From Tenggerimyces flavus (GTDB lineage Bacteria; Actinomycetota; Actinomycetes; Propionibacteriales; Actinopolymorphaceae), in contig NZ_JAFBCM010000001.1 of NCBI RefSeq assembly GCF_016907715.1, positions 3,782,001-3,846,000 of the forward strand: 64,000 nucleotides of DNA. The letters are read 5' to 3'. The translations under genes were made by a program, and so were the position numbers. Below, piece after piece: positions 1 to 64,000 of this stretch (its first letter is position 1; each line of letters opens with the position of its first letter). The notes beneath the pieces are model-generated. The model was not told the DNA's origin, did not search any database, and saw nothing but the letters and a program-made list of their open reading frames with translations.

Positions 1-461
1 CCGGTGCCGCCGAGGTGACCGCGTGGTTGCGGGAGCACGGGCTCGTCCCTGAGGACGCCGCGGCGCGGTCGGGGGACTTCACGCGGGCGCTGGCGATCCG
101 GAACGGCCTGCGGGAGGCGTTCGCGCTCCACCACGACCGGGTGCTGGCACCCGTTCCCGCGCTGGACGAGGTCGCCCGGGCGCTGCCGCTGCGGGTGGCG
201 TTCGACGAGTCGCTGCCCCGACTCACCTCGGCCGGCTCGGGCGTGGCGGGCGGGCTCGGGCTGCTGCTGGTGGCGGTCGCGGAATGCCGTTCCAACGACA
301 CCTGGCGGCGGCTGAAGCTGTGCCGGTCGGAGGTGTGCCAGTGGGCGTACTTCGACGTGTCGAAGAACCGGTCGCGGGCGTGGTGCTCGATGGAGATCTG
401 CGGCAACCGGCAGAAGACCCGCAGTTACAGGGCGCGGCACCGTTCGCCTGAAGATCCCTGA
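1..461 (+). CDS. CGNR zinc-finger protein, 5' end cut by window edge
   Basis: The reading frame is open from the first bases of the window, so the true start lies upstream and only the C-terminal ~150 residues are visible. The last ~45 residues hold a C-x4-C-x15-C-x4-C-GNR zinc finger (CRSEVC ... CSMEICGNR), the hallmark of the CGNR family. The preceding part resembles the helical ABATE-type stress-response domain usually found N-terminal to it. Family members are small DNA-binding regulators in actinobacteria. The target is unknown; the LacI gene 52 nt downstream is on the same strand but has its own ribosome-binding site. Confidence 0.85.
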   Translation, partial: GAAEVTAWLREHGLVPEDAAARSGDFTRALAIRNGLREAFALHHDRVLAPVPALDEVARALPLRVAFDESLPRLTSAGSGVAGGLGLLLVAVAECRSNDTWRRLKLCRSEVCQWAYFDVSKNRSRAWCSMEICGNRQKTRSYRARHRSPEDP

Positions 462-513
462 CCTTGGGAACGCGCCCGGATAGCATGCGGTCATCTGACG
501 GTTTGGAGGACGG

Positions 514-1506
514 TTGGGCTCTGCCGGCAACGCGCCCACGATCGCCGACGTGGCCCGCGCAGCGGGGGTGTCGCCGGCGACGGTTTCGCGCGTGCTCAAC
601 GGCCACGGAACGGTCGACCCGTCGCTGGCCAAGCGCGTGCGGGCGACGACCGCGAAGCTGGGGTACGTACCGAACGCGATCGCGCGGGGCCTGGCGTTGG
701 GGACCAGCCACGCGGTGGGCGTCGTGGTGCCGGACCTGGCGAACCCGTTCTTCCCGACCATGCTCAAGGGCATCGGGCTCGCCGCGGGTACGGCGGGGTT
801 TCGCATCGTCGTGGCGGAGTCGAACGAGCGGATCGCCGAGGAGGTGCGGCTCGCCGACGAGCTGGCCCGGCTGACGGACGGGCTGATCCTCTGCTCGCCG
901 CGGATGCCCACGGCTGCGTTGCGGTCGCTGGTGGACCGCGGGATCCCGGTGGTGTGCACGAACCGGGTGGTGCGGGCGCCGGAGCTGGGCATCGTGGCGG
1001 CGGACTGGATCACCGGGGCGCGGTTGCTGGCGTCGCACCTGGCGGACCTCGGGCACCGGAAGGTCGCGTTCCTCGCGGGGCCGGCGTCGTCGTGGTCGAA
1101 CCAGCAACGCCGCTTGGCCTTGTCGCGGTTCGAGGGGTTGAAGGTGGAGGTGATCCCCGCGGGCTCGGCGTCGGCCGACGGCTACGCGGCGCTGCCCTCC
1201 GCACTGGAGACCGGGGCGACGGCGATCGTGGCGTTCAACGACCTGGTTGCCCTGGGTGTGCTGGGGCGGTTGGGTGAGCTCGGGATCCGGGTGCCGGACG
1301 ACATCTCGGTAGCGGGCTTCGACGACATCCCCAGTGCGGGCTTCCTGCGTCCGCCGCTGACGACCTTGCGGTTGCCGCTGGTGGACCTGGGCGTGCAGGC
1401 GTGGCACGTTCTCCAGCGCAGGCTGGACAAACAGCCCCCAGGCCCGCCCGTCCGCCTGCTGCCCGAGCTCGTCGTCCGCGAGTCGACGGCCCCGCCGGCG
1501 AAGTGA
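514..1506 (+). CDS. LacI-family transcriptional regulator
   Basis: A 330-residue LacI/GalR repressor. The N-terminal helix-turn-helix with hinge covers residues ~8-60 (TIADVARAAGVSPATVSRVL), followed by a periplasmic-binding-protein-like sensor domain (GVVVPDLANPFF to the C-terminus). The TTG start is chosen because GGAGGA lies at 505-510 and the conserved HTH begins 8 residues in; TAGCAT at 481-486 could be the -10 box. The inducer is unknown. No sugar genes adjoin it, but LacI-type sites occur at 32.3 kb, so it may act in trans. Confidence 0.93.
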   Translation: MGSAGNAPTIADVARAAGVSPATVSRVLNGHGTVDPSLAKRVRATTAKLGYVPNAIARGLALGTSHAVGVVVPDLANPFFPTMLKGIGLAAGTAGFRIVVAESNERIAEEVRLADELARLTDGLILCSPRMPTAALRSLVDRGIPVVCTNRVVRAPELGIVAADWITGARLLASHLADLGHRKVAFLAGPASSWSNQQRRLALSRFEGLKVEVIPAGSASADGYAALPSALETGATAIVAFNDLVALGVLGRLGELGIRVPDDISVAGFDDIPSAGFLRPPLTTLRLPLVDLGVQAWHVLQRRLDKQPPGPPVRLLPELVVRESTAPPAK

Positions 1507-1513
1507 GCACCGA

Positions 1514-1687
1514 TCAGGCGACCAGGGCCGCCTCGATCCGGAGGGCGTCCGGAGTACGCAGCCGCACCGTGACCTGACCCGAGGTCGGTGGGTCGACCAG
1601 CCGGTCGGCGAGCACGACCGGCTGGTCGCCCTCGAGCTCGCCATCCAGCACCCCGGAGCGCCGCTTGAACACGTCCAAGAGTCCCAT
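1514..1687 (-). CDS. Small hypothetical protein (57 aa)
   Basis: The minus-strand ORF starts at ATG with a GGGAG-type ribosome-binding site a few bases upstream. It encodes a 57-residue acidic protein beginning MGLLDVFKRR and ending RIEAALVA. It is convergent with the LacI gene, 7 nt from its stop codon. I do not recognise a domain. The MGLLDVF-like amphipathic N-terminus recurs in short actinobacterial proteins, but no function can be assigned. Its reality rests on RBS, start codon and position only. Confidence 0.5.
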   Translation of the reverse strand: MGLLDVFKRRSGVLDGELEGDQPVVLADRLVDPPTSGQVTVRLRTPDALRIEAALVA

Positions 1688-1973
1688 CAGCGGTGCTCCC
1701 TCGAACGGACACGGACGACGGCCGGGTCCGGAGAGAGTTGGGGGGTTGGAGCTCTCCCGGGCCCGGCCGTGCCGGTGGATGGCTTCGGCCGTGTCTGGCA
1801 AAGATCGCCTGGCGCGCGACACCCCACATCCCGTCTGGCCGCGGTGCACATCGTCACCCATACAACCAGTATGAGTTCCTCCTGCACCACGCCCATACGG
1901 GCGCGGGGCGCCGCGCGCCATCGCGCTACGCGCGATGACCGGCGCTATTTGCCAGACACGACCCAGGCCACAG
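1688..1973. other. Gene-free interval (286 nt) with inverted repeats
   Basis: Lies between two minus-strand genes. It holds the GTGTCTGGCAAA inverted repeat (1791-1802 against 1948-1959) and the CGCGCTACGCGCG-type palindrome at 1921-1935. I see no credible coding sequence; frames that cross it are out of phase with any recognisable protein. Confidence 0.6.
1788..1963. repeat. Inverted pair of dispersed repeat (GTGTCTGGCAAA family)
   Basis: GTGTCTGGCAAA at 1791-1802 is an exact reverse complement of 1948-1959, and the similarity extends to ~22 nt on each side with few mismatches. The right copy continues into a GC-rich palindrome, so that 1921-1963 read on the minus strand matches 56065-56106 on the plus strand at about 40 of 43 positions. 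It is thus a dispersed non-coding element with at least three copies in the window. Confidence 0.75.
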
Positions 1974-2432
1974 TCACCATAGATAGATTTCGTAGACCAT
2001 GCCGTCCGCTTCCTCACGGAAGCTGACCTGACGCCCCGTCTGCCGGGCCTGCGCGGCCAACGACACCAACGCCGTGAAGGCGCCGTCGCGGCCGTTGTAG
2101 ATCTTCCGCCATCCCAGCCCCCGTACCAGCATGAACGCGTTGCGGGTCTGGTCGATCGACCACATCGCGTCGATGTACTGCGACGAACGCCAGGTCGCCG
2201 TCACCGCGGCGAGATCGGCCTCGGCCATCGAGGACGGATCGCGCAGCGTGGGCGGCATCAGTGTCGGCATCGTCGCCGTCTCCGGCGCCATCACCACGGA
2301 GGCGATGTCGTCCGGGGCCACCCGGCTCGGCGCCGAGAGACCGGGGAACTCCTCGGTCGTCGGAGCCGTCGCCGAAGGGGCGTTCGCGCGAGTGCGGGTC
2401 GGCCCGTTCGTGGACCTCGTACGTCCTGCCAT
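1974..2432 (-). CDS. Partner protein sharing the peptidase C-terminal module
   Basis: A 152-residue protein, second gene of a two-gene unit with the papain-like peptidase (12-nt gap; AAGGGGG upstream of the ATG). Residues 1-85 are rich in Thr, Pro and Ala and look disordered. Residues ~85-152 align with the last ~65 residues of the peptidase: MWS/LWS, an Asn, GW.KI, a central LAA.A stretch, R.V, F.E, G, and both proteins end in IY-x-W at the very C-terminus. No signal peptide or membrane segment is visible. It may be a substrate, adaptor or inhibitor of the peptidase, or carry the same binding module; this is inference. Confidence 0.75.
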   Translation of the reverse strand: MAGRTRSTNGPTRTRANAPSATAPTTEEFPGLSAPSRVAPDDIASVVMAPETATMPTLMPPTLRDPSSMAEADLAAVTATWRSSQYIDAMWSIDQTRNAFMLVRGLGWRKIYNGRDGAFTALVSLAAQARQTGRQVSFREEADGMVYEIYLW

Positions 2433-2444
2433 CGCAGTGCCCCC

Positions 2445-3572
2445 TTACCAGGCGTAGATCTGCTTGATCGACCCGTTGTCCTCGAAGAGGCCGACGGGAC
2501 GGGCGAGTGCCTTCGAAGCGGCGAGCTCCGCGGCCATCGCCTGGTTGGTCGTGACGTTGCCGCCATCGATCTTGAGCCAGCCACGGGTGGAGCCGTACGC
2601 CCACTGGTTGGCGTCGTGCTCGCTGCTCCACAGGCCGATGATCTGCTGGTCGGGCAGCCAGGTCTTCAGGGCGACACCCTGGATGCCATAGACCTCCAGG
2701 CCGGCGGGCGACGGGTACGACTCGATGTTCGCCTCGCCGTACGCGATCTTGAAGAAGCCGCCGTCACCCCAGCCAGTTCCCCAACTGTTCTTGGCGATCC
2801 AGCATCCCTCCGAGTCGTCGTAGCCGATCAGAACGACACAGTGCCCGCCGGCGACGCCGCCGGACAGGTGCCGATAGACACCGGACCGATAGCTGAAGAA
2901 GTCCTGGTACACGATGAAGCACGACGTGATCGAGCCGTATGTCGAGATGTACTCCTTCATCGCGGCGGCATTTCCACCGATGTTGGCGAAACCGGTCGTC
3001 TTCGCCAACCGGTTCGGCCAGTCGGCGTTGAGGTTCGAGCAGTTCTGGTCGACATCGGTGTAGGGGTAGTAGTCCTCGAACGTGACGCCGCTGTTCTGCG
3101 TCGACGGCAACAGCCGGTGCACCCACCAGCCGGTACCGCAGGTCGCGCCGTCTGCCCTTCCATAGCAGTAGAAAGCGTGCGCTTCGGACAGGTCGAGAGC
3201 CAGGTTCGGCGCGCGTCGCGTGTAGCGGGCGACGTGCTCCATCGCGGCCACCGTTCCGAAAGCGACGCAGGACCCACAGCCCCGTTGGTCCTTCACGGAG
3301 GTCGAATAGTCAATGCCACCGACGTTTCGCACGTCGAACGCGGTCGGCGCGCCCACGGTCTCCGCGGTGGCCGCACGGACGGCGGCCGCGCGGACGTGGC
3401 GGTCGGCCTCGAGGGCGTCGAGATCGCCGTCGGGCAACGGGACGCCCAGTCGGATGACGCGTTCCTGTTCGGTGAGCGCGGTCATCGTCGTGTACGCCAT
3501 GTCCCACGGTGCGCCTTCGCTCTCGAGCGTCGCGCGCAACTGGGTGAGATCGAGTGAATCGTTGACAGGCAT
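2445..3572 (-). CDS. Papain-like C1 cysteine peptidase
   Basis: 375 residues. Residues 1-75 look like a propeptide or helical N-terminal region; the peptidase domain covers ~76-300. The catalytic set is intact: oxyanion Gln96 and Cys102 in DQRGCGSCVAF, His244 in GGHCVVLIGYD, and Asn262 in WIAKNSWGTGWGDGG. A C-terminal module (~310-375, ending QIYAW) recurs in the downstream gene. No signal peptide is seen, so the enzyme is either cytoplasmic or exported by a non-Sec route, unusual for C1 peptidases. ATG is preceded by a G-rich site. Co-transcription with the 152-aa gene is likely. Confidence 0.9.
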   Translation of the reverse strand: MPVNDSLDLTQLRATLESEGAPWDMAYTTMTALTEQERVIRLGVPLPDGDLDALEADRHVRAAAVRAATAETVGAPTAFDVRNVGGIDYSTSVKDQRGCGSCVAFGTVAAMEHVARYTRRAPNLALDLSEAHAFYCYGRADGATCGTGWWVHRLLPSTQNSGVTFEDYYPYTDVDQNCSNLNADWPNRLAKTTGFANIGGNAAAMKEYISTYGSITSCFIVYQDFFSYRSGVYRHLSGGVAGGHCVVLIGYDDSEGCWIAKNSWGTGWGDGGFFKIAYGEANIESYPSPAGLEVYGIQGVALKTWLPDQQIIGLWSSEHDANQWAYGSTRGWLKIDGGNVTTNQAMAAELAASKALARPVGLFEDNGSIKQIYAW

Positions 3573-3868
3573 GGGCTCCCCCCCATGGGAATTGTCGGAC
3601 GATGGACGGCGGATTCATCCATGTCCCGGAGGAGCCCGCGCGAGCGCGGGGGTCCTGATACCGGACGTCATCGACGTCACCTCACCATTACGTGTATCCC
3701 AGGCCCGCCCTCTGATTACTCCTGTTCACCACCCGCTGCAAGAGTCGCGCGGAGGGTAATCGCCAGACGGCGGCGTTGTATGCAAGCAATGAAGAAGATT
3801 GCCCTTCTAGACAAGCGCTTTCCGTCCCGACAGAGTGTCGGCAACACACCCATCGAGGGGGGAGCGTC
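3573..3868. other. Divergent intergenic region, peptidase/chitinase
   Basis: This 296-nt interval must carry the promoters of both the peptidase (minus) and the chitinase (plus). It contains a perfect short hairpin, CCCGCGCGAGCGCGGG, at 3635-3650 and the AAGCGCTT palindrome at 3813-3820, next to TCTAGA at 3806-3811. The latter resembles the centre of a DasR site, but its flanks do not match. No gene is seen here. Confidence 0.5.
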
Positions 3869-5218
3869 ATGTCGTCACGCTTGCGTCAGGCCGCAGCGGT
3901 CGTCGCGGCCGCGGTGCTGGTACCCGTCGCTTTCGTACCCGTCGCCAACGCGTCCGGCAACCACGGCAACCACGGCAACGACGGCAACGACCGGCCGCGC
4001 GCCGTTGGCTACTACACCCAGTGGAGTAACTACTCGGGCTTTCTCGTGAAGAACGTGCACACGTCGGGCACGGCACGCAAGCTCACCCACATCAACTACG
4101 CGTTCGGCAACGTCTCCGCGGACGGGAAGTGCTTCGAGGCCAACCTGGCGGGGGAGAACGGCGGCGACGCGTGGGCCGACTACCAGCGCCCGTACAGCGC
4201 GGAGGAGTCCGTCGACGGCAAGGCCGACGTCGCCGGCCAGCGGCTGAACGGGAACTTCAATCAGCTCCTGAAGCTCAAGAAGAAGCACCCGAAGCTGAAG
4301 ACGCTGATCTCGCTCGGCGGCTGGACCTGGTCGACGTACTTCTCCGACGCCGCGCTCACCGCGCAGTCGCGTCGTACGTTCGTCGCGAGCTGTATCGACC
4401 TGTACCTGAAGGGCAACCTGCCCACGCTGGACTCCGCGCAGGGCGGCCCGGGCTCGGGGTACGGCGTCTTCGACGGCATCGACCTCGACTGGGAGTGGCC
4501 GTCGACGCCGGGCGAGCCGGGAAACATCGTGCGGCCGGAGGACAAGCGCAACTTCACGTTGCTGCTCGCGGAGTTCCGCAAGCAGCTCGACGCGTACGGC
4601 AAGAAGACGCATCGGCACTACCTGCTGACCTCGTTCCTCGCGGCGAACCCGGCCCAGATCGACGTCGACTACGAGGTGCCGAAGATCTTCAAGTACATGG
4701 ACTTCGCGACGATCCAGGGCTACGACCTGCACGGAACCTGGGAACCGACGACCAACCACCAGTCGGCGCTCTTCCTGCCCGACGGCGACACGTCGGCCGG
4801 CGCGTTCAGCGTGGACCTGGTCGTGGACGCGTACCGCTCGCGCGGCGCGCCTCGGAGCAAGCTCGTGGTCGGCGTGCCGTTCTACGGGCAGGGCTGGACC
4901 GGCGTACCGGACGTGAACCACGGCCTGTTCCAGCCGGCGACGCTGTGCCCGGTCGGCTGCGGCAGCCTGAACTACCGCGACATCAAGGCGCTGCCGGGAT
5001 TCACGACCTACCGGGATCGCGACGCCGGCTTCGCGTGGCGCTACAACGGGTCGACGTTCTACACCTACGACGACCCGCAGGTCATGCGCACCAAGGCGCG
5101 CTACATCGAACGCGAACGCCTCGGCGGTGTGATGATCTGGTCGCTGGACGGTGACACGCCGGACGGGGAGCTGATGTCGGCCTTGCACATGGCGCTGAAC
5201 CCGATCGCTCAGCGATAG
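3869..5218 (+). CDS. Secreted GH18 chitinase
   Basis: 449 residues. A Sec signal peptide (MSSRLRQ, hydrophobic run, VANASG) is followed by a short Gly/Asn/His linker and one GH18 TIM barrel. The catalytic motif FDGIDLDWEW spans residues 201-210, with Glu209 as the acid/base; the substrate-side SLGGWTWS strand and the terminal GGVMIWSLDGD segment are also present. The GGGGGGAG site at 3857-3864 fixes this ATG; an upstream in-frame ATG at 3776 would bury the signal peptide. There is no chitin-binding module. The predicted role is endo- or exo-hydrolysis of chitin outside the cell. Confidence 0.95.
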   Translation: MSSRLRQAAAVVAAAVLVPVAFVPVANASGNHGNHGNDGNDRPRAVGYYTQWSNYSGFLVKNVHTSGTARKLTHINYAFGNVSADGKCFEANLAGENGGDAWADYQRPYSAEESVDGKADVAGQRLNGNFNQLLKLKKKHPKLKTLISLGGWTWSTYFSDAALTAQSRRTFVASCIDLYLKGNLPTLDSAQGGPGSGYGVFDGIDLDWEWPSTPGEPGNIVRPEDKRNFTLLLAEFRKQLDAYGKKTHRHYLLTSFLAANPAQIDVDYEVPKIFKYMDFATIQGYDLHGTWEPTTNHQSALFLPDGDTSAGAFSVDLVVDAYRSRGAPRSKLVVGVPFYGQGWTGVPDVNHGLFQPATLCPVGCGSLNYRDIKALPGFTTYRDRDAGFAWRYNGSTFYTYDDPQVMRTKARYIERERLGGVMIWSLDGDTPDGELMSALHMALNPIAQR

Positions 5219-5299
5219 TGGCGCGAGCTGGTCGGGTGCGGCAGAGCAGCCTCACGATCGATTCAGCGCAGCACAACGTTCTTCGGTGAGCCGCGTCCA

Positions 5300-5339
5300 G
5301 GGTCTGTCGGCCGCCGGCTCTAGGCTGGCCGGCAGACCC
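5300..5339. promoter_or_regulatory. Palindrome enclosing the thyX -10 box
   Basis: Thirteen-base arms (5300-5312 and 5327-5339, one mismatch: GGGTCTGTCGGCC and GGCCGGCAGACCC) flank TAGGCT at 5321-5326, which is well placed as the -10 box of thyX. A repressor bound here would cover the promoter. It could also form a hairpin in read-through RNA from the chitinase gene; there is no T-run. Confidence 0.45.
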
Positions 5340-5370
5340 CTGGAAGTGTGCGGTGAAGGAGGACGCGGCC

Positions 5371-6096
5371 GTGGTGGACGTAGACAAGATCGAGTTCCGG
5401 AGCGACGTCACGGTCGAGATCGTGCGCTCGTCGGCCCACGACTCCGACGTCCTCTTCGCCGCCCGCGTCTCGACCAAGGGGGAGCAGTCCCTGGAGGACG
5501 TCGAGGGGGACGCTGAGCGGTCGAAAGGCCTGATCAACTACCTCGTCCGGGCGAGACACGGATCCCCATTCGAACATAATTCGATGACGTTCTACGTGCA
5601 GGCGCCGATCTTCGTCTTCCGCGAGCTGCTGCGGCACCGGATCGCGTCGTACAACGAGGAGTCCGGGCGCTACCGCGAGCTGCGGCCCGTTTTCTATGTG
5701 CCCGGCACCGATCGGATGCTCGTTCAGGAGGGCAAGCCCGGGCACTACAACTTCGTCGACGGCACGGCCGAGCAGCACAAGCTCGTCGAGGAGGAGACCA
5801 AGCGCGTCTGTGAGGAGGCGTACGCCTCATACCAGCGGATGCTCGAGGCCGGCATCGCCCGCGAGGTCGCCCGGATCGTGCTCCCGCTCACGATCTACTC
5901 CTCGCTCTACGTCACCGTCAACGCGAGGTCGCTGATGAATTTCCTCTCCCTGCGCACCAAGCGCGAGGACTCCGCTTTCCCGTCGTATCCGCAGCGTGAG
6001 ATCGAGATGGTCGCGGAGAAGATGGAAGCCGAGTGGGCGAAGCTGATGCCGGTCACGTACGCGGCGTTCAACAAGAACGGGCGCGTGGCGCCATGA
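5371..6096 (+). CDS. thyX: Flavin-dependent thymidylate synthase ThyX
   Basis: Converts dUMP to dTMP using methylene-tetrahydrofolate, FAD and NADPH. The family signature RHRIASYNEESGRY lies around residues 88-101. 241 residues, a normal length for ThyX. GTG at 5371 is preferred over GTG at 5353 because AAGGAGG (5356-5362) sits 8 nt before it and would lie inside the longer reading frame. The gene overlaps the next by ATGA. It supports dTMP synthesis without a linked dihydrofolate reductase. Confidence 0.96.
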   Translation: MVDVDKIEFRSDVTVEIVRSSAHDSDVLFAARVSTKGEQSLEDVEGDAERSKGLINYLVRARHGSPFEHNSMTFYVQAPIFVFRELLRHRIASYNEESGRYRELRPVFYVPGTDRMLVQEGKPGHYNFVDGTAEQHKLVEEETKRVCEEAYASYQRMLEAGIAREVARIVLPLTIYSSLYVTVNARSLMNFLSLRTKREDSAFPSYPQREIEMVAEKMEAEWAKLMPVTYAAFNKNGRVAP

Positions 6097-6950
6097 GCAC
6101 TCATCCGGCCAGGCAGTTCTGGGCCACCACCGAGGCGCTCCACGCGATCGTCTACTTCGCGCCCGAGTTCAAGGCGGCCGGTGAGGCGATCGGGCTCAAG
6201 GGCTACTGGATGACGTACTTCGCGTTCCGCGCCGCCCCGATGGGCCCGGTGCCGCCGAGCGTGGTGGAGGCGACGTTCGCCAGCTTCCACCCGCGCCTGG
6301 TCCGCCGCGCGCTCCCGGACGCCTGGACGCTCACCACGCCGTACGCCTGCCTGGAGGCCCGCCTCGATGTCGCCCGCCAGGCGTACGAACGGGCCGGCGT
6401 CGGCGAGGAGGCGGCCGGGACAGGTGCCGAACGACTCAGCGCCATCGTCGCGGGCCTCGACCTCACCGGCCGCCCGCTCGGCGCCGCGAACGCGGCACAG
6501 GAGCTGCACGGCGACCCACTCAAGGCGCTCTGGCAGCTCACCTCGACGTTCCGCGAGCACCGCGGCGACGGCCACGTCGCCGCCCTGGTCTCGGGCGGGG
6601 TCAGCGGACCGGAGGCGCACGTCCTGCAGACGTACGCCAAGGGCACGCCGCACGAGAAGCAGCGCGCCGCCCGTGGCTGGTCGGAGGAGGAGTGGAACGC
6701 GGTCGAGACCGAGCTCACCGACCGCGGCCTGGTCGCCGCCGGCGCCCTCTCCGACACCGGCCGCGAGCTGGTCGCGGAGATCGAGAAGCTCACCGACGAG
6801 AACGCCTGGGCCGGCGGCCTGGACCAACTCGGCGAGGACGGTGTCACCGAGCTCGTCCAGGCCCTGCGGCCAGCGGTACAGGCCGTGGTCGAGACCGGCG
6901 CTCTCCCGTTCCCCAACCCCGTCGGCCTCCCCAACCCACTAGAGCTCTAG
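6093..6950 (+). CDS. SCO6745-like helical protein
   Basis: 285 residues; ATG overlaps the thyX stop (ATGA), so translation is coupled. The sequence (FAPEFKAAGEAIGLKGYWMTYFAFRAAPMG near the N-terminus is the conserved core region; ERGWSEEEW-type segment near residue 200) matches the actinobacterial SCO6745 family, whose C-terminal part resembles a winged helix. The biochemical role is unknown. No signal peptide or membrane segment is visible. Two short tandem hairpins follow the stop codon. Confidence 0.8.
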   Translation: MSTHPARQFWATTEALHAIVYFAPEFKAAGEAIGLKGYWMTYFAFRAAPMGPVPPSVVEATFASFHPRLVRRALPDAWTLTTPYACLEARLDVARQAYERAGVGEEAAGTGAERLSAIVAGLDLTGRPLGAANAAQELHGDPLKALWQLTSTFREHRGDGHVAALVSGGVSGPEAHVLQTYAKGTPHEKQRAARGWSEEEWNAVETELTDRGLVAAGALSDTGRELVAEIEKLTDENAWAGGLDQLGEDGVTELVQALRPAVQAVVETGALPFPNPVGLPNPLEL

Positions 6951-6961
6951 CCCGCCGGCCC

Positions 6962-7020
6962 GTTTGAATGAAGGGCACCTTCATTCGAACCTATTGAATG
7001 AAGGTGCCCTTCATTCAAAC
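6962..7020. repeat. Double-hairpin dispersed repeat, copy A (bidirectional terminator)
   Basis: Two adjacent hairpins: 6962-6990 (13-bp arms around GCA) and 6996-7016 (9-bp arms around TGC), spaced by CTATT. The whole block is also one long inverted repeat with 25-bp arms (6962-6986 and 6996-7020). It lies between convergent genes, where it can end transcription from both sides. A second copy at 31136-31194 is identical at 56 of 59 positions. Confidence 0.85.
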
Positions 7021-7027
7021 CCCGGGC

Positions 7028-8242
7028 CTAGAGGTCGAGGGCTCCGCTGCGGGCATGGACGACCGCGGACACGCCCGAGACGAAGGCGTCGAGCCCGAGG
7101 TCCAGCTTGCGCCCGTCCCGGAGCCGCACCGCCACCGACGAGTTCAGCTCCTCGCGTGCCCCGACGACCGCGAGGTACGGCACCTTCCGCAGCTGAGCGG
7201 AACGGATCCGCGCCCCGAGCGACTCGTCGCGGTCGTCCAGCTCCACCCGCAGCCCCGCGTCGAACAGCGACCGCTCCACCGAAGCCCCGTACGGCGAGGA
7301 CCCGACCGGCACCACCACGACCTGCACCGGCGCGAGCCACGGCGGCATGGCGCCGGCGTGCCGCTCGAGCAGGTACGCGGCCATCCGCTCCATCGACGAC
7401 AGCACCGAGCGGTGCACGATCGCGGGCCGCTGCCGCGACCCGTCCGGCGCGATGTACGACAGGTCGAACCGCTCCGGAAGCACCAGGTCGATCTGCACGG
7501 TCGACAGGGAGAACTCCTTGCCGGACGCGTCGTACACCTGGATGTCGATCTTCGGCCCGTAGAACGCCGCCTCGCCCTCCACCCGCTTCGCGTCCATGCC
7601 CGCCAAAGACAAGGCCTCCCACAGCAGAGCCTCGGCCTTCTCCCAGCCCTCGTCGGAGCCCGGGTACGACTTGCCCGGCCCGCGCACCGCGACCTGCACG
7701 TACGCGGGCGAGATCCCGAGGACCGCGTACGCCTCCTGGATCATCCGCAGCGCCAGCGCGGCCTCCTCCGCCGCCTGAGACACAGTGCAGAACACGTGCC
7801 CGTCGTTCAGGGTGATGCCCCGCACCCGGAGCAGCCCGCCCAAAGACCCGGACCGCTCCTTGCGGAACATCTGGTCGTACTCCGCCAGCCGCAGCGGCAG
7901 CTCACGGTGCGACCGTCCGCGAGAGCCGTAGACGAGGATGTGGTGCGGGCACAGCACGGGCCGGAGGACGAGCTCGTCGCCGCCGACCGGGAACGGCGGG
8001 AAGATGTCCTCGCTGAAGTGTTCCCAGTGCCCGGACCGTACGTACAGCTCTCGTTTACCGACGGGAGGGGTGCGGACGTGTTTGTAACCGGCTCGTCGTT
8101 CGGCGTCGATCATGTAGCGCTCCAGCTCGGACACCATCGCGGCGCCGTCGGGCAGCCACAGCGGGAAGCCGGCGCCGGCGAGCTCGTCGGTGGCGTAGAT
8201 GCCGAGGTCGCGGCCCAGCTGGCGGTGATCTTGAACGTCCAT
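7028..8242 (-). CDS. thrS: Threonyl-tRNA synthetase, short form lacking TGS and editing domains
   Basis: 404 residues against ~640-690 for bacterial ThrRS. The protein starts directly at the class II catalytic core (HRQLGRDLGI) and ends with the anticodon-binding domain (~305-395). All three zinc ligands that bind threonine are kept: Cys98 (RPVLCPHH), His149 (NDGHVFC) and His277 (AIVHRS); motif 2 (MFRKERSG) and GEAAFYGPKID are intact. There is no N-terminal TGS or Ser-tRNA editing domain, so misacylated Ser-tRNA must be cleared in trans or by another ThrRS. TAGGAG lies 10 nt before ATG. Expression is probably controlled by the upstream leader. Confidence 0.9.
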   Translation of the reverse strand: MDVQDHRQLGRDLGIYATDELAGAGFPLWLPDGAAMVSELERYMIDAERRAGYKHVRTPPVGKRELYVRSGHWEHFSEDIFPPFPVGGDELVLRPVLCPHHILVYGSRGRSHRELPLRLAEYDQMFRKERSGSLGGLLRVRGITLNDGHVFCTVSQAAEEAALALRMIQEAYAVLGISPAYVQVAVRGPGKSYPGSDEGWEKAEALLWEALSLAGMDAKRVEGEAAFYGPKIDIQVYDASGKEFSLSTVQIDLVLPERFDLSYIAPDGSRQRPAIVHRSVLSSMERMAAYLLERHAGAMPPWLAPVQVVVVPVGSSPYGASVERSLFDAGLRVELDDRDESLGARIRSAQLRKVPYLAVVGAREELNSSVAVRLRDGRKLDLGLDAFVSGVSAVVHARSGALDL

Positions 8243-8283
8243 GTCGAAAGGCTCCTAAGAATGGGGTGGAGCGACCCCAGGGC

Positions 8284-8315
8284 AAAGAAAACGCCCGGGA
8301 GTCACTCCCGGGCGT
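8284..8315 (-). terminator. thrS leader attenuator (intrinsic terminator)
   Basis: Read on the minus strand, ACGCCCGGGA and TCCCGGGCGT pair around a 5-nt loop (10 GC-rich base pairs) and are followed at once by TTTTCTTT. It sits between the threonine leader peptide and thrS, where it would stop transcription unless an alternative fold forms. Confidence 0.8.
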
Positions 8316-8328
8316 CGGTGCGGCAGCG

Positions 8329-8388
8329 TCAGCGAGCCGCTCCGCCGGAAGTGGCGGGCGGCGTCGTCGTCTGCTGCAACGCGTACAT
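8329..8388 (-). CDS. Threonine-rich leader peptide of thrS
   Basis: A 19-codon ORF, MYALQQTTTPPATSGGAAR, with three consecutive Thr codons (ACG ACG ACG) and a fourth Thr after two prolines. It ends 13 nt before the attenuator hairpin. TAGGGT lies 7 nt before the ATG, so the message is probably leaderless and translation begins at the RNA 5' end. By analogy with amino-acid operon leaders, stalling at the Thr codons when charged tRNA-Thr is short should favour antitermination of thrS. The alternative antiterminator fold was not computed. Confidence 0.75.
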   Translation of the reverse strand: MYALQQTTTPPATSGGAAR

Positions 8389-8395
8389 GCCGTAA

Positions 8396-8401
8396 ACCCT
8401 A
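8396..8401 (-). promoter_or_regulatory. -10 box of thrS leader transcript
   Basis: TAGGGT on the minus strand, 7 nt before the leader ATG, matches the actinobacterial TANNNT pattern of leaderless genes. No convincing -35 is seen. Confidence 0.5.
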
Positions 8402-8464
8402 TGCCAGAACACCCCGGCGGCGCGACGTCTTTGAGCAGGGTCGATCACTCCGTGTCGCGAGCGG

Positions 8465-8470
8465 TAGCGT
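8465..8470 (+). promoter_or_regulatory. -10 box of dapA
   Basis: TAGCGT, followed after 7 nt by the ATG at 8478 with no Shine-Dalgarno sequence in between. This fits a leaderless transcript and argues against the in-frame GTG at 8469, which lies inside the -10 box. Confidence 0.5.
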
Positions 8471-8477
8471 GACACCC

Positions 8478-9395
8478 ATGGCTCCCACGACTCAGCACGC
8501 AGCCGGGAGGCCAGCGCCGTTCGGGCGCGTCCTCACGGCGATGGTGACCCCGTTCACGGCGGACGGGGCACTCGACCTCGACGCCGCGCAACGGCTGGCC
8601 ACCCACCTCGTCGACAACGGCAACGACGGACTCGTCGTCTCCGGCACCACGGGAGAGTCGCCCACGACGAGTGACGCCGAGAAGGAGTCCCTGCTCCGTG
8701 CCGTTCTCGAGGCCGTCGGCGACCGGGCGACGATCGTCGCCGGCGCCGGCACCAACGACACCCGGCACGCGGTCGAGATGACCCAGCAGGCCGAGAAGGC
8801 CGGCGCGCACGGGATCCTCACCGTCACCCCGTACTACAACAAGCCGCCGCAGGAGGGCCTGCTCGCGCACTTCCGCGCGGTCGCCGACGCGACCAGCCTG
8901 CCGGTGATGCTGTACGACATCCCCGGCCGTACGGGCACCCCGATCGCGACCGAGACGCTGGTCCAGCTGGCCGATCACGAGCGGATCCAGGGCGTCAAGG
9001 ACGCCAAGGGCGACCTCAGCGGGATCACCGAGGTACTGGCCCGCACCAACCTCGCCTTCTACAGCGGCTCCGACGAGAACAACCTGGCCCTGCTCGCGAT
9101 GGGCGCGACCGGCATCGTCAGCGTGGTCTCGCACGTCGCCAGCCCGGAGTACGCGGCCATGCTGCGCGCGATCGACGAAGGCGACCTGGCGACGGCCCGC
9201 GACCTCGACCGCAAGCTGGTGCCGGCGTTCAAGGCGATCATGACCCGGACGCAGGGAGCGATCATGGCGAAGGCCGCGCTGGAGCTGACCGGCGTGCTGT
9301 CGACCCGGTCCGTACGTCCGCCGCTCGTCCCGGCGAACGAGGAACAGATAGGCCAGCTCAGTGCCGATCTCCAGGAGTCCGGGCTGATTCGATGA
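8478..9395 (+). CDS. dapA: 4-hydroxy-tetrahydrodipicolinate synthase DapA
   Basis: Condenses pyruvate with aspartate semialdehyde in lysine and diaminopimelate synthesis. The class I aldolase barrel shows GTTGESPTT near the N-terminus, the PYYNKPPQEGL loop with its catalytic Tyr, YDIPGRTG, and the Schiff-base Lys in IQGVKDAKGD. 305 residues from the preferred ATG. It overlaps the RNase J gene by ATGA, an arrangement that is very common in actinobacteria. Confidence 0.96.
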   Translation: MAPTTQHAAGRPAPFGRVLTAMVTPFTADGALDLDAAQRLATHLVDNGNDGLVVSGTTGESPTTSDAEKESLLRAVLEAVGDRATIVAGAGTNDTRHAVEMTQQAEKAGAHGILTVTPYYNKPPQEGLLAHFRAVADATSLPVMLYDIPGRTGTPIATETLVQLADHERIQGVKDAKGDLSGITEVLARTNLAFYSGSDENNLALLAMGATGIVSVVSHVASPEYAAMLRAIDEGDLATARDLDRKLVPAFKAIMTRTQGAIMAKAALELTGVLSTRSVRPPLVPANEEQIGQLSADLQESGLIR

Positions 9396-11083
9396 GCCAC
9401 CCGCACCCCGAACTAGGCCCGCCCCCGGAGCTCACCTCCGGCGGCCTCCGCATCATCCCGCTCGGCGGCCTCGGCGAGGTCGGCCGCAACATGACGGTCT
9501 TCGAGCACGAGGGCCGGCTGCTGATCGTCGACTGTGGCGTGCTGTTCCCCGAGGACCACCAGCCCGGCGTCGACCTGATCCTCCCGGACTTCGAGCCGAT
9601 CCGGGACCGCCTCGACCAGATCGAGGCGATCGTGCTCACGCACGGCCACGAGGACCACATCGGCGGCGTTCCGTACCTGCTGCGCGAACGTCCTGACATC
9701 CCGCTCGTCGGCTCGCGCCTCACGCTCGCGCTGATCGAGGCGAAGCTGCGCGAGCACCGGCTGCGAGACGTGCCGCAGGTCGTCGTCCGCGAACGCGAGC
9801 GCGCCTCGTTCGGGCCGTTCGACCTGGAGTTCGTCGCGGTCAACCACTCGATCCCGGACGCGCTCGCGGTCGCGATCCGTACGGCGGCCGGGCTGGTGCT
9901 GCACACCGGCGACTTCAAGATGGACCAGCTGCCGCTGGACGGGCGGCTCACCGACCTGCGCGCGTTCTCGCGGCTCGGCGAGGAGGGCGTGGACCTGTTC
10001 CTCGTCGACTCGACGAACGCCGAGGTGCCCGGCTTCACCACGGCCGAGCGCGACATCGGCCCGGTGCTCGACCGCATCTTCAGCCACGCCGAGCGCCGCA
10101 TCATCGTCGCCTGCTTCGCCTCGCACGTGCACCGCGTGCAGCAAGTGATGGACGCGGCGGTCGCGCACGGCCGGAAGGTCGCGTACATCGGCCGCTCGAT
10201 GGTCCGCAACATGGGCGTGGCGCGCGACCTCGGGTTCCTGAACGTTCCCGGCAACACGCTGGTCGATCCCAAGGACCTGGAAAACCTCCGGCCGGAGGAG
10301 GTCGTGCTGATCTCGACCGGTTCGCAGGGCGAGCCGCTCTCGGCGCTGTCCCGGATCGCCGGGCGCGACCACCCGCTGATCCGGGTGGAGCCGGGCGACA
10401 CGGTCGTGCTGGCGTCGTCGTTGATCCCGGGCAACGAGAACGCGGTCTACCGGGTGATCAACGGCCTGACCCGCTGGGGCGCGAAGGTCGTCCACCGCGG
10501 CAACGCGCTGGTGCACACGTCCGGCCACGCGTCGGCGGGCGAGTTGCTGTACTGCTACAACATCGTCCGGCCGTCGAACGTGATGCCCGTGCACGGCGAG
10601 ATCCGGCACATGCGCGCGAACGCCGAGCTGGCGTACCTCACCGGCGTACCGAAGGACCAGGTCGTGGTCGCCGAGGACGGCGTCGTGGTCGACCTCGTCG
10701 ACGGGGTCGCGCGGATCGTCGGCAAGGTCGAGTGCGGGTACGTCTACGTCGACGGCTCGTCGGTGGGTGACGTGACCGAGGCCGACCTCAAGGACCGGCG
10801 GATCCTCGGTGAGGAGGGCTTCATCTCGGTGATCGTCGTCATGGACTCGGTGACGGGCAAGATCACCGGCGGCCCGCAGATCCAGGCCCGCGGCTTCGTC
10901 GAGGACGACGCGGCGTTCGACGACGTACGCCCGCGGATCGTGGACGCGCTGGCCACGGCGGCGAAGGACGGCGTGGACGACGCCCACCAGCTGCAGCAGG
11001 TGATCCGCCGGACGATGGGCAAGTGGGTCAGCGACTCCCACCGCCGCCGCCCCATGATCATCCCCGTGGTGATCGAGGTCTGA
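9392..11083 (+). CDS. rnj: Ribonuclease J
   Basis: A 563-residue metallo-beta-lactamase/beta-CASP RNase that degrades and matures RNA with endo- and 5'-3' exonuclease activity. The metal motif H84-G-H86-E-D88-H89 (THGHEDHIGG) is intact, as are the HTGDFK strand, the beta-CASP segment (STGSQGEPLSAL) and the HTSGHAS motif; the C-terminal domain is complete. It overlaps dapA by ATGA, so both probably come from the leaderless dapA promoter. Confidence 0.95.
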   Translation: MSHPHPELGPPPELTSGGLRIIPLGGLGEVGRNMTVFEHEGRLLIVDCGVLFPEDHQPGVDLILPDFEPIRDRLDQIEAIVLTHGHEDHIGGVPYLLRERPDIPLVGSRLTLALIEAKLREHRLRDVPQVVVRERERASFGPFDLEFVAVNHSIPDALAVAIRTAAGLVLHTGDFKMDQLPLDGRLTDLRAFSRLGEEGVDLFLVDSTNAEVPGFTTAERDIGPVLDRIFSHAERRIIVACFASHVHRVQQVMDAAVAHGRKVAYIGRSMVRNMGVARDLGFLNVPGNTLVDPKDLENLRPEEVVLISTGSQGEPLSALSRIAGRDHPLIRVEPGDTVVLASSLIPGNENAVYRVINGLTRWGAKVVHRGNALVHTSGHASAGELLYCYNIVRPSNVMPVHGEIRHMRANAELAYLTGVPKDQVVVAEDGVVVDLVDGVARIVGKVECGYVYVDGSSVGDVTEADLKDRRILGEEGFISVIVVMDSVTGKITGGPQIQARGFVEDDAAFDDVRPRIVDALATAAKDGVDDAHQLQQVIRRTMGKWVSDSHRRRPMIIPVVIEV

Positions 11084-11097
11084 CGCACCTGACGCGG

Positions 11098-11173
11098 GTG
11101 ATCATGAACGTGATCATGAAGGCGTAGCCGTCGTATACGCCGGGTTTGCCTTCATGATCACGGACATGATCAC
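11098..11173. repeat. GATCATGAACGTGATCATG dispersed inverted repeat, copy A
   Basis: Arms of 26 nt (11098-11123 and 11148-11173) match at 24 positions. Each arm itself contains two TGATCATG units. It fills the gap between convergent rnj and the multicopper oxidase gene, whose stop codon (11170-11172) lies inside the right arm. A related copy is at 31561-31635. Confidence 0.8.
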
Positions 11174-12723
11174 GTGGTCTGGAACGTCGCCATCATCGCC
11201 ATGTCCTCGTGCTCGAGGTTGTGGCAGTGCATCAGGTACGGGCCGGTGTAGTCGCTGAACCGCACCGCCACGTCCACGATCTCCGTCGGCTTCACGTCGA
11301 CCGTGTCCTTCCACCCCGCGTCCAGGTCGCCCGGACCCTTGCCCCGCCGGCTCACCACCTGGAACGGGTCGAGGTGGACGTGCACCGGATGGTGCAGGTC
11401 CGACACGAACCGCCAGATCTCGATCTCACCCAGCTTCGGGTCGGCGTCGACCCGCCGAGGGTCGTACGAGCGCTGGTTGATCCGCCAGCCCTTGTGGTCC
11501 CCGACGTTGCCGCGCTGGAACTTCCACTCCCGCGTCCGCACTGCCTTCGCCGGGTCGAGCGTCTCTACCGTGCTGAGCCGCGCCGGTACCCGCGCGTCGT
11601 CGCGCACCTTCTTCGCGACGCGGAATCGCATCACGTTCACGGTCCCCGGCGCCTCGCCGAACCCGTTCGTCAGCGTGACCTCCGTGCCCACCGCGAACGA
11701 GGAGAAGTCCACGACCACGTCGAAGCGCTCGCCCGCCGCGAGGTCGATCGACGTGCGTTCCGACGGCTGCGCCAGCAGCCCGCCGTCCGAGCCGATCTGG
11801 ACGAACGGCACGTTCTTCCCACCAGCGTTGAGCATCAGCCGGTAGCGCCGCGCGTTCGACGCGTTCAACAGCCGGAACCGGTACCGCGCGGAGTCGACCT
11901 CGAGCACCGGCCACGGTGCGCCGTTCACCAACACGACGTCGCCGAGCAGCCCCTCCATGTACGCGCCGGCGATCCCCGGCTCGCCCCGCAGCGAGGCGTC
12001 CGAGCTGGGATACAGGAACGTCCCGTCGGCGTCGAACGACCGGTCGGTGATCATCAACGGGATCTCGCGCGAGCCCGACGGCAGCGACAGCGCGCCCTCC
12101 TCGTCGTCCCGGACGAGATGGAAGCCCGCCAACCCCCGATAGACCTGCGGAGCGGTGAAGTCCATCCGGTGGTCGTGGTACCAGAGCGTCGCTGCTCGTT
12201 GGTCGGACGGATAGACGTACGAGCGCTCGCCGGTCGTGAGCTTGCCGAGCATCGCCGGCTCCCCGTCATGTCCGACGGACGGCTTCCACCCGTCGTTCGG
12301 CAGGCACAGGTCGATCGCGCTGCCGTCGTGCTCGGCCGGCGTGTGACCGCCGTGCAGGTGCACCGCGGTCGGAACAGGCAGGTCGTTGCGGTGCCGTACG
12401 GAGATCTTCCGGCCGCTCCGCGCCTCGATCGTCGGCCCCGGGAACACCCCGTCGTACCCGAAGATCTTCGTCTTCAGCCCCGGCAGGATCTCCGCGGTCG
12501 CCTCGCGCTGCACGATCTCGTAGTAGTCGGTGGCGCCGTCGGTCCGGATCGGCTTCTTCACCGGCGGAATCGGCAGCGGCACCGTGAACGGCTTCGGCAG
12601 CGGCGCCTCGCTGCGCAGCACCTGCCCGGTCTGCCCGTTCAGGAACTGGCAGCCCGCGAGCGACCCGGCCACCGCGGCGGCACCGGCCAACCCGAGCAGC
12701 CCGCGTCGGGACAGTCGGCTCAT
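11170..12723 (-). CDS. Tat-exported multicopper oxidase
   Basis: 517 residues with three cupredoxin domains. A twin-arginine signal (SRRGLLGLAG) with a lipobox-like AGC suggests export as a folded, copper-loaded enzyme, possibly lipid-anchored. The copper ligands are present in four clusters: HLHGGH, WYHDHRMD, HHPVHVHLDPF and MHCHNLEHEDMAMM. It resembles CotA/SufI-type oxidases of phenols or metal ions. The start is the ATG that overlaps the upstream membrane gene by ATGA; a longer frame has no signal sequence at its start. Confidence 0.92.
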   Translation of the reverse strand: MSRLSRRGLLGLAGAAAVAGSLAGCQFLNGQTGQVLRSEAPLPKPFTVPLPIPPVKKPIRTDGATDYYEIVQREATAEILPGLKTKIFGYDGVFPGPTIEARSGRKISVRHRNDLPVPTAVHLHGGHTPAEHDGSAIDLCLPNDGWKPSVGHDGEPAMLGKLTTGERSYVYPSDQRAATLWYHDHRMDFTAPQVYRGLAGFHLVRDDEEGALSLPSGSREIPLMITDRSFDADGTFLYPSSDASLRGEPGIAGAYMEGLLGDVVLVNGAPWPVLEVDSARYRFRLLNASNARRYRLMLNAGGKNVPFVQIGSDGGLLAQPSERTSIDLAAGERFDVVVDFSSFAVGTEVTLTNGFGEAPGTVNVMRFRVAKKVRDDARVPARLSTVETLDPAKAVRTREWKFQRGNVGDHKGWRINQRSYDPRRVDADPKLGEIEIWRFVSDLHHPVHVHLDPFQVVSRRGKGPGDLDAGWKDTVDVKPTEIVDVAVRFSDYTGPYLMHCHNLEHEDMAMMATFQTT

Positions 12724-13169
12724 GACTTCGCCTTCACCCGACGCGTCTTGCGAGCGCCCGACGTGAACGTCCAGATCGCGAAGAACACGTTGACCAACAC
12801 AACGGTCACGCCGAGCGGGATGTGGACGGCGAGGCTCTGGGAGTACCCGAAGATCTCCTGCACGAACTCCAGCACGAACATGCCGAGCGGAGCGAACGCC
12901 ACCCACCACCGGCCGCGGCCCGCGATCGCGTAGACCAGCCCCGCGACGAACATCGACATCGCGAACAACGTGACGATGTGCGCGTTCATCTCATGGAAGC
13001 CCAGTGCGTCGACCGATCCGGACAGGTACGAGCCGGCGAGGATCGGCTGCATGATCGTCGCGACGGCGTGCAGCAGCGCGAGGATCCGTAAAGCCCACAG
13101 CGACTTTCGCGGCCTTCTCGCCACGGGCGGTGGGGGCGCCGACTCGGCGATGCCGGCAGTAGTTGTCAC
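12720..13169 (-). CDS. Four-helix membrane protein, partner of multicopper oxidase
   Basis: 149 residues with about four transmembrane helices (ILALLHAVATIMQPILAG; HIVTLFAMSMFVAGLVYAIAG; a third around FAPLGMFVLEFV; a fourth around IPLGVTVVLVNVFFAI) and a basic C-terminus. His and Met residues in the helices (FHEMNAHIV) could bind metal or haem. GTG at 13169 is chosen because GGAGGA lies just before it. ATGA overlap with the oxidase gene implies joint function, for example electron transfer or assembly; this is inference. Confidence 0.75.
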   Translation of the reverse strand: MTTTAGIAESAPPPPVARRPRKSLWALRILALLHAVATIMQPILAGSYLSGSVDALGFHEMNAHIVTLFAMSMFVAGLVYAIAGRGRWWVAFAPLGMFVLEFVQEIFGYSQSLAVHIPLGVTVVLVNVFFAIWTFTSGARKTRRVKAKS

Positions 13170-13213
13170 GACTCCTCCAGTACGGTGCACGATTCGCGGC
13201 CGATGGCGACTCT

Positions 13214-13234
13214 ATATGTCGTCTGTCTACATAT
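13214..13234. promoter_or_regulatory. Candidate PadR operator
   Basis: ATATGT (13214-13219) and ACATAT (13229-13234) form an inverted repeat with a 9-nt spacer. PadR-type repressors are known to bind ATGT/ACAT inverted repeats of about this spacing. It lies between the padR gene and the divergent membrane-protein/oxidase operon, so it could control both. Confidence 0.55.
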
Positions 13235-13341
13235 CCATCGGGAATGACCCCGGATACCTGCCTCAGGGTCACCCGGGACCGACCCCCAGACCTGCTCCGC
13301 ACGCTGTCGCGCCATCCGTCCCATCGATAGGCTCGCTACCT

Positions 13342-13665
13342 ATGAAGGCCGACAGCATTCGTGGGCACCTGGACGCGCTGCTTCTCGCGGCGCTCGAGGA
13401 CGGGCCGCTCCACGGGTACGCGATCATCGAGGCACTACAAGCGCGCAGCGGAGGCGTACTCGACCTGCCGACCGGCAGCGTGTACCCGGCACTGCGCAGG
13501 CTCGAGCGGGCGCGCTACGTCAGCGGCAAGTGGAGCACGGTCGGTGGCCGGCGGCGCCGTACGTACCAGCTCACGCGCGCCGGCAAGGAAGCTCTGGCAG
13601 GGGAGCGGGCCGAATGGTCGCAGTTCACCTCCGCCATCAACGGTGTCCTCGGCGGCAACGCATGA
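13342..13665 (+). CDS. PadR-family transcriptional regulator
   Basis: 107 residues. The PadR winged helix runs from MKADSIRGHLDALLLAALED through HGYAIIEAL, a PTGSVYPALRRLE recognition region and GRRRRTYQLTRAGKEAL. TAGGCT (13328-13333) 8 nt before the ATG suggests a leaderless message. It overlaps the next gene by ATGA and so heads a three-gene operon with two membrane paralogues, the usual arrangement for PadR with its permease-like targets. Confidence 0.93.
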   Translation: MKADSIRGHLDALLLAALEDGPLHGYAIIEALQARSGGVLDLPTGSVYPALRRLERARYVSGKWSTVGGRRRRTYQLTRAGKEALAGERAEWSQFTSAINGVLGGNA

Positions 13666-14333
13666 TCAGCACGCAGACCAGCCCGATCACCGCGTACGTC
13701 TATGCGGTGCGGCGCTCCCTGCACGGTCCGCGGCGAGCGCGCATCGACCTGATCGAGGAGCTCACCGACGGCCTGCGCGACGCCGCCGAGGCGCATCGCC
13801 AGGCAGGCCTGACGCGCGTCGACGCCGAGCAGCGTGCGGTCGCCGAGAGCGGCACGGTCGCCGAGGTGGCTGCCGCGATCCAGCCGGAACTGATCGCGAA
13901 GCAGGGCCGCCGCACGGCGATGCTGCTCGCGCTCGGCATGCCCGGCCTGGTGCTGTTGTGGGACGTACCGTGGAAGATCGGCGGTCCGTGGAGCACCGCG
14001 ACGCCTCCGGCGACCTTGTTGCTGTCCGACATCGTCACCTGGATTGGTCTCTCGGTCGGAGTCGTCGGCCTCCTCGCCGTTCTGGGGCTCTCGCTCGGCG
14101 CGCGGCTCTCGATCCCTACCGCTGTGGTGACGCGTTCGCTGGGCGTGCTCGGCGCGGCCGCGCTCGCGTTCACGATGGTCGCGTCCGTCGGTATGGGTTT
14201 CGCCAACCCCGCTGAGGCGATGGGCGCGTTCATGTCCTCCTGGATCGGCCTGTCGGTGATGACCGCGACGCTGCTGGCCGTGCCGGCGTTGACGTTCTCC
14301 GTGGTCCGCTCGATCAAGGTGGTGCCGTCATGA
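13662..14333 (+). CDS. Membrane protein with permease-prefix domain, paralogue 1
   Basis: 223 residues. The N-terminal ~75 residues are a soluble helical permease-prefix domain (VRRSLHGPRRARIDLIEELT, ESGTVAEVA), followed by about four transmembrane segments (LALGMPGLVLLW, IGLSVGVVGLLAVLGLSLG, LGVLGAAALAFTMVASVGMG, a last one near the C-terminus). It is translationally coupled to padR and to a 227-aa paralogue. Such proteins often form a membrane module regulated by PadR. The function is unknown. Confidence 0.82.
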   Translation: MISTQTSPITAYVYAVRRSLHGPRRARIDLIEELTDGLRDAAEAHRQAGLTRVDAEQRAVAESGTVAEVAAAIQPELIAKQGRRTAMLLALGMPGLVLLWDVPWKIGGPWSTATPPATLLLSDIVTWIGLSVGVVGLLAVLGLSLGARLSIPTAVVTRSLGVLGAAALAFTMVASVGMGFANPAEAMGAFMSSWIGLSVMTATLLAVPALTFSVVRSIKVVPS

Positions 14334-15013
14334 GCCGCGGTCCGATCGCCGACCACGTGGCCGCTGTCAACTCAGCCTTGCGCGGACCGCGTCGCCGTCG
14401 TACGGACCTGCTCGGCGAGCTGCGCGACGGCCTCGACGACACGGCCGCCGCGTACGTCGCCGCCGGTCTGACGGCCGACGAGGCGGAGCGCCGAGCGGTC
14501 GCCGACTCGGGAACGGTCGCCGACCTCGCGCCCGCCTACCAGGCCGAGCTCGCGGCGGACCAGGGCAAGCGGATGGCGATGCTGCTCGGGCTGATCATGC
14601 CGGCGAACTACCTCGTCTGGAACCTGCTGTGGCGCCAGGACGGCTCGCTCACCTGGGAGCCGGGTGCCCTCTACCGGTTCCTGTCCGAGACGGTCGACCT
14701 GCTGGGCTTGGCGAGCGGGGGTGTCGCGATCGTCGGCCTGCTGATGCTGGTGTGGTTCGCGCGTCGCGGACGCGACTCGGACCGGGTCGTGCGCGGCCTG
14801 GTCGGCGCCGAGGCCGTCATGATCGCCGGGACGGTCGGGGCGGCGGTCTGGATGAACCTCATCGACCCCGGGCAGACCCAGGACGCCGTGCGGACCGTCG
14901 GCACACCCGTCATGGTGGTCGGGCTGCTCACGGTCGCCGCGCTCGTCCTGCAGGCGCGGGCGCTGTGGCGTACGTACTCCGCGATGCCGCGACGCGCCGC
15001 CCTGGTGGCGTAA
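14330..15013 (+). CDS. Membrane protein with permease-prefix domain, paralogue 2
   Basis: 227 residues, ATGA-coupled to paralogue 1 and clearly homologous to it: NSALRGPRRRRTDLLGELRDGL and ADSGTVADLAPAYQAEL align with the same blocks upstream, followed by a similar set of about four transmembrane segments. The tandem duplication with divergence suggests a heterodimeric membrane complex. No catalytic motif is visible. Confidence 0.82.
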   Translation: MSRGPIADHVAAVNSALRGPRRRRTDLLGELRDGLDDTAAAYVAAGLTADEAERRAVADSGTVADLAPAYQAELAADQGKRMAMLLGLIMPANYLVWNLLWRQDGSLTWEPGALYRFLSETVDLLGLASGGVAIVGLLMLVWFARRGRDSDRVVRGLVGAEAVMIAGTVGAAVWMNLIDPGQTQDAVRTVGTPVMVVGLLTVAALVLQARALWRTYSAMPRRAALVA

Positions 15014-15072
15014 CCCGTCTGGTCGGCACCGCTTAAGCTGCCGTGGTCGTCTGACGGGGAGAGCAAGTACCG

Positions 15073-16767
15073 ATGACCACACCGAACGAGCCGCCGCAGC
15101 AGCCGCCGCGACGGGAGCCTCCGTGGGGGCGTCCGCCGCGCCGCGAGCCGGGGGAGCAGCCGCCTCCGCCGCTCGAGCAGCCGCCGCCGCAGCAGCCACC
15201 GCCGCCGCAAGGTCCGCCCCCGTGGACGCCGCGGCAACAGCCACCTCCGCAGGGTCCTCCGCCCATGGGACCGCCGCCTGGTCGCGGGCCGAGGGGTCCA
15301 GTGGGGCCGCCGCCGCAGGGACCGCCGCCGCGGCGTTCGCCGGTGCTTCCGATCGTCCTCGCGATCGTGCTCGTCGTCCTCGCGGTCGCCGGCGGTGGTA
15401 CGGCAGTCGCGCTCAACTACGACAAGCTTTTCGGGCCCAAGGACCAGCCGACCACGGCGCCCACCTCCGACCCGTCCGATCCGAGCCCTGAACCCACCGG
15501 CAGCGCGTCGCCGTCGCCGACCGCGGACGCCTCGGGCAAGATCACCTGGCAGATCGACCAGAAGACGCGCGGCAAGCCGAGGAACACGCTCGCGTTCTGG
15601 GTCACCGACGGCCTCGCGATCCACGCGACCGACTATGACGTCATGGCGTTCGACGCCGAGAACGGCAAGCAGGCTTGGCGGTTCGCCGCACCGCTGATCG
15701 ACAAGGGCACGGGCACGCAGAAGGTCTGCGGCGCGAGCTCGACCGTGCAGGACGGCAAGGTCGCGGTGACGTACGGCGCTGGACTGAAGCAGGGCACGGT
15801 CACCACGTTCACCTGCACCGGCATCGCGCTGGTCGACGTCAAGACGGGCAAGGCCGTCTGGACCTCCGACCTGCGCGCCGGCGGCCCGCCGCCTCAGCTC
15901 TTCTCGCCGACCGCGCAGGTCGAGATCACCGGGACCAACGTCACCGTTCGCACCACGACCCAGCTCGTCGGGTACGGGGTCGCCGACGGCAAGCGGAAGT
16001 GGATGGGCCAGGTACTGGTGCCGGGCCGGCCCGACCGCGTGTGCGTGTTCAACGACCTCCTGCCCAGCCCCGACGGCGGGTACGGGCTGGCGCAGTGCGG
16101 GCTGTCGGACACGCTGTCGGTCGTCGAGATCATCCCGGACAACGGGATTCCCGGCCGGACCGACATCCCGAAGGACGTGGCCGGCGTCGTCCCTTGCTGC
16201 GGAACGATCGTCGCGTCCTCGCCGCTGGTCGTCGCCGTTCGCGCCGAGCAGTCGAAGGTCGCCGGCCGGTACCTCGTGTACGACGACCAGAACCGCATGC
16301 GGGCGAAGATCATCCGCGGCAAGGCGGCGAGCGACGACCTCAACCACCTGTGGCAGTCGTTCGACAACGGCGGACACCAGTTCCGGCGGGTCGCGGTGAG
16401 CGACCAGGTGCTGGTCGCGCCCACGATGACGGAACGGAACGGCTCGGCGAAGCTGATCGGGTTCGACCTCGTCGACGGGCGGCAGGTGTGGGAGACGACG
16501 CTCGGTAAGGGCATCGCGCCGGTGATCGTCGGGATCGATGGACAATCTGTGATCGCGATCGGACGGAAAGCGAGCGACGAGGACCCGCTGCCGCTCGTTC
16601 GCGTGTCGCTGGCCAACGGAAAGGTCACGCCGATAGCGAACGGATTCGCCGGGAGCGGGCTGAACTACGCGGTCGACGAGAGCCGGCTGATCTGGGCAGA
16701 TGGCGCCGTCTACGGCGCCACGTGGTCCATCGCGTCGCACCGGCCCGCACTCTTCCGGCTGGGCTAG
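15073..16767 (+). CDS. Membrane-anchored PQQ-like beta-propeller protein
   Basis: 564 residues. Residues 1-88 are a cytoplasmic Pro/Gln-rich tail, 91-114 a single transmembrane helix, 120-155 a Thr/Pro/Ser linker, and the rest an extracellular beta-propeller with PQQ-type blades (DVMAFDAENGKQAWRF, GIALVDVKTGKAVWTSDL, LIGFDLVDGRQVWETTLG). No kinase domain is fused, although such tails resemble those of Ser/Thr-kinase sensors. Four cysteines in the propeller may form disulfides. A GGAGAG site precedes the ATG. Its role is probably sensing or scaffolding at the cell surface. Confidence 0.85.
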   Translation: MTTPNEPPQQPPRREPPWGRPPRREPGEQPPPPLEQPPPQQPPPPQGPPPWTPRQQPPPQGPPPMGPPPGRGPRGPVGPPPQGPPPRRSPVLPIVLAIVLVVLAVAGGGTAVALNYDKLFGPKDQPTTAPTSDPSDPSPEPTGSASPSPTADASGKITWQIDQKTRGKPRNTLAFWVTDGLAIHATDYDVMAFDAENGKQAWRFAAPLIDKGTGTQKVCGASSTVQDGKVAVTYGAGLKQGTVTTFTCTGIALVDVKTGKAVWTSDLRAGGPPPQLFSPTAQVEITGTNVTVRTTTQLVGYGVADGKRKWMGQVLVPGRPDRVCVFNDLLPSPDGGYGLAQCGLSDTLSVVEIIPDNGIPGRTDIPKDVAGVVPCCGTIVASSPLVVAVRAEQSKVAGRYLVYDDQNRMRAKIIRGKAASDDLNHLWQSFDNGGHQFRRVAVSDQVLVAPTMTERNGSAKLIGFDLVDGRQVWETTLGKGIAPVIVGIDGQSVIAIGRKASDEDPLPLVRVSLANGKVTPIANGFAGSGLNYAVDESRLIWADGAVYGATWSIASHRPALFRLG

Positions 16768-16819
16768 CCCGGCGTGGGAGGCCCGTCCTGGGCCTCCAGA
16801 TCCCGTACCCTCGTGGACC

Positions 16820-19357
16820 ATGGCGCCCCGTGCGACTTCCCCCGCGCGGCGGACGAACTCGCGTACGACGAGCACGCGCGGTAAGGGCTCGTCGACGACC
16901 CGTTCGCGCGCGTCCGGCGCGACCACCAGGCGCCCGGCCGCTCGCCGTCCGCCGAGTACTGGCCCTGGTGTGATCGGTCGAGCCGTCACCGGCCTCGGCA
17001 GCGTGATCGTCGGCATCTGGCTCGGCATCGCCCACTTCCTCGGCGCGATCGTCCGCAAGATCGGGTCCGGCGCGAAGGAGCTCGATCCGGAGCTCCGCCG
17101 CGACGGCGTGGGGCTGCTGCTGATCGGTCTCGCGGTGGTCGTCGCCGCCGGTGTCTGGTGGGACCTGCCCGGCGCGGTGTTCGACGGGATCCGCAAGGCG
17201 CTCGCCGGCAGCGTCGGCATCCTCGGCTGGGCGATCCCGTTGCTGCTGTTGCTGGTCGCGTGGCGGACGCTGCGGCACCCGGACAAGAACGGACCCGGCG
17301 GGCGCCAGTTCATCGGCTGGGTCGCGGTCCTCGGCGGCGTCCTCGGGCTCGTGCACATCGCGCACGGCACTCCGCGGCCGGGCCAGGCGGGCGAGTCGCT
17401 CGCGGACGCCGGGGGAGCGATCGGCTACGTGATGTCGTCGATCCCGTCGGATCTGCTGACGCCGTACGTCGCGGTGCCGCTGCTCGTGCTGCTGTCGTTG
17501 TTCGGGCTGCTCGTGATCATGGCGACGCCGATCCACGCGATCCCGGAGAAGGCCCGTTCGGCATGGGCGAAGCTGCTGCACAAGCCGGAGGCGACGGACG
17601 AGACGTCGGTCGACCAGGACGCCGAAGAGACCGTGGTCGTCAAGCGCGGCAAGTCCCGGCGCCGCGTCGGGTCGATGCGCAAGGCCGACGAGACGGACGA
17701 GGACGGCGGGCCGGTCGCGTACGACAGCCCGATCCTCGAGAACCGCGAGATCGCCAAGCGGGGCAAGAAGGCTCCCGCCCCGGCTCCTGAGCCGGTCGCC
17801 GACGCGCCGGACGACGACCCGAAGGCGATCGAACCGCCGCCGCACACGCCGCTGCCGCAGCGGGTGGAGCAGCTCGCGTTGTCCGGCGACGTGACATACG
17901 TCCTGCCGGCGAACGAGGTGCTCGCGCCCGGTTCGCCGCACAAGCCGCGGAGCAAGGCGTCCGACGCGATCGTCGACCGGCTGACCGAGGTGCTGGAGCA
18001 GTTCGAGATCGACGCGCAGGTGACGGGCTACACGCGTGGGCCGACCGTGACGCGGTACGAGGTCGAGCTCGGGCCGGCGGTCAAGGTCGAGAAGGTCACG
18101 GCGCTGACGAAGAACATCTCGTACGCGGTCGCGTCCGGCGACGTCCGGCTACTGTCGCCGATCCCGGGGAAGTCGGCGATCGGTGTCGAGATCCCCAACA
18201 AGGACAAGGAGATCGTGTCGCTCGGCGACGTTCTCCGTTCGAACAACGCACGGTCGGACCACCACCCGATGGTGGTCGGGCTGGGCAAGGACGTCGAGGG
18301 CGGCTTCGTCGTCGCGAACCTCGCGAAGATGCCGCACCTGCTCGTGGCGGGTGCGACCGGTGCCGGCAAGTCGGGCGTCGTCAACGGGATGATCACGTCG
18401 ATTCTGATGCGTTCGACGCCGGACGAGGTACGCATGATCCTCGTCGACCCGAAGCGCGTGGAGCTCAACGCGTACGAGGGAATCCCGCACCTGATCACGC
18501 CGATCATCACGGCGCCGAAGAAGGCGGCCGAGGCGCTGCAGTGGGTCGTGGCGGAGATGGACCGCCGCTACGACGACCTCGCGGCGTTCGGCTTCCGGCA
18601 CATCGACGACTTCAACAAGGCCGTGCGTACGGGCAAGGCCAAGCCGCCCGTCGGCAGCGAGCGCGTGCTGACGCCGTACCCGTACCTGCTGGTGATCGTC
18701 GACGAGCTCGCCGACCTGATGATGGTCGCGCCGCGCGACGTCGAGGACGCCATCGTCCGCATCACCCAGCTGGCGCGCGCCGCCGGCATCCACCTCGTCC
18801 TCGCGACCCAGCGCCCGTCGGTGGACGTCGTGACGGGTCTGATCAAGGCGAACATCCCCTCCCGCCTGGCACTGGCGACGTCGTCGATGACCGACTCGCG
18901 CGTGATCCTGGACGGCCCGGGCGCGGAGAAGCTCGTCGGCCAGGGCGACGGCCTGTTCCTCCCGATGGGCGCGTCCAAGCCGGTCCGCATCCAGGGCTCG
19001 TGGGTCACCGAGGCGGAGATCCACCAGGTCGTCGAGCACTGCAAGACGCAGTTGACACCCTCGTACCGCGAAGACGTGACCGCGGCGGCGGGCCCGAAGA
19101 AGGAGCTGGACGACGACATCGGCGACGACCTGGACCTCGTGATCCAGGCCGCGGAGCTGATCGTGTCCACCCAGTTCGGCTCCACCTCGATGCTGCAGCG
19201 GAAACTGCGGGTGGGCTTCGCGAAGGCGGGCCGCCTGATGGACATCCTCGAGTCGCGCGGAGTGGTGGGCCCGTCCGAGGGCTCCAAGCCCCGCGAGGTG
19301 TACGTCAAGGCCGACGACCTCGAAGAAGCCCTCACCATGATCCGCGGCGGCGAGTGA
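16820..19357 (+). CDS. ftsK: DNA translocase FtsK/SpoIIIE
   Basis: 845 residues. A basic N-terminal tail is followed by about four membrane helices (to ~residue 240), an acidic/proline linker, then the RecA-like motor with Walker A (AGATGAGKSG, around residue 510) and Walker B (LLVIVDELADLMM), and a C-terminal gamma winged helix (LQRKLRVGFAKAGRLMDILE). It pumps chromosomal DNA through the septum at division or sporulation. TACCCT at 16806-16811 lies 8 nt before this ATG (leaderless); longer upstream frames lack support. The position upstream of rimO-pgsA-clgR is typical of actinobacteria. Confidence 0.96.
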   Translation: MAPRATSPARRTNSRTTSTRGKGSSTTRSRASGATTRRPAARRPPSTGPGVIGRAVTGLGSVIVGIWLGIAHFLGAIVRKIGSGAKELDPELRRDGVGLLLIGLAVVVAAGVWWDLPGAVFDGIRKALAGSVGILGWAIPLLLLLVAWRTLRHPDKNGPGGRQFIGWVAVLGGVLGLVHIAHGTPRPGQAGESLADAGGAIGYVMSSIPSDLLTPYVAVPLLVLLSLFGLLVIMATPIHAIPEKARSAWAKLLHKPEATDETSVDQDAEETVVVKRGKSRRRVGSMRKADETDEDGGPVAYDSPILENREIAKRGKKAPAPAPEPVADAPDDDPKAIEPPPHTPLPQRVEQLALSGDVTYVLPANEVLAPGSPHKPRSKASDAIVDRLTEVLEQFEIDAQVTGYTRGPTVTRYEVELGPAVKVEKVTALTKNISYAVASGDVRLLSPIPGKSAIGVEIPNKDKEIVSLGDVLRSNNARSDHHPMVVGLGKDVEGGFVVANLAKMPHLLVAGATGAGKSGVVNGMITSILMRSTPDEVRMILVDPKRVELNAYEGIPHLITPIITAPKKAAEALQWVVAEMDRRYDDLAAFGFRHIDDFNKAVRTGKAKPPVGSERVLTPYPYLLVIVDELADLMMVAPRDVEDAIVRITQLARAAGIHLVLATQRPSVDVVTGLIKANIPSRLALATSSMTDSRVILDGPGAEKLVGQGDGLFLPMGASKPVRIQGSWVTEAEIHQVVEHCKTQLTPSYREDVTAAAGPKKELDDDIGDDLDLVIQAAELIVSTQFGSTSMLQRKLRVGFAKAGRLMDILESRGVVGPSEGSKPREVYVKADDLEEALTMIRGGE

Positions 19358-19358
19358 C

Positions 19359-19583
19359 TCAGCGGGTCTCGTCGTAGGAGAACAGGTCGCCGGGTTGGCA
19401 GGCCAGGGCGTCGCAGAGGGCTGCCAGGGTGGAGTAGCGGATCGCTTTGGCACGGTTGTTCTTGAGGATCGAGAGGTTCACGACGGTGATGCCGACCTGG
19501 CTGGCCAGTTCGGCCAGGGTGAGGCCGCGGTCGGCGAGGAGCTTGTCGAGGTGGCAGACGATCCGTTCGCCCTGCTCGGGCAT
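19359..19583 (-). CDS. YozG-like XRE regulator
   Basis: 74 residues, essentially one helix-turn-helix of the Cro/C1 class (LTLAELASQVGITVVNLSIL, YSTLAALCDALACQPGDLF). Its start overlaps the stop of the DUF2975 membrane gene by one base (TGATG). Small XRE proteins coupled to DUF2975 membrane proteins are a widespread pair. It probably autoregulates through the long palindrome at 20192-20229. Confidence 0.9.
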   Translation of the reverse strand: MPEQGERIVCHLDKLLADRGLTLAELASQVGITVVNLSILKNNRAKAIRYSTLAALCDALACQPGDLFSYDETR

Positions 19584-20173
19584 CAGACCAGGCCTTCGGT
19601 GTCAGCGGTGAGCTGACTGCCCCGTTGGAAAGCCCCCGCCACCACGAAGATCAGGGCCGCGACGAGGAACGGGAGGAGCTCGAAGGTGCCCAGCGTGCTG
19701 ACCTGGCCGGCGACCTGCAGGTGGGAGAGGATCGCCGAGGTGGCTTCGTCCTGGATCAGCGGAGCGAGCATTCCGCCGACGAGGACGCTGCCCGCGATGA
19801 CGGCGATCCGGCGCGGGTTGCGGCTGTCGAACGGGTTGCCGGCGAGGACCGTGCTCAGCACCTGCGCGACCATGAGGGCTCCGACGCCGATCGCGAGCCA
19901 GGTCACCGCGAACCCCGCCTCGCCCCACAGGCGCAGCTTCCACGGCAGCTCGGCCGCCTCCAACAGGATCGGGGCGTGCGTCGCCGCGAAGTGCACGCCC
20001 GGATCGAGCGTCGCCCCCTTGACCGAGAGCGTCGCCTCGACCGTGCTGCCCGGCTGCGTCAGCCGGTAGATCGGCACACCGACCGCCACGCCGGCCGCGC
20101 CCAGGGACACCAGCCGGGCGAACCATTCCAGCGCCATCGTCTCGGGCCGGCCCATGAACTGCTTCATCCGCAT
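19583..20173 (-). CDS. DUF2975 membrane protein
   Basis: 196 residues with about four transmembrane helices and an extracytoplasmic stretch after the first ([14 protein letters not shown]). The [11 protein letters not shown] motif between helices is characteristic of DUF2975. The chosen ATG (MRMKQFMG) is the first after the operator; later in-frame ATGs at MKQF and MALEW are possible. Together with the 74-aa XRE gene it may form a membrane sensor and repressor pair; the signal is unknown. Confidence 0.85.
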
Positions 20174-20191
20174 CCCCCGATCTCGACAGAA

Positions 20192-20229
20192 CGTATCGAG
20201 AAACGATATGCATATCGAAATTCGATACG
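20192..20229. promoter_or_regulatory. 38-bp compound palindrome, likely XRE operator
   Basis: CGTATCGA, then CGATATGCATATCG at the centre, then TCGATACG, symmetric apart from two 4-nt spacers. It contains four TATCG/CGATA half-sites, so two repressor dimers could bind side by side. It lies just upstream of the DUF2975-XRE operon and 58 nt before rimO, which is divergent. Confidence 0.65.
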
Positions 20230-20286
20230 CAAGACCCCAGCCGGATTTCGCCACTGCCACGGGAGTACGGGAGGATGGGCACCGAC

Positions 20287-21738
20287 ATGACCACCACCCC
20301 CACCGCGCCCACGACTGTCGCCGTCGTCACGCTCGGCTGCGCTCGCAACGAGGTCGACTCGGAGGAACTCGCGGCCCGCCTCGCCGACGGCGGGTTCCAG
20401 CTCGTCGACGACGCGGCCGACGCGGAGGCTGTACTCGTCAACACCTGCGGCTTCGTCGAGACCGCCAAGAAGGACTCCGTCGACCAGCTCCTCGCCGCCT
20501 CCGACCTCAAGGAGGACGGCAAGACGCGGGCCGTCGTCGCCGTCGGCTGCATGGCGGAGCGGTACGGCAACGAGCTCGCCGAGGCGCTGCCCGAGGCCGA
20601 CGCCGTCCTCGGCTTCGACGACTACCCCGACATCGCCAGCCGCGTCCAGTCGATCCTGAACGGCCAGCAGCACGTTCCCCACACGCCGCGCGACCGCCGC
20701 AAGCTGCTCCCGATCTCCCCGGCTGACCGCGCCGCCAGCACCCAGGCGATCCCCGGCCACGCGAACGCCGAGCCCGACCTCCCCGAGGGCCTCGCCCCGG
20801 CAGCCGGCCCGCGCGTCCACCGAAGGAGGCTGGGCTCCGGACCGCTCGCCCCGCTGAAGCTCGCGTCCGGGTGCGACCGGCGCTGCACGTTCTGCGCGAT
20901 CCCGAGATTCCGCGGCGCGTTCGTCTCCCGCAAGCCCGCCGACATCCTCACCGAGGCCGACTGGCTCGCCCGCCACGGCGTCAAGGAGCTCTTCCTCGTC
21001 AGCGAGAACTCCACCTCGTACGGCAAGGACCTTGGCGACCTCCGCCTGCTCGAGCGCCTCCTGCCCGACCTCGCCGCGACCGACGGCATCGAGCGCGTCC
21101 GCGTCTCCTACCTGCAGCCCGCGGAGATGCGCCCCGGTCTCATCGACGCGATGTGCCAGACCGAGAACGTCGCGCCGTACTTCGACCTCTCCTTCCAGCA
21201 CGCCAGCAACTCAGTCCTGCGCAGGATGCGGCGGTTCGGCGACACCGAACGCTTCCTCGCGCTGATCGAGCAGGTCCGCGCCCAGCAGCCCGAGGCCGGC
21301 ATCCGCAGCAACGTGATCGTCGGGTTCCCCGGCGAGACCGAGGACGACGTCGACGAGCTGTGCCGGTTCCTCACCGAGGCCCGGCTGGATGTGGTCGGCG
21401 TGTTCGGCTACTCCGACGAGGACGGCACCGAGGCGGCGACGTACGACGGCAAGCTCGACCAGGACGAGATCGACGCCCGGTACGCGCGGGTGACCGAGCT
21501 CTGCGAGGAGCTCACCGCGCAGCGGGCCGAGGACCGGATCGGCCAGGAGCTCTCCGTTCTGATCGAAAGCGTCGACGAGGACGGCACCATCGAGGGCCGC
21601 GCGGAGCACCAGGGCCCGGACGTCGACGGCACCGTTCGCATCCTCGACACCACGGCAGCAGTCGGCGACCTCGTCCGCGCCCGCGCGATCGATGCGGACG
21701 GGGTTGACCTCATCGCGAAGGCGGAGGCACGCGGGTGA
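20287..21738 (+). CDS. rimO: Ribosomal protein S12 methylthiotransferase RimO
   Basis: A radical-SAM enzyme that adds a methylthio group to the conserved Asp of ribosomal protein S12. The N-terminal UPF0004 domain binds one Fe-S cluster ([24 protein letters not shown]), the radical-SAM core has CDRRCTFC, and a TRAM domain ends the protein. The ATG at 20287 is preferred because GGGAGG abuts the earlier ATG at 20275 with no spacing. An insertion of ~50 residues rich in Pro/Ala lies before the radical-SAM core, as in other actinobacteria. GTGA-coupled to pgsA. Confidence 0.94.
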
Positions 21739-22307
21739 CGGACGGACCGGTGGCGCAGCCGAGTACCTGGAACATCGCGAACGGGCTCACGATCCTTCGC
21801 GTCCTGCTCGTCCCGCTGTTCGGCTGGTTCCTCCTCCGCGAGGGTGGCGACGACCTCACCATGCGGATCGCCGCGTTCGTGACGTTCGGCATCGCCGCTC
21901 TCACCGACAAGTTCGACGGCGAGGTGGCCCGGCGACGCGGCCTGATCACCGACTTCGGCAAGATCGCGGACCCGATCGCGGACAAGGCGTTGATGGGCAT
22001 GGCGCTCGTCGGCCTGTCCCTGCTCGGCGAGCTGACCTGGTGGGTCACCGCGGTGATCCTGGTCCGCGAGATCGGCATCACGCTGCTGCGGTTCTGGGTG
22101 ATCCGGTACGGCGTGATCTCCGCGAGCCCCGGCGGCAAGGCGAAGACGCTGCTGCAGGTGATCGCGATCGCGATGTACCTGCTCCCGTTCGGCGGCTGGT
22201 TCCACCTCGGGGCGCAGATCGTGATGGGCGCCGCGGTCGCCCTGACCGTGCTCACCGGCGCCGACTACGTGATCCGCGCGGTCAAGCTCCGCCGCGGTAA
22301 GCCGTGA
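21735..22307 (+). CDS. pgsA: Phosphatidylglycerophosphate synthase-type CDP-alcohol phosphatidyltransferase
   Basis: 190 residues, about five membrane helices. The CDP-alcohol motif D-x2-D-G-x2-A-R-x8-G-x3-D-x3-D is complete ([13 protein letters not shown] ... [11 protein letters not shown]). It transfers phosphatidyl from CDP-diacylglycerol to glycerol 3-phosphate or a related alcohol. Starts with GTG overlapping the rimO stop, and its own stop overlaps pncC in the same way. Position next to clgR recalls the mycobacterial pgsA3 locus. Confidence 0.92.
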
Positions 22308-22783
22308 GCGAACGGGACGAGCTCGCCGAGGGCTGCTACCAGTCGTTGCTCGCCCGCGGCGAGACGGTGGCGACCGCGGAGTCGCTGACCGGAGGCCTGC
22401 TCGGCGGCGCGCTGACGTCGGTGTCGGGGATCTCGGCGGTCTACCGCGGCGGCGTGATCGCGTACGCGGTGGACGTGAAGGCCGCGGTGCTCGGCGTCCC
22501 GCAGGCGTTGCTGGACCGGTACGGACCCGTTCACCCCGACACGGCGGCCGCGATGGCCACCGGCGTGCGTCGGCTGCTCGGCGCGACGTACGGCCTGTCC
22601 ACAACCGGCGTCGCCGGCCCGTTGCCGCACGGGGGAGAGCCGGCCGGAACGGTGGATATCGCCTGCGTTGGGCCTGGTGGGCCGGTGTTGCGGCGGCTGC
22701 GGCTGGACGGCGATCGGGAACAGATTCGTGCCCGTACGGTCCACACTGCTCTAGACCTGTTGCGGCTGTGCCTCGCGCGGTGA
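22304..22783 (+). CDS. pncC: CinA C-terminal domain amidohydrolase PncC
   Basis: 159 residues, only the amidohydrolase half of CinA: TAESLTGGLLGGALTSVSG at residues ~24-42, YRGGVIAYAVDVKAAVLGV, and STTGVAGPLPHGGEPAGTV. It deamidates nicotinamide mononucleotide in NAD recycling. The N-terminal molybdopterin-binding half is absent, as is normal for the stand-alone form. Starts with GTG overlapping pgsA. Confidence 0.92.
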   Translation: MSERDELAEGCYQSLLARGETVATAESLTGGLLGGALTSVSGISAVYRGGVIAYAVDVKAAVLGVPQALLDRYGPVHPDTAAAMATGVRRLLGATYGLSTTGVAGPLPHGGEPAGTVDIACVGPGGPVLRRLRLDGDREQIRARTVHTALDLLRLCLAR

Positions 22784-22863
22784 TGTCGTCATCAAAGCGC
22801 CCGGACGGGTACGGTTGGGGGCAGTCGGTGTGTCGGGCCACCCGGTCCGGCAGTATGGGTAGA

Positions 22864-22881
22864 CGCTCGCGAACGCGAGCG
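22864..22881. promoter_or_regulatory. Palindrome in the clgR promoter
   Basis: CGCTCGCGAACGCGAGCG, symmetric apart from the central AA, directly follows TATGGGT (22854-22860), a plausible -10 box. ClgR is known to bind CGC/GCG-type inverted repeats and to autoregulate, so this is a candidate self-operator. Confidence 0.5.
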
Positions 22882-22908
22882 CACGAGCTGGCGTGAGGGG
22901 AGCGTTCG

Positions 22909-23277
22909 ATGGTCCTGGTTCGTCACCTGCTGGGAGGCGTCCTACGGCGCCAGCGCATGCGCCAGGGTCGTACCCTGCGCCAGGTGTCCGCGGAGGCTCG
23001 GGTGAGCCTCGGCTACATCTCCGAGGTCGAACGCGGTCAGAAGGAGGCGTCGAGCGAGCTGCTCGCCGCGATCTGCATGGCGCTCGACATCCCTCTGTCC
23101 CGCGTGCTGCGCGAGGTCAGCGAGGAGCTGGCGGAGGCCGAAACGCCGGTCACCGTTCCAGACCTGCCCGAGCCCCAGATCCTCACCCCCGCCGGCGTGG
23201 GCGTCAGCGTACGGCCGACTCCGGTCCGCTCCGAGCGCTCCGACCGCCACGCCGAAGACGTCGTCGCCGCGGCCTGA
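22909..23277 (+). CDS. clgR: ClgR-type XRE transcriptional activator
   Basis: 122 residues. The helix-turn-helix ([40 protein letters not shown]) matches ClgR, the activator of clp protease and lon genes. It lies after pgsA-pncC, as in other actinobacteria. The C-terminus ends VVAAA, which resembles the Ala-rich tails recognised by ClpXP and fits the known conditional proteolysis of ClgR. A GGGGAG site precedes the ATG. Confidence 0.9.
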
Positions 23278-23287
23278 TCCGGCCACG

Positions 23288-24184
23288 TTAGAGCACCTCC
23301 TCGAGCCAGCTCGTGCCCGCGGCATGCCGGCGAAGCTGGGTCAGCGGGAAGCCGGCGTCCGCTTCCGTACGGAAGTCGGTACTGCGTACCCAGGCCCGCA
23401 GCGACCACAGGTCACGCAGAACGGCGTAGCCGCGTAGCCGGGTTCCCGCACCGGGACGGGCGAGGAGGTCCGACGTGACCTCAGCCAACGCCGCGGATGT
23501 GGTCGGAGCGTTGACCTCATCGAGCGTGCGGAACAGGTGTTCCAGGTCGAGATCCTCCGGCGCGACGCAGGCGAACTCCAGGTCGACCGGGATGGCTCGC
23601 TCGTCGGGCGTCCACACCGCGTTCGACACGGACGCGTCGGTGTGCGCGAGCACGAGAGGTTGGCCGGCCATCGCGGCGAACAGGTCGTCCAGCATCGATC
23701 GGAGCCGCGCCGTCAGTCGGCCACCCAGGACGCCGGCCACCTCCTCGAGCTGCCGCGCGGCATCGGCCGGGTCGAGCGCATAGAACGGCGTGGTCGTACA
23801 GCCCGCCCGCCGCGCCGCGGCGAGCTCGGTCGTATGCAGGACGCGTACTCGCGCCCACAGGTCGAGCACCGCGCGGGTACTCAGGTCGTCGGACAGTTGC
23901 GGCCAAGCCTCCTGGCCGAGGTTCTCGCCAGGGATGCGCTCGCTCGCCATCCAGCTCCACCCGTCGACCTCGCCATGATCGACGAGGGCCGGATAGCCCA
24001 CACCGGGTGGAATCAGCGGTGCCAGGGCGATCTCGCGGTCGAAGTGGCCGATGCGCACCACCACGTCGTCGGTGAGCCACACCTCGTTGGAGTAGGCGAA
24101 CGCGACCCGCACGGCCCGGTCCACACCGCTCCCGAACCGAGCGAGCACCTGATCCGCGACCCCGGTGGCGCTACCGTCGGCCAT
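23288..24184 (-). CDS. Aminoglycoside-phosphotransferase-fold (APH) protein
   Basis: 298 residues with a protein-kinase-like fold. The catalytic loop reads LVLAHTDASVSNAVW, a variant of HGDxxxxN with Thr for Gly, and the metal-binding DFG equivalent is PVDLEFA. The N-terminal lobe is short (VVVRIGHFDREIAL). It may phosphorylate a small molecule or sugar. Resistance activity cannot be claimed from sequence. It starts 10 nt after the stop of the FAD-oxidoreductase gene and is probably co-transcribed. Confidence 0.78.
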   Translation of the reverse strand: MADGSATGVADQVLARFGSGVDRAVRVAFAYSNEVWLTDDVVVRIGHFDREIALAPLIPPGVGYPALVDHGEVDGWSWMASERIPGENLGQEAWPQLSDDLSTRAVLDLWARVRVLHTTELAAARRAGCTTTPFYALDPADAARQLEEVAGVLGGRLTARLRSMLDDLFAAMAGQPLVLAHTDASVSNAVWTPDERAIPVDLEFACVAPEDLDLEHLFRTLDEVNAPTTSAALAEVTSDLLARPGAGTRLRGYAVLRDLWSLRAWVRSTDFRTEADAGFPLTQLRRHAAGTSWLEEVL

Positions 24185-24194
24185 GGGGCAGAGC

Positions 24195-25892
24195 TCAGTC
24201 CGCCAGGGAGGCGACCAGCTTCGGACGGATCGAGGTCGGCCAGTTCCGCTGCACGCCGCGGCGGTCGAGGTAGGTCGCGAACTGCGCGAACGTCGGCGCG
24301 CTCGTCAGCAGCGACGTCGGCTGCAGGTTGCGGTTCAGTGCGAAGGCCAGGGCGTGGCCGGCGGACTCGCCGATGTTCCACTCCACCGGGTGGTACCGGT
24401 AGCAGCCGTTCGTGATGTGCGTCGTCCCGATCGCCTTGCCGCCCACCAGCACGTTCGTCACCTCGCGCGGCACCAGCGCCCCGAGCGGGATCTGGAACGG
24501 GTAGGTCGGGATGTGCAGCCCGTGCGGATAAGCCGCCGTGGTGTGGATGTCGATCGGGCCGGCGCCGATTCCCACCGACTGGGAGAACGTGTGCGCGGTC
24601 TTCGCGCCCGGGAAGCGGGCCTGTCGCGCGTCGACGCCCACGTGGAACTCGAGGATCGGCCGGTGCGACAGGATCCGTCGCGACTCGCGGATGTACGGGT
24701 ACAGCGCCAGCCCGGTCGCCGAGCCCACCGACGAGGGCGCGAGGAACAGCCGCGACCAGCCGTTCCCCTTGCCGTCTGGCCGCGGATGCGCCCGCTGGAA
24801 GTACTCCACCAGCCCGCGCGTCTGCTCCTCCCCGCGCGTGACCGTCGCCGCGAACGCGCGCGGGTCCGTCGGCCCCGCGGCGGGCAGCAGCAGGTCGAGG
24901 CAGTCGTTCTCCGGCTGGTTGAGCAGCGTGATGTCGCCGAACCCGCGGTCGACGAGGTGCCCCGCGTACCGGGCGCGACGGTACTGCCAGAAGTTGCGGC
25001 CCTCGTTCCACAGCCAGTTGCGGCTCGGGTCGAACACGTCCCGGCCGTTGCGCCCGAACGTGCGATAGATCGGCTCGAACTCCTTGAACAGCGGGCTGCG
25101 CACCGGCTCGCCCAGCCGGGTCGGTGTGTATCCCACGGCCGCGACCACCGTGAACGCCTGCTGGCACATCGGGTCGGCGTAGTCCCACGGGTTGTGCAGC
25201 TCGCCGGTCCCGCCGTTGCCGGCGCCGCCCTTCTCGCGCCCCACGATGTGTGGGATGTTCGCGAGCGGCAGCAGGTCGCCCAGCTCGGTCGCCTCGACGA
25301 CGTACCGCGGCCGGACCACCTGCTCGCCCTTCGGCGTCGCGAACCGCACCTCGGTCACGACCTTGCCCGACCGCGTCGCGCTGATCGGGCGGGAGTTGAG
25401 CAGGAGCCGGAGCCGGCCGCTGGCCAGGTACGGCTCGAGCATGCCGCGCAGCACCTCGTGCCAGATGAACGGCTCCAACGACAGCCGCAGCGACCAGTGC
25501 TGCCCCGGGTCGAGGCGCGCGGCGTCCCGCGCCTTCTTCGTGACGGGGTAGTAGTCCTTGAAGTACTGCCGGGCCATCTCGCGCATGTCGAGGTAGAGCC
25601 GGGTCGCCCCGATGCCCTCCTCGATCCAGCTGTGCTCGTCCGGCGGCACGGCCTGGGAGGTCAGCTGGCCACCGACCCAGCCGGTCGGCTCGGTGAGAAC
25701 GACGGTCCGTCCGCCCTGCAGCAAGGCGAGTGCGGCCGCGACGCCGCCGGTGCCGCCGCCGACCACGAGGACGTCGACACCCGGCACCTTCTGCGGCATG
25801 GCGGACGCGGCAGCCGAACGGTCGACGCCGAGCGCGGCGACCGCCCCAGCGGCCACGGCAGACCGCAGCACCGAGCGTCGAGTGATGGCCAT
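24195..25892 (-). CDS. Tat-exported FAD-dependent oxidoreductase
   Basis: 565 residues. Twin-arginine signal (TRRSVLRSAVAAGAVAALG) and a dinucleotide-binding motif VLVVGGGTGGVAAAL near residue 42, followed by the GWVGGQLTSQAVPPDEH block typical of the FAD_oxidored family (xanthan-lyase-like). The C-terminal NVLVGGKAIGTTHITNGCYR block is the second FAD-contact region. The substrate is unknown. It is probably secreted with FAD bound. Confidence 0.85.
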   Translation of the reverse strand: MAITRRSVLRSAVAAGAVAALGVDRSAAASAMPQKVPGVDVLVVGGGTGGVAAALALLQGGRTVVLTEPTGWVGGQLTSQAVPPDEHSWIEEGIGATRLYLDMREMARQYFKDYYPVTKKARDAARLDPGQHWSLRLSLEPFIWHEVLRGMLEPYLASGRLRLLLNSRPISATRSGKVVTEVRFATPKGEQVVRPRYVVEATELGDLLPLANIPHIVGREKGGAGNGGTGELHNPWDYADPMCQQAFTVVAAVGYTPTRLGEPVRSPLFKEFEPIYRTFGRNGRDVFDPSRNWLWNEGRNFWQYRRARYAGHLVDRGFGDITLLNQPENDCLDLLLPAAGPTDPRAFAATVTRGEEQTRGLVEYFQRAHPRPDGKGNGWSRLFLAPSSVGSATGLALYPYIRESRRILSHRPILEFHVGVDARQARFPGAKTAHTFSQSVGIGAGPIDIHTTAAYPHGLHIPTYPFQIPLGALVPREVTNVLVGGKAIGTTHITNGCYRYHPVEWNIGESAGHALAFALNRNLQPTSLLTSAPTFAQFATYLDRRGVQRNWPTSIRPKLVASLAD

Positions 25893-25964
25893 TCCCGTTT
25901 GCCCTCCCAGTAACCCTGCGTGATCTTATGCCAGGATCCCAGACATTCGCCTCATTGGCCTCTA

Positions 25965-26002
25965 CCCAGAGTTGGGTTTTGGCACCTAACCAGGGTTAGG
26001 TG
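25965..26002. terminator. Two adjacent hairpins between two minus-strand genes
   Basis: ACCCAGAGTTGGGT (25965-25978) and CACCTAACC-AG-GGTTAGGTG (25983-26002, 9-bp perfect arms). The second contains the stop codon of the PNPOx-like gene (25996-25998). Probably a terminator for that gene, insulating it from the oxidoreductase downstream. Confidence 0.6.
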
Positions 26003-26439
26003 GCCGCCTGAAGCTGGACCCAGTCCTCGGTCAGGTCGGCGCTCAGCCACTGCTCAGGGCGGACGTGGACGATCAGCGAGTGCGGCCCGAGCGCCTGCCG
26101 TACGTACGTGTCCACGAGCTCCGGCGGCAGGTATCGCGCGGCGATCCGGACGCCGTCCTCGAACGTCGGGTTCTCGTTCCAGGTCACCGGTCCCTCGACC
26201 GTGACATACCGGTACGGCAGGTCGTCGGTGTGCACCGCGACCGTGAGCCGGCCCGAAACCCGCAGCAACCGGTCCTTCCGGGAGTCGCGGTCCATCCACA
26301 GGCTGACGTCGCCGCCGGGCGTGTAGTCGTACCAGATCGGCACCGCGAGCGGCGCCCGGCTGGTGCGGGCGATCGTGATCGTGGCGATGCGGTGGGGTTC
26401 GGCGAGGAACGCCTCTCGGGCGTCGACTGTCATCGGCAT
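25996..26439 (-). CDS. PNPOx-fold flavin/F420-binding oxidoreductase-like protein
   Basis: 147 residues with a split-barrel fold: FLAEPHRIATITIARTSRAP, WYDYTPGGDVSLWM, RKDRLLRVSGRLTVAVHTDD, YRYVTVEGPV. These match the pyridoxamine 5'-phosphate oxidase-like superfamily, whose actinobacterial members bind FMN or F420. The ATG at 26439 is followed two codons later by another (26433), so the exact start is open. Divergent from the AraC gene with only 82 nt between starts, so joint regulation is likely. Confidence 0.82.
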   Translation of the reverse strand: MPMTVDAREAFLAEPHRIATITIARTSRAPLAVPIWYDYTPGGDVSLWMDRDSRKDRLLRVSGRLTVAVHTDDLPYRYVTVEGPVTWNENPTFEDGVRIAARYLPPELVDTYVRQALGPHSLIVHVRPEQWLSADLTEDWVQLQAAT

Positions 26440-26521
26440 GCGTTCCAGCCAACCGCCGCGAACGGAGACGGGCGATGGCTGGACGTCTCCGTTCGATGTC
26501 AGCGCGTCTATGCTGGAGGAC

Positions 26522-27460
26522 ATGGACGCGCTGACCGACCTGCTCGACCACACCCGTGCCCGCGGCGCGTTCGTGGGGCAGACGTTCCTCACGCCGCCGT
26601 GGTCGTGGCGGTTCGACGCCTGCCCGCCGCTCGCGGTCGTGGCGGTCGCCCGGAGCGGCGCGTGGATCGACGCGGGGGAGGGGCCGGTGCGGCTCGACGA
26701 GGGCGACATCGCGCTGGTCCGCGGACCGGAGCCGTTCGTCATCGCCGACCCCGTGGACACGCCTGTGCAGGTCGTCTTCCAGCCCGACGGAACGTGCCAT
26801 GACCCCGCCGGCGCGGACATCAGCGCGACGATCCTGAACGGCACCCGTACCTGCGGCGACGGTCCGGACAGCCCGGCGCTGGTCCTGCTCGGCGAGTACA
26901 GCATCGGCGGCGAGGTCGACGGCCGGCTGCTCAACGCGCTGCCGCGGCTGATCGCGGTCAAGGCCGCCGAGCTCGTCGACTCCCCGCTGGGCCTGGTCGC
27001 CGACGAGATCGCCCGTGACGAGCCGGGCCAGCAGGCGCTGCTGGACCGGTTGCTCGACCTGCTGCTGATCCGTTCGCTGCGGGCCTGGTTCGCTCGGCCG
27101 GACGCGCGCGAGCCGTCCTGGTACATCGCGCAGAAGGACCCGGTGGTCGGCGAGGCACTGAGCCTGCTGCATGACGATCCCGCGCGCCCGTGGACGGTGG
27201 CCGAGCTGGCGCGGAAGGTCGGTGCTTCGCGGGCGTCGTTCGCCAAGCGGTTCGCCGAGCTCGTCGGCGAGCCGCCGATCGCGTACCTCACCGGCTGGCG
27301 GCTCTGCTGGGCCGCCGACCTGCTCACCGACAGCCAGCACACGGTCGACGCGATCGCGCGGCGGGTGGGCTATGCGAACGCGTACGCGCTCAGCGTGGCG
27401 TTCACGCGCCAGTACGGCGTCCGGCCGAGCGACTACCGCCGGTCGAGACGCTCGGGCTGA
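26522..27460 (+). CDS. AraC-family regulator with cupin sensor
   Basis: 312 residues. An N-terminal cupin-type domain (PWSWRFDACPPLAVVAVARSG, VRLDEGDIALVRG) precedes a C-terminal double helix-turn-helix (WTVAELARKVGASRASFAKRF; TVDAIARRVGYANAYALSVAF, RQYGVRPSDYR). TATGCT at 26509-26514 lies 7 nt before the ATG and suggests a leaderless message; GGAGGA lies within that gap. Family members with this architecture usually control an adjacent enzyme gene, here probably the divergent PNPOx-like gene. The 3' end overlaps the convergent glycosylase gene by 28 nt. Confidence 0.92.
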   Translation: MDALTDLLDHTRARGAFVGQTFLTPPWSWRFDACPPLAVVAVARSGAWIDAGEGPVRLDEGDIALVRGPEPFVIADPVDTPVQVVFQPDGTCHDPAGADISATILNGTRTCGDGPDSPALVLLGEYSIGGEVDGRLLNALPRLIAVKAAELVDSPLGLVADEIARDEPGQQALLDRLLDLLLIRSLRAWFARPDAREPSWYIAQKDPVVGEALSLLHDDPARPWTVAELARKVGASRASFAKRFAELVGEPPIAYLTGWRLCWAADLLTDSQHTVDAIARRVGYANAYALSVAFTRQYGVRPSDYRRSRRSG

Positions 27461-28233
27461 CAGGTCGGGCACCAGAACGTGACCCGCTGCCGGCCCGCCG
27501 GCCCCTGCTCGCCGCGCGCGACGAGCGTGGCGCAGCGCCGGCAGGCCTCGCCGCCGCGGCCGTACACCCAGTGCGAACGGCCGCGCCGCAGGTCGCCGGT
27601 CGTGGACTGCTCGGGGTGCTCGCGGTTCGTCCACAGCAGCTGGCGGGCGAGCCTGACCATGCGGTCGATGTCCTTCACGTCGCTCACCGGGGTCCACGGA
27701 TGCACGCCGCGCAGGAACAGCAGCTCGGCCTTGTAGAGGTTGCCGATCCCGGCCAGGTTGCGCTGGTCGAGCAGGGCGTCGCCGATCGCCTCGTCCGGCG
27801 CCTCGGTCAGGCGTCGTACGGCCTCGTCGGGATCCCAGTCGGGGCCGAGCAGATCGGGCCCGAGATGCCCGACCGCCGTCTCCTCGCGCCCGCTCGGCAG
27901 CAGCTCGACGACGCGGAGCAGCGAGCCGATCGCGACCCACTCGGTGTTGCCTAGCACGACCCGTACGCGGTGGTCGCCGGGTCCGGGGACGGTCCGCCCG
28001 GCGTGCAGGATCCGCCACGTGCCGTCCATGCCGAGGTGCGTGTGCAGCGTGAGGTCCTCCGACGTACGCAGGAGCAGGTGCTTGCCGCGCGACACGATCT
28101 CCTTGACCGTCTGACCCCGCAGGTCGGCGGTAGCGTGCTGTGGCACTCGCAGGTCGGCGAGCGTGAGCACCCGCCCGGCAAGCGCGCGATGCAGCCGGCG
28201 CGCGGTCAGCCATACGGTGTCACCTTCCGGCAT
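27433..28233 (-). CDS. Fpg/Nei-family DNA glycosylase (endonuclease VIII type)
   Basis: 266 residues. The N-terminal PEGD sequence provides the catalytic Pro2 and Glu3 after Met removal; the helix-two-turn-helix (DQRNLAGIGNLYKAELLFL) and the C-terminal zinc finger C-x2-C-x16-C-x2-C (CRRC ... CPTC) are intact. It removes oxidised bases and nicks the abasic site. The PEGDTV start is typical of actinobacterial Nei proteins. It overlaps the upstream esterase gene by 14 nt. Confidence 0.94.
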   Translation of the reverse strand: MPEGDTVWLTARRLHRALAGRVLTLADLRVPQHATADLRGQTVKEIVSRGKHLLLRTSEDLTLHTHLGMDGTWRILHAGRTVPGPGDHRVRVVLGNTEWVAIGSLLRVVELLPSGREETAVGHLGPDLLGPDWDPDEAVRRLTEAPDEAIGDALLDQRNLAGIGNLYKAELLFLRGVHPWTPVSDVKDIDRMVRLARQLLWTNREHPEQSTTGDLRRGRSHWVYGRGGEACRRCATLVARGEQGPAGRQRVTFWCPTCQPERLDRR

Positions 28234-28825
28234 GCCCCAGCCAGCTCCACCAGCCGGGCAGCACGAGCGAGGTGAGCAGCTCGTACCCCACCGCGCTCGG
28301 ATGCGCCCCGTCGCCGGCCGCGAGCCCCGCCCGCCACTGCCTGTTCTCGTGCAGCTCGGGCGTCAACGAGACGAACGCGATGTCCTGGCGGCGGGTGTAC
28401 TCCTTCAGCACGATCGTGAGCTCGAGCAGCCGCCGGTTGTGCGCGTCGTCGATCACCGCGGGCGGCCCGACGAGGAACAGGGGCAGCTTGTGGCTCTTGG
28501 CCCACTTGGCCATGTCGGAGAGCGCCGCGATCGTCTGGACGGCTTCGACCCGACGCTTGCCGTTCTCCTCCATCGTGTCGTTCACGCCGAAGGAGACGAC
28601 GAGCCGGTTGTCGGCACCGTCCGCGAGACGTCGGCCGGCCTCGTCGGGGAGGCGTTCGAGGACGTCCTGCGAGGTGTCGCGCCGAATGCCGAGGTTGTAC
28701 GCCGTGAGTGGGACGCGGTCCTTGCGCGACTTTGCCGCCACCCGCCCGACCCAGCCCAGTCCTTCGGGATCACCGACGCCCGCGACGTAGGAGTCGCCGA
28801 GGAAGCAGATCCGTACGTCGCTCAT
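28220..28825 (-). CDS. SGNH/GDSL-family hydrolase
   Basis: 201 residues. All four SGNH blocks are seen: FLGDSYVAGVG (nucleophile Ser), NLGIRRDT (block II Gly), SFGVND (Asn oxyanion) and GAHPSAVGY with the catalytic Asp/His pair. No signal peptide, so probably a cytoplasmic esterase or acylhydrolase. The ATG at 28825 (MSDVRICF) is preferred because the GDS motif normally sits within ~10 residues of the start; ATG at 28834 is also in frame. Confidence 0.9.
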   Translation of the reverse strand: MSDVRICFLGDSYVAGVGDPEGLGWVGRVAAKSRKDRVPLTAYNLGIRRDTSQDVLERLPDEAGRRLADGADNRLVVSFGVNDTMEENGKRRVEAVQTIAALSDMAKWAKSHKLPLFLVGPPAVIDDAHNRRLLELTIVLKEYTRRQDIAFVSLTPELHENRQWRAGLAAGDGAHPSAVGYELLTSLVLPGWWSWLGHAGR

Positions 28826-28884
28826 GCGGTCCATTCTGTCCGAGGGTTGACCTTGACGCTGGCGTGAATGTCGAGCATGTGGAT

Positions 28885-29476
28885 ATGACCAGTGTGATCG
28901 TCACCGGCGCGGGTACCGGAAGCGGCCGCCGCGACCGGATCGCCTCGGCGCTGCCGGGTGTCGACGTGCTCGTGAACAACGCGGCGGTCGTACCCAACGG
29001 CCTGCTCGGCACCATCACGCAAGCGCAGCTTGACAGCGCGTTCGCGACGAACCTGTTCGCGCCCATCCACCTCGCCCAGCTGCTGCTCCCGTCGCTCCAA
29101 GCTGGTGGTGGCGGAGCGATCGTGAACGTCAGCACGGCGATCGGTGGGCGTGGCTGGCCGGGCAACTCGGTGTACGGGGCGACGAAGGTCGCGCTGGACC
29201 TTCTCACGCGCACGTGGGCGATCGAGCTGGCGTCGTCCGGGGTGCGGGTCGTGGGGATCGCACCGGGGGTGACGGACACGCCCGTCCTGGAGCACAACGG
29301 CTTCTCCGCGGAACGGATCGCGGCTGTGGGCAAGCTGTTGGTGGAGCGGATCCCGCTGGGGCGGATCGCTCAGCCGGAGGGAGATCGCGCACTGGATCGT
29401 TCAGGCCGCTCGGCCGGAGGCTTCGTACGCCACGGGCTTTGTGTTGCCGGTGGATGGAGGGGGTAGCGTCACATAG
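28885..29476 (+). pseudogene. Decayed short-chain dehydrogenase (SDR)
   Basis: Two lesions. First, the TGAGTGSG cofactor motif is followed almost directly by VDVLVNNAAV, so ~50 residues of the Rossmann fold are missing. Second, an extra G in the run at 29377-29384 shifts the frame: the zero frame reads EGDRALDRSG, while the +1 frame restores the expected EIAHWIVQAARPE and VLPVDGGG and ends at TAG 29474-29476. The catalytic Ser and YGATK remain. The product is unlikely to be an active dehydrogenase. The MerR gene follows directly. Confidence 0.8.
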
Positions 29477-29839
29477 GTGAAGATCAGCGAGCTCGCGCGC
29501 CGTCCGGGGACGACCACGCGCGCGCTGCGCTACTACGAGGAGCAGGGGCTGCTCGGGCCGTCGCGCCGGTCGAACGGGTACCGCGAGTACGCCGATCCTG
29601 ACGTGCGGCGGGTGGCGAACATCCAGTACCTGCTGAGCCTCGGCACGGCGGACGTCCTCCTGTTTGTGGACTGCCTGGAGGTGGACTGGACCTCGCATGC
29701 CGCCTGCCCGCCGGCGGTCGAACTGGCGCGGCATCGGTTGGCCGAGCTCGACGAGCGATTGGCTTCGTTGGCTGCCGTACGTTCGCGGCTCGCCTCGGTC
29801 GTGGCCGATGGCGAGCGGCAACTGGCAGAGGCGGGCTGA
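29477..29839 (+). CDS. MerR-family transcriptional regulator
   Basis: 120 residues: winged helix (MKISELARRPGTTTRALRYY, EEQGLLGPSRRSNGYREY) and a dimerisation coiled coil (LAELDERLASLAAVRSRLA). Two cysteines (DCLEVDW, ACPP) could be sensory. TAGCGT at 29464-29469 lies 7 nt before the GTG, a leaderless arrangement. The stop overlaps the nitroreductase start (TGATG), so the pair is an operon and the regulator probably controls it. Confidence 0.92.
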   Translation: MKISELARRPGTTTRALRYYEEQGLLGPSRRSNGYREYADPDVRRVANIQYLLSLGTADVLLFVDCLEVDWTSHAACPPAVELARHRLAELDERLASLAAVRSRLASVVADGERQLAEAG

Positions 29840-30432
29840 TGGAGTTCAGCGACGTCGTGTTGCGCCGCCGGATGGTGCGCAACTTCGCCGACCGTCCGGT
29901 GGACCCGGAGGTGGTGCAGCGGGTGCTGACGAACGCCCTGCACGCACCGTCCGCTGGCTTCAGCCAGGGGTGGGGATTCCTGGTGCTGGACACTCCGGAG
30001 GCCGTCGCGCGATTCTGGGCGGCGACGGTCGGGGAGGGCGAGCCGGACCGCTGGATGCGCGGCATGCGGCGCGCGCCGGTGTTGATCGTGGCGCTCTCGA
30101 ACAAGTCGGCGTACCTCGACCGCTACGCCGAGCCCGACAAGGGCTGGACCGACCGCGACGAGGCGCGCTGGCCGGTGCCGTACTGGCACATCGACACCGG
30201 CATGGCTGCGTTGCTGATGTTGCTGACGGCGACGGACGAGGGCTTGGGCGCGTGCTTCTTCGGAGTGCCCGCGGCGAAGCTGTCGCCGTTCCGTACGGCG
30301 TTCTCGGTGCCGGAGGAGTTCTCGCCGGTCGGCGTGATCGCCCTGGGCCACCGGCTGCCGGACACGTTGTCGCCGTCGCTAAAGCGTGGACGCCGTCCGC
30401 TTGGGGAAGTGGTCCACCGCGGCGGTTGGTAG
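29839..30432 (+). CDS. Nitroreductase-family flavoprotein
   Basis: 197 residues. The FMN-binding N-terminus ([33 protein letters not shown]) and the C-terminal [10 protein letters not shown] block identify the nitroreductase family, which reduces nitro, quinone or related compounds with NAD(P)H. Translationally coupled to the MerR regulator, which suggests induction by a redox-active compound. The 3' end overlaps the convergent nuoB by 54 nt. Confidence 0.92.
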
Positions 30433-30936
30433 CTTCTCGTCGCGGCTCTCGCGTGGCTTGAGGTTGCCGCTGATGTCGGAGCCGCGGATCTTGTCGTGGA
30501 GCTTGAGCAGCGCGTCGATCAGCATCTCCGGGCGGGGTGGGCAACCGGGGATGTACATGTCGACGGGAACGATGTGGTCGACGCCCTGCACGATCGCGTA
30601 GTTGTTGAACATGCCGCCGCTGCTGGCGCAGACGCCCATCGCCATGACCCACTTCGGGTTGGGCATCTGGTCGTACAGCTGCCGTAGAACGGGTGCCATC
30701 TTCTGGCTGACCCTGCCGGCGACGATCATCAGGTCGGCGGCTCTTGGGGTGGCGCGGAACGCGTCGAGCCCCCAGCGGCTGAAGTCGTGCTTGGGCGCGC
30801 CGGCGGCCATCATCTCGAACGCGCAGCAGGCCAGGCCGAACGTGAGCGGCATCAGGCTGGCTTTGCGAACGTAGCCGACGAGCTTCTCGGTCTTGGCGAG
30901 CAAAATCCCCGAGGGCAGGTGCTCCTCGATCCCCAT
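30379..30936 (-). CDS. nuoB: Stand-alone NuoB-like [4Fe-4S] subunit of complex I
   Basis: 185 residues. The four ligands of cluster N2 are present: Cys37 and Cys38 ([10 protein letters not shown]), Cys103 ([10 protein letters not shown]) and Cys132 ([10 protein letters not shown]). The gene lies alone, with no nuoA or nuoC alongside, so it is probably a second copy besides a full nuo operon. GGAGGA precedes this ATG; a longer frame runs back into a dispersed repeat and is not credible. Two TetR-type operators lie 47-83 nt upstream, matching one before the TetR gene at 31689. Confidence 0.9.
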
Positions 30937-30982
30937 CAGTTCCTCCCAGACAGACGGCAAGAGGCCGCGCCGCGTGCCCTCG

Positions 30983-31019
30983 ACCGACCAGTCGGTCCAG
31001 TGCAGACCGACCAGTCGGT
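30983..31019. promoter_or_regulatory. Two TetR-type operators upstream of nuoB
   Basis: ACCGACCAGTCGGT occurs at 30983-30996 and again at 31006-31019, centres 23 bp apart. Each has 6-bp perfect arms. The reverse complement of the same 14-mer is at 31653-31666 before the TetR gene. Confidence 0.7.
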
Positions 31020-31038
31020 TGGTTGGAGAAGGTGGGCG

Positions 31039-31099
31039 GTTTCGAACCAGGGCGTGCCTGTAGCGATCTATTCGATAGAGGGACGCCCTGATTCGAAAC
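31039..31099. repeat. Inverted repeat with 17-bp arms
   Basis: 31039-31055 and 31083-31099 pair with one mismatch (GTTTCGAACCAGGGCGT against ACGCCCTGATTCGAAAC). The loop holds a second small palindrome (CTATTCGATAG). No T-run follows. Possibly another dispersed element; only one copy in the window. Confidence 0.65.
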
Positions 31100-31135
31100 A
31101 ACGCGGGGGACGCGCCGCAGCAGCTGAGCCATGGC

Positions 31136-31194
31136 GTTCGTATGAAGGGCACCTTCATACGAACCTATTGAATGAAGGTGCCCTTCATTCAAAC
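31136..31194. repeat. Double-hairpin dispersed repeat, copy B
   Basis: Same two-hairpin layout as 6962-7020 (56 of 59 positions identical). The first stem differs from copy A at two pairs, and both remain paired: T-G becomes C-G and A-T becomes T-A. Here it is not at a gene end but ~200 nt upstream of nuoB. Confidence 0.85.
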
Positions 31195-31343
31195 AGCGGA
31201 GCGGGAACGGCCACCTCCCGGCTTCATCTGAGCCACAAGAGACCGGGGGCGCACAAGCGACCTGCGCACGGCAGCAAAGCTGAACGACAAGCAAGCCTGG
31301 CCCGGGCACCCGTTCCCGGGGGAGGGGCGGCGCGTGAAAAACA

Positions 31344-31448
31344 GGTGGCCGGTCCGGGGCGAGTCAAGGGCCGCTCCGCGGTCGCGAAGCGACGTCGCCC
31401 CTCTGCGGAGCCGTCGCGACGCCCTTGACGCGCCCCGGACCGGCCACC
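31344..31448. repeat. 105-bp compound inverted repeat
   Basis: Outer arms of 28 nt (31344-31371 and 31421-31448) match at 27 positions; inside, GCTCCGC (31373-31379) pairs with GCGGAGC (31405-31411), and GTCGCGAAGCGAC-type palindromes fill the centre. A transcript would fold into a long GC-rich cruciform-like structure. Confidence 0.75.
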
Positions 31449-31560
31449 ACCATCGACCGCCGCAACAGCCCACGCCAGTTCCCAATGCCCAATGAGATCT
31501 CGTCGCGACTCCGCACGAAGAGAGCACCCAACCGAGGGATCTTCGCCCCACCCAGCCGCC

Positions 31561-31635
31561 GTGATCATGAACGTGATCATGAAGCCGCAACCGTCGTATA
31601 GACCACCACGCCTTCACGATCACGTACATGATCAC
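31561..31635. repeat. GATCATGAACGTGATCATG dispersed inverted repeat, copy B
   Basis: Arms 31561-31586 and 31610-31635. The first 24 nt are identical to copy A at 11098, the CCGTCGTATA segment of the loop is also shared, and the right arm differs at a few positions. Ends 17 nt before the TetR operator. Confidence 0.8.
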
Positions 31636-31652
31636 TAGGAACCCCGGCGTGG

Positions 31653-31666
31653 ACCGACTGGTCGGT
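31653..31666. promoter_or_regulatory. TetR operator at the TetR promoter
   Basis: ACCGACTGGTCGGT, the exact reverse complement of the two sites before nuoB. It ends 10 nt before TAAGGT (31677-31682), the likely -10 box, so bound repressor would block RNA polymerase. Confidence 0.7.
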
Positions 31667-31688
31667 CGCTCGAGGCTAAGGTGGCAGG

Positions 31689-32282
31689 GTGGCGAGGCGG
31701 GAGGATCGGGATACCAGGCGGCAGCAGATACTGGCTGCGGCCGCCGCGGTCATCGCGCACAAGGGCTACCACGGCGCGAGGATGGATGACGTCGTCGCCG
31801 AGGCAGGCCTCTCCAAGGGCGCGATCTACTGGCACTTCAAGAGCAAGGACGAGATCGCCATAGCGCTCGTCGACTACCTGTTCGACCTTCAGTTCTGGTC
31901 CATCCCCGAAGGCCCCGAAGGCGCGACCGTCAGGGACCGGTTCATGGCCCTCGTCGACAACATGGCCGAGCACGCCACCAAGAACCCCGAGTTCGGCACC
32001 CTCGCGTTCGAGCTCTACAGCCTCGCGCGACGCCTACCAGAGATGGCGAAGAAGCTCGAGCACAACTTCCACCGCACCATCGCCGACGCCACGACGCTTC
32101 TCGACGAGGGCACAACAAGAGGCGAGCTCGAGAACGTCGACACCAAGGTCGCAGCCGAGACCCTGGTCGCCATGATCGACGGCATCATCGCGCACTGGAC
32201 GCTCGCTCCGCCGAACTCCGACCTCCGCGCCCGGCTCAGGGCCGCCACCGGTCTCCTGTTCGACAGTCTCGCCAAGTCCTGA
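31689..32282 (+). CDS. TetR-family regulator
   Basis: 197 residues. The HTH domain (RRQQILAAAAAVIAHKGYHG, MDDVVAEAGLSKGAIYWHFK) is followed by a helical ligand-binding domain. GTG is 6 nt after TAAGGT, a leaderless start. The operator ACCGACTGGTCGGT sits in its own promoter and twice before nuoB, so autoregulation and control of nuoB are likely. The ligand is unknown. Confidence 0.93.
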   Translation: MARREDRDTRRQQILAAAAAVIAHKGYHGARMDDVVAEAGLSKGAIYWHFKSKDEIAIALVDYLFDLQFWSIPEGPEGATVRDRFMALVDNMAEHATKNPEFGTLAFELYSLARRLPEMAKKLEHNFHRTIADATTLLDEGTTRGELENVDTKVAAETLVAMIDGIIAHWTLAPPNSDLRARLRAATGLLFDSLAKS

Positions 32283-32321
32283 ACGCGGCGCCAGCGAGAC
32301 GCCAGCGGGACGCCAGAACGA

Positions 32322-32368
32322 GAAAGCGCTTGCCGGGTCTACGCTTGACAACTTGTGCAAGCGTTTTC
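32322..32368. promoter_or_regulatory. Paired LacI-type operators with -35 box, ABC importer operon
   Basis: GAAAGCGCTTGC (32322-32333) and its near-perfect inverse GCAAGCGTTTTC (32357-32368) lie 35 bp apart centre to centre, with TTGACA (32345-32350) between them. The AAGCGCTT core is typical of LacI/GalR operators. The promoter would drive the solute-binding protein gene at 32469. Confidence 0.6.
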
Positions 32369-32468
32369 CATCCTTCGTGGACCACGTCACGCGATACCGC
32401 CTCGACGCGGCGTCCGACGGGGGTGCGGGCAACGCTGCCCGCGATCGACGAGAAGGGGTCACGCGTTC

Positions 32469-33734
32469 ATGAACGCTCGAGCTCGACGTGTCATCCGTCC
32501 CATCGCCACCGCCACAGCGCTCGCCGCCATGTTCGTCGGAGCCGCCTGCGGCGCGCCCGAACCGCCAGGCGGGACGGGCAACGGCACGGGCGGCGAGAAC
32601 AGTGCCGCTCCCACCGACGCGAGCTCCGTGCCCGACAAGCCGAGCAAGCCCGTCACGCTCGACATCCTCGACGTCGCCGGCAACCTGCAGTTGACACAGG
32701 CGATGATCGACGACTTCGTCGCCAACAACAAGGACGTCGTCACCCGCGTCACGTACCAGAAGGCCACCGGCCCCGAGACCGCCGGCAAGATCAAGGCCCA
32801 GCAGGACGGCGGCAACGTCCAGACCGACCTCGTCCTCACCGGCAACGACGGTCTGTCCGCCGGCATCGACCAGGGTCTCTGGCTACCGATCGTCAAGGAC
32901 TTCGGCGACCGCCTCGACGCCCCGATGGCCGACTATCTCGAGCCCGCTGCCGAGATGCAGAAGCTCGCCCAGGACCAGGGCGTCGTCGTCACCTACTACC
33001 CGTCCGGCCCGCTGCTGGAGTACGACCCCAAGCAGGTGCCGCAGCCGCCCACCACCGCGCAGGGCCTGCTCGACTGGGCCAAGGCCAACCCCGGCAAGTT
33101 CATGTACGCGCGCCCCGCCAACTCCGGCCCCGGTCGCACGCTGCTCATGGGCCTGCCCTACATCCTCGGCGACAAGGATCCCAAGGACCCGATCAACGGC
33201 TGGGAGAAGACCTGGAAGTACCTCGCCGAGCTGGACAAGTACGTCGAGTTCTACCCGTCCGGCACCGCCGACACGATGAAGAACCTCGGCAACGGCTCGG
33301 TCGGCATCATCGCCTCCACGACCGGTTGGTACGTCAACCCGCGCGTGCTCGGCACCGTGCCGAAGGAGGTCAAGGTCGGCGCGGTCGAGGGCTTCACCTG
33401 GGTCACCGACGCCCACTACGCCGTGATCCCGAAGGGCGTCAGCGCCGACAACATCTCGGCGATTCTCCTTCTGCTGCAGTGGATGCTGAAGCCGGACCAG
33501 CAGGCGAAGGCGTACGACAAGGGCTTCTTCTACCCCGGCCCGGCGATCAAGGACGTCACTATCGACATGGCGCCCGCCGAGAGCCAACAGGCGATCAAGG
33601 ACTACGGCGACCCCTCGTTCGAGAAGCTGATCGCCGACAACCCGAAGGCCACGCCACTCGAGGCGAAGGAGCTCGTTGCCGCTTTCGACAAGTGGGACAG
33701 GGAAATCGGCGGATCGAAGGTCAAGAAACAATGA
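32469..33734 (+). CDS. ABC importer solute-binding lipoprotein
   Basis: 421 residues. A lipoprotein signal ends in GAAC (Cys27), followed by a Gly/Ser/Ala linker and a two-lobed binding domain (TLDILDVAGNLQLTQAMID, VVVTYYPSGPLLEYDPKQVP, TDAHYAVIPKGVSADN). It resembles family 1/6 binding proteins for ferric iron, polyamines, thiamine or phosphonates. It starts a four-gene operon with overlaps throughout; the order is binding protein, ATPase, permease, permease. The LacI-type operators upstream suggest a sugar or sugar-phosphate ligand, but this is not decisive. Confidence 0.9.
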   Translation: MNARARRVIRPIATATALAAMFVGAACGAPEPPGGTGNGTGGENSAAPTDASSVPDKPSKPVTLDILDVAGNLQLTQAMIDDFVANNKDVVTRVTYQKATGPETAGKIKAQQDGGNVQTDLVLTGNDGLSAGIDQGLWLPIVKDFGDRLDAPMADYLEPAAEMQKLAQDQGVVVTYYPSGPLLEYDPKQVPQPPTTAQGLLDWAKANPGKFMYARPANSGPGRTLLMGLPYILGDKDPKDPINGWEKTWKYLAELDKYVEFYPSGTADTMKNLGNGSVGIIASTTGWYVNPRVLGTVPKEVKVGAVEGFTWVTDAHYAVIPKGVSADNISAILLLLQWMLKPDQQAKAYDKGFFYPGPAIKDVTIDMAPAESQQAIKDYGDPSFEKLIADNPKATPLEAKELVAAFDKWDREIGGSKVKKQ

Positions 33735-34831
33735 CGCACGCACGTTCCGACGGCTTCCGTCAACTCCGGCTTGCCGGGGTGACGCGAACGTTCGGTCGTC
33801 AAACCGCGCTTGACGCGCTCGACCTGGTCATCGACTCCGGCGAGTTCATCGCGCTGCTCGGCCCGTCCGGCTGCGGCAAGTCGACGGCACTCAACTGCCT
33901 CGCCGGCCTGCTGCCGCTCACCGCGGGAACGATCCACCTCGACGAGAAGCGGATCGACACCCTGCCACCCGAGGAACGCGGGTTCGGCATGGTGTTCCAG
34001 AGCTACGCGCTGTTCCCGCACATGTCCGTACGCAAGAACATCGCGTTCGGCCTGCAGATGCGCAAGACGGCGAAGAGCGAGCTCAAACAACGCGTCGACA
34101 GCGCGATTCGCCTTGTCCAATTGGAAGAACACGCCGACAAGCTGCCCGCCCAACTGTCCGGCGGGCAGCAGCAGCGGGTCGCGATCGCCCGCGCGATCGT
34201 GGTCGAGCCCGCGCTCGTCCTGATGGACGAGCCGCTGTCCAACCTCGACGCCAAGCTTCGCCAGGAGATGCGGACGGAGATTCGCCGCATCCACCAGCAA
34301 CTCGGCCTGACCACGGTGTACGTCACGCACGACCAGGAGGAGGCGCTCTCGCTCGCCGACCGCCTGGTCGTGCTGCGCGACGGCCACGTCGAGCAGATCG
34401 GCTCGCCGGAGGAGCTCTACACCGAGCCGGCGAACAGGTACGTCGCCGGCTTCATGGGCTACCGCAACCTGATCGAGCTCAGCATCGTCGGCGGCACGGA
34501 AAGCCGGCTCGAGCTCGAAGGCCACGGGCTCAAGCTGACCGGCATCGACCGTGACAACCTCGCCGGCAGGCAAGAAGGAGTCGTGGCGATCCGCCCCGAG
34601 GACTTCGTCGTCGGGGCGCAGACGGGCGGCGTCGCGGTCACCGTCGAGGTGGTCGAGTATCAGGGTCGCGAGCTCGCGGTCCAGGTACGGACGAACGACG
34701 GCACCTCGCTGCACCTGCGGACCACGGAACGGCTGGTGCCCGGCGACCAGGTCGCGATCACGGTGCCGACCGAACGGGTGTTGGTCTTCTCCGCCGACAG
34801 CCCGGCCGCGCCGGACGAGGTGGCGGCGTAG
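33731..34831 (+). CDS. ABC importer ATPase
   Basis: 366 residues. Walker A (LLGPSGCGKSTALN), the Q-loop (MVFQSYALFPHMSV), signature LSGGQQQRVAIARA, Walker B (ALVLMDEPLSNLD) and H-loop (VYVTHDQEEAL) are all intact, followed by a TOBE domain (~250-366). The ATG overlaps the binding-protein stop (ATGA); no longer frame is needed. It belongs to the carbohydrate/polyamine/iron uptake ATPases. Confidence 0.94.
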   Translation: MTHARSDGFRQLRLAGVTRTFGRQTALDALDLVIDSGEFIALLGPSGCGKSTALNCLAGLLPLTAGTIHLDEKRIDTLPPEERGFGMVFQSYALFPHMSVRKNIAFGLQMRKTAKSELKQRVDSAIRLVQLEEHADKLPAQLSGGQQQRVAIARAIVVEPALVLMDEPLSNLDAKLRQEMRTEIRRIHQQLGLTTVYVTHDQEEALSLADRLVVLRDGHVEQIGSPEELYTEPANRYVAGFMGYRNLIELSIVGGTESRLELEGHGLKLTGIDRDNLAGRQEGVVAIRPEDFVVGAQTGGVAVTVEVVEYQGRELAVQVRTNDGTSLHLRTTERLVPGDQVAITVPTERVLVFSADSPAAPDEVAA

Positions 34832-35709
34832 TGGCCGAAGTGTCGCTGCGGCACCGGCTCGCCGAACGCGGAGTCGACCGCACCCTGCTCCTGCTGCTGC
34901 CCGCGGTCGTGCTCATCGTCGGGCTGTTCCTCTATCCGTTCCTGTACGGGCTGCAGCTGTCGTTCACGCCGAAGACCAGCGGCATCTTCGACAACTACCG
35001 CACGTTCTTCTCCGATCCCTTCCAGAGCGAGACGATCTGGCTCACGCTGCGACTGGCGTTGCCGGCGGCGTTGTTCAACGTGCTCGCCTCGGTGCCGATC
35101 GCGTACAAGATGCGCGGGAGGTTCCGAGGTAAGCGGCTGTTGACAGCGATCCTCGTCGTGCCGATCACTCTCGGCACCGTGCTCACCGCCGAGGGCCTGC
35201 TCACCTATCTCGGCAACGCCGGTTGGATGAACCGGACGCTCGAAGCGGTCGGCCTGATCGACGAGCCGATCCGATTCGTGCCCGGGTACTGGGGTGTGCT
35301 GCTCTCCCTGGTGATCACGGGGTTCCCGTTCGCGTTCCTGCTCACGCTGTCGTACCTGTCGGGCATCGACCCGACGCTGGAACGGGCCGCCGCGACGCTC
35401 GGCGCGGGGTGGTGGGAGCGGTTCCGGCGGATCACGCTGCCCCTGCTGATGCCGGGGCTCGCGGTGACGTTCTGCCTCGCCTTCGTGCTGGCGTTCTCGG
35501 TCTTCCCGTCGGCGGTGATGGTCGGCGAGCCGTCGGGGGAGACGCACGTGATCTCGCTCGCGGCGTACCGAGCCGGCTGGGAGCAGTACGACTATCCGCT
35601 CGCGTCGGCGATCGCGATGGTGATGGGCGGCGTCGAGCTCGCCGTCGTGGGGTTGGTGCTGGCCGTCCGATCGCGCCTGTACCGCGGCAGCTCGGGAGGC
35701 AAGGGATGA
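34831..35709 (+). CDS. ABC importer permease 1
   Basis: 292 residues with about six transmembrane helices. The EAA loop that docks on the ATPase reads ERAAATLGAGWWERFRRITL around residue 190. GTG shares its first base with the last base of the ATPase stop (TAG). The second permease follows by ATGA overlap. It forms the membrane channel with permease 2. Confidence 0.92.
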   Translation: MAEVSLRHRLAERGVDRTLLLLLPAVVLIVGLFLYPFLYGLQLSFTPKTSGIFDNYRTFFSDPFQSETIWLTLRLALPAALFNVLASVPIAYKMRGRFRGKRLLTAILVVPITLGTVLTAEGLLTYLGNAGWMNRTLEAVGLIDEPIRFVPGYWGVLLSLVITGFPFAFLLTLSYLSGIDPTLERAAATLGAGWWERFRRITLPLLMPGLAVTFCLAFVLAFSVFPSAVMVGEPSGETHVISLAAYRAGWEQYDYPLASAIAMVMGGVELAVVGLVLAVRSRLYRGSSGGKG

Positions 35710-36533
35710 GAACGTTCAAGGTCTCCTCGGTGCTCGTCTGGGGCGCCGTCGCGTTCTTCCTCGTCAACCTGCTCGCGCTGATCGCGACCGTCGTGGTGAA
35801 CTCGTTCGCCCGATCGTGGTTCGACACCTGGCTGCCGACGGAGTACACGCTCGGGCGGTACGCCGAGGCGTGGCAGGAGTTCGGCCTGCTGCAGGTGCTG
35901 ATCGTCACGGTGATCGTGGCGCTCGCGGTCGTGGTGGTTTCGGTGCTGGTCGGTGTGCCGGCGGCGTACGCCCTTGCCAGACGGAACTTTCCGTTCAAGC
36001 GCGTGCTGATGTTGCTGTTCCTGTTGCCGATTCTCATCCCGCCGATCACGTACGGCATCCCGCTCGCGACCGTGCTCTACAAGTTCCACATCGCGGGCTC
36101 GCTGGCGGGCGTGATCCTCGTCAACCTGGTGCCGTCGGTGCCGTTCGTGATCATGGTGATGACGCCGTTCATCGAGCAGATCGACCCGCGCATCGAGGCG
36201 GCCGCACGGATGTGCGGGGCGAAGACCGGCGCGATCTTCGCGCGCATCATCGGGCCGCTGCTCGTTCCGGGCATGCTCGCGGCGTCGATCCTCGTGCTGG
36301 TGCGAACGGTGGGGATGTTCGAGCTGACGTTCCTCGTCCAGGGCCCGGAGTCGTCCACGCTGGTCGTCGCCCTCTACACCGCGGTCTCGGCGGCAGGCAT
36401 CCGGTCGCAGCAGGCGGTCGACGCGATGGCCGTGATCTACACGCTCTCGATGGTCGTGCTGCTCGTGGTCGGACTGCGCTTCATCAACCCGACCCAGCTG
36501 GTCAGCGCCGTCCGAGAGGAGCCGCGGGACTAG
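35706..36533 (+). CDS. ABC importer permease 2
   Basis: 275 residues, about six transmembrane helices. The EAA loop reads IEAAARMCGAKTGAIFARII. ATG overlaps the stop of permease 1. A much longer upstream frame is an antisense-like shadow within permease 1 and is not used. Last gene of the importer operon. Confidence 0.92.
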   Translation: MRTFKVSSVLVWGAVAFFLVNLLALIATVVVNSFARSWFDTWLPTEYTLGRYAEAWQEFGLLQVLIVTVIVALAVVVVSVLVGVPAAYALARRNFPFKRVLMLLFLLPILIPPITYGIPLATVLYKFHIAGSLAGVILVNLVPSVPFVIMVMTPFIEQIDPRIEAAARMCGAKTGAIFARIIGPLLVPGMLAASILVLVRTVGMFELTFLVQGPESSTLVVALYTAVSAAGIRSQQAVDAMAVIYTLSMVVLLVVGLRFINPTQLVSAVREEPRD

Positions 36534-36544
36534 GCTGTAACGTG

Positions 36545-36757
36545 ATGAAACGCCAGCGGATCCAGTCGTCGAGCGTGGCGAGTGTCGGTTACGACCTCGA
36601 CTCGCGCACGCTCGAGCTCGAGTACGTCGGCGGCGACGTCTACCAGTACTACGACGTGCCGCCGCTCGTGCACACCGCCCTGCTCGCGACGCGAAGCGTC
36701 GGCGCGTTCGTGAACAGGCGGGTCAAGACCAGCTACCGCTTCGAGCAGATCGCCTAG
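36545..36757 (+). CDS. KTSC-domain protein
   Basis: 70 residues, entirely one KTSC domain: SSSVASVGYDLDSRTLELEY, DVYQYYDVPP and the terminal VKTSYRF. The domain is named after the KTS-C motif and is thought to bind RNA or protein; function unproven. TAGGCT (36531-36536) lies 8 nt before ATG, so a leaderless message is likely. Its stop overlaps that of the convergent transporter gene by CTAG. Confidence 0.88.
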   Translation: MKRQRIQSSSVASVGYDLDSRTLELEYVGGDVYQYYDVPPLVHTALLATRSVGAFVNRRVKTSYRFEQIA

Positions 36758-38043
36758 AGGTATCTCAGCCAGAGGTACGGGACCGCGAGGGTGATCGTCA
36801 CCGCGGTGACGACGAGGCCGTACTTGGTGAACTCCCAGAACGAGATCGGCTTGCCCGCTCGTTCGGCCAACCCGAGCGCGACGACGTTCGCCGAGGCGCC
36901 GATCGCGGTCGCGTTGCCACCGAGGTCGGCGCCGATCGCGAGCGCCCACCAGAGCACCTGGGCTTGGTCGTTGCCGCCGGCGTTCGAGACGAGCTCCGCG
37001 ACGATCGGCGACATCGTTGCCACGTAAGGGATGTTGTCGACGATCGCCGACAGCCCGGCCGATCCCCACAGCAGCGCCATCGTGGCGAGGCCGAGCCGCC
37101 CCTCGACGGCGTCCGACGCGGCCGAGGCGACGTGGTCGATCACCCCGGTCGACACCAGGCCGCCGACCATCACGAACAGGCCGGCGAAGAACGCGAGCGT
37201 CGGCCACTCCACGCCACGCACGACGTCGCCGGGATCCAGCCTGGACAGGGCGAGCAGCAACAGCCCGCCGACGATCGCGATCACCGCGGGTTCCAGATGG
37301 AGCCAGGTGTGCAGGACGAACGCCACCAGGACGAGGCCGAGTACGACCAGGGACACGACGAGCAGGCGTACGTCGCGGATGGCGTCGCGCTCGCGCAGCT
37401 CCATCACCGACGCGGCGCGCTCGGCGTTGTAGCGGAACGCTTTGCGGAAAAGCCAACGGCACAAGGCGATGTAGACCACGAGCACGACCGCGATGAACGG
37501 CGCCATGTGGATGAGGAAGTCGTTGAACGACAGGTCGGCGCGCGACGCGATGATGATGTTCGGTGGGTCGCCGACCAAGGTCGCCGCGCCGCCGATGTTG
37601 GAGGCCATCACCTCGGCGATCAGGAACGGGGTCACCGGAACGCCGAGCCGGTCGCAGACGAGGAACGTGACGGGCGCGACGAGCAGCACCGTGGTGACGT
37701 TGTCCAGCCCGGCCGAGGCGACCGCCGTGACGAGCACGAGGATCACCATCACGCGGAACGGCTGCCCGCGGGCGCGCTTGGCGGACCAGATCGCGAGGTA
37801 CTCGAACAGCCCCGTACGCCGGAGGACCGAGACGATCAGCATCATGCCGAGCAGCAGGAACAGGACGTTCCAGTCGATGCCGGCGACCTCGGAGAAGAAC
37901 GCGTGCTCGGTGTCGGTGATGCCCAGCACGAGCATCAGGCAGGCGCCGCCGAGCGCGGCGGCGAGGCGGTGGACCCATTCGGTCGCGATCAGGACATAGG
38001 CGAGGACGAAGATCGCCACCGCGATCCAGGCGATCGCGGTCAT
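36754..38043 (-). CDS. ArsB/NhaD/citrate-type ion transporter
   Basis: 429 residues, about 11-12 helices. The conserved signatures are DNVTTVLLVAPVTFLVC and GDPPNIIIASRADLSF in the first half and DNIPYVATMSPI with GADLGGNATAIGASANVVALG in the second, an inverted pseudo-repeat typical of the ion-transporter superfamily (arsenite, Na+/H+ or dicarboxylate). The substrate cannot be chosen from sequence. It is ATGA-coupled to a CBS-domain protein upstream, which may gate it by nucleotide binding. Confidence 0.88.
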   Translation of the reverse strand: MTAIAWIAVAIFVLAYVLIATEWVHRLAAALGGACLMLVLGITDTEHAFFSEVAGIDWNVLFLLLGMMLIVSVLRRTGLFEYLAIWSAKRARGQPFRVMVILVLVTAVASAGLDNVTTVLLVAPVTFLVCDRLGVPVTPFLIAEVMASNIGGAATLVGDPPNIIIASRADLSFNDFLIHMAPFIAVVLVVYIALCRWLFRKAFRYNAERAASVMELRERDAIRDVRLLVVSLVVLGLVLVAFVLHTWLHLEPAVIAIVGGLLLLALSRLDPGDVVRGVEWPTLAFFAGLFVMVGGLVSTGVIDHVASAASDAVEGRLGLATMALLWGSAGLSAIVDNIPYVATMSPIVAELVSNAGGNDQAQVLWWALAIGADLGGNATAIGASANVVALGLAERAGKPISFWEFTKYGLVVTAVTITLAVPYLWLRYL

Positions 38044-38486
38044 GTCCCGAGCATCCGGTCGAGCAGGGCGTCGAGGGTGATGACGCCGTCGAGGACGCCG
38101 TTCCGCGCGACGACGGCGACGAGGGGGCTGCGGGAACGGGCCATCAGCGCGGCGACCTCGAGCACGGTCGCGTTGCCGTCGACGACCGGGAGCTCGCGTG
38201 GCTGCTCGGGCAACAGTTCGCGTACGGTCCGGTCGGCGAGCTCGGCGAGGAACTGGTCCGCATGCGCCTCGTCGACGACGCGGGCGAGGGCCGGATCGTC
38301 CTGGATGTACTGCGGAACGGCGAGCCTGAGGACCTGCGTACCTGGGAGCACGGTGACGGGTTTGTCGCGGGCGTCGACGACGACGAGTCCGGGGAGGTCC
38401 TGTCCGGCGAGCAGGCGGGCGGCCTCGATCGCCGGGGTGTCCATCCGCACGCTCGGGAACGGGGAGCACAGGTCACCGGCACGCAT
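38040..38486 (-). CDS. CBS-domain protein
   Basis: 148 residues with a CBS pair: first repeat MRAGDLCSPFPSVRMDTPAI to VTVLPGTQVL, second NATVLEVAALMARSRSPLVA to GVITLDALLDRML. The pair usually binds adenosine nucleotides. AAAGGA precedes the ATG at 38486; a longer frame would start in the palindrome region. Coupling to the transporter gene implies energy-dependent control of transport. Confidence 0.88.
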   Translation of the reverse strand: MRAGDLCSPFPSVRMDTPAIEAARLLAGQDLPGLVVVDARDKPVTVLPGTQVLRLAVPQYIQDDPALARVVDEAHADQFLAELADRTVRELLPEQPRELPVVDGNATVLEVAALMARSRSPLVAVVARNGVLDGVITLDALLDRMLGT

Positions 38487-38557
38487 GGGGAGGTCCTTTC
38501 GTCGACAGCACAACACCCTCGCCGACCAGACTTCCCGGCACACCTTGAAGCGAGCAT

Positions 38558-38609
38558 ATCGGACTTTGTCAGAATGTCTTAATGTCCTGACATTCTGACA
38601 AAGTCCGAT
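38558..38609. terminator. 21-bp-arm hairpin downstream of glpK
   Basis: 38558-38578 and 38589-38609 are perfect reverse complements (start ATCGGACTTTGTC) with a 10-nt loop (TTAATGTCCT). It lies 13 nt past the glpK stop on the minus strand and before the CBS gene. The stem is less GC-rich than others in this window, and it has no classical T-run. Confidence 0.75.
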
Positions 38610-38621
38610 CGCCGCGATGGA

Positions 38622-40136
38622 TCAGTCGTCGGCCTCGACCCAGTCGAACGTGCGGGTCACGGCCTTCTTCCAGTTCGCGTACTCCTTGTCGCGCTTGGCC
38701 GCGTCCATCGACGGCGTCCAGCGCTTGTCCTCCTGCCAGTTCTGGCGCAGGTCGTCCTGGTTGGACCAGTACCCGACCGCCAGGCCCGCCGCGTACGCCG
38801 CGCCCAGCGCAGTCGTCTCGGCGACCTGGGGGCGGAACACCGGAACGCCGAGGATGTCGGCCTGGAACTGCATCAGCAGCTCGTTCTGCACCATGCCGCC
38901 GTCGACCTTGAGCTCGGTGAGGTCGACCCCGGAGTCGGCGTTCATCGCGTCCATGACTTCCTTGCTCTGGAACGCCGTCGCCTCCAGCACCGCACGCGCG
39001 ATGTGGCCCTTGTTGACGTACCGCGTGAGGCCCACGAGCGCGCCGCGCGCGTCGGACCGCCAGTACGGCGCGAACAGGCCGGAGAACGCGGGAACGAAGT
39101 ACGCCCCGCCGTTGTCCTCGACCGTACGAGCGACCTCCTCGATCTCCGGCGCCGAGCCGATCAGCCCGAGGTTGTCCCGCACCCACTGCACCAGCGAGCC
39201 GGTCACCGCGATCGAGCCCTCCAACGCGTACACCGCGTCGGCGTCGCCGATCTTGTAACACACCGTGGTGAGCAGCCCGTTCTCGCTCTTCACCTGCTCG
39301 GTGCCGGTGTTGAGCAGCAGGAAGTTGCCGGTGCCGTAGGTGTTCTTCGCCGTGCCGACGTCGAAGCACACCTGCCCGAACGTCGCCGCCTGCTGGTCGC
39401 CGAGGTCGCCGGCGATCTTCACCCCCGGCAGCGAACCGCCCTGCCGACCCTCGCCGTACACCTGCGACGACGGCCGGATCTCCGGCAGCATCGACAGCGG
39501 AATCCCCATCTCCGCTGCGATGTCGGCGTCCCACGACAGCGTGGTGAGGTCCATCAGCATCGTCCGCGACGCGTTCGTCACGTCGGTGATGTGCAGGCCG
39601 CCGTCCACGCCGCCGGTCATGTTCCACAGCAACCAGGTGTCCATGTTGCCGAACAGCAGGTCGCCGCGCTCCGCCGCTTCCTTCGCGCCGTCGACGTTGT
39701 CCAGGATCCAGCGAACCTTCGGCCCGGAGAAGTACGTCGCGAGCGGAAGGCCGACCTTGTCCTTGTAGCGCTCGGCGCCGCCGCCGAGTGCGCCGAGCTG
39801 GTCGACGATCCGGTCCGTACGCGTGTCCTGCCAGACGATCGCGTTGTAGACGGGCTTGCCGGTCGAACGGTCCCACACCAGCGCTGTCTCACGCTGGTTG
39901 GTGATTCCCACTGCCGCGATGTTCGCCGAGGTGATGTCGGCCTTGGCGAGCGCGCCCGCGGTGACCTCGCGGGTGTTCGCCCAGATCTCCTCGGCGTTGT
40001 GCTCCACCCAGCCCGCGCGCGGGAAGATCTGCTCGTGCTCGAGCTGGTGGACGCTCACCACCGCTCCGGAGTGGTCGAACACCATGCACCGGGTGCTCGT
40101 CGTACCTTGGTCGATCGCTGCCACGTAGTCGGTCAT
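38622..40136 (-). CDS. glpK: Glycerol kinase
   Basis: 504 residues, FGGY family. N-terminal [13 protein letters not shown] phosphate loop, [27 protein letters not shown], and the C-terminal signature ([20 protein letters not shown]) are intact. It phosphorylates glycerol to glycerol 3-phosphate with ATP. It follows glpF in the same direction with a 38-nt gap; the glpD oxidase is divergent. The three together make a complete glycerol catabolic locus. Confidence 0.97.
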
Positions 40137-40174
40137 GTCTGCATGCTCCGGTCAGTGTCGAGTACGGAAGAAGG

Positions 40175-40909
40175 TCAGCCGATCGCGTTCTTGACGAGCA
40201 TCGCGACCAGTCCGGCGACGACACCGCCGACGATAGGCCCGACGACGGGGATCCACGAGTAGCCCCAGTCGCTCGAACCCTTGCCCTTGATCGGCACGAC
40301 CAGGTGCGCTAGTCGTGGTCCCATGTCGCGAGCGGGGTTGATCGCGTAGCCGGTCGGACCACCGAGCGAGGCGCCGATGCCGACGACCAGCATGGCGACA
40401 GCCAACGGCCCCAGGCCGGACGGCGTTCCGGCGAAGAACAGGATCACGAACACCAGGACGAACGTCGCGATGACCTCGGTGACGAGGTTCCACGTCACGT
40501 TCCGGTACTGCGGTCCGGTGGAGAACACGCCCAGCTTCTCCGCCGCGTTGTCGTGTTGGTCGAAGTGCTGCCGGTACGCCAGCCAGCACAGCACGCCGCC
40601 CAGGAAGCCGCCGAGGAACTCACCGATGAAGTAGGCGATGGTGTTCAGGACGGTGATGTCCACGCCTGCGGCGTACTCGTCCGCCCCGCTCGCGAGGATG
40701 CCCAGCGTGACGGCGGGGTTGAGGTGTGCACCACTCTTCGCGGCGACGTACACGCCGGCGAAGACCGCGATGCCCCAACCGAAGTTCACCATCAGGAAGC
40801 CGCCGCCGCGTCCCTTGGTGTTCGTCAGGAGATGGTTGGCAACGACGCCACACCCCAGCAGTGTGAGCAGCATCGTGCCGAGTGTCTCCGAGAGGATGAT
40901 CGTCCCCAT
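40175..40909 (-). CDS. glpF: Glycerol uptake facilitator GlpF (aquaglyceroporin)
   Basis: 244 residues, six helices plus two half-helices. The NPA boxes are HLNPAVTLG and AINPARDMGPR; the Asp-Arg after the second box is typical of glycerol facilitators. GGGAGG precedes the ATG at 40909. It leads the glpF-glpK operon. Confidence 0.95.
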   Translation of the reverse strand: MGTIILSETLGTMLLTLLGCGVVANHLLTNTKGRGGGFLMVNFGWGIAVFAGVYVAAKSGAHLNPAVTLGILASGADEYAAGVDITVLNTIAYFIGEFLGGFLGGVLCWLAYRQHFDQHDNAAEKLGVFSTGPQYRNVTWNLVTEVIATFVLVFVILFFAGTPSGLGPLAVAMLVVGIGASLGGPTGYAINPARDMGPRLAHLVVPIKGKGSSDWGYSWIPVVGPIVGGVVAGLVAMLVKNAIG

Positions 40910-40926
40910 GTGCGCCTCCCCAGGTG

Positions 40927-40944
40927 CCGGACAACGTTGTCCGG
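40927..40944. promoter_or_regulatory. 18-bp perfect palindrome, glp control region
   Basis: CCGGACAACGTTGTCCGG, perfectly symmetric, 17 nt before the glpF start. A consensus TTGACA reads on the minus strand at 41027-41032 and would serve glpF. The palindrome is a candidate operator for an IclR/GylR-type or other glycerol regulator that is not encoded in this window. Confidence 0.55.
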
Positions 40945-41072
40945 GTACGGAGTCGACAGGCGGCCCGGGATGGGCCGTCTCGAAACTCGTATGTGACCCC
41001 CTAGTAGATTGATCATCAACGGCAGCTGTCAATAATCCGTAGTGACCAGTTGCGGGAGTGAGGAGCGCGGCC

Positions 41073-42788
41073 GTGAGAGGTTCTGGGCGACTTGGTCCTG
41101 AAGAACGGGCCGAAGCCTGGCGAAAGCTGGGCGATCAGACGTTCGACGTGCTGGTCATCGGCGGTGGGGTGACCGGTGCCGGTACGGCGTTGGACGCCGT
41201 CACTCGCGGGTTGGACACCGCGCTTGTCGAAAGTCGCGACTTCGCGAGTGGAACGTCGAGCCGGTCGAGCAAGCTCTTCCATGGTGGGTTGCGTTATCTG
41301 GAACAGTTCAACTTCCATCTCGTCGCCGAGGCGCTCAAGGAACGCGAGCTGATGCTGACGCGCATCGCGCCGCACCTGGTGAAGCCTGTTCCGTTCCTCT
41401 ATCCGTTGAAGACAAGGATGGTCGAGCGGCCGTACGTCGGCTCCGGTCTGATCATGTACGACACGATGGCGCGCGGCCGGTCCGTTCCGATGCACCAGCA
41501 CCTCACCCGACACGGCGCGTTGAAGCTGTGCCCGGGGCTGCGACAGGACTCGCTGGTCGGCGCGATCAAGTACTACGACGCGCAAGCCGACGACGCGCGG
41601 CACACGTTGACCGTGATCCGTACGGCGGCGCGGTACGGCGCGGTCGTGCGCAACTCCTCCGAAGTCATCGGTTTTCTCCGCGAGGGCGAACGCATCGTCG
41701 GTGCCGAGGTCCGTGACGTCGACTCCGGTGAGACCACGACCGTGCGCGCGAAGGTCGTCATCAACTGCACGGGCGTGTGGACCGACGACATCCAGCGGCT
41801 CACCGGTGGACGCGGCCGGTTCCGCGTACGTGCGTCGAAGGGCGTGCACGTGCTCGTTCCGCGCGACCGCATCGCCTCCGAGGTTGGGTTGATCCTTCGA
41901 ACGGAGAAGTCCGTTCTTTTCGTCATTCCGTGGGGCAATCACTGGATCATCGGGACGACCGACACCGACTGGGAGCTCGACAAGGCGCATCCGGCCGCGA
42001 GCCAGGCGGACATCGACTACATCCTCGACCATGTCAACTCCGTCTTGGCAGTGCCGTTGACGCGCGACGACATTCAAGGTGTGTACGCGGGGCTTCGGCC
42101 GTTGCTCGCCGGTGAGTCGGAGAAGACCAGCCAGCTGTCGCGCGAACACGCGGTGGCGCGGCCGTTGCCGGGGTTGGTGTCGATCGCGGGCGGCAAGTAC
42201 ACGACGTACCGGGTGATGGCGAAGGACGCGGTCGACGCGGCGCGTCCGGACCTCGGGCACATCCCGCCCTCGGTGACCGAGCACGTTCCGTTGCTGGGTG
42301 CGGAGGGTTACCACGCGTTGGTCAACCAGATCGACGAGCTGGCCGCCGAGGCCGGGCTGCCGGTGTGGCGGATGCAGCGGCTGCTCGATCGGTACGGTTC
42401 GATGGTCGACGAGGTGCTCGAGCTGGCTGCTTCGGATCCGTCGCTCTTGGAGGCGCTGGACGGGGCGGGGGAGTATCTGCGGGTCGAGGCGCGGTACGCG
42501 GCGACGCACGAGGCGGCCGTCCATCTGGACGACGTGTTGGCGCGGCGGACCCGGATCTCGATCGAGGAGCCGCACCGCGGTACGGAGAGCGCGTCGCCGG
42601 TGGCCGCGCTGGTGGCCGACGTTCTCGGGTGGGACGGCGAACGCGTCCAGAACGAGGTCGAGGTCTACCAGGCGCGGGTGTCGGCCGAGCGCGAGTCGCA
42701 GACGAAGCCGGACGACCTGACGGCGGACGCCGTACGACTGGCCACGCCGGACACGCGGGCCTCGGCCGTGGGGCGCGCGTTGTCGTAG
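41073..42788 (+). CDS. glpD: Aerobic glycerol-3-phosphate dehydrogenase
   Basis: 571 residues. FAD-binding VLVIGGGVTGAGTALDA near the N-terminus, SRSSKLFHGGLRYLE, WGNHWIIGTTDTDW, and a C-terminal DUF/helical domain. It oxidises glycerol 3-phosphate to dihydroxyacetone phosphate and feeds electrons to quinone. GTG at 41073 is preferred over GTG at 41058 because AGGAG (41061-41065) lies 7 nt before it. Divergent from glpF across a shared control region. Confidence 0.95.
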   Translation: MRGSGRLGPEERAEAWRKLGDQTFDVLVIGGGVTGAGTALDAVTRGLDTALVESRDFASGTSSRSSKLFHGGLRYLEQFNFHLVAEALKERELMLTRIAPHLVKPVPFLYPLKTRMVERPYVGSGLIMYDTMARGRSVPMHQHLTRHGALKLCPGLRQDSLVGAIKYYDAQADDARHTLTVIRTAARYGAVVRNSSEVIGFLREGERIVGAEVRDVDSGETTTVRAKVVINCTGVWTDDIQRLTGGRGRFRVRASKGVHVLVPRDRIASEVGLILRTEKSVLFVIPWGNHWIIGTTDTDWELDKAHPAASQADIDYILDHVNSVLAVPLTRDDIQGVYAGLRPLLAGESEKTSQLSREHAVARPLPGLVSIAGGKYTTYRVMAKDAVDAARPDLGHIPPSVTEHVPLLGAEGYHALVNQIDELAAEAGLPVWRMQRLLDRYGSMVDEVLELAASDPSLLEALDGAGEYLRVEARYAATHEAAVHLDDVLARRTRISIEEPHRGTESASPVAALVADVLGWDGERVQNEVEVYQARVSAERESQTKPDDLTADAVRLATPDTRASAVGRALS

Positions 42789-42827
42789 CTCATGTCATCA
42801 CCGTCGACGGGGGACAAGGAGTCGGTC

Positions 42828-44048
42828 ATGCGCAGGTTGTCTGTCGTTCTCACCGTCGGTGTGCTCGCCGTCGCGATGCTCTGTGGGCCGGCGACTGCTT
42901 CCGGGCCGGTGCGGCCCCTCGAAGCAGGACAGGCGCGATCGTTCTGGCTGCATCTGAACGGCACGCCGGTCTCCGACGCGATGATCGCCACCGAGGCACA
43001 GCGGCGCGACTACGTCGTGCTGAACGCCTGGGAAGGCCACCTGATCCCCAAGCTGAAGGCGGCGAACCCGGCCATCGAGGTGTTCGTCTACAAGGACCTG
43101 AGCTCGACGCGCAGCTACGCCTGCCGGGACGGTGTCGACGACCCGCAGCTGCCCACCGGTGTCGGGTACTGCGACGCCGAGGCGAACCACCCGGAGTGGT
43201 TCCTGCTGGGCTCGGACGGGCAGCGGCTCGAGTACGCGGGCTACCCCGGACACTGGCAGATGGACGTCGGCGACCCCGACTACCAGGCGACGTGGGTGGC
43301 GAACGTGGTGGCGAGCAGCACCGCGGCCGGGTTCGACGGCATCCTCATGGACAACGCCCTGTTTCCCTGCGACGCCTACCATGCCGGGACCTGCCCAGCG
43401 AAGTACCCGACCGACGCGGCGATCCAGGACGCGTACGTCTCGATGCTCGCTTCCACCCGCGAGGAGCTGGTCGCCGCCGGGCTGCGCACGGTCGCGAACC
43501 TGTCGAACGCCCGGCTGTACGAGGGCGTCTGGGACACGTACACCGAGCACCTCGACGGCGGGTTCGACGAGTGGTGGTTGACGTTCTCCGACGACGACCT
43601 GCTCTCGGAGTACCCCGAAGGCTGGAGCCGGCAGGTCGCGGAGGTCGCCTCGAACGAGGCGCGCGGCAAGATCACCTGGGTGCAGCCGCACTTCACCCCA
43701 GGCGCGGAGCGGCCGTTCCGGTACGCGCTGGCGAGCTACCTGATGGCGAGCGACGACGCCGCGGCCATCGCCGAGATGGGGCGCACCGACGGCTACGGTG
43801 ACCCGACGCCGTGGCATGGCGAGTACGACTGGGACCTCGGCGCGGCGACAGGTCCGTACCGTTCGGTGGGGACGAACCTGTTCCGCCGGGACTTCGCCTG
43901 CGGGGCCGCCGTCGTCAACGCCAACCGCACCGACAGCGCGCCGAGGACCGTCGAGCTGGGTGGGGAGTACCTCGATCACGACGGCGCGGCCGTGACGTCG
44001 ATCGCCCTGGCGGGCACGTCCGGGGCCGTGTTGCGCAAGTCCTGTTAG
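42828..44048 (+). CDS. Secreted glycoside-hydrolase-like protein (GHL15 type)
   Basis: 406 residues. Signal peptide (MRRLSVVLTVGVLAVAMLCG, ATA), then a TIM-barrel-like domain with FWLHLNG, the conserved FDGILMDNAL strand (candidate acidic catalytic residues) and a late FDEWWLTFSDDDL block. This pattern matches the putative glycoside hydrolase family GHL15; activity is unproven. AAGGAG precedes the ATG at 42828. The gene lies 39 nt after glpD and could be read through from it. Confidence 0.7.
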   Translation: MRRLSVVLTVGVLAVAMLCGPATASGPVRPLEAGQARSFWLHLNGTPVSDAMIATEAQRRDYVVLNAWEGHLIPKLKAANPAIEVFVYKDLSSTRSYACRDGVDDPQLPTGVGYCDAEANHPEWFLLGSDGQRLEYAGYPGHWQMDVGDPDYQATWVANVVASSTAAGFDGILMDNALFPCDAYHAGTCPAKYPTDAAIQDAYVSMLASTREELVAAGLRTVANLSNARLYEGVWDTYTEHLDGGFDEWWLTFSDDDLLSEYPEGWSRQVAEVASNEARGKITWVQPHFTPGAERPFRYALASYLMASDDAAAIAEMGRTDGYGDPTPWHGEYDWDLGAATGPYRSVGTNLFRRDFACGAAVVNANRTDSAPRTVELGGEYLDHDGAAVTSIALAGTSGAVLRKSC

Positions 44049-44527
44049 TCGACGTACGCCAGGAACTCGCTGCAGTCGGTGCAGCGGAACAGCACGTACG
44101 TGTCGCCCTCGCCGGCCTCCTTGGCGGCCTGGACGGCGTCGGGTCCGCGGGTCGCGAGCTGCTCCCGGGTGTGCCGGCCGAGATACTCCGCGGCGTCGCC
44201 GTGGTGGTCCAGCCACTGCGGCCGCTTGCTGCTGTGGAAGCCCGGCGTCCGCAGGCAGACCTCGTCGATCACGTCGAGCCGTACGTCGTCGTCCCACCCC
44301 TCCGGCTCGGCGAACGTCGCTTCCAGACTCTCCGCCGCCGACCCGTCGTCGATGCACCACGGGCACACGACCGCCTCGACCTCGTCGACCACCTGCGAGA
44401 ACGCCGGCCCGGTGTACCGATAGCCGCGCACCGCGCAGCAGATCTCACACTCGGCGTCGGACTTGACGATGCTCCCGGTCGCGAGCGGGTCGGGGTGGTA
44501 GCGAAAGGTCGGTAGCGGAGTGGCCAT
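44045..44527 (-). CDS. CbrC-family zinc-binding protein
   Basis: 160 residues. The fingerprint of the CbrC/UPF0167 family: PTFRYHPDPLATGSI at the start, CEICC, RGYRYTGP, CPWCIDDG, PGFHSSKRPQWLDHHGD, and a terminal CTDC. Three Cys pairs suggest one or two zinc sites. The family has been linked to colicin resistance in enterics; here no function is known. Its stop overlaps that of the GHL15 gene. Confidence 0.88.
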   Translation of the reverse strand: MATPLPTFRYHPDPLATGSIVKSDAECEICCAVRGYRYTGPAFSQVVDEVEAVVCPWCIDDGSAAESLEATFAEPEGWDDDVRLDVIDEVCLRTPGFHSSKRPQWLDHHGDAAEYLGRHTREQLATRGPDAVQAAKEAGEGDTYVLFRCTDCSEFLAYVD

Positions 44528-44538
44528 GAGCCGGGAGC

Positions 44539-45822
44539 CTAACCCGGAAGGCGCCAGCGGACCATCGCGCCGTCGCGGAGCTCGACAAGCTCCCGGCTCG
44601 CCGGATGGTGGTGCGTGGGAACGAAGCCCGTCACCGTACCCGTCCGCTCGCCGGTCGACAGATCCCACCGCGTCAGGCCGCCCGGGTCGGCGGAGTAGAG
44701 CGCGGAACCGGCGGAGAACAAGGCGCCGGAGCCGGTCGGTCCGGCGAACGCGCGAACCTCGTGACCGGTCAGCGGATCGAAGACGCGGACACCGGGGACG
44801 ATGATCTCGTCGTCGGGTCCGATGCCCCACACCACGAAGAGCTCGTCGTCCGTCCAGCACATCGGCGTTTCCCAGAGGTACCAGCGCAGGGCCAGGGTCA
44901 GCAGCGACGGGCCGTCCTCCGACTCCCACACGTTCACCCGGAGCCAGCGGTGCAGGTCGAAGACCCGCGGCAGCCCGGCGGGCGACCAGGCCCACCCGTC
45001 CAGCCCGAGATAGCGACCCGTCCTCGACAGGTGCAACCGCCCCTGGAAGTCGCCGGAGTAGTGCTCGGGCCGTTCGTTCCCCACGCTGACGAAGTCGCGT
45101 CGCGTGAGGAGCTCTCCCGTCGCCGGATCGGACACGTCCAAGCGGTTCCAGGCGGTCCCATGCACGAGCCGCAGGCCGTCCTCGGTGCTGACGAACGCGA
45201 GCGGGAACGGGACCGTGTTCTGGTGGTACTCCCCGCGGTCCAGCTCCATCGTCACGCTTCCGGTGTCGAGGTCCAGGACCTTGCCGAACCGGCCGTAGTC
45301 GACGCCGACCGCGACGTACCGGCCACCGTCGGCCGCGTGCACGCGGGTTCGGGGTTCCCGCTCAGCCCAGACCTCGAACGAGTGCGTCGCGAGCTCGTAG
45401 CGGGCCTCCCGGTCGACCTCGCCGGTGTCGGCGTTCCATCGCAGCACCCGATCGGGGGTGAGGAGCAGCCAGGTCGCAGGGCTGTCGGGAACGGCGGCGA
45501 CGTCGATGACCTCGTGCGGCAGCGGCGTTCGCCAGGTGTCGGTACGGATGGGTTCGTCGCGTACGCCGACGCCGGGTGCGCCGCGGATGGCGATCACGTT
45601 GGCGTCGTCCTCCTGGGCACGTTCGACGCAGCCTTCGCAGGCTTCGACGAGGTCGAGTGGCTCGTCGGAGGTGTCACACGCGGTGCACACCACGTCGCGG
45701 TCGAGGCCCGTCCCGGTCAGGTGCCACACCCGGTCCTCGAGGTCGGAGCCTTCGCCCAACAGGTGCCGGCACAGTCGCCCGTTGCCCTTGTGGGCAACGT
45801 GCCCGCAGGTGAGCACGTCCAT
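44539..45822 (-). CDS. Zinc-ribbon plus beta-propeller protein
   Basis: 427 residues. The N-terminal ~75 residues hold Cys/His pairs (LTCGHVAHKGNGRLCRHLL, VCTACD, ACEGCVERA), likely a treble zinc site. The rest has repeated beta strands with Trp/Asp ends (VLRWNADTGEV, KVLDLDTGSVTMEL, VFDPLTGHEVRAF, LTRWDLSTGERTGT), a WD40- or PQQ-like propeller. No signal peptide, so cytoplasmic. It lies downstream of the SDR gene, 6 nt after its stop. I do not recognise a named family. Confidence 0.7.
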   Translation of the reverse strand: MDVLTCGHVAHKGNGRLCRHLLGEGSDLEDRVWHLTGTGLDRDVVCTACDTSDEPLDLVEACEGCVERAQEDDANVIAIRGAPGVGVRDEPIRTDTWRTPLPHEVIDVAAVPDSPATWLLLTPDRVLRWNADTGEVDREARYELATHSFEVWAEREPRTRVHAADGGRYVAVGVDYGRFGKVLDLDTGSVTMELDRGEYHQNTVPFPLAFVSTEDGLRLVHGTAWNRLDVSDPATGELLTRRDFVSVGNERPEHYSGDFQGRLHLSRTGRYLGLDGWAWSPAGLPRVFDLHRWLRVNVWESEDGPSLLTLALRWYLWETPMCWTDDELFVVWGIGPDDEIIVPGVRVFDPLTGHEVRAFAGPTGSGALFSAGSALYSADPGGLTRWDLSTGERTGTVTGFVPTHHHPASRELVELRDGAMVRWRLPG

Positions 45823-45828
45823 CGACAA

Positions 45829-46590
45829 CTACAGCTGGACGCCGCGGGTGAGGGCGCCGTCGACGACGAGGTTGGTGCCGCTGACGCGGCTGGCGGCGGG
45901 GCTGGCGATGAAGACAACGGCGTTCGCGATCTCTTCGGGCGAACCCATCTTGCCGGTGGGGTTGAGGCCGACCGCCATCTCGTACAGGTCGGGGTTGCCG
46001 CTCTTGATCCCCTCCCACACGCCGCCCTCGAAGAACGTGTTGCCCGGCGACACCGTGTTGGCCCGGATTCCCTTGCCAGCAAGCTGATACGCGAGCCCTT
46101 GCGTGTACTGCACGATCGCCGCCTTGAACGTCCCGTACGGTCCAGCCGCGAAGTCCACCTCGCGCCCCGACACCGACGAGATCGTGACGATGGACGCCGC
46201 GGAGCTGCGCTCGAGGTGCGGCAAGGCGGCGTTGACGAGGCGGACTGTGCCCATCATGTCGACAGCGAACGACGTCTGCCAGTTCGCCTCCTCGTCCGGG
46301 ATCGCGAGCGCGCTCACGTTCGCCACGACGATGTCGATGCCGCCGAACTCCGCCGCGACGTCGTTCACCCAGTTCGTCACCGCCGCGCCGTCGGCCACGT
46401 CCAACGCGCGGCCGAGTGCGGGAACGCCGTGCTGCTTGAGGTTCTGCTCGGTCGCCTCCACGTCGGCGGCGGTGCGGGCGCAGAAACCCACGGCGGCACC
46501 TTCGGCCGCGAAGCCCTCGACGATCGCGCGGCCGATGCCCTTCGTTCCACCCGTGATCAGTGCACGCCGGCCGGACAGCTGCAGATCCAT
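45829..46590 (-). CDS. Short-chain dehydrogenase/reductase
   Basis: 253 residues, complete SDR: TGGTKGIG cofactor motif, NVSALAI in place of NNAG, SSVSG with the catalytic Ser, and YGTFK with Tyr/Lys. The start ATG shares its A with the stop of the amidase gene (TGATG), and AGGAAG lies 6 nt before. NAD(P)H-dependent; the substrate is unknown, but its operon with an amidase suggests a shared degradation pathway. Confidence 0.93.
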   Translation of the reverse strand: MDLQLSGRRALITGGTKGIGRAIVEGFAAEGAAVGFCARTAADVEATEQNLKQHGVPALGRALDVADGAAVTNWVNDVAAEFGGIDIVVANVSALAIPDEEANWQTSFAVDMMGTVRLVNAALPHLERSSAASIVTISSVSGREVDFAAGPYGTFKAAIVQYTQGLAYQLAGKGIRANTVSPGNTFFEGGVWEGIKSGNPDLYEMAVGLNPTGKMGSPEEIANAVVFIASPAASRVSGTNLVVDGALTRGVQL

Positions 46591-47585
46591 CACGCACTTC
46601 CTAACGAACGGAGGTGATCATGCATGCCACCGTACGCGTTCGGGGCGGGCAGGAGCGACTTCGCGATCTTGACGGCCGAGCTGTAGTTCGCGTCGACCAC
46701 GTTGGCGATCGGCGCCTTCGCGGTCTGCGACACGACCTGGTACCCGTCCATCGGGTCGAGCCCGTACAGCTCGCCCAGCCAAGTGATCATCTCGACCTGC
46801 GCGATCCGCCAGGCGTCCTCGAGCGGGCGGCTCGAACCGATCGCGATCAGCCAGTCGTCCTGCTCGATCCGCGGCCACGCCGGCGCACCGCCCTTGATCA
46901 GCTCGACGATCACGGTGACGTTCATCGCGCCCTCGACCGCGGTGCCGCACGCCTCGCCCTCGCCCTGCCGGTAGTGCCCGTCGCCGACGGAGAACAGCGC
47001 GCCGGGAACGTTCACGCCGAGGTAGCAGGTCGCGCCGGCCTTCATCTCCGGCGTGTCCATGTTGCCGCCGAACCGTTCGGGGACGAGCGACGAACGCACC
47101 TCCCGCGCCGGCGGCGCGACGCCGACCGTGCCGAGCATCGGCTCGGCAGGCAGCTCGAGGCGGAAGTCGCTGCGCGCCGCCTCGAAGGTGACGAGGTGCC
47201 GCGCGCGGTCGTACTGGTAGACCCAGGTGAGCTCCGGCAGCGCGTCCTGCAGCAGCGCCGTCCGGTCGGTGCCGGTCAGCCCACCGAAGAACGGGATCAG
47301 CGTCGACACGCCCCAGTCGCGCGCGGGCTCCAGCGCGACGAAGTGCAGCGCGAGCGTGTCGCCGGGCTCGGCGCCCTCGACGTAGAACGGCCCGGTCTGC
47401 GGGTTGACCTGGTTGATGTCGACGCACTGGCTCGGCAGGTCGCTCGTCGAGCGGAGCTTGCCCGAGTACGCGTCCTCACACCACAGCCGCAGCATCGTTC
47501 CCGGCTTGATCTTCATGATCGGCTCGACGCCGCCGAACGTCCAGGCGAGCTGCTCGAACGTCGGCGTGAACTCGACGGTGTCCAT
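46590..47585 (-). CDS. Acetamidase/formamidase family protein
   Basis: 331 residues. The conserved FmdA/AmdA blocks are MWTFGG-like LAWTFGGVEP, GPFYVEGAEPGDTL, GGNMDTPEMKAGATCYLGVN and VGDGHYRQGEGEACGTAVE. It hydrolyses short-chain amides to the acid and ammonia. It lies between a LysR regulator (32 nt upstream) and the SDR (1-nt overlap), so it is the middle gene of a likely operon. Only one acetamidase is seen in the window. Confidence 0.92.
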   Translation of the reverse strand: MDTVEFTPTFEQLAWTFGGVEPIMKIKPGTMLRLWCEDAYSGKLRSTSDLPSQCVDINQVNPQTGPFYVEGAEPGDTLALHFVALEPARDWGVSTLIPFFGGLTGTDRTALLQDALPELTWVYQYDRARHLVTFEAARSDFRLELPAEPMLGTVGVAPPAREVRSSLVPERFGGNMDTPEMKAGATCYLGVNVPGALFSVGDGHYRQGEGEACGTAVEGAMNVTVIVELIKGGAPAWPRIEQDDWLIAIGSSRPLEDAWRIAQVEMITWLGELYGLDPMDGYQVVSQTAKAPIANVVDANYSSAVKIAKSLLPAPNAYGGMHDHLRSLGSA

Positions 47586-47617
47586 GCGCGCAACGTGCCA
47601 CCGCGGCGCCGGGTGCG

Positions 47618-48484
47618 TCAACCGAACGCGGCCGCCAACTCCCGTGCGCACGCGGTGGGAAGTGTTTCCGGGACGACGACGCCGCCGGGAAGCATGAGCG
47701 GAGGGTCGACCAACCGGACAGAGGCCTTGCCGTCCTCGACGGCCTGGCTGCAGGAGAACGTGGCGGCCCACGACATCGCGCCGGTACCCACCTCGACGAG
47801 CGTGTCCTCGATCGTCGTCGCCTTCCGGCCGAGCCGCGGCTCGAACCCGGCCTTGCGGCACGCGTCGAGGATCGCGGCACGGAAGAGCGAGTCGCACTCT
47901 TCCGCGGGGAGGCGGAGCGGGAGATCGGCGAGCTGCTCGAGCCGGATCGTGTCCTGCTGGGCGAGTGGGCTGCTCGCCGGGAGGGCGACCGCGACCTGGT
48001 CGTGCCAGAGCTCGAAGGTCTCGACGCCGTGCCGCGGTGCGATCGCCCGGACGAGTGCCGCGTCGAGGTCGCCGGAACGGATCGCGGCGAGCTGCTGCGC
48101 GACCGATCGTGCGTCGAGCTCGACGACCAGCTCGGGGTCGGCGGCGCGGAGTGCCTCGATGCCCTTCTCGATCCGCGGGCCGAGCCCGGGGCTGGTACCG
48201 AACCGCAGCGTGTGGATCGTTCCCGCCTTCAGCTGCGCCGCGACCGCGGCGGCCTGCTCGGCCGCGGCCAGGACGGCGCGGGCCTCGACGAGCATGCGCT
48301 CCCCGTCCTCGGTGAGCCGAACGCTGCGCGGGTTGCGGTCGAGCAGCGTGACCCCCAGCTGTCGTTCCAGCCTGGCGAGCTGTTGGCTGACGGCGGGCTG
48401 AGCGACGTGCAGGCGTTCGGCCGCGCGGCCGAAATGCAGTTCCTCGGCGACGGCGACGAAGTAGCGCAGCTGCCTCAGCTCCAT
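47618..48484 (-). CDS. LysR-family transcriptional regulator
   Basis: 288 residues. The N-terminal winged helix (LRQLRYFVAVAEELHFGRAA, VAQPAVSQQLARLERQLGV, LTEDGERML) and the periplasmic-like co-inducer domain are complete. It heads the amidase-SDR operon in the same direction, a less usual layout than divergent LysR pairs. The divergent LLM oxidoreductase begins 88 nt away and may also be a target. Confidence 0.93.
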   Translation of the reverse strand: MELRQLRYFVAVAEELHFGRAAERLHVAQPAVSQQLARLERQLGVTLLDRNPRSVRLTEDGERMLVEARAVLAAAEQAAAVAAQLKAGTIHTLRFGTSPGLGPRIEKGIEALRAADPELVVELDARSVAQQLAAIRSGDLDAALVRAIAPRHGVETFELWHDQVAVALPASSPLAQQDTIRLEQLADLPLRLPAEECDSLFRAAILDACRKAGFEPRLGRKATTIEDTLVEVGTGAMSWAATFSCSQAVEDGKASVRLVDPPLMLPGGVVVPETLPTACARELAAAFG

Positions 48485-48571
48485 GCCTGCCTCCTACGAT
48501 CACGGTTCCTTATCGCTGCAGGGGTCAACCGCGTCTTGGTGCGTGGTCTTCCCGGACGTTGACTCGAAGGC

Positions 48572-49483
48572 ATGCGAATCGGGACATGGCCAGAGCTCAC
48601 CGGACTGCCCATCGATGCTGCCCGCGGGGCGTTCGAAGACATCGCGAAGGCGGGGTTCAGCACCGCGTGGCTCGGCGAGGTCGGCGCCTGGGACCCGCTC
48701 ACGCTGCTCGGCGCGATCGGCTCGGTGGCGCCGTCGGTGCGACTGGGGACGGCTGTGGTGCGTACGTATCCGCGGCATCCGGTCGCGCTCGCCGCGCAGG
48801 CGCTGACGGTGCAGGCGGTGACCGGTGGGCGGCTGGTGCTCGGCATCGGGCCGAGTCACCAGCCGCTGATCGAGGGGATCTACGGGCTGCCGTTCGCCTC
48901 GCCGGGCGCGAACCTGCGCGAGTACGTCACCGTGCTGCGGCCGCTGCTGCGCGGTGAGGAGGTGGACTTCCACGGGCGCTTCTGGACCGCGGTCGGATCG
49001 GTCGCCATCCCGGACGTTCCGGCGCCGCCGGTGTTCCTGTCGGCGCTCGGCCCGGCGAACCTTCGACTGGCTGGCGAGCTGGCGGACGGCATCGTCGTGG
49101 CCTGGTCCGGGCCGCAGACGGTGGAGGAGTACTTCCTGCCGGCGCTGAGCTCGGCGGCCGCGGAGTTCGGACGCCCGACCCCGGAGCTGGTCGCGAGCGC
49201 GATGGTGACGGTGACGTCGGACCCGGACGGCGCGCGAGCGTGGGCGAACGAGAACTTCGGCGCGGCGTACGACCTGCCGAGTTATCGGAAGATCTTCGAC
49301 CGTGAGGGCCTCAGCTCGGCGGGCGACTCGATCATCGCCGGCGACGAGGCAGCGGTCGAGGCGGCGCTGCGGCGCTTCGCCGACGTGGGGGTCGACGAGG
49401 TGCAGGCGATCCCGGCCGGAACGGCCGAGGACAAGGCCCGGACCGTCGCGTTCCTCGGCTCTCTCGCCAGCCAGTCCGCCTGA
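48572..49483 (+). CDS. LLM-class F420-dependent oxidoreductase
   Basis: 303 residues, luciferase-like (bacterial luciferase/F420 monooxygenase) barrel: WLGEVGAWDPLTLLGAIGS, GTAVVRTYPRHPVALAAQAL, GRLVLGIGPSHQPLIEG and a late ADGIVVAW strand. Actinobacterial members use F420 or FMN. The substrate is unknown. A 52-bp palindrome follows the stop codon. Divergent from the LysR gene. Confidence 0.9.
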   Translation: MRIGTWPELTGLPIDAARGAFEDIAKAGFSTAWLGEVGAWDPLTLLGAIGSVAPSVRLGTAVVRTYPRHPVALAAQALTVQAVTGGRLVLGIGPSHQPLIEGIYGLPFASPGANLREYVTVLRPLLRGEEVDFHGRFWTAVGSVAIPDVPAPPVFLSALGPANLRLAGELADGIVVAWSGPQTVEEYFLPALSSAAAEFGRPTPELVASAMVTVTSDPDGARAWANENFGAAYDLPSYRKIFDREGLSSAGDSIIAGDEAAVEAALRRFADVGVDEVQAIPAGTAEDKARTVAFLGSLASQSA

Positions 49484-49493
49484 CCGTCGCAAA

Positions 49494-49545
49494 CTGTGGG
49501 GTTCTGGTAGGGACACGCCGGCGTGTCTCTACCAGAACCCCACAG
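49494..49545. terminator. 52-bp palindrome, bidirectional terminator
   Basis: Arms 49494-49519 and 49520-49545 match at 25 of 26 positions (start CTGTGGGGTTCTGGTAG) with no spacer. It lies between the LLM oxidoreductase and the convergent lhr gene. Confidence 0.8.
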
Positions 49546-49550
49546 CTTGT

Positions 49551-49610
49551 GCGGTGGGGGAGGGAGCTCGAGGGTGGCGGGCGGTGGGGGAGGGAGCTCG
49601 AGGGTGGCGT
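49551..49610. repeat. 30-bp tandem direct repeat, two copies
   Basis: 49551-49580 and 49581-49610 are identical except for the last base (unit starts GCGGTGGGGGAGGGAGCTCG), followed by a partial third start. It lies between the palindrome and the lhr stop; very G-rich on the plus strand. Probably slippage-prone and non-coding. Confidence 0.85.
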
Positions 49611-49626
49611 GCGGGGTGGGGATGGG

Positions 49627-52600
49627 CTAACCCCGCAGTCGTAGGCCGCGCGGGGTGGTGTGGAAGCCGGCCGAGGCCAGCGCGGTGGCCAGGGGGGTGC
49701 GGAGGCCGCCGGGTTGGAGCAGGGCTTCGCCGTCGGCTCGTTCGACGCTGAGCTTGCCGAGCGAGCCGTCCCGCACGCTCAGGGCGAGGGCGTCGACCGC
49801 GGGCTGGAGCAGCTCGGGGGCGTCGGACCAGGTGAGGAACGTCCGTCCGCCGCGCTCGACGTAGACCACCAGCTCGCCGTCGACCAGCACGACGAGGGCG
49901 CCGGCCTTGCGGCCCGGCCGGTGTCCGCGCTGACCTTCCTCGGCCGGCGTCTGGTCGGGCCAGGGCAGGGCGGCTCCGTACGGGTTGGCCGGGTCGGTCG
50001 AGGCGAGCACGACGGTCCGCAGCTCGCGCTCGGTCACCGCATCGGTCTGTGCCCGCAGCCGGTCGACCGCGCCCGGTGCGCCGAACTGCGCGGCCCCGAG
50101 CCCGGCCACGAAGTAGCCGCGCCGGCAGCGGCCGGACTCCTCGAACGCCGACAGCACCCTGTACGTCGCGGCGAACCCGCCCGGGATCCGTTCGGCCGTC
50201 ACCGCGCCACGCGTCACCACGCCGTGCCGGTCGAGCAGCGCCTCCGCGGTCGCGTGCGCGCGGCGGGTCTGGTCGGTCTCGCGTTCCGGCAGCAGCGACC
50301 ACCGGCCCGCGGCGAGCGGGAGGCCCACCCGGCGAAGGTTCGCCCTCGCCGTACGCATGGCCGACCGCTGCGGCGCGAACCGCGTCCGCGCCGGAGCCGT
50401 CCGCCCCTTGTGCGAGCTCTTGCCACCCGACACCAGCGAGCGCAGCGCGGTCATCGTGTCTCCGGTCAGATGACCCGCCCAGACCAGATCCCAGAGCGCG
50501 GTGACCAGGTCGTTGTCGTTCGTCGACTCGACCGCCTCGGCCAGCTGGCGGAAGAAGAACCCGCCACCCGGCGCCAGCACGTCGAGCACCTTCTGGTGCA
50601 GCTCGCCCGGCTCGAAGTCCGCGGCCGGGTCGGGCAGCGTGAGGTCGGCGGTGTCGGCGAGGTGCAGCGACACCCAGCCGTCCGTTCCGGGCAACGCGCC
50701 ATGACCAGCCCAGACCACCTCGCCGGCCGCGGTGAGCTCGTCGAGCATCGCCGGCTGGTAGTCGGCGACGCGCGAGCCGACGATCAGCCGGTCCAGCGCG
50801 GACGCGGGAACGGCGCAGCCGGCGAGCTGCTCGACCACCTGCAGCACGCCCTCGGGTCCGCGCAGCCGGCTACCTACGTTCTGCCAGGCGGGCAGGAAGC
50901 GGGCGAGCGCCTTCGGGTCGACCGGCTCGACCTCCGAACGGAGCGCCGCGAGCGAACGCCGCCGGATCGTGCGCAGCACGCCGGTGTCGCACCACTCGGT
51001 GCCCTGGCCGCCGGGCCGGAACTCCCCATCGGTCACCCGGCCCTGCGCGGCCAACCGGCGCAACGTGTCAAGGACGACCGCGACGCCCAACCCGAACCGG
51101 GTCGCCACGTCGACGGCGAGGAATGGCCCATGCGTGCGGGCATGTCGGGCGACCAGGTCGCCGAGCGGGTCGGCCACCGGGTCGGTGAACGCCTGCGGGA
51201 TGCCGACGGGCAGCGGTACGCCGAGCGCGTCCTGCAACCGGCCGGCGTCCTCGATCGAGGCCCACCGCTCCACGCTGCCAATGCGCAGCCTGAGCACGCG
51301 GCGGGCGCCCTCGAGGTCGGACAGCCAGTGCCCGGCGCGGTCGGGCTCCACCGAACGGGCCGCCACCTCGGCGGTGTCGAGCGGGCCGAGCAGCCGGAGC
51401 AGGTCGGCGACGTCCTCCGGCCCGCGGGCACGCCGGTCGGAGACCAGCCGCTGCAGCTCCTGCTCGGTCTGCTCGACCACGCCCGGGTCGAGCAGGTCGC
51501 GCAACTCGGTGGTGCCGAGCAGCTCGGCGAGGAGGGTCTGGTCCAGCGCGAGTGCGGCGGCCCGGCGCTCGGCGAGCGGAGCGTCGCCTTCGTACATGAA
51601 CGCCGCGATGTAGCCGAACGTCAGGCTGCGCGCGAATGGCGAGGGCTCGTTCGACTCGACCTCGACCACGCGGACCTTGCGCGCGGCGACGTCGCGGAGC
51701 AGCTCGACCAGGCCGGGCAGGTCGTAGACGTCGCGCAGGCACTCGCGGACGGTCTCGAGCACGATCGGGAACGAGCCGTACTTGCTCGCCACCGACAGCA
51801 GCTGCGCGGACCGCTGCCGCTGCTGCCACAGTGGCGAACGGCGCTTCGGGTCGCGGCGGGGGAGCAGCAGCGCGCGGGCGGCGCACTCGCGGAACCGCGA
51901 CGCGAACAACGCCGAGCCGCCGACCGCCTCGGTGACCAGTTGCTCGATCTCGTCCGCGTCGAACACCACCAGCTCCGCGCCGGGCGGCAGGTCCTCGGTG
52001 TCGGGGATGCGCAGCACGATGCCGTCGTCGGCGTGCACGGCCTGGACGTCGATGCCGTACCGCTCCTGCAGCCTGTTGCCGATCGCCAACGCCCACGGCG
52101 CGTGCAGGGCGGCACCGAACGGCGTGTGCACGCACAGCCGCCAGTCGCCGAGCTCGTCGCGGAACCGTTCGACCACGATCGTCCGGTCGTCGGGCAGGTG
52201 CCCGGTCGCCTGCTTCTGCTCGGAGATGTAGCTGACCAGGTTTTCGGCGGCCCACTCGTCGAGGCCGGCCACCCGGGCGCGCTCCTTGGCCTTGTCCGGG
52301 CCGACCTTGTCGAGCTCGCGGACGAAACCGCCGATCGCCTTGCCCAGCTCGGCGGGCCGGCCGAGCGTGTCGCCCTTCCAGAACGGCAGCCTGCCGGGCT
52401 GCCCGGGAGCGGGGGAGACCAGCACGCGGTCGTGGGTGATCTCCTCGATCCGCCACGCGGTGGTGCCGAGCGTGAACACGTCGCCGACGCGGGACTCGTA
52501 GACCATCTCCTCGTCGAGCTCGCCGACGCGGGACGCCTTCTCCCCGACGAGGAACACGCCGAACAAACCGCGGTCGGGGATCGTGCCGCCGCTCGTGACG

Positions 52601-54183
52601 GCCAGCCGCTGCGCGCCGGGCCGGCCGGTGAGCGTGCCGGCGACCCGGTCCCAGACGAGCCGCGGGCGGAGCTCGGCGAACTCGTCCGACGGGTAGCGGC
52701 CGGCGAGCATGTCGAGTACGGCCTCGTACGCCGAGCGGGGGAGCGTCGCGAACGGGGCGGCCCGCCGCGAAAGGTCGAACAGGTCGTCGACGTCCCAGGT
52801 GTCGACGCACGCCGCGGCGACGATCTGCTGGGCGAGCACGTCGAGCGGGTTGGCGGGGATGTGGGTTTCCTCGATCAGCCCGGCTCGCATGCGTTCGGTG
52901 ACGACCGCCGTCGTGACCAGGTCGCCGCGGAACTTGGGGAAGATGATGCCCTTCGAGACCGCGCCCACCTGGTGGCCGGCGCGGCCGACGCGCTGCAACC
53001 CGCTGGCGACGGACGGCGGTGCCTCGACCTGGACGACGAGGTCGACCGCGCCCATGTCGATGCCGAGCTCGAGGCTGCTGGTCGCGACCACGCAGGGCAG
53101 CCGGCCGGACTTGAGGTCGTCCTCGATGAGCGCGCGCTGCTCCTTGCTGACCGAGCCGTGGTGCGCCCTCGCGAGGATGCCGTCCGCGCCGTGGCTTGCA
53201 CCGGACTGGGCCATCACCTGGGCGGGCGGCTCGTGGTCGGGGATCGCCTCGCCGTGGGTGCGCTCGTGGTTGATCTCGTTCAGTCTCGCCGTCAGCCGCT
53301 CGGCCAGCCTTCGTGAGTTGGCGAAGACGAGGGTGGAACGTTGCCGCTCGATCAGGTCGGCGACGCGTTCCTCGACGTGCGGCCAGATCGAGCTGTGCCG
53401 CTCGGCACCGGCGGCCGCGCCCTCCTGGTCGTCGACGGGCTGCCCCAGCTCGGCCATGTCCTCGACGGGGACGACCACCTGCAGGTCGAAGACCTTGTCG
53501 AACTTCGGGTTGACGATCGTGACCGCTTCGCTGCCGCCAAGGAACCTGGCCACGGTCTCGATCGGGCGTACGGTCGCGGACAGCCCGATGCGCTGGGCCT
53601 TGGTCTCGAGCAGCGCGTCGAGGCGCTCGAGGCTGAGCGCGAGGTGGGCGCCCCGCTTGGTGCCGGCGACGGCGTGCACCTCGTCGATGATCACGGTCTC
53701 GACCCCGCGCAGCGCTTCGCGGGCCTGGCTGGTGAGAATGAGGAACAGCGACTCCGGCGTGGTGATGAGCACGTCTGCCGGCGCCTTGGCGAACCTGCGC
53801 CGCTCGTCGGCCGGGGTGTCGCCCGAACGGGTCGCGACCTGGATGTCGGGCTCGTTCAGGCCGAGCCTGCGGGCGGTGTGCTTGATGCCGGTGAGCGGGG
53901 CGCGAAGGTTGCGTTCGACGTCGACCGCGAGGGCCTTGAGCGGCGAGACGTACAGGACGCGGCACCGCTGCGCCTTGTCCTTCGGCGGCGTGGTGGCGAG
54001 CTTGTCGAGGGCCCAGAGGAACGCGGCGAGCGTCTTGCCGGAGCCGGTGGGCGCGACGACGAGGGTGTGCTCACCGCGGCTCACCGCGTCCCAAGCCCCC
54101 TGCTGAGCGGGCGTGGGCGCGGCGAACGACGACCGGAACCACTGAGCGGTCGCGGTCGAGAAGCGGTCGAGCACATCCTTCAT
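49627..54183 (-). CDS. lhr: Lhr-type large ATP-dependent helicase
   Basis: 1518 residues. Superfamily 2 helicase core: Q-motif region (PTPAQQGAWD), Walker A (VVAPTGSGKTLAAF), DEVH box (IIDEVHAVAGTKRG), motif III (SATV), FANSRRLAERL and QRVGRAGHQ, then the Lhr winged-helix, beta-barrel and the long C-terminal extension found in actinobacteria. In mycobacteria Lhr is a 3'-5' DNA translocase of the DNA-damage response. The ATG at 54183 is preferred; an upstream ATG adds 18 residues of low-complexity sequence. Confidence 0.95.
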   Translation of the reverse strand: MKDVLDRFSTATAQWFRSSFAAPTPAQQGAWDAVSRGEHTLVVAPTGSGKTLAAFLWALDKLATTPPKDKAQRCRVLYVSPLKALAVDVERNLRAPLTGIKHTARRLGLNEPDIQVATRSGDTPADERRRFAKAPADVLITTPESLFLILTSQAREALRGVETVIIDEVHAVAGTKRGAHLALSLERLDALLETKAQRIGLSATVRPIETVARFLGGSEAVTIVNPKFDKVFDLQVVVPVEDMAELGQPVDDQEGAAAGAERHSSIWPHVEERVADLIERQRSTLVFANSRRLAERLTARLNEINHERTHGEAIPDHEPPAQVMAQSGASHGADGILARAHHGSVSKEQRALIEDDLKSGRLPCVVATSSLELGIDMGAVDLVVQVEAPPSVASGLQRVGRAGHQVGAVSKGIIFPKFRGDLVTTAVVTERMRAGLIEETHIPANPLDVLAQQIVAAACVDTWDVDDLFDLSRRAAPFATLPRSAYEAVLDMLAGRYPSDEFAELRPRLVWDRVAGTLTGRPGAQRLAVTSGGTIPDRGLFGVFLVGEKASRVGELDEEMVYESRVGDVFTLGTTAWRIEEITHDRVLVSPAPGQPGRLPFWKGDTLGRPAELGKAIGGFVRELDKVGPDKAKERARVAGLDEWAAENLVSYISEQKQATGHLPDDRTIVVERFRDELGDWRLCVHTPFGAALHAPWALAIGNRLQERYGIDVQAVHADDGIVLRIPDTEDLPPGAELVVFDADEIEQLVTEAVGGSALFASRFRECAARALLLPRRDPKRRSPLWQQRQRSAQLLSVASKYGSFPIVLETVRECLRDVYDLPGLVELLRDVAARKVRVVEVESNEPSPFARSLTFGYIAAFMYEGDAPLAERRAAALALDQTLLAELLGTTELRDLLDPGVVEQTEQELQRLVSDRRARGPEDVADLLRLLGPLDTAEVAARSVEPDRAGHWLSDLEGARRVLRLRIGSVERWASIEDAGRLQDALGVPLPVGIPQAFTDPVADPLGDLVARHARTHGPFLAVDVATRFGLGVAVVLDTLRRLAAQGRVTDGEFRPGGQGTEWCDTGVLRTIRRRSLAALRSEVEPVDPKALARFLPAWQNVGSRLRGPEGVLQVVEQLAGCAVPASALDRLIVGSRVADYQPAMLDELTAAGEVVWAGHGALPGTDGWVSLHLADTADLTLPDPAADFEPGELHQKVLDVLAPGGGFFFRQLAEAVESTNDNDLVTALWDLVWAGHLTGDTMTALRSLVSGGKSSHKGRTAPARTRFAPQRSAMRTARANLRRVGLPLAAGRWSLLPERETDQTRRAHATAEALLDRHGVVTRGAVTAERIPGGFAATYRVLSAFEESGRCRRGYFVAGLGAAQFGAPGAVDRLRAQTDAVTERELRTVVLASTDPANPYGAALPWPDQTPAEEGQRGHRPGRKAGALVVLVDGELVVYVERGGRTFLTWSDAPELLQPAVDALALSVRDGSLGKLSVERADGEALLQPGGLRTPLATALASAGFHTTPRGLRLRG

Positions 54184-54283
54184 GGGTCCATCGTGCCTCG
54201 GCCCACCGACAAGTCGACCGCCGCCAGCTCGCGGCATCGGGCTAGCTGTGACTGGTGTGGCTGATGTGGCGGCCAGGTGAGGG

Positions 54284-55930
54284 TCAGCACCGGCGGCCGC
54301 CGCTCAGTTCCAGCCGCTCACCTGCGAAGCGCTCGCGGAAGGCGCGATCGTGCGACACCGCGACCACCGCGCCGGGGTAGGCCGCGAGCGCCCCCTCCAG
54401 GTCCTCGACCAGGTCGAGTGCGAGGTGGTTCGTCGGCTCGTCGAGGACGAGAAGGTCCACGGGCCTGGTCACCAGCCTCGCGACCTGCAAGCGCCGTTGC
54501 TGTCCCGCGGACAGCGCCGCGACCGGCACGTGCAGATCCTCCGGACGGAACAACCCCAGCGCCAGCAGGCGATCGGTGTACTCGTCCGGCAACCCGGGCA
54601 GTCCGACCGCGAAGGCGGCGAGCAGCGGAAGACGCGTGGACTGCGCGGGCAGCTCCTGCGCCAGGTAGCCGATCCGAGCCGGGCGGCGTACGGTTCCCGC
54701 GTCCGGCTCCAGATCGCCCGCCAGAACCCGCACCAGCGTCGTCTTGCCCGCCCCGTTCGCGCCTGTCACCAGCAGCCGCTGCCCGGGCGCGATCGCCAGT
54801 TGTCCGTCCAGCCGCAGCCGCGAGCCGACGCGTACGTCGTCGAGCTCCGCGAGTGGGCGCTCCGAGGGACGGGTCCCGCCCGCCGACGACAACGCTGCTG
54901 TGAAGCGCAGCGGTTCGGGTGGAGCCGGCACCGGGTGTCGCCGCAGGTGAGCAAACCGTTCCCGGGCGGATCGCACCTGCCCGCCGAGCTTGTTCTCATG
55001 CGACCGGCGGTGCTTGCCGAAGCCCTGCCCCGGGTCCTTGCCCGTGGTGGCGAGCCTCTTCCCGGCGGCCGCGACCAGTTCCTCGGTACTGGCCACCTCC
55101 TCCAGCCAGTCCGCGTACTCCTGCTCCGCCCGGCGTCGGGCGGCGGCCTTCGCGGCGCGGTAGCCGGCCCATCCTTCGCCGTACCGGTGCACCGTGCGCG
55201 CATCCCGGTCGACCTCGAGGATCGCGGTGGCGATGCGTTCCAGGAACCCGCGGTCGTGGGTGACCGCGACGACGGTGCCACGGTGGGCGCGCAGTTGCTC
55301 CTCGAGCCAGTGCATGGCCGCCGCGTCGAGATGATTCGTCGGCTCGTCGAGGAGGAGGAGCTCGGGAGCGGCGGCCAGCACGCAGGCGAGCGCGAGCCGC
55401 GACTGCTCGCCACCGGAGAGCGTTTCGAGCTGGCGGTCCCTGGTGATCCCGCCGAGCCCGAGCCCGTGCATGGCGGCTTCCACGCGGACGTCCGCTTCGT
55501 AGCCGCCACGCTCCTCGAACGCGATCAGCAGCTCGCCGTACGCGACGAGCTCCTCTTCCGAGGCCTCGCCGAGACGCTCCTCCGCTCTGCGCAACCGGCA
55601 TTCCAGGTCGCGCAGGTCGGCGAGAGCGAGGTCGACCGCGTCCTGCACGGTGCAGCGCGGGTCGAGGTCGAGGGTCTGGGCCAGGTGGCCGGTGCCGCCG
55701 GGGAAGCTGACCGTGATCTCGCCGGCATCCGGCGCCTCGGCCGCTGCGAGCAGTCGCAGCAAGGTGGACTTGCCGGAGCCGTTCTCGCCGATGACAGCGA
55801 CCTTCTCGCCGGGACGGACGGTGAAGCTGACCTGGTCGAGGATGGTTCGAGTGCCGTAGGACTTGGTGACGTCCCTGACGGACAGCTGCGCCACGGCAGC
55901 GGGCATGACGGTATGGGCGCGTTCGCGCAT
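54284..55930 (-). CDS. ABC-F protein (ribosome-associated ATPase)
   Basis: 548 residues with two ABC modules and no membrane helices. Walker A at ENGSGKSTLLRLL and ANGAGKTTLVRVL; signatures LSGGEQSRLALA and LSAGQQRRLQVA; Walker B LLLDEPTNHLD and LVLDEPTNHLAL. The inter-domain linker is ~75-90 residues, consistent with a P-site tRNA interaction motif. It resembles ABC-F antibiotic-resistance or translation factors of actinobacteria; which drug is not shown. A 7-codon leader ORF and hairpins lie just upstream. Confidence 0.92.
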   Translation of the reverse strand: MRERAHTVMPAAVAQLSVRDVTKSYGTRTILDQVSFTVRPGEKVAVIGENGSGKSTLLRLLAAAEAPDAGEITVSFPGGTGHLAQTLDLDPRCTVQDAVDLALADLRDLECRLRRAEERLGEASEEELVAYGELLIAFEERGGYEADVRVEAAMHGLGLGGITRDRQLETLSGGEQSRLALACVLAAAPELLLLDEPTNHLDAAAMHWLEEQLRAHRGTVVAVTHDRGFLERIATAILEVDRDARTVHRYGEGWAGYRAAKAAARRRAEQEYADWLEEVASTEELVAAAGKRLATTGKDPGQGFGKHRRSHENKLGGQVRSARERFAHLRRHPVPAPPEPLRFTAALSSAGGTRPSERPLAELDDVRVGSRLRLDGQLAIAPGQRLLVTGANGAGKTTLVRVLAGDLEPDAGTVRRPARIGYLAQELPAQSTRLPLLAAFAVGLPGLPDEYTDRLLALGLFRPEDLHVPVAALSAGQQRRLQVARLVTRPVDLLVLDEPTNHLALDLVEDLEGALAAYPGAVVAVSHDRAFRERFAGERLELSGGRRC

Positions 55931-55960
55931 GTGACTATCCCTGGGAGTGCGAAGTGTCTA

Positions 55961-55994
55961 CGGGCAGCAGAAACGGCAGCGACGGCCGTGCCCG
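55961..55994 (-). promoter_or_regulatory. Alternative hairpins in the ABC-F leader
   Basis: Two overlapping stems are possible on the minus-strand RNA: a compact ACGGC/GCCGT hairpin followed by TTTCT (55969-55989), and an outer CGGGCA/TGCCCG stem (55961-55966 with 55989-55994). They share base 55989, so they may be mutually exclusive, as attenuators are. Weak compared with the thrS hairpin. Confidence 0.4.
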
Positions 55995-55997
55995 GAC

Positions 55998-56021
55998 TCA
56001 GAGATAGTGATAGAAAGCCAT
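55998..56021 (-). CDS. Leader ORF MAFYHYL upstream of the ABC-F gene
   Basis: ATG GCT TTC TAT CAC TAT CTC TGA, seven codons, with a G-rich GTGGGGGC site before it and 67 nt between its stop and the ABC-F start. Short aromatic leader peptides that stall ribosomes in the presence of antibiotics often precede ABC-F resistance genes. The role is inferred. Confidence 0.55.
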   Translation of the reverse strand: MAFYHYL

Positions 56022-56064
56022 GCCCCCACGGTAGCAAGAGCGACGATTCGCTCCCAACTCATTA

Positions 56065-56106
56065 GGTCGTGTCTGGCAAGAGCACCGGTCATCGCGCGCC
56101 GCGCGA
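56065..56106. repeat. GTGTCTGGCAA dispersed repeat, third copy
   Basis: Matches the reverse complement of 1921-1963 at about 40 positions, with a one-base gap, and includes the CCGGTCATCGCGCG block and its small palindrome. It lies 43 nt upstream of the ABC-F leader ORF, in the opposite direction. Confidence 0.75.
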
Positions 56107-56206
56107 TAGCTAGGAGTCACGGCCTAGCCTCGGGATTCAGGTGTGGGTGGTCGCCTTACCTGGCCGGTGGCCCCTCTACCTGGCGTCCACCCCACGTAAA
56201 GCGGCT

Positions 56207-56230
56207 AATGATCATGTAAACATGATCGTT
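56207..56230. repeat. Short GATCATG palindrome
   Basis: AATGATCATG-TAAA-CATGATCGTT; 7-bp perfect core arms (GATCATG/CATGATC). Shares its core with the longer repeat at 11098 and 31561. Lies ~43 nt past the serine hydrolase stop and could end its transcript. Confidence 0.55.
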
Positions 56231-56272
56231 GGCCCTCAGGGCGGGCCGGGTCGGACCGACGAACGATCGAGC

Positions 56273-57445
56273 CTAGCCCTCGAGACTCGCGTAGGTCGCG
56301 TCGACGAGACTCCAGGCGCGTTGGTCGCTGCCTTCGAGCAGCTCCGACATGCGGTTCGGGACATACGCGAAGGCCAGCTCGTGCTCGGGATCGGCGAACG
56401 CGAACGAGCCGGTGGAGCCGCCGTGGCCGAAGGTGCCCTTCTGGGGGACGCGGAACATCGGGCCGCCCGGAAGCATGAAGCCCAGACCCCAGTCCGTCCG
56501 CACGCACAGCACCTGGTCCTTGCCGCTGGCGTGGGGCGTGCGGGCCTCGTCGACGATCGCGCGGGAGAGCAGCCGCTTGCCATCGACGTCGCTGACGAGC
56601 AGCGCGAACAGCTTGGCGAGTGCCGCCGCGCTGGCGGTGCCGTCGGCGGAGGGGCTCTCGGCGATCGCGAACCGGTGGTCGTTGACCGCCTCGAAGCTGA
56701 CTCCGATGCTGCCGGCCGTCGCGCGGTAGGCGGCCGAGGTCGGATCGTTCAACGCTGCGAACAGGTCGGCCAGGTCCTCGACGTCCTTGCCCAGCGTCAG
56801 CGCGCCGGGGTCGGGGGCGGAGATGTCGGACAGCCGGCCGAGCTCCTTCTCGGGCAGGCCGATGAACGCGTCGATGCCGTACGGTCCCGCGATCTCCGTC
56901 GCGAAGAACTGACCGACGGTGAGTCCGGTCTGGCGGCGGACGATCTCGCTGAGCGCGTGGCCGATCGTCAGGGCGTGGTATCCGTGTGCGGTGCCGGGCG
57001 TCCACTCCGGCCGCACGGCGGCGATAGCTTCCACGATCGGTGTTCCGGCGATCAGCGTCTCGGCCGTCAGCGGTGACCTCTCCAACGAGATCACCCCGGA
57101 CTGGTGGCTCAGCAGCTGGCGAAGTGTGATGTCGCCCTTGCCTTCGGCGGCGAACTCTGGCCAGTAGCTCGCGACCGTCGCGTCGAGGTCGAGCGACCCG
57201 CGGTCCACGAGGAGCAGCGCGGCGATCGCTGCCATCGCCTTCGTGGTGGACGCGATGATCGTGAGCGTGTCGCGTTCCCAAGGCTTGGAGCGTCGCAGAT
57301 CGGCGTAGCCGCCCCACAGATCGACCACCTGCCGGCCGTGGTGGTAGACGGCGAGGCTGGCGCCGAGCTCCTTGTCGGCTTGAAAGTTCGCCTCGAACGC
57401 CTGGTTGACCTTCCGGAAGTTCTCGGCGCTGGTTCCGTTGATCAT
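56273..57445 (-). CDS. Beta-lactamase-fold serine hydrolase
   Basis: 390 residues, class C beta-lactamase/esterase (EstB) fold. The nucleophile motif S-x-x-K is ASTTKAMAA, the Tyr motif lies near HGYHALTIGHALSEI, and the third motif is TFGHGGSTGSFAF. No signal peptide, so a cytoplasmic esterase or peptidase-like enzyme is more likely than a secreted beta-lactamase. Divergent from a TetR regulator with twin operators in the shared promoter, so it is probably that regulator's target. Confidence 0.88.
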   Translation of the reverse strand: MINGTSAENFRKVNQAFEANFQADKELGASLAVYHHGRQVVDLWGGYADLRRSKPWERDTLTIIASTTKAMAAIAALLLVDRGSLDLDATVASYWPEFAAEGKGDITLRQLLSHQSGVISLERSPLTAETLIAGTPIVEAIAAVRPEWTPGTAHGYHALTIGHALSEIVRRQTGLTVGQFFATEIAGPYGIDAFIGLPEKELGRLSDISAPDPGALTLGKDVEDLADLFAALNDPTSAAYRATAGSIGVSFEAVNDHRFAIAESPSADGTASAAALAKLFALLVSDVDGKRLLSRAIVDEARTPHASGKDQVLCVRTDWGLGFMLPGGPMFRVPQKGTFGHGGSTGSFAFADPEHELAFAYVPNRMSELLEGSDQRAWSLVDATYASLEG

Positions 57446-57458
57446 CGTCTCGTCCTCT

Positions 57459-57503
57459 CTACCGACCGGTTGGTAGGGAGAGTATCTACCGACCGGTCGG
57501 TAG
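57459..57503. promoter_or_regulatory. Twin TetR operators
   Basis: CTACCGACCGGTTGGTAG (57459-57476) and CTACCGACCGGTCGGTAG (57486-57503, perfect palindrome), centres 27 bp apart, between the serine hydrolase and TetR genes. The second ends 10 nt before TACGCT, the TetR -10 box. Confidence 0.75.
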
Positions 57504-57526
57504 GCAAGGCTGGTACGCTTCGGTCC

Positions 57527-58075
57527 ATGGCGGCTGTGGCAGAGGACACACCGACCCGGATCCGTTCCGTGGCGGTGGAGCTGTTTGGTACGCGGAGCTA
57601 TCGCGGGACGTCGATGCGGGAGATCGCGGAGGGCGTCGGCATCACGAAGGCGTCGCTCTACTACCACTTCCGGTCGAAGGCCGAGATTCTCGAGAGCCTG
57701 CTCGGACCGTTGCTGGACCAGCTCGACCAGGTGCTGGCCGAAGCCGCGCGACGCCGCGGGCTCGCGGCCGTACGCAAGCACCTGCTCGAGGGCTCTGCCG
57801 ACGCGCTGCTCAGCAACAGGCGGGTCCTCGGGCTGCTGTTCCGCGACGCGTCGGTGTACGGGGACGAGGGCCTCGTCCTCGGGTACCGGGTGATCGCGTG
57901 GATGGAGGAGGCGCAGAAGCTGCTCGCCGGGCCGCGGGCCGGCTGGCGGGAACGCATCCGCGCGACGCAGGCACTGAGCGCCGTCGCGGATCCGGTCAGC
58001 CTGTTCCCCGACGTTCCCGACGCGGACCTCCGCGCCGAGCTCCTCCGCGGCGCCAACGAGCTGCTGCAGGACTAG
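57527..58075 (+). CDS. TetR-family regulator
   Basis: 182 residues. HTH: TRIRSVAVELFGTRSYRGTS, MREIAEGVGITKASLYYHFR. The C-terminal ligand domain is distinct from that of the TetR at 31689. TACGCT (57514-57519) lies 7 nt before ATG, so the message is probably leaderless. It most likely represses itself and the divergent serine hydrolase through the twin operators. Confidence 0.93.
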   Translation: MAAVAEDTPTRIRSVAVELFGTRSYRGTSMREIAEGVGITKASLYYHFRSKAEILESLLGPLLDQLDQVLAEAARRRGLAAVRKHLLEGSADALLSNRRVLGLLFRDASVYGDEGLVLGYRVIAWMEEAQKLLAGPRAGWRERIRATQALSAVADPVSLFPDVPDADLRAELLRGANELLQD

Positions 58076-58093
58076 TCGATCCCGCCGGCTGGC

Positions 58094-58591
58094 CTAGGTT
58101 TCGCGGGGGCGAGTCATGCGGTGTTCGGTCGCCTCGAGCCGTTCGTCGACCTTCGTGCCGCCGTCCAGCTCGAAGCCGAACTTGCGGTAGAAGCTCATCG
58201 CGCGTTCGTTACCGTCGACGACCCAGAGGTAGGCCTCGCGGTCGCCGAGCGCCTCGGTGACCAGCCGGCGGGCGAGCCCGGTGCCGTGGTGGCTGGCGAG
58301 CACGTTGATCGCCATCAGCTCCAGCGGCGTCGGCGGGTCGTCGTCACGGGCGGGACCGACGGTGATGAAGCCGACGACCTCGTCGCCCGCCAGGCCCACG
58401 AGACGCCCTATGGCGTCGTCCTTCTCGGCGAGCATCGCCCGCCAGCGATCGGCCGACCGCGCCGGTTCGAGCTCGTCGAGATAGCGCTGAACGATCAGCC
58501 CGGCGTACGCCTCCCGCCAGATCCGCACATGGATCTCGCCCAGCTGGTCGGCGTCTTCGAGCCTGGGTTGCCGAATCGTGTACTCGTGCAC
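58094..58591 (-). CDS. GNAT N-acetyltransferase
   Basis: 165 residues. The acetyl-CoA binding motif A is INVLASHHGTGLARRLV, preceded by the V-shaped beta strands (VVGFITVGPA) and followed by YLWVVDGNERAMSFYRKFGF, a standard GNAT ending. The substrate is unknown. It is convergent with the TetR gene, 18 nt apart. Confidence 0.92.
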   Translation of the reverse strand: MHEYTIRQPRLEDADQLGEIHVRIWREAYAGLIVQRYLDELEPARSADRWRAMLAEKDDAIGRLVGLAGDEVVGFITVGPARDDDPPTPLELMAINVLASHHGTGLARRLVTEALGDREAYLWVVDGNERAMSFYRKFGFELDGGTKVDERLEATEHRMTRPRET

Positions 58592-58614
58592 GCTCCATTG
58601 TCTCGATCATGGTT

Positions 58615-59172
58615 CTACCGGCAGAACTCAGGGACGATGCCGTTGAGGTTCTTGACGTAGCGCGCGGTCAGCCAGCGGCCGTCGTAGAGCTGGTACCAGC
58701 GGTCGTTGCCGCCGACCTCGTCGCCCGACACCTTGCAGATCGCGTTGAGCTTGGCGCCGTACTTCAGGCTGCCCGCCGCTGCTCCATCGAGGCTTGGCGT
58801 GGTGCGGAGCTTGACCGACGGCTTCGCGGTGACCTGACCATCGGGCGGGCCGAGGTTGCAGTAGTGCGGCGACTTCCCGGCGTCCTCGATGTTGCGCGCG
58901 GCGGCGTAGCGCCAGGTGTTGCCGGACTGGACGCGATACCAGAACCGGTTGCCGTCGACCTCCGGGCCTTCGACCTTACAGGCGATCGTGACCTTGGTGC
59001 CCTTCTTCAGGACGCTGAGCAGCTCCGCGGCTGGTGTCGGGAACGAGCGAACGTTCAACGAGGCGGTCGCTTCGCCCTTGTACACCTCGGCATTCGCGGG
59101 CTGAGCGAGAACGGTGAGGCCGACGAGAGTGGCGGCGAACATGGCGGTGGTGGCTGTGGTGGTGCGGATCAT
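58615..59172 (-). CDS. Secreted protein with two bacterial SH3 domains
   Basis: 185 residues. A signal peptide (MIRTTTATTAMFAATLVGLT, PANA) is followed by two SH3-like modules (ASLNVRSFPTPAAELLSVLK with YRVQSGNTWRYAAARNI; VKLRTTPSLDGAAAGSLKYG with YQLYDGRWLTARYVK). Each has two Cys that could form a disulfide. Bacterial SH3 modules bind cell-wall peptides. It overlaps the AbiEi-like gene by ATGA with an AAGGAAG site inside the upstream gene, an odd pairing of a secreted and a cytoplasmic protein. Confidence 0.85.
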   Translation of the reverse strand: MIRTTTATTAMFAATLVGLTVLAQPANAEVYKGEATASLNVRSFPTPAAELLSVLKKGTKVTIACKVEGPEVDGNRFWYRVQSGNTWRYAAARNIEDAGKSPHYCNLGPPDGQVTAKPSVKLRTTPSLDGAAAGSLKYGAKLNAICKVSGDEVGGNDRWYQLYDGRWLTARYVKNLNGIVPEFCR

Positions 59173-60134
59173 GCGACTGCTTCCTTTCGGGAGGCTCGGT
59201 CGAACGCCTGCTGGACGCGTTCGCCCAGGGCGTGGCGGTTGGCGGGATACAGGTCGCTCCAGGTCACGCGTACGACCTGGTAGCCCAGATCGAGCAGCTC
59301 GGCCTCGCGTCTTCGTTCGCGGCGCACGACGATGTCGGGGTCCTCGCCGTCCCGGAGGCCGCGGTGGTACGGCGACCGCCCGTCGAACTCGGCGACCGTC
59401 AGGTGCTCGCGGAAGTAGAAGTCGCACCGGTCATGCTCGTCGAGGGAGACCGCCGCCTGGAGGGCGGGAGCCGGCAGGTCGAGCTCGGCGAACACGACCC
59501 GGGCCAACGACTCCCCAGCCGACTCCGATCGCCCGTCCGCGAACGCGATCACCCGCCCGGCGGCCCCGGAACCACTCTGGTCCCGCACAGCGTCGAGCGC
59601 ATGGACCAACCACGCCCGGAGCACGCCGAGCCGGATCGCGGAGTCCGCGGCGACGACGGCCGACTCGTACGGGCCGACGCGTGCCACGTCGATGACCGTC
59701 CGGGCCGCCGAGGTGATCGGCAGCTCGTCCTGCAGCGTGAACTCGCCCGGCGTCAACTGGCCCGCGTGCTCGTGCAATCCCACCGTGAGCTGGGACGTCT
59801 CCAGGTCGGTCCGGGTCACGTGGACCCGCGCGAGGTTGGGCTGGTGTAAGGCGAACCCCCAGGCCGCGGCCGCGGACCAGTGGCTGACCACCGCCGGCGC
59901 ATCGAGCCGCAGCAGGACGGCCCTGACCATCAGCAGGTGCCGCTGGACGGCGTCAGCGGAGGTCCAGACGGCACGCTCGACGAAGACGTCAGGGCGTATT
60001 CGGTGCCAGGCCAGCTCTCGTACGCACCGGTCGACGTGAGCGTCGTCGTAGCCGGCGGCGAGCGCCTGCTGGCGGGTGAACAGGCCGTGCTGGTGGGCGG
60101 CGATGGCCTCGAGGGTCGAGTGCAGTGGGTTCAT
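59169..60134 (-). CDS. AbiEi-type antitoxin domain with DUF559-like nuclease fold
   Basis: 321 residues. N-terminal winged helix (ITLEAIAAHQHGLF-like STLEAIAAHQHGLFTRQQAL, ELAWHRIRPDVF) of the AbiEi_4 type, central (SHWSAAAAWGF, TSAARTVIDVAR), and a C-terminal DUF559/very-short-patch-repair-like block: RCDFYFREHLTVAEFDG, RERRREAELLDLGYQVVRVT. No AbiEii nucleotidyltransferase is nearby. Such orphan proteins are common in actinobacteria; function unknown. ATG at 60134 has AAGGTGG before it; GTG at 60143 is an alternative. Confidence 0.8.
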   Translation of the reverse strand: MNPLHSTLEAIAAHQHGLFTRQQALAAGYDDAHVDRCVRELAWHRIRPDVFVERAVWTSADAVQRHLLMVRAVLLRLDAPAVVSHWSAAAAWGFALHQPNLARVHVTRTDLETSQLTVGLHEHAGQLTPGEFTLQDELPITSAARTVIDVARVGPYESAVVAADSAIRLGVLRAWLVHALDAVRDQSGSGAAGRVIAFADGRSESAGESLARVVFAELDLPAPALQAAVSLDEHDRCDFYFREHLTVAEFDGRSPYHRGLRDGEDPDIVVRRERRREAELLDLGYQVVRVTWSDLYPANRHALGERVQQAFDRASRKEAVA

Positions 60135-60243
60135 GTCCACCACCTTGCGGCAGTGGAACGGTCACCGGGAGCCGGGCGGATCGATCTGTGGACAACCCGC
60201 CGATCCGGCTACCTGTGGACGAAAACGAGGCCCATCAGTTGAG

Positions 60244-61524
60244 CTACAGGCGCACCTTCGACCACTTCTGTCCGCCGTCCGTCGTACGGAACAGCTTCCC
60301 GTCGAGGTCGAGCACGTAGCCCACGTTCTTGTTGGTGAACCCCGCGAACGTCGGCTGGCCCAGCTCCTTGATCGGAACGGTCTGGGACTTGCCCTGGTCG
60401 GACAGGATCTCCACCTGCCCGGGCACGGCGATGATTGTCGACGACGAGGTCCGGGCGCCGACCAGGACGGTGTTCGGCAGCGACTTCTCGGCCTCGACCG
60501 GATCCCACGAACGCCCAGCGTCGTGCGACACGAACACCGCAGCCGCGGTGCCGGTCGGGCAGCTCAGCCAGACCGAGTCCGCCGTCACCGACAGCGTTCC
60601 GCCCGACAGGTCCGGCGAGCACGGCGAGGCGAAGCGGGAGAACTCCGCGCCGCCGTTCGACGACGCCGCGGTCACGCCCTCGTCCGTGGAACGGTCCGCG
60701 ATCACCACGATCGAGCCCACCACGGCCAGGTCGCTGGGATCGGAGAGCTCCACGTCCAGCTCAGTCCACTCGTCGGACGCGACCGGCGAGCCCCAGGCTG
60801 ACCACTTGTCGCCGTCCTTGACCAGCGCGATCGCCCGGCCGGACGCGATCTCCAGCCGCTCGACCTTGCCGGACAACGAGTCCACCTTCGACCACGTCGA
60901 GCCGCCGTCGTGGGTGGCCCACAGCGCGCGGCCGTACGCCCAGCCGTTGTCGCCGTCGACGGCGAACCGGATCGAGCTGATCGAGTCGGCCTTCAGCTCG
61001 TTCGTCCCCGCCGCGACCGTCGCCTCGATGGTCGCGACCGGCGTGAACGTCTTGCCGCCGTCGGTGGTCGTCATCACGTCGGCGGTGCCTGTCGTTCCCT
61101 TGCCCAGCAGCCAGAACCTGTCCGGGCCGGCGGCGGTGAGCGACACGGGAGTGAACTCGGCGATCTCCTGGTTCCTGAACGTGTCCCCGGTGGTGTCCGT
61201 CGACTCCGGCGACGGGCCGGCGTCGGCCGGGCCAGGCTGGCTCGACCCAGCCGCGCCCGACTCGTCCTGCAGGGCCTTTTCCTTGCCGTCGCTCGCCACG
61301 GTCACGTTGCCGTTGCCGTTGGGCAGCACGTTCGCCAGGTAGCCCACGCCACCAGCCCCGCCTGCCACGACGAGGACGGCCGCGGCGGTCAGGCCGATGT
61401 TGCGACGTACGCGACGCCGCTTGGCGCCCTCACGCACCTTCCGCAACGTGCTGTCGGTGTCGGCATCCACCCGCCAGCTGTCGTCGCTCAGCAGGTGACG
61501 GACACGGTCCTCTAGGGGGTCCAC
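60244..61524 (-). CDS. Membrane-anchored BNR propeller, putative partner of ECF sigma factor
   Basis: 426 residues. Residues 1-40 cytoplasmic and basic, a transmembrane helix ~43-67 (IGLTAAAVLVVAGGAGGVGY), a Ser/Pro/Thr linker, then an extracellular beta-propeller with four Asp boxes (TTTDGGKTFTPV, ATHDGGSTWSKV, VSHDAGRSWDPV, RTTDGGQKWSKV). The start overlaps the sigma-factor gene by 13 nt, so the pair is coupled. No zinc-binding anti-sigma motif is seen, so anti-sigma activity is only suggested by position. Confidence 0.8.
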   Translation of the reverse strand: MDPLEDRVRHLLSDDSWRVDADTDSTLRKVREGAKRRRVRRNIGLTAAAVLVVAGGAGGVGYLANVLPNGNGNVTVASDGKEKALQDESGAAGSSQPGPADAGPSPESTDTTGDTFRNQEIAEFTPVSLTAAGPDRFWLLGKGTTGTADVMTTTDGGKTFTPVATIEATVAAGTNELKADSISSIRFAVDGDNGWAYGRALWATHDGGSTWSKVDSLSGKVERLEIASGRAIALVKDGDKWSAWGSPVASDEWTELDVELSDPSDLAVVGSIVVIADRSTDEGVTAASSNGGAEFSRFASPCSPDLSGGTLSVTADSVWLSCPTGTAAAVFVSHDAGRSWDPVEAEKSLPNTVLVGARTSSSTIIAVPGQVEILSDQGKSQTVPIKELGQPTFAGFTNKNVGYVLDLDGKLFRTTDGGQKWSKVRL

Positions 61525-62048
61525 GTGGCGTCCTCCTGGTTGGGCAGTTGGTCCCGCAGCTTCGCGAGAGCCTTGAACGTCTGACTCTTCACCGTTCCGA
61601 CCGAGCAGCCGAGCATCTCCGCGACCTGCCGTTCGGACAGGTCCTCGGCGAACCGCAGCACGATCACCGCGCGCTGCTTGCGCGGGAGCGACGACAAGGC
61701 GGTCTGCAGGGCCTGGTCGGGGACCTTCATGTCGGCGTCCTCGACCCGGTCCGGCACCTCGTCGGTGAGGTACTCGCGGCGTCGCTTCCGCCAGATGCTG
61801 ACGTTCCGGTTGACCATGGTCCGCCGGACGTAGCCCTCGGGATCGTCGCGTTGCCGGAGCCGCGACCAGGAGTTCAGCGTACGTTCGAGCGCGTCCTGGA
61901 CCAGATCCGCCGCGGCGTCGGCGCTGCCGGTCAGCATGTGACCGAACCGCAGCAGCTCGGGCATCCGGTTCCGCACGAACGCATCGAACGCCTCCTCCTC
62001 ATCGCTCCGCACTCGAGTCCTCCCGCCTCGACCGGCGGCTGTGACCAT
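61512..62048 (-). CDS. SigE-family ECF RNA polymerase sigma factor
   Basis: 178 residues. Region 2 (FDAFVRNRMPELLRFGHMLT, DLVQDALERTLNSW, DDPEGYVRRTMVNRN) and region 4 (ALSSLPRKQRAVIVLRFAED, VAEMLGCSVGTVKSQTFKAL). This is the actinobacterial SigE-type ECF family. ATG at 62048 is chosen; a longer frame lacks support. Its gene overlaps that of a membrane propeller protein, which may be its regulator. Confidence 0.92.
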   Translation of the reverse strand: MVTAAGRGGRTRVRSDEEEAFDAFVRNRMPELLRFGHMLTGSADAAADLVQDALERTLNSWSRLRQRDDPEGYVRRTMVNRNVSIWRKRRREYLTDEVPDRVEDADMKVPDQALQTALSSLPRKQRAVIVLRFAEDLSERQVAEMLGCSVGTVKSQTFKALAKLRDQLPNQEDATWTP

Positions 62049-62067
62049 GGACGCACAGCCCTCACCA

Positions 62068-62098
62068 GTAGGTTGCCCGATGCCTACCGTAGGTTGCC
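62068..62098. promoter_or_regulatory. Direct repeat upstream of ECF sigma gene
   Basis: GTAGGTTGCC occurs at 62068-62077 and 62089-62098, spaced 21 bp start to start (two helical turns). On the minus strand it reads GGCAACCTAC, with an AACC core like ECF -35 boxes. It could be an activator or autoregulatory site. Confidence 0.35.
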
Positions 62099-62207
62099 GT
62101 ATCGGGTACCGAACCTGCGCGAAACGCGCCCTGTACTGCACAAATAGGCACACCTAGGTACGAAAATAGCTCGACGTGACCGCTCGCGCGGCGCGTACGG
62201 TGCCCTC

Positions 62208-63275
62208 ATGCGCGCGTTGATCCTGTCTGGCGGCTCCGGAACGAGGCTGCGGCCGATCACGCACACGTCGGCCAAACAGCTGGTCCCGGTAGCCAACAAA
62301 CCCGTGCTCTTCTACGGCCTGGAATCGGTGGCCGAGGCGGGGATCACCGAGGTCGGGATCGTCGTGGGGGACACCGCCGAGGAGATCCAGGACGCGGTCG
62401 GGGACGGGTCGCGGTTCGGGCTGGATGTGACGTACGTCTCGCAGGACGCGCCGCGCGGGCTCGCGCACGCGGTGATGATCGCCCGCGACTTCCTCGGCGA
62501 CGAGGACTTCGTCATGTACCTGGGGGACAACTTCGTCATCGGCGGCATCGCCGATGTGGTCGCGTCGTTCCGTAAGGAGCGGCCGGACGCGTCGATCCTG
62601 CTCCAGCACGTGCCGAACCCGTCCGCGTTCGGCGTGGCCTCGCTGGACCCCGACGGGCGGGTCGTGCGGCTGGAGGAGAAGCCGAAGGACACGGAGAGCG
62701 ACCTCGCGTTGGTCGGGGTCTACCTGTTCACGCCGGTGATCCACGAGGCGGTCCGCCAGCTCGTGCCGTCGGCGCGCGGCGAGTACGAGATCACGGACGC
62801 TCTGCAGTGGCTGATCGATCAGGGGCGCGACGTGGCCTCGACCGTGATCACCGGATACTGGAAGGACACCGGGAACGTCGCGGACATGCTCGAGGTGAAC
62901 CGCTCGGTGCTGGAGACCCTGACGCCGTCGACCGCGGGCGAGGTCGACGCGGAGTCGGAGCTCATCGGCCGGGTCGTGCTCTCGCCCGGCGCTTCGGTGG
63001 TCCGGTCGCGGATCGTCGGGCCGGCGATCATCGGCGCGGGGACGCGCATCGTGGACTCGTACGTGGGTCCGTTCACGTCGATCCAGCACGACTGCCGGAT
63101 CGTCGACTCCGAGATCGAGTACTCGATCGTGCTGCACGACTCGTCGATCGAGGGTGTGCGGCGGATCGAGGCGTCGCTCATCGGCCACCACGTGGAGGTC
63201 ACGCCGTCGCCGCGGATGCCGCGAGCGCACCGGTTCGTGCTCGGCGATCACAGCAAGGTGCAGATCAGCTCATGA
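62208..63275 (+). CDS. rmlA: Glucose-1-phosphate thymidylyltransferase, long (StrD-like) form
   Basis: 355 residues: nucleotidyltransferase domain (MRALILSGGSGTRLRPITH, KPVLFYGLE, YLGDNFV, EEKPKD, YWKDTGN) plus a C-terminal left-handed beta-helix (RIVGPAIIGAGTRIVDSYVG). It makes dTDP-glucose for activated deoxysugars; the long form is typical of natural-product and cell-wall sugar clusters. TACGGT (62196-62201) lies 6 nt before ATG, a leaderless start. ATGA-coupled to rmlB. Confidence 0.93.
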   Translation: MRALILSGGSGTRLRPITHTSAKQLVPVANKPVLFYGLESVAEAGITEVGIVVGDTAEEIQDAVGDGSRFGLDVTYVSQDAPRGLAHAVMIARDFLGDEDFVMYLGDNFVIGGIADVVASFRKERPDASILLQHVPNPSAFGVASLDPDGRVVRLEEKPKDTESDLALVGVYLFTPVIHEAVRQLVPSARGEYEITDALQWLIDQGRDVASTVITGYWKDTGNVADMLEVNRSVLETLTPSTAGEVDAESELIGRVVLSPGASVVRSRIVGPAIIGAGTRIVDSYVGPFTSIQHDCRIVDSEIEYSIVLHDSSIEGVRRIEASLIGHHVEVTPSPRMPRAHRFVLGDHSKVQISS

Positions 63276-64000
63276 GGGTCCTGGTGACGGGTGGCGCGGG
63301 CTTCATCGGGTCGCACTTCGTGCGTACGTTCGCGGGCGACGTCACTGTGTTGGACAAGCTCACGTACGCGGGCAATCTGGCCAACCTCGCTCCCGTTCGT
63401 GACCGGATCTCCTTTGTCCATGGGGACATCTGCGATGCGGCGCTGGTCGACTCGGTGATGGGCGGGCACGACGCGGTCGTGCACTTCGCGGCCGAGTCGC
63501 ACGTCGACCGGTCGATCCGCGGCGCGGCGGACTTCGTGCAGACGAACGTCGTGGGGACGCAGACGTTGCTCGACGCTGCCCTGCGGCACGGGGTGGGGAC
63601 GTTCGTGCACGTGTCGACCGACGAGGTGTACGGGTCGATCGACGTCGGCTCCTGGCCGGAAACCGATCCGGTGCGGCCGACCTCGCCGTACGCCGCGTCG
63701 AAGGCGTCGAGCGACCTGATCGCGCTGTCGTACCACCGCACGCATGGGCTCGACGTGCGCGTGACGCGGTGCGCGAACAACTACGGGCCGTACCAACACC
63801 CGGAGAAGGTGATCCCGCTGTTCGTCACGACGCTGCTCGACGGCGGGCAGGTGCCTTTGTACGGCGACGGGCTGAACGTGCGCGACTGGCTGCACGTCTC
63901 CGACCACTGCGCGGGGATCACCGCGGTGCTGGAGCGGGGGCGGCCCGGTGAGATCTACAACGTCGGTGGGGGTTTCGAGCTCACCAACCGCGAGCTCACC
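63272..64000 (+). CDS. rmlB: dTDP-glucose 4,6-dehydratase, 3' end beyond window
   Basis: The first 243 residues of an extended SDR are visible: TGGAGFIGSHFVR at the N-terminus, AGNLANL, FAAESHVDRSI, STDEVYGSI, SPYAASKASSD with the catalytic Tyr/Lys, TRCANNYGPYQHPEK, and NVRDWLHVSDH. It dehydrates dTDP-glucose to the 4-keto-6-deoxy sugar. ATG overlaps the rmlA stop. The gene and probably further deoxysugar genes continue to the right. Confidence 0.95.
   Translation, partial: MRVLVTGGAGFIGSHFVRTFAGDVTVLDKLTYAGNLANLAPVRDRISFVHGDICDAALVDSVMGGHDAVVHFAAESHVDRSIRGAADFVQTNVVGTQTLLDAALRHGVGTFVHVSTDEVYGSIDVGSWPETDPVRPTSPYAASKASSDLIALSYHRTHGLDVRVTRCANNYGPYQHPEKVIPLFVTTLLDGGQVPLYGDGLNVRDWLHVSDHCAGITAVLERGRPGEIYNVGGGFELTNRELT

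Follow-up and report, generated by a model that had tools for sequence, protein, structure and literature searches.

A conserved attenuator-type leader precedes an auxiliary threonyl-tRNA synthetase gene in Actinobacteria

What purpose might be served by an ORF of 19 codons, with three consecutive Thr codons, between a promoter and a gene for threonyl-tRNA synthetase (ThrRS)? The question arises from a stretch of 64,000 nucleotides of Tenggerimyces flavus DNA (hereafter the window), part of a genome of 8.52 Mb in one contig. A reading of this DNA made from the sequence alone had described, on the minus strand, TAGGGT, a spacer of 7 nt, a 19-codon ORF with Thr-Thr-Thr and a fourth Thr, a GC hairpin with a run of T residues, and thrS with its Shine-Dalgarno sequence, and had taken the parts and their order to indicate ribosome-mediated attenuation. 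Indeed, the TAGGGT, the spacer and the ORF with all four Thr codons are where that reading had placed them, as are the 10-bp GC stem (8314-8305/8301-8292, loop TGA), the TTTTCTTT that follows it and the AGGAG ahead of thrS (Table 1). The gap between the leader ORF and the hairpin is also present, but it measures 14 nt on recounting rather than 13 nt. The predicted fold of the leader RNA (-61.2 kcal/mol) is far more stable than the mean of its shuffles (-40.4 kcal/mol; z = -6.3), none of 200 shuffles being as good.

Table 1. Positions of the leader, its predicted RNA elements and thrS2 in the window
Feature	Positions	Strand	Remarks
-10 box TAGGGT	8396..8401	-	7 nt ahead of leader ATG (probable leaderless start)
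Leader ORF, thrL-like, MYALQQTTTPPATSGGAAR	8329..8388	-	ATG at 8388, 19 sense codons, TGA ending at 8329
Control codons ACG ACG ACG (Thr)	8362..8370	-	Read from sequence
Fourth Thr codon ACT	8350..8352	-	Inside antiterminator segment 2
Protective hairpin 1:2	8336..8362	-	Predicted without ribosome; segment 2 in loop and first pairs
Segment 2, ACUUCCGG	8345..8352	-	Antiterminator strand predicted by folding
Segment 3 core, CCGGGAGU	8304..8311	-	Predicted antiterminator partner of segment 2
GC-rich terminator hairpin	8290..8316	-	Arms 8316-8305 and 8301-8290, loop 8304-8302
U-tract, TTTTCTTT	8284..8291	-	7 T of 8 after stem
Alternative hairpin 3':5, 5' side	8292..8308	-	Upper arm 3, loop and arm 4
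Alternative hairpin 3':5, 3' side	8268..8284	-	Segment 5, GUCGCUCC, at 8275-8268, just ahead of Shine-Dalgarno
Shine-Dalgarno AGGAG of thrS2	8252..8256	-	thrS ATG at 8242
thrS2	7028..8242	-	Short threonyl-tRNA synthetase, 404 aa; catalytic and anticodon-binding domains only

The gene behind this leader is a second, auxiliary copy of the ThrRS gene, and its product has no editing domain, which the sequence-only reading had not remarked on. The protein scores 431.2 bits against the ThrRS family model TIGR00418 (curated cut-off 383.65) and consists of the class II core and the anticodon-binding domain and nothing else; tRNA_SAD, the N-terminal editing region, is absent from it. The other thrS locus of the same genome is full-length, has the tRNA_SAD editing domain and is 41% identical to the window gene over the part that they share. 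Because this full-length thrS lies elsewhere in the genome, we call the gene behind the leader auxiliary (thrS2). Short ThrRS genes are found in 8/8 genomes of the family, in at least 51 of 196 genomes drawn from the order and in at least 61 of 394 drawn from the class (the window's genome included in each); the order and class counts are lower bounds because of the cut-off of 1e-100, and the class count excludes seven genomes whose only match is a long ThrRS. Matches from the whole genome collection, besides three Actinopolymorpha loci, are ∼40% identical and mostly betaproteobacterial, and these were not used in the leader analysis. One genome (G009) has thrS2 and no match to full-length thrS at 1e-110, at which 29/30 genomes matched, maybe as an effect of assembly or cut-off. 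Adjoining the gene at 7028-8242, a dapA-like and a ribonuclease J-like ORF (8469-11083), named by eye from their translations, lie on the opposite strand and start just upstream of the thrS2 leader, so these transcription units diverge from thrS2.

Two special roles for the enzyme itself found no support. The idea of a zinc-independent spare enzyme is unsupported, since the motifs CPHH and DxHxFC, which we take to be the zinc-ligand motifs of ThrRS, are kept in 106/108 and 105/108 loci. Drug resistance of the ObaO type, in which Ser replaces Gly after the active-site Tyr according to the part of the source available (PMC11252418), is likewise unsupported, as FYGPK is present in 108/108.

The leader is conserved wherever thrS2 could be examined with its upstream DNA. 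We took 110 thrS2 loci, of which 109 have enough such DNA; a locus with 97 nt upstream (L194) was left out of all leader counts, and G462, at a contig edge, was left out as well. In a scripted scan of the 109 loci, 108 had a Thr-Thr-Thr leader and 106 a Thr-Thr-Thr-Pro leader. The locus that the script missed through a wrong gene start (L179) has the leader MKRAQPFLTTTPDSVPAR, which was read separately as the 109th and is absent from the calculations on 108 loci reported below. Relatives thus keep the leader ORF and its Thr run in 109/109 loci, which is the outcome on which the sequence-only reading had made its proposal depend; these loci are related by descent, and counts across them are not independent events. 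By comparison, an upstream ORF with Thr-Thr-Thr arose in 3/540 dinucleotide-shuffled upstream regions, and one with Thr-Thr-Thr-Pro in 0/540. Among 37 housekeeping thrS loci, a leader with Thr-Thr-Thr preceded none of the 31 genes that have upstream DNA.

The usual leader peptide is M(Q/K)RA..TTTPE.VPAR, and the residues preceding the Thr run vary among leaders. The C-terminus VPAR occurs in 77/108 leaders, and all 77, picked by peptide for this count, share the codons GTC CCG GCG CGC TGA. The invariance of these codons, compared to thrS2 genes that use GTC, CCG, GCG and CGC for only 42 to 64% of each residue, points to a constraint on the RNA. Divergent leaders are found at two loci (L201 and L202) and in family f2, for example MAHHQHLTTTPGTLTRRGCGVT; they keep the Thr run, have lost VPAR and should be useful for tracing how the leader evolved. 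When class genomes were searched with the core leader pattern (≤2 mismatches), 24/197 had a match, once per genome, of which 23 are at thrS2 genes already known and one precedes a thrS2 that the class search had missed. Since every match is at a thrS2, the leader appears to be dedicated to this gene, within the limit that the pattern misses 5 of the 28 thrS2 genomes among these 197, the window's own included, whose leaders are too divergent.

Codon choice in the leader is sharply different from that in the gene. The Thr codons of the leader run are ACG in 317/324 cases (ACC 3, ACA 2, ACT 2), but ACG accounts for 8 of the 671 Thr codons inside thrS2 at 108 loci. In the 37 genomes with both genes, ACG makes up 1/308 Thr codons in thrS2 versus 126/589 in the corresponding part of housekeeping thrS, its share being lower in thrS2 in 35 genomes and equal in 2. 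Similarly, none of the 5 Thr codons in the window's thrS2 (404 aa) is ACG, compared to 62 of 119 in five neighbouring ORFs. The thrS2 proteins are also poorer in Thr than their housekeeping partners in 36/37 genomes (2.1% versus 4.2%), to about 0.5% in family f3, with Thr barely lower in five genomes of family f20. This depletion is not peculiar to Thr; the shortfall of Lys, Phe and Asn in thrS2 is greater across the 37 genomes, and part of the Thr depletion may therefore be compositional drift.

A structural reason for ACG was considered and rejected, as the ACG run paired at p < 0.05 with the tail that follows the terminator in 5/108 loci (median z -0.40). The window's genome has tRNA-Thr genes with the anticodons CGT, TGT and GGT. 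In theory, going by the part of the source available, the codons used in attenuators should be ones read by a tRNA that easily becomes uncharged (PMC1183508), and the choice of ACG in the leader, as read from sequence, fits this expectation. A leader with ACG only, ahead of a Thr-poor enzyme that is nearly free of ACG, offers a natural test of the selective-charging theory, as far as that source sets it out (PMC1183508).

The structure of the leader RNA is predicted to depend on the position of the ribosome. We folded with ViennaRNA, representing the ribosome as a simple mask of 12 nt past the A-site codon or 9 nt past the stop. The nascent RNA of the window, to the end of terminator arm 3, is predicted to form the protective hairpin when no ribosome is present. 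When the A site is occupied by Thr codon 1 or 2, segment 2 is predicted to pair with the core of segment 3; for Thr codon 3 a shortened 2:3 pairing is predicted, and a ribosome at the stop codon is predicted to allow neither the protective hairpin nor 2:3. The probability of pairing between terminator arm and leader in the window is 0.87, 0.87 and 0.58 for Thr codons 1 to 3, 0.14 with no ribosome and 0.12 at the stop. Across the loci, this predicted pairing exceeds 0.5 in 108/108 for Thr 1, 108/108 for Thr 2 and 81/108 for Thr 3, in 38/108 with no ribosome and in 5/108 with a ribosome at the stop. An alternative fold competing with the hairpin, the second point on which the earlier proposal hinged, is thus predicted in 108/108 loci with the ribosome on Thr 1 or 2.

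Shuffled leaders often pair with the terminator arm as well (74% above 0.5), and thus only the dependence on the ribosome is unusual. The switch index, which is the ribosome-dependent difference, exceeds 0.4 in 63/108 loci versus 3.4% of shuffles; for 80 loci, no more than one shuffle in 20 matches the real leader. The 2:3 duplex beats shuffles (p < 0.05) in 62/108 loci; in the window its energy is ordinary against shuffles (z -1.3). For covariation we used an alignment (A1) of 58 of the 108 loci, below 80% identity. The antiterminator pairs 2:3 are formed in 95.6% of cases in A1 and are nearly invariant, and although covariation has slight support with global shuffles, 1833/2000 within-family shuffles were as high; therefore, covariation gives the antiterminator no support. 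Similarly, the pairs of protective hairpin 1:2 are 98.3% formed in the relatives, and their near-invariance in A1 makes covariation uninformative for that hairpin. The terminator stem does covary in A1, with 33 double-change cells versus 6.4 in shuffles (0/500 as high).

The window has the parts of an intrinsic terminator, a 10-bp GC stem followed by TTTTCTTT; in relatives the stem is conserved and the U-tract often is not. At least 5 T in the 8 nt after the hairpin are found at 34/108 loci; within the window's family, the count is 2 or 3 at each of the other seven loci. The hairpin of thrL in Streptomyces lividans likewise has no U-rich stretch, according to the available part of that report (PMC8079986). 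These weak U-tracts in relatives imply either that the stems terminate without a U-tract or that the conserved step is translational.

A third pairing bears on this choice. The upper half of terminator arm 3 and the loop (GGCGAGUG in many loci) are complementary to CACUCGCC, mostly 15-30 nt before the thrS2 start. This pairing, 3':5, competes with the terminator. The polymerase reaches the 3' part of the pairing only beyond the terminator, so that 3':5 belongs to read-through transcripts. In the window its two 17-nt sides form 16 pairs with one mismatch, with a duplex energy of z -3.6. The duplex energy beats shuffles (p < 0.05) in 88/108 loci (median z -2.8); the hairpins of L093, L091, L121 and L132 were assigned by hand, and this count was 87 before the last three were corrected. 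The pairing covaries, with 27 double-change cells versus 10.5 (0/500 shuffles), and is formed in 85.9% of cases versus 44-53% when slid. The loop bases on their own, which are unpaired in the terminator, still covary (22 versus 7.5, 0/500), and with letters shuffled within families 0/2000 were as high. Counted by how many pairs show a double change, the helix stays within the range of shuffles, which were as high in 68/500 cases for the whole helix and 60/500 for the loop bases. The covarying 3':5 suggests a further step, perhaps translational; we know of no step like it in classical attenuators.

When 3':5 is forced, the median predicted openness of the Shine-Dalgarno sequence rises from 0.21 to 0.42, and among 106 loci, compared without a shuffled control, it is higher than with the terminator in 85 and lower in 8. 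On these folding predictions, a step at the ribosome site via 3':5 is plausible. The same values are among the points in favour of a purely translational mechanism, in which the leader ribosome would set the hairpins in a full-length mRNA and so hide or expose the Shine-Dalgarno, the U-tract of the window being a local addition. Such a mechanism would suit the weak U-tracts of many loci, those in the window's own family among them, and the covariation of a pairing that adjoins the Shine-Dalgarno. Against it, 7 of the 8 nt that follow the stem in the window are T, and pairing of segment 5 with the Shine-Dalgarno itself reaches p < 0.05 in only 34/107 loci, is not above shuffles on the alignment and has z +0.8 in the window. 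Furthermore, in 104/106 loci 3':5 is less stable than the terminator fold and would form only where the terminator is pre-empted. We also found no tendency for a weak U-tract to be accompanied by stronger segment-5 pairing, in a comparison in which the T counts of family f1 are erroneous. On balance we consider the translational mechanism rather unlikely.

The promoter raises the question of whether the leader senses Thr-tRNA at all. A TAnnnT motif ends 6 or 7 nt ahead of the leader start codon in 95/108 loci, and a leaderless transcription start of S. lividans thrL was mapped by RNA-seq, as described in the available part of that report (PMC8079986); on this spacing and this mapped start, the earlier surmise that the leader ORF is probably leaderless is supported. 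In 20/101 loci a GAAAWY box, as in WblC/WhiB7 promoters, lies 32-34 nt ahead of the -10 box, and thrS2 is listed among the WblC-activated genes of S. coelicolor in the part of the source available (PMC7157823). Both observations would suit a leader that responds to any stalling or slowing of ribosomes, such as antibiotics cause, rather than to Thr-tRNA, with thrS2 as a translation-rescue gene. However, three Thr codons, nearly all ACG, are kept while the preceding residues vary, no strict GAAAWY box was found upstream of the window leader, and promoter input and leader can work jointly; we therefore regard general sensing of stalled ribosomes as improbable.

Two further explanations can be set aside more firmly. 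T-boxes control thrS genes in Firmicutes, and a T-box or another leader that binds tRNA directly might be supposed here, but this stretch is consistent with a leader that is translated. Against the Rfam models nothing in the window scored as high as a gathering cut-off, and no T-box was found in a permissive Rfam scan of 8200-8480, which agrees with the sequence-only reading, in which no T-box elements were seen; this explanation is disfavoured and very improbable. The one match of the permissive scan, to RF02424 (Burkholderia sRNA; 8288-8455, plus strand, 22.1 bits versus a cut-off of 70), probably reflects chance in GC-rich hairpins. Finally, although GC-rich DNA yields many short ORFs and stems, the idea of a chance ORF beside an ordinary terminator of unrelated function is refuted by the conservation of the Thr-Thr-Thr leader (109/109 loci versus 3/540 shuffles) and by the covariation of the terminator stem and 3':5.

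Ribosome-mediated attenuation, as the sequence-only reading had proposed, is supported computationally by the conserved leader and the predicted competing fold, and we consider it likely that an attenuator of this type controls the auxiliary, editing-domain-less ThrRS. From what was computed (the conserved leader, the codon choice, the predicted ribosome-dependent switch and the covariation of the terminator stem and 3':5) we infer termination, stalling and a response to tRNA charging, in the following way. Transcription would begin at or beside the A of the leader ATG, and with such a start the leader would be translated without a Shine-Dalgarno. When charged tRNA-Thr is ample, the ribosome would reach the leader stop and cover segment 2, and the GC terminator would halt transcription ahead of thrS2. 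When Thr-tRNA is scarce, above all the isoacceptor that reads ACG, the ribosome would stall on ACG ACG ACG and block the protective hairpin; the terminator's 5' arm could then pair with segment 2, and transcription would go on. In the transcripts that read through, the upper terminator arm and loop could pair with segment 5, which may keep the ribosome site open. Found before thrS2 in 109/109 loci, the leader may thus be a testable sensor of Thr-tRNA charging in Actinobacteria.

Isoacceptor specificity and an effect on translation, which we likewise infer, lead to a more elaborate and tentative proposal, possible though short of even chances: that the attenuator is a dual-level, isoacceptor-specific switch. 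The three ACG codons would sense the charging of the ACG-reading tRNA-Thr, 3':5 would couple read-through to opening of the ribosome site, and the gene for the spare synthetase, which avoids ACG and is poor in Thr, could still be translated when Thr-tRNA fails.

How does this leader compare with known systems? The thr operon attenuator of Escherichia coli relies on the Thr codons of its leader peptide to govern whether transcription terminates; unlike the leader studied here, it controls a biosynthesis operon and carries Ile codons too. For S. coelicolor, Vecchione and Sello in 2010 reportedly tested by experiment an attenuator ahead of an auxiliary gene for tryptophanyl-tRNA synthetase. As is proposed for the thrS2 leader, ribosome-mediated attenuation there governs a spare synthetase gene of an actinomycete, and the differences lie in the Trp codons, the enzyme and that experimental test. 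The trpS and leuS attenuators of Streptomyces described by Seliverstov in 2005 similarly have a classical leader, antiterminator and terminator before synthetase genes, and the same survey of Actinobacteria, in the part available, gives no conserved RNA structure before threonine operons (PMC1262725). With respect to the enzyme, Anabaena T2 is also a second ThrRS used under stress; according to the available parts of the sources, it is zinc-responsive, being induced by low zinc, and keeps an impaired editing domain (PMC4787780, PMC9437257), whereas thrS2 encodes no editing domain at all.

The thrL-thrS genes of S. lividans TK24 (SLIV_19412/SLIV_19410), with the leader MKRVRPFLETTPGFVPAR, were reported in 2021 (PMC8079986). 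As far as the available text goes, both systems have a leaderless Thr leader with a C-terminal VPAR (as in 77/108 leaders here), followed by a hairpin, before a ThrRS gene; the S. lividans leader differs in having two Thr and no U-rich stretch. Because of the leader peptide, which is the level at which they were compared rather than the DNA, we take the S. lividans pair to be probably orthologous to the leader and thrS2 described here. That report, in the part available, deals with a single locus and does not cover conservation, alternative folds, the contrast in codons or the 3':5 pairing (PMC8079986). The literature that we searched, mostly outside subscription journals and with the pairing itself not among the queries, gave us no earlier account of either the third pairing or the contrast in codons. 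The element before thrS2 is an attenuator-type leader, conserved ahead of the gene for an auxiliary ThrRS, and a leader of this kind had already been reported from one Streptomyces. To that report we add that such a leader stands at every one of the 109 loci examined and appears to be dedicated to thrS2, that leader and gene contrast in their use of ACG, and that a third pairing covaries.
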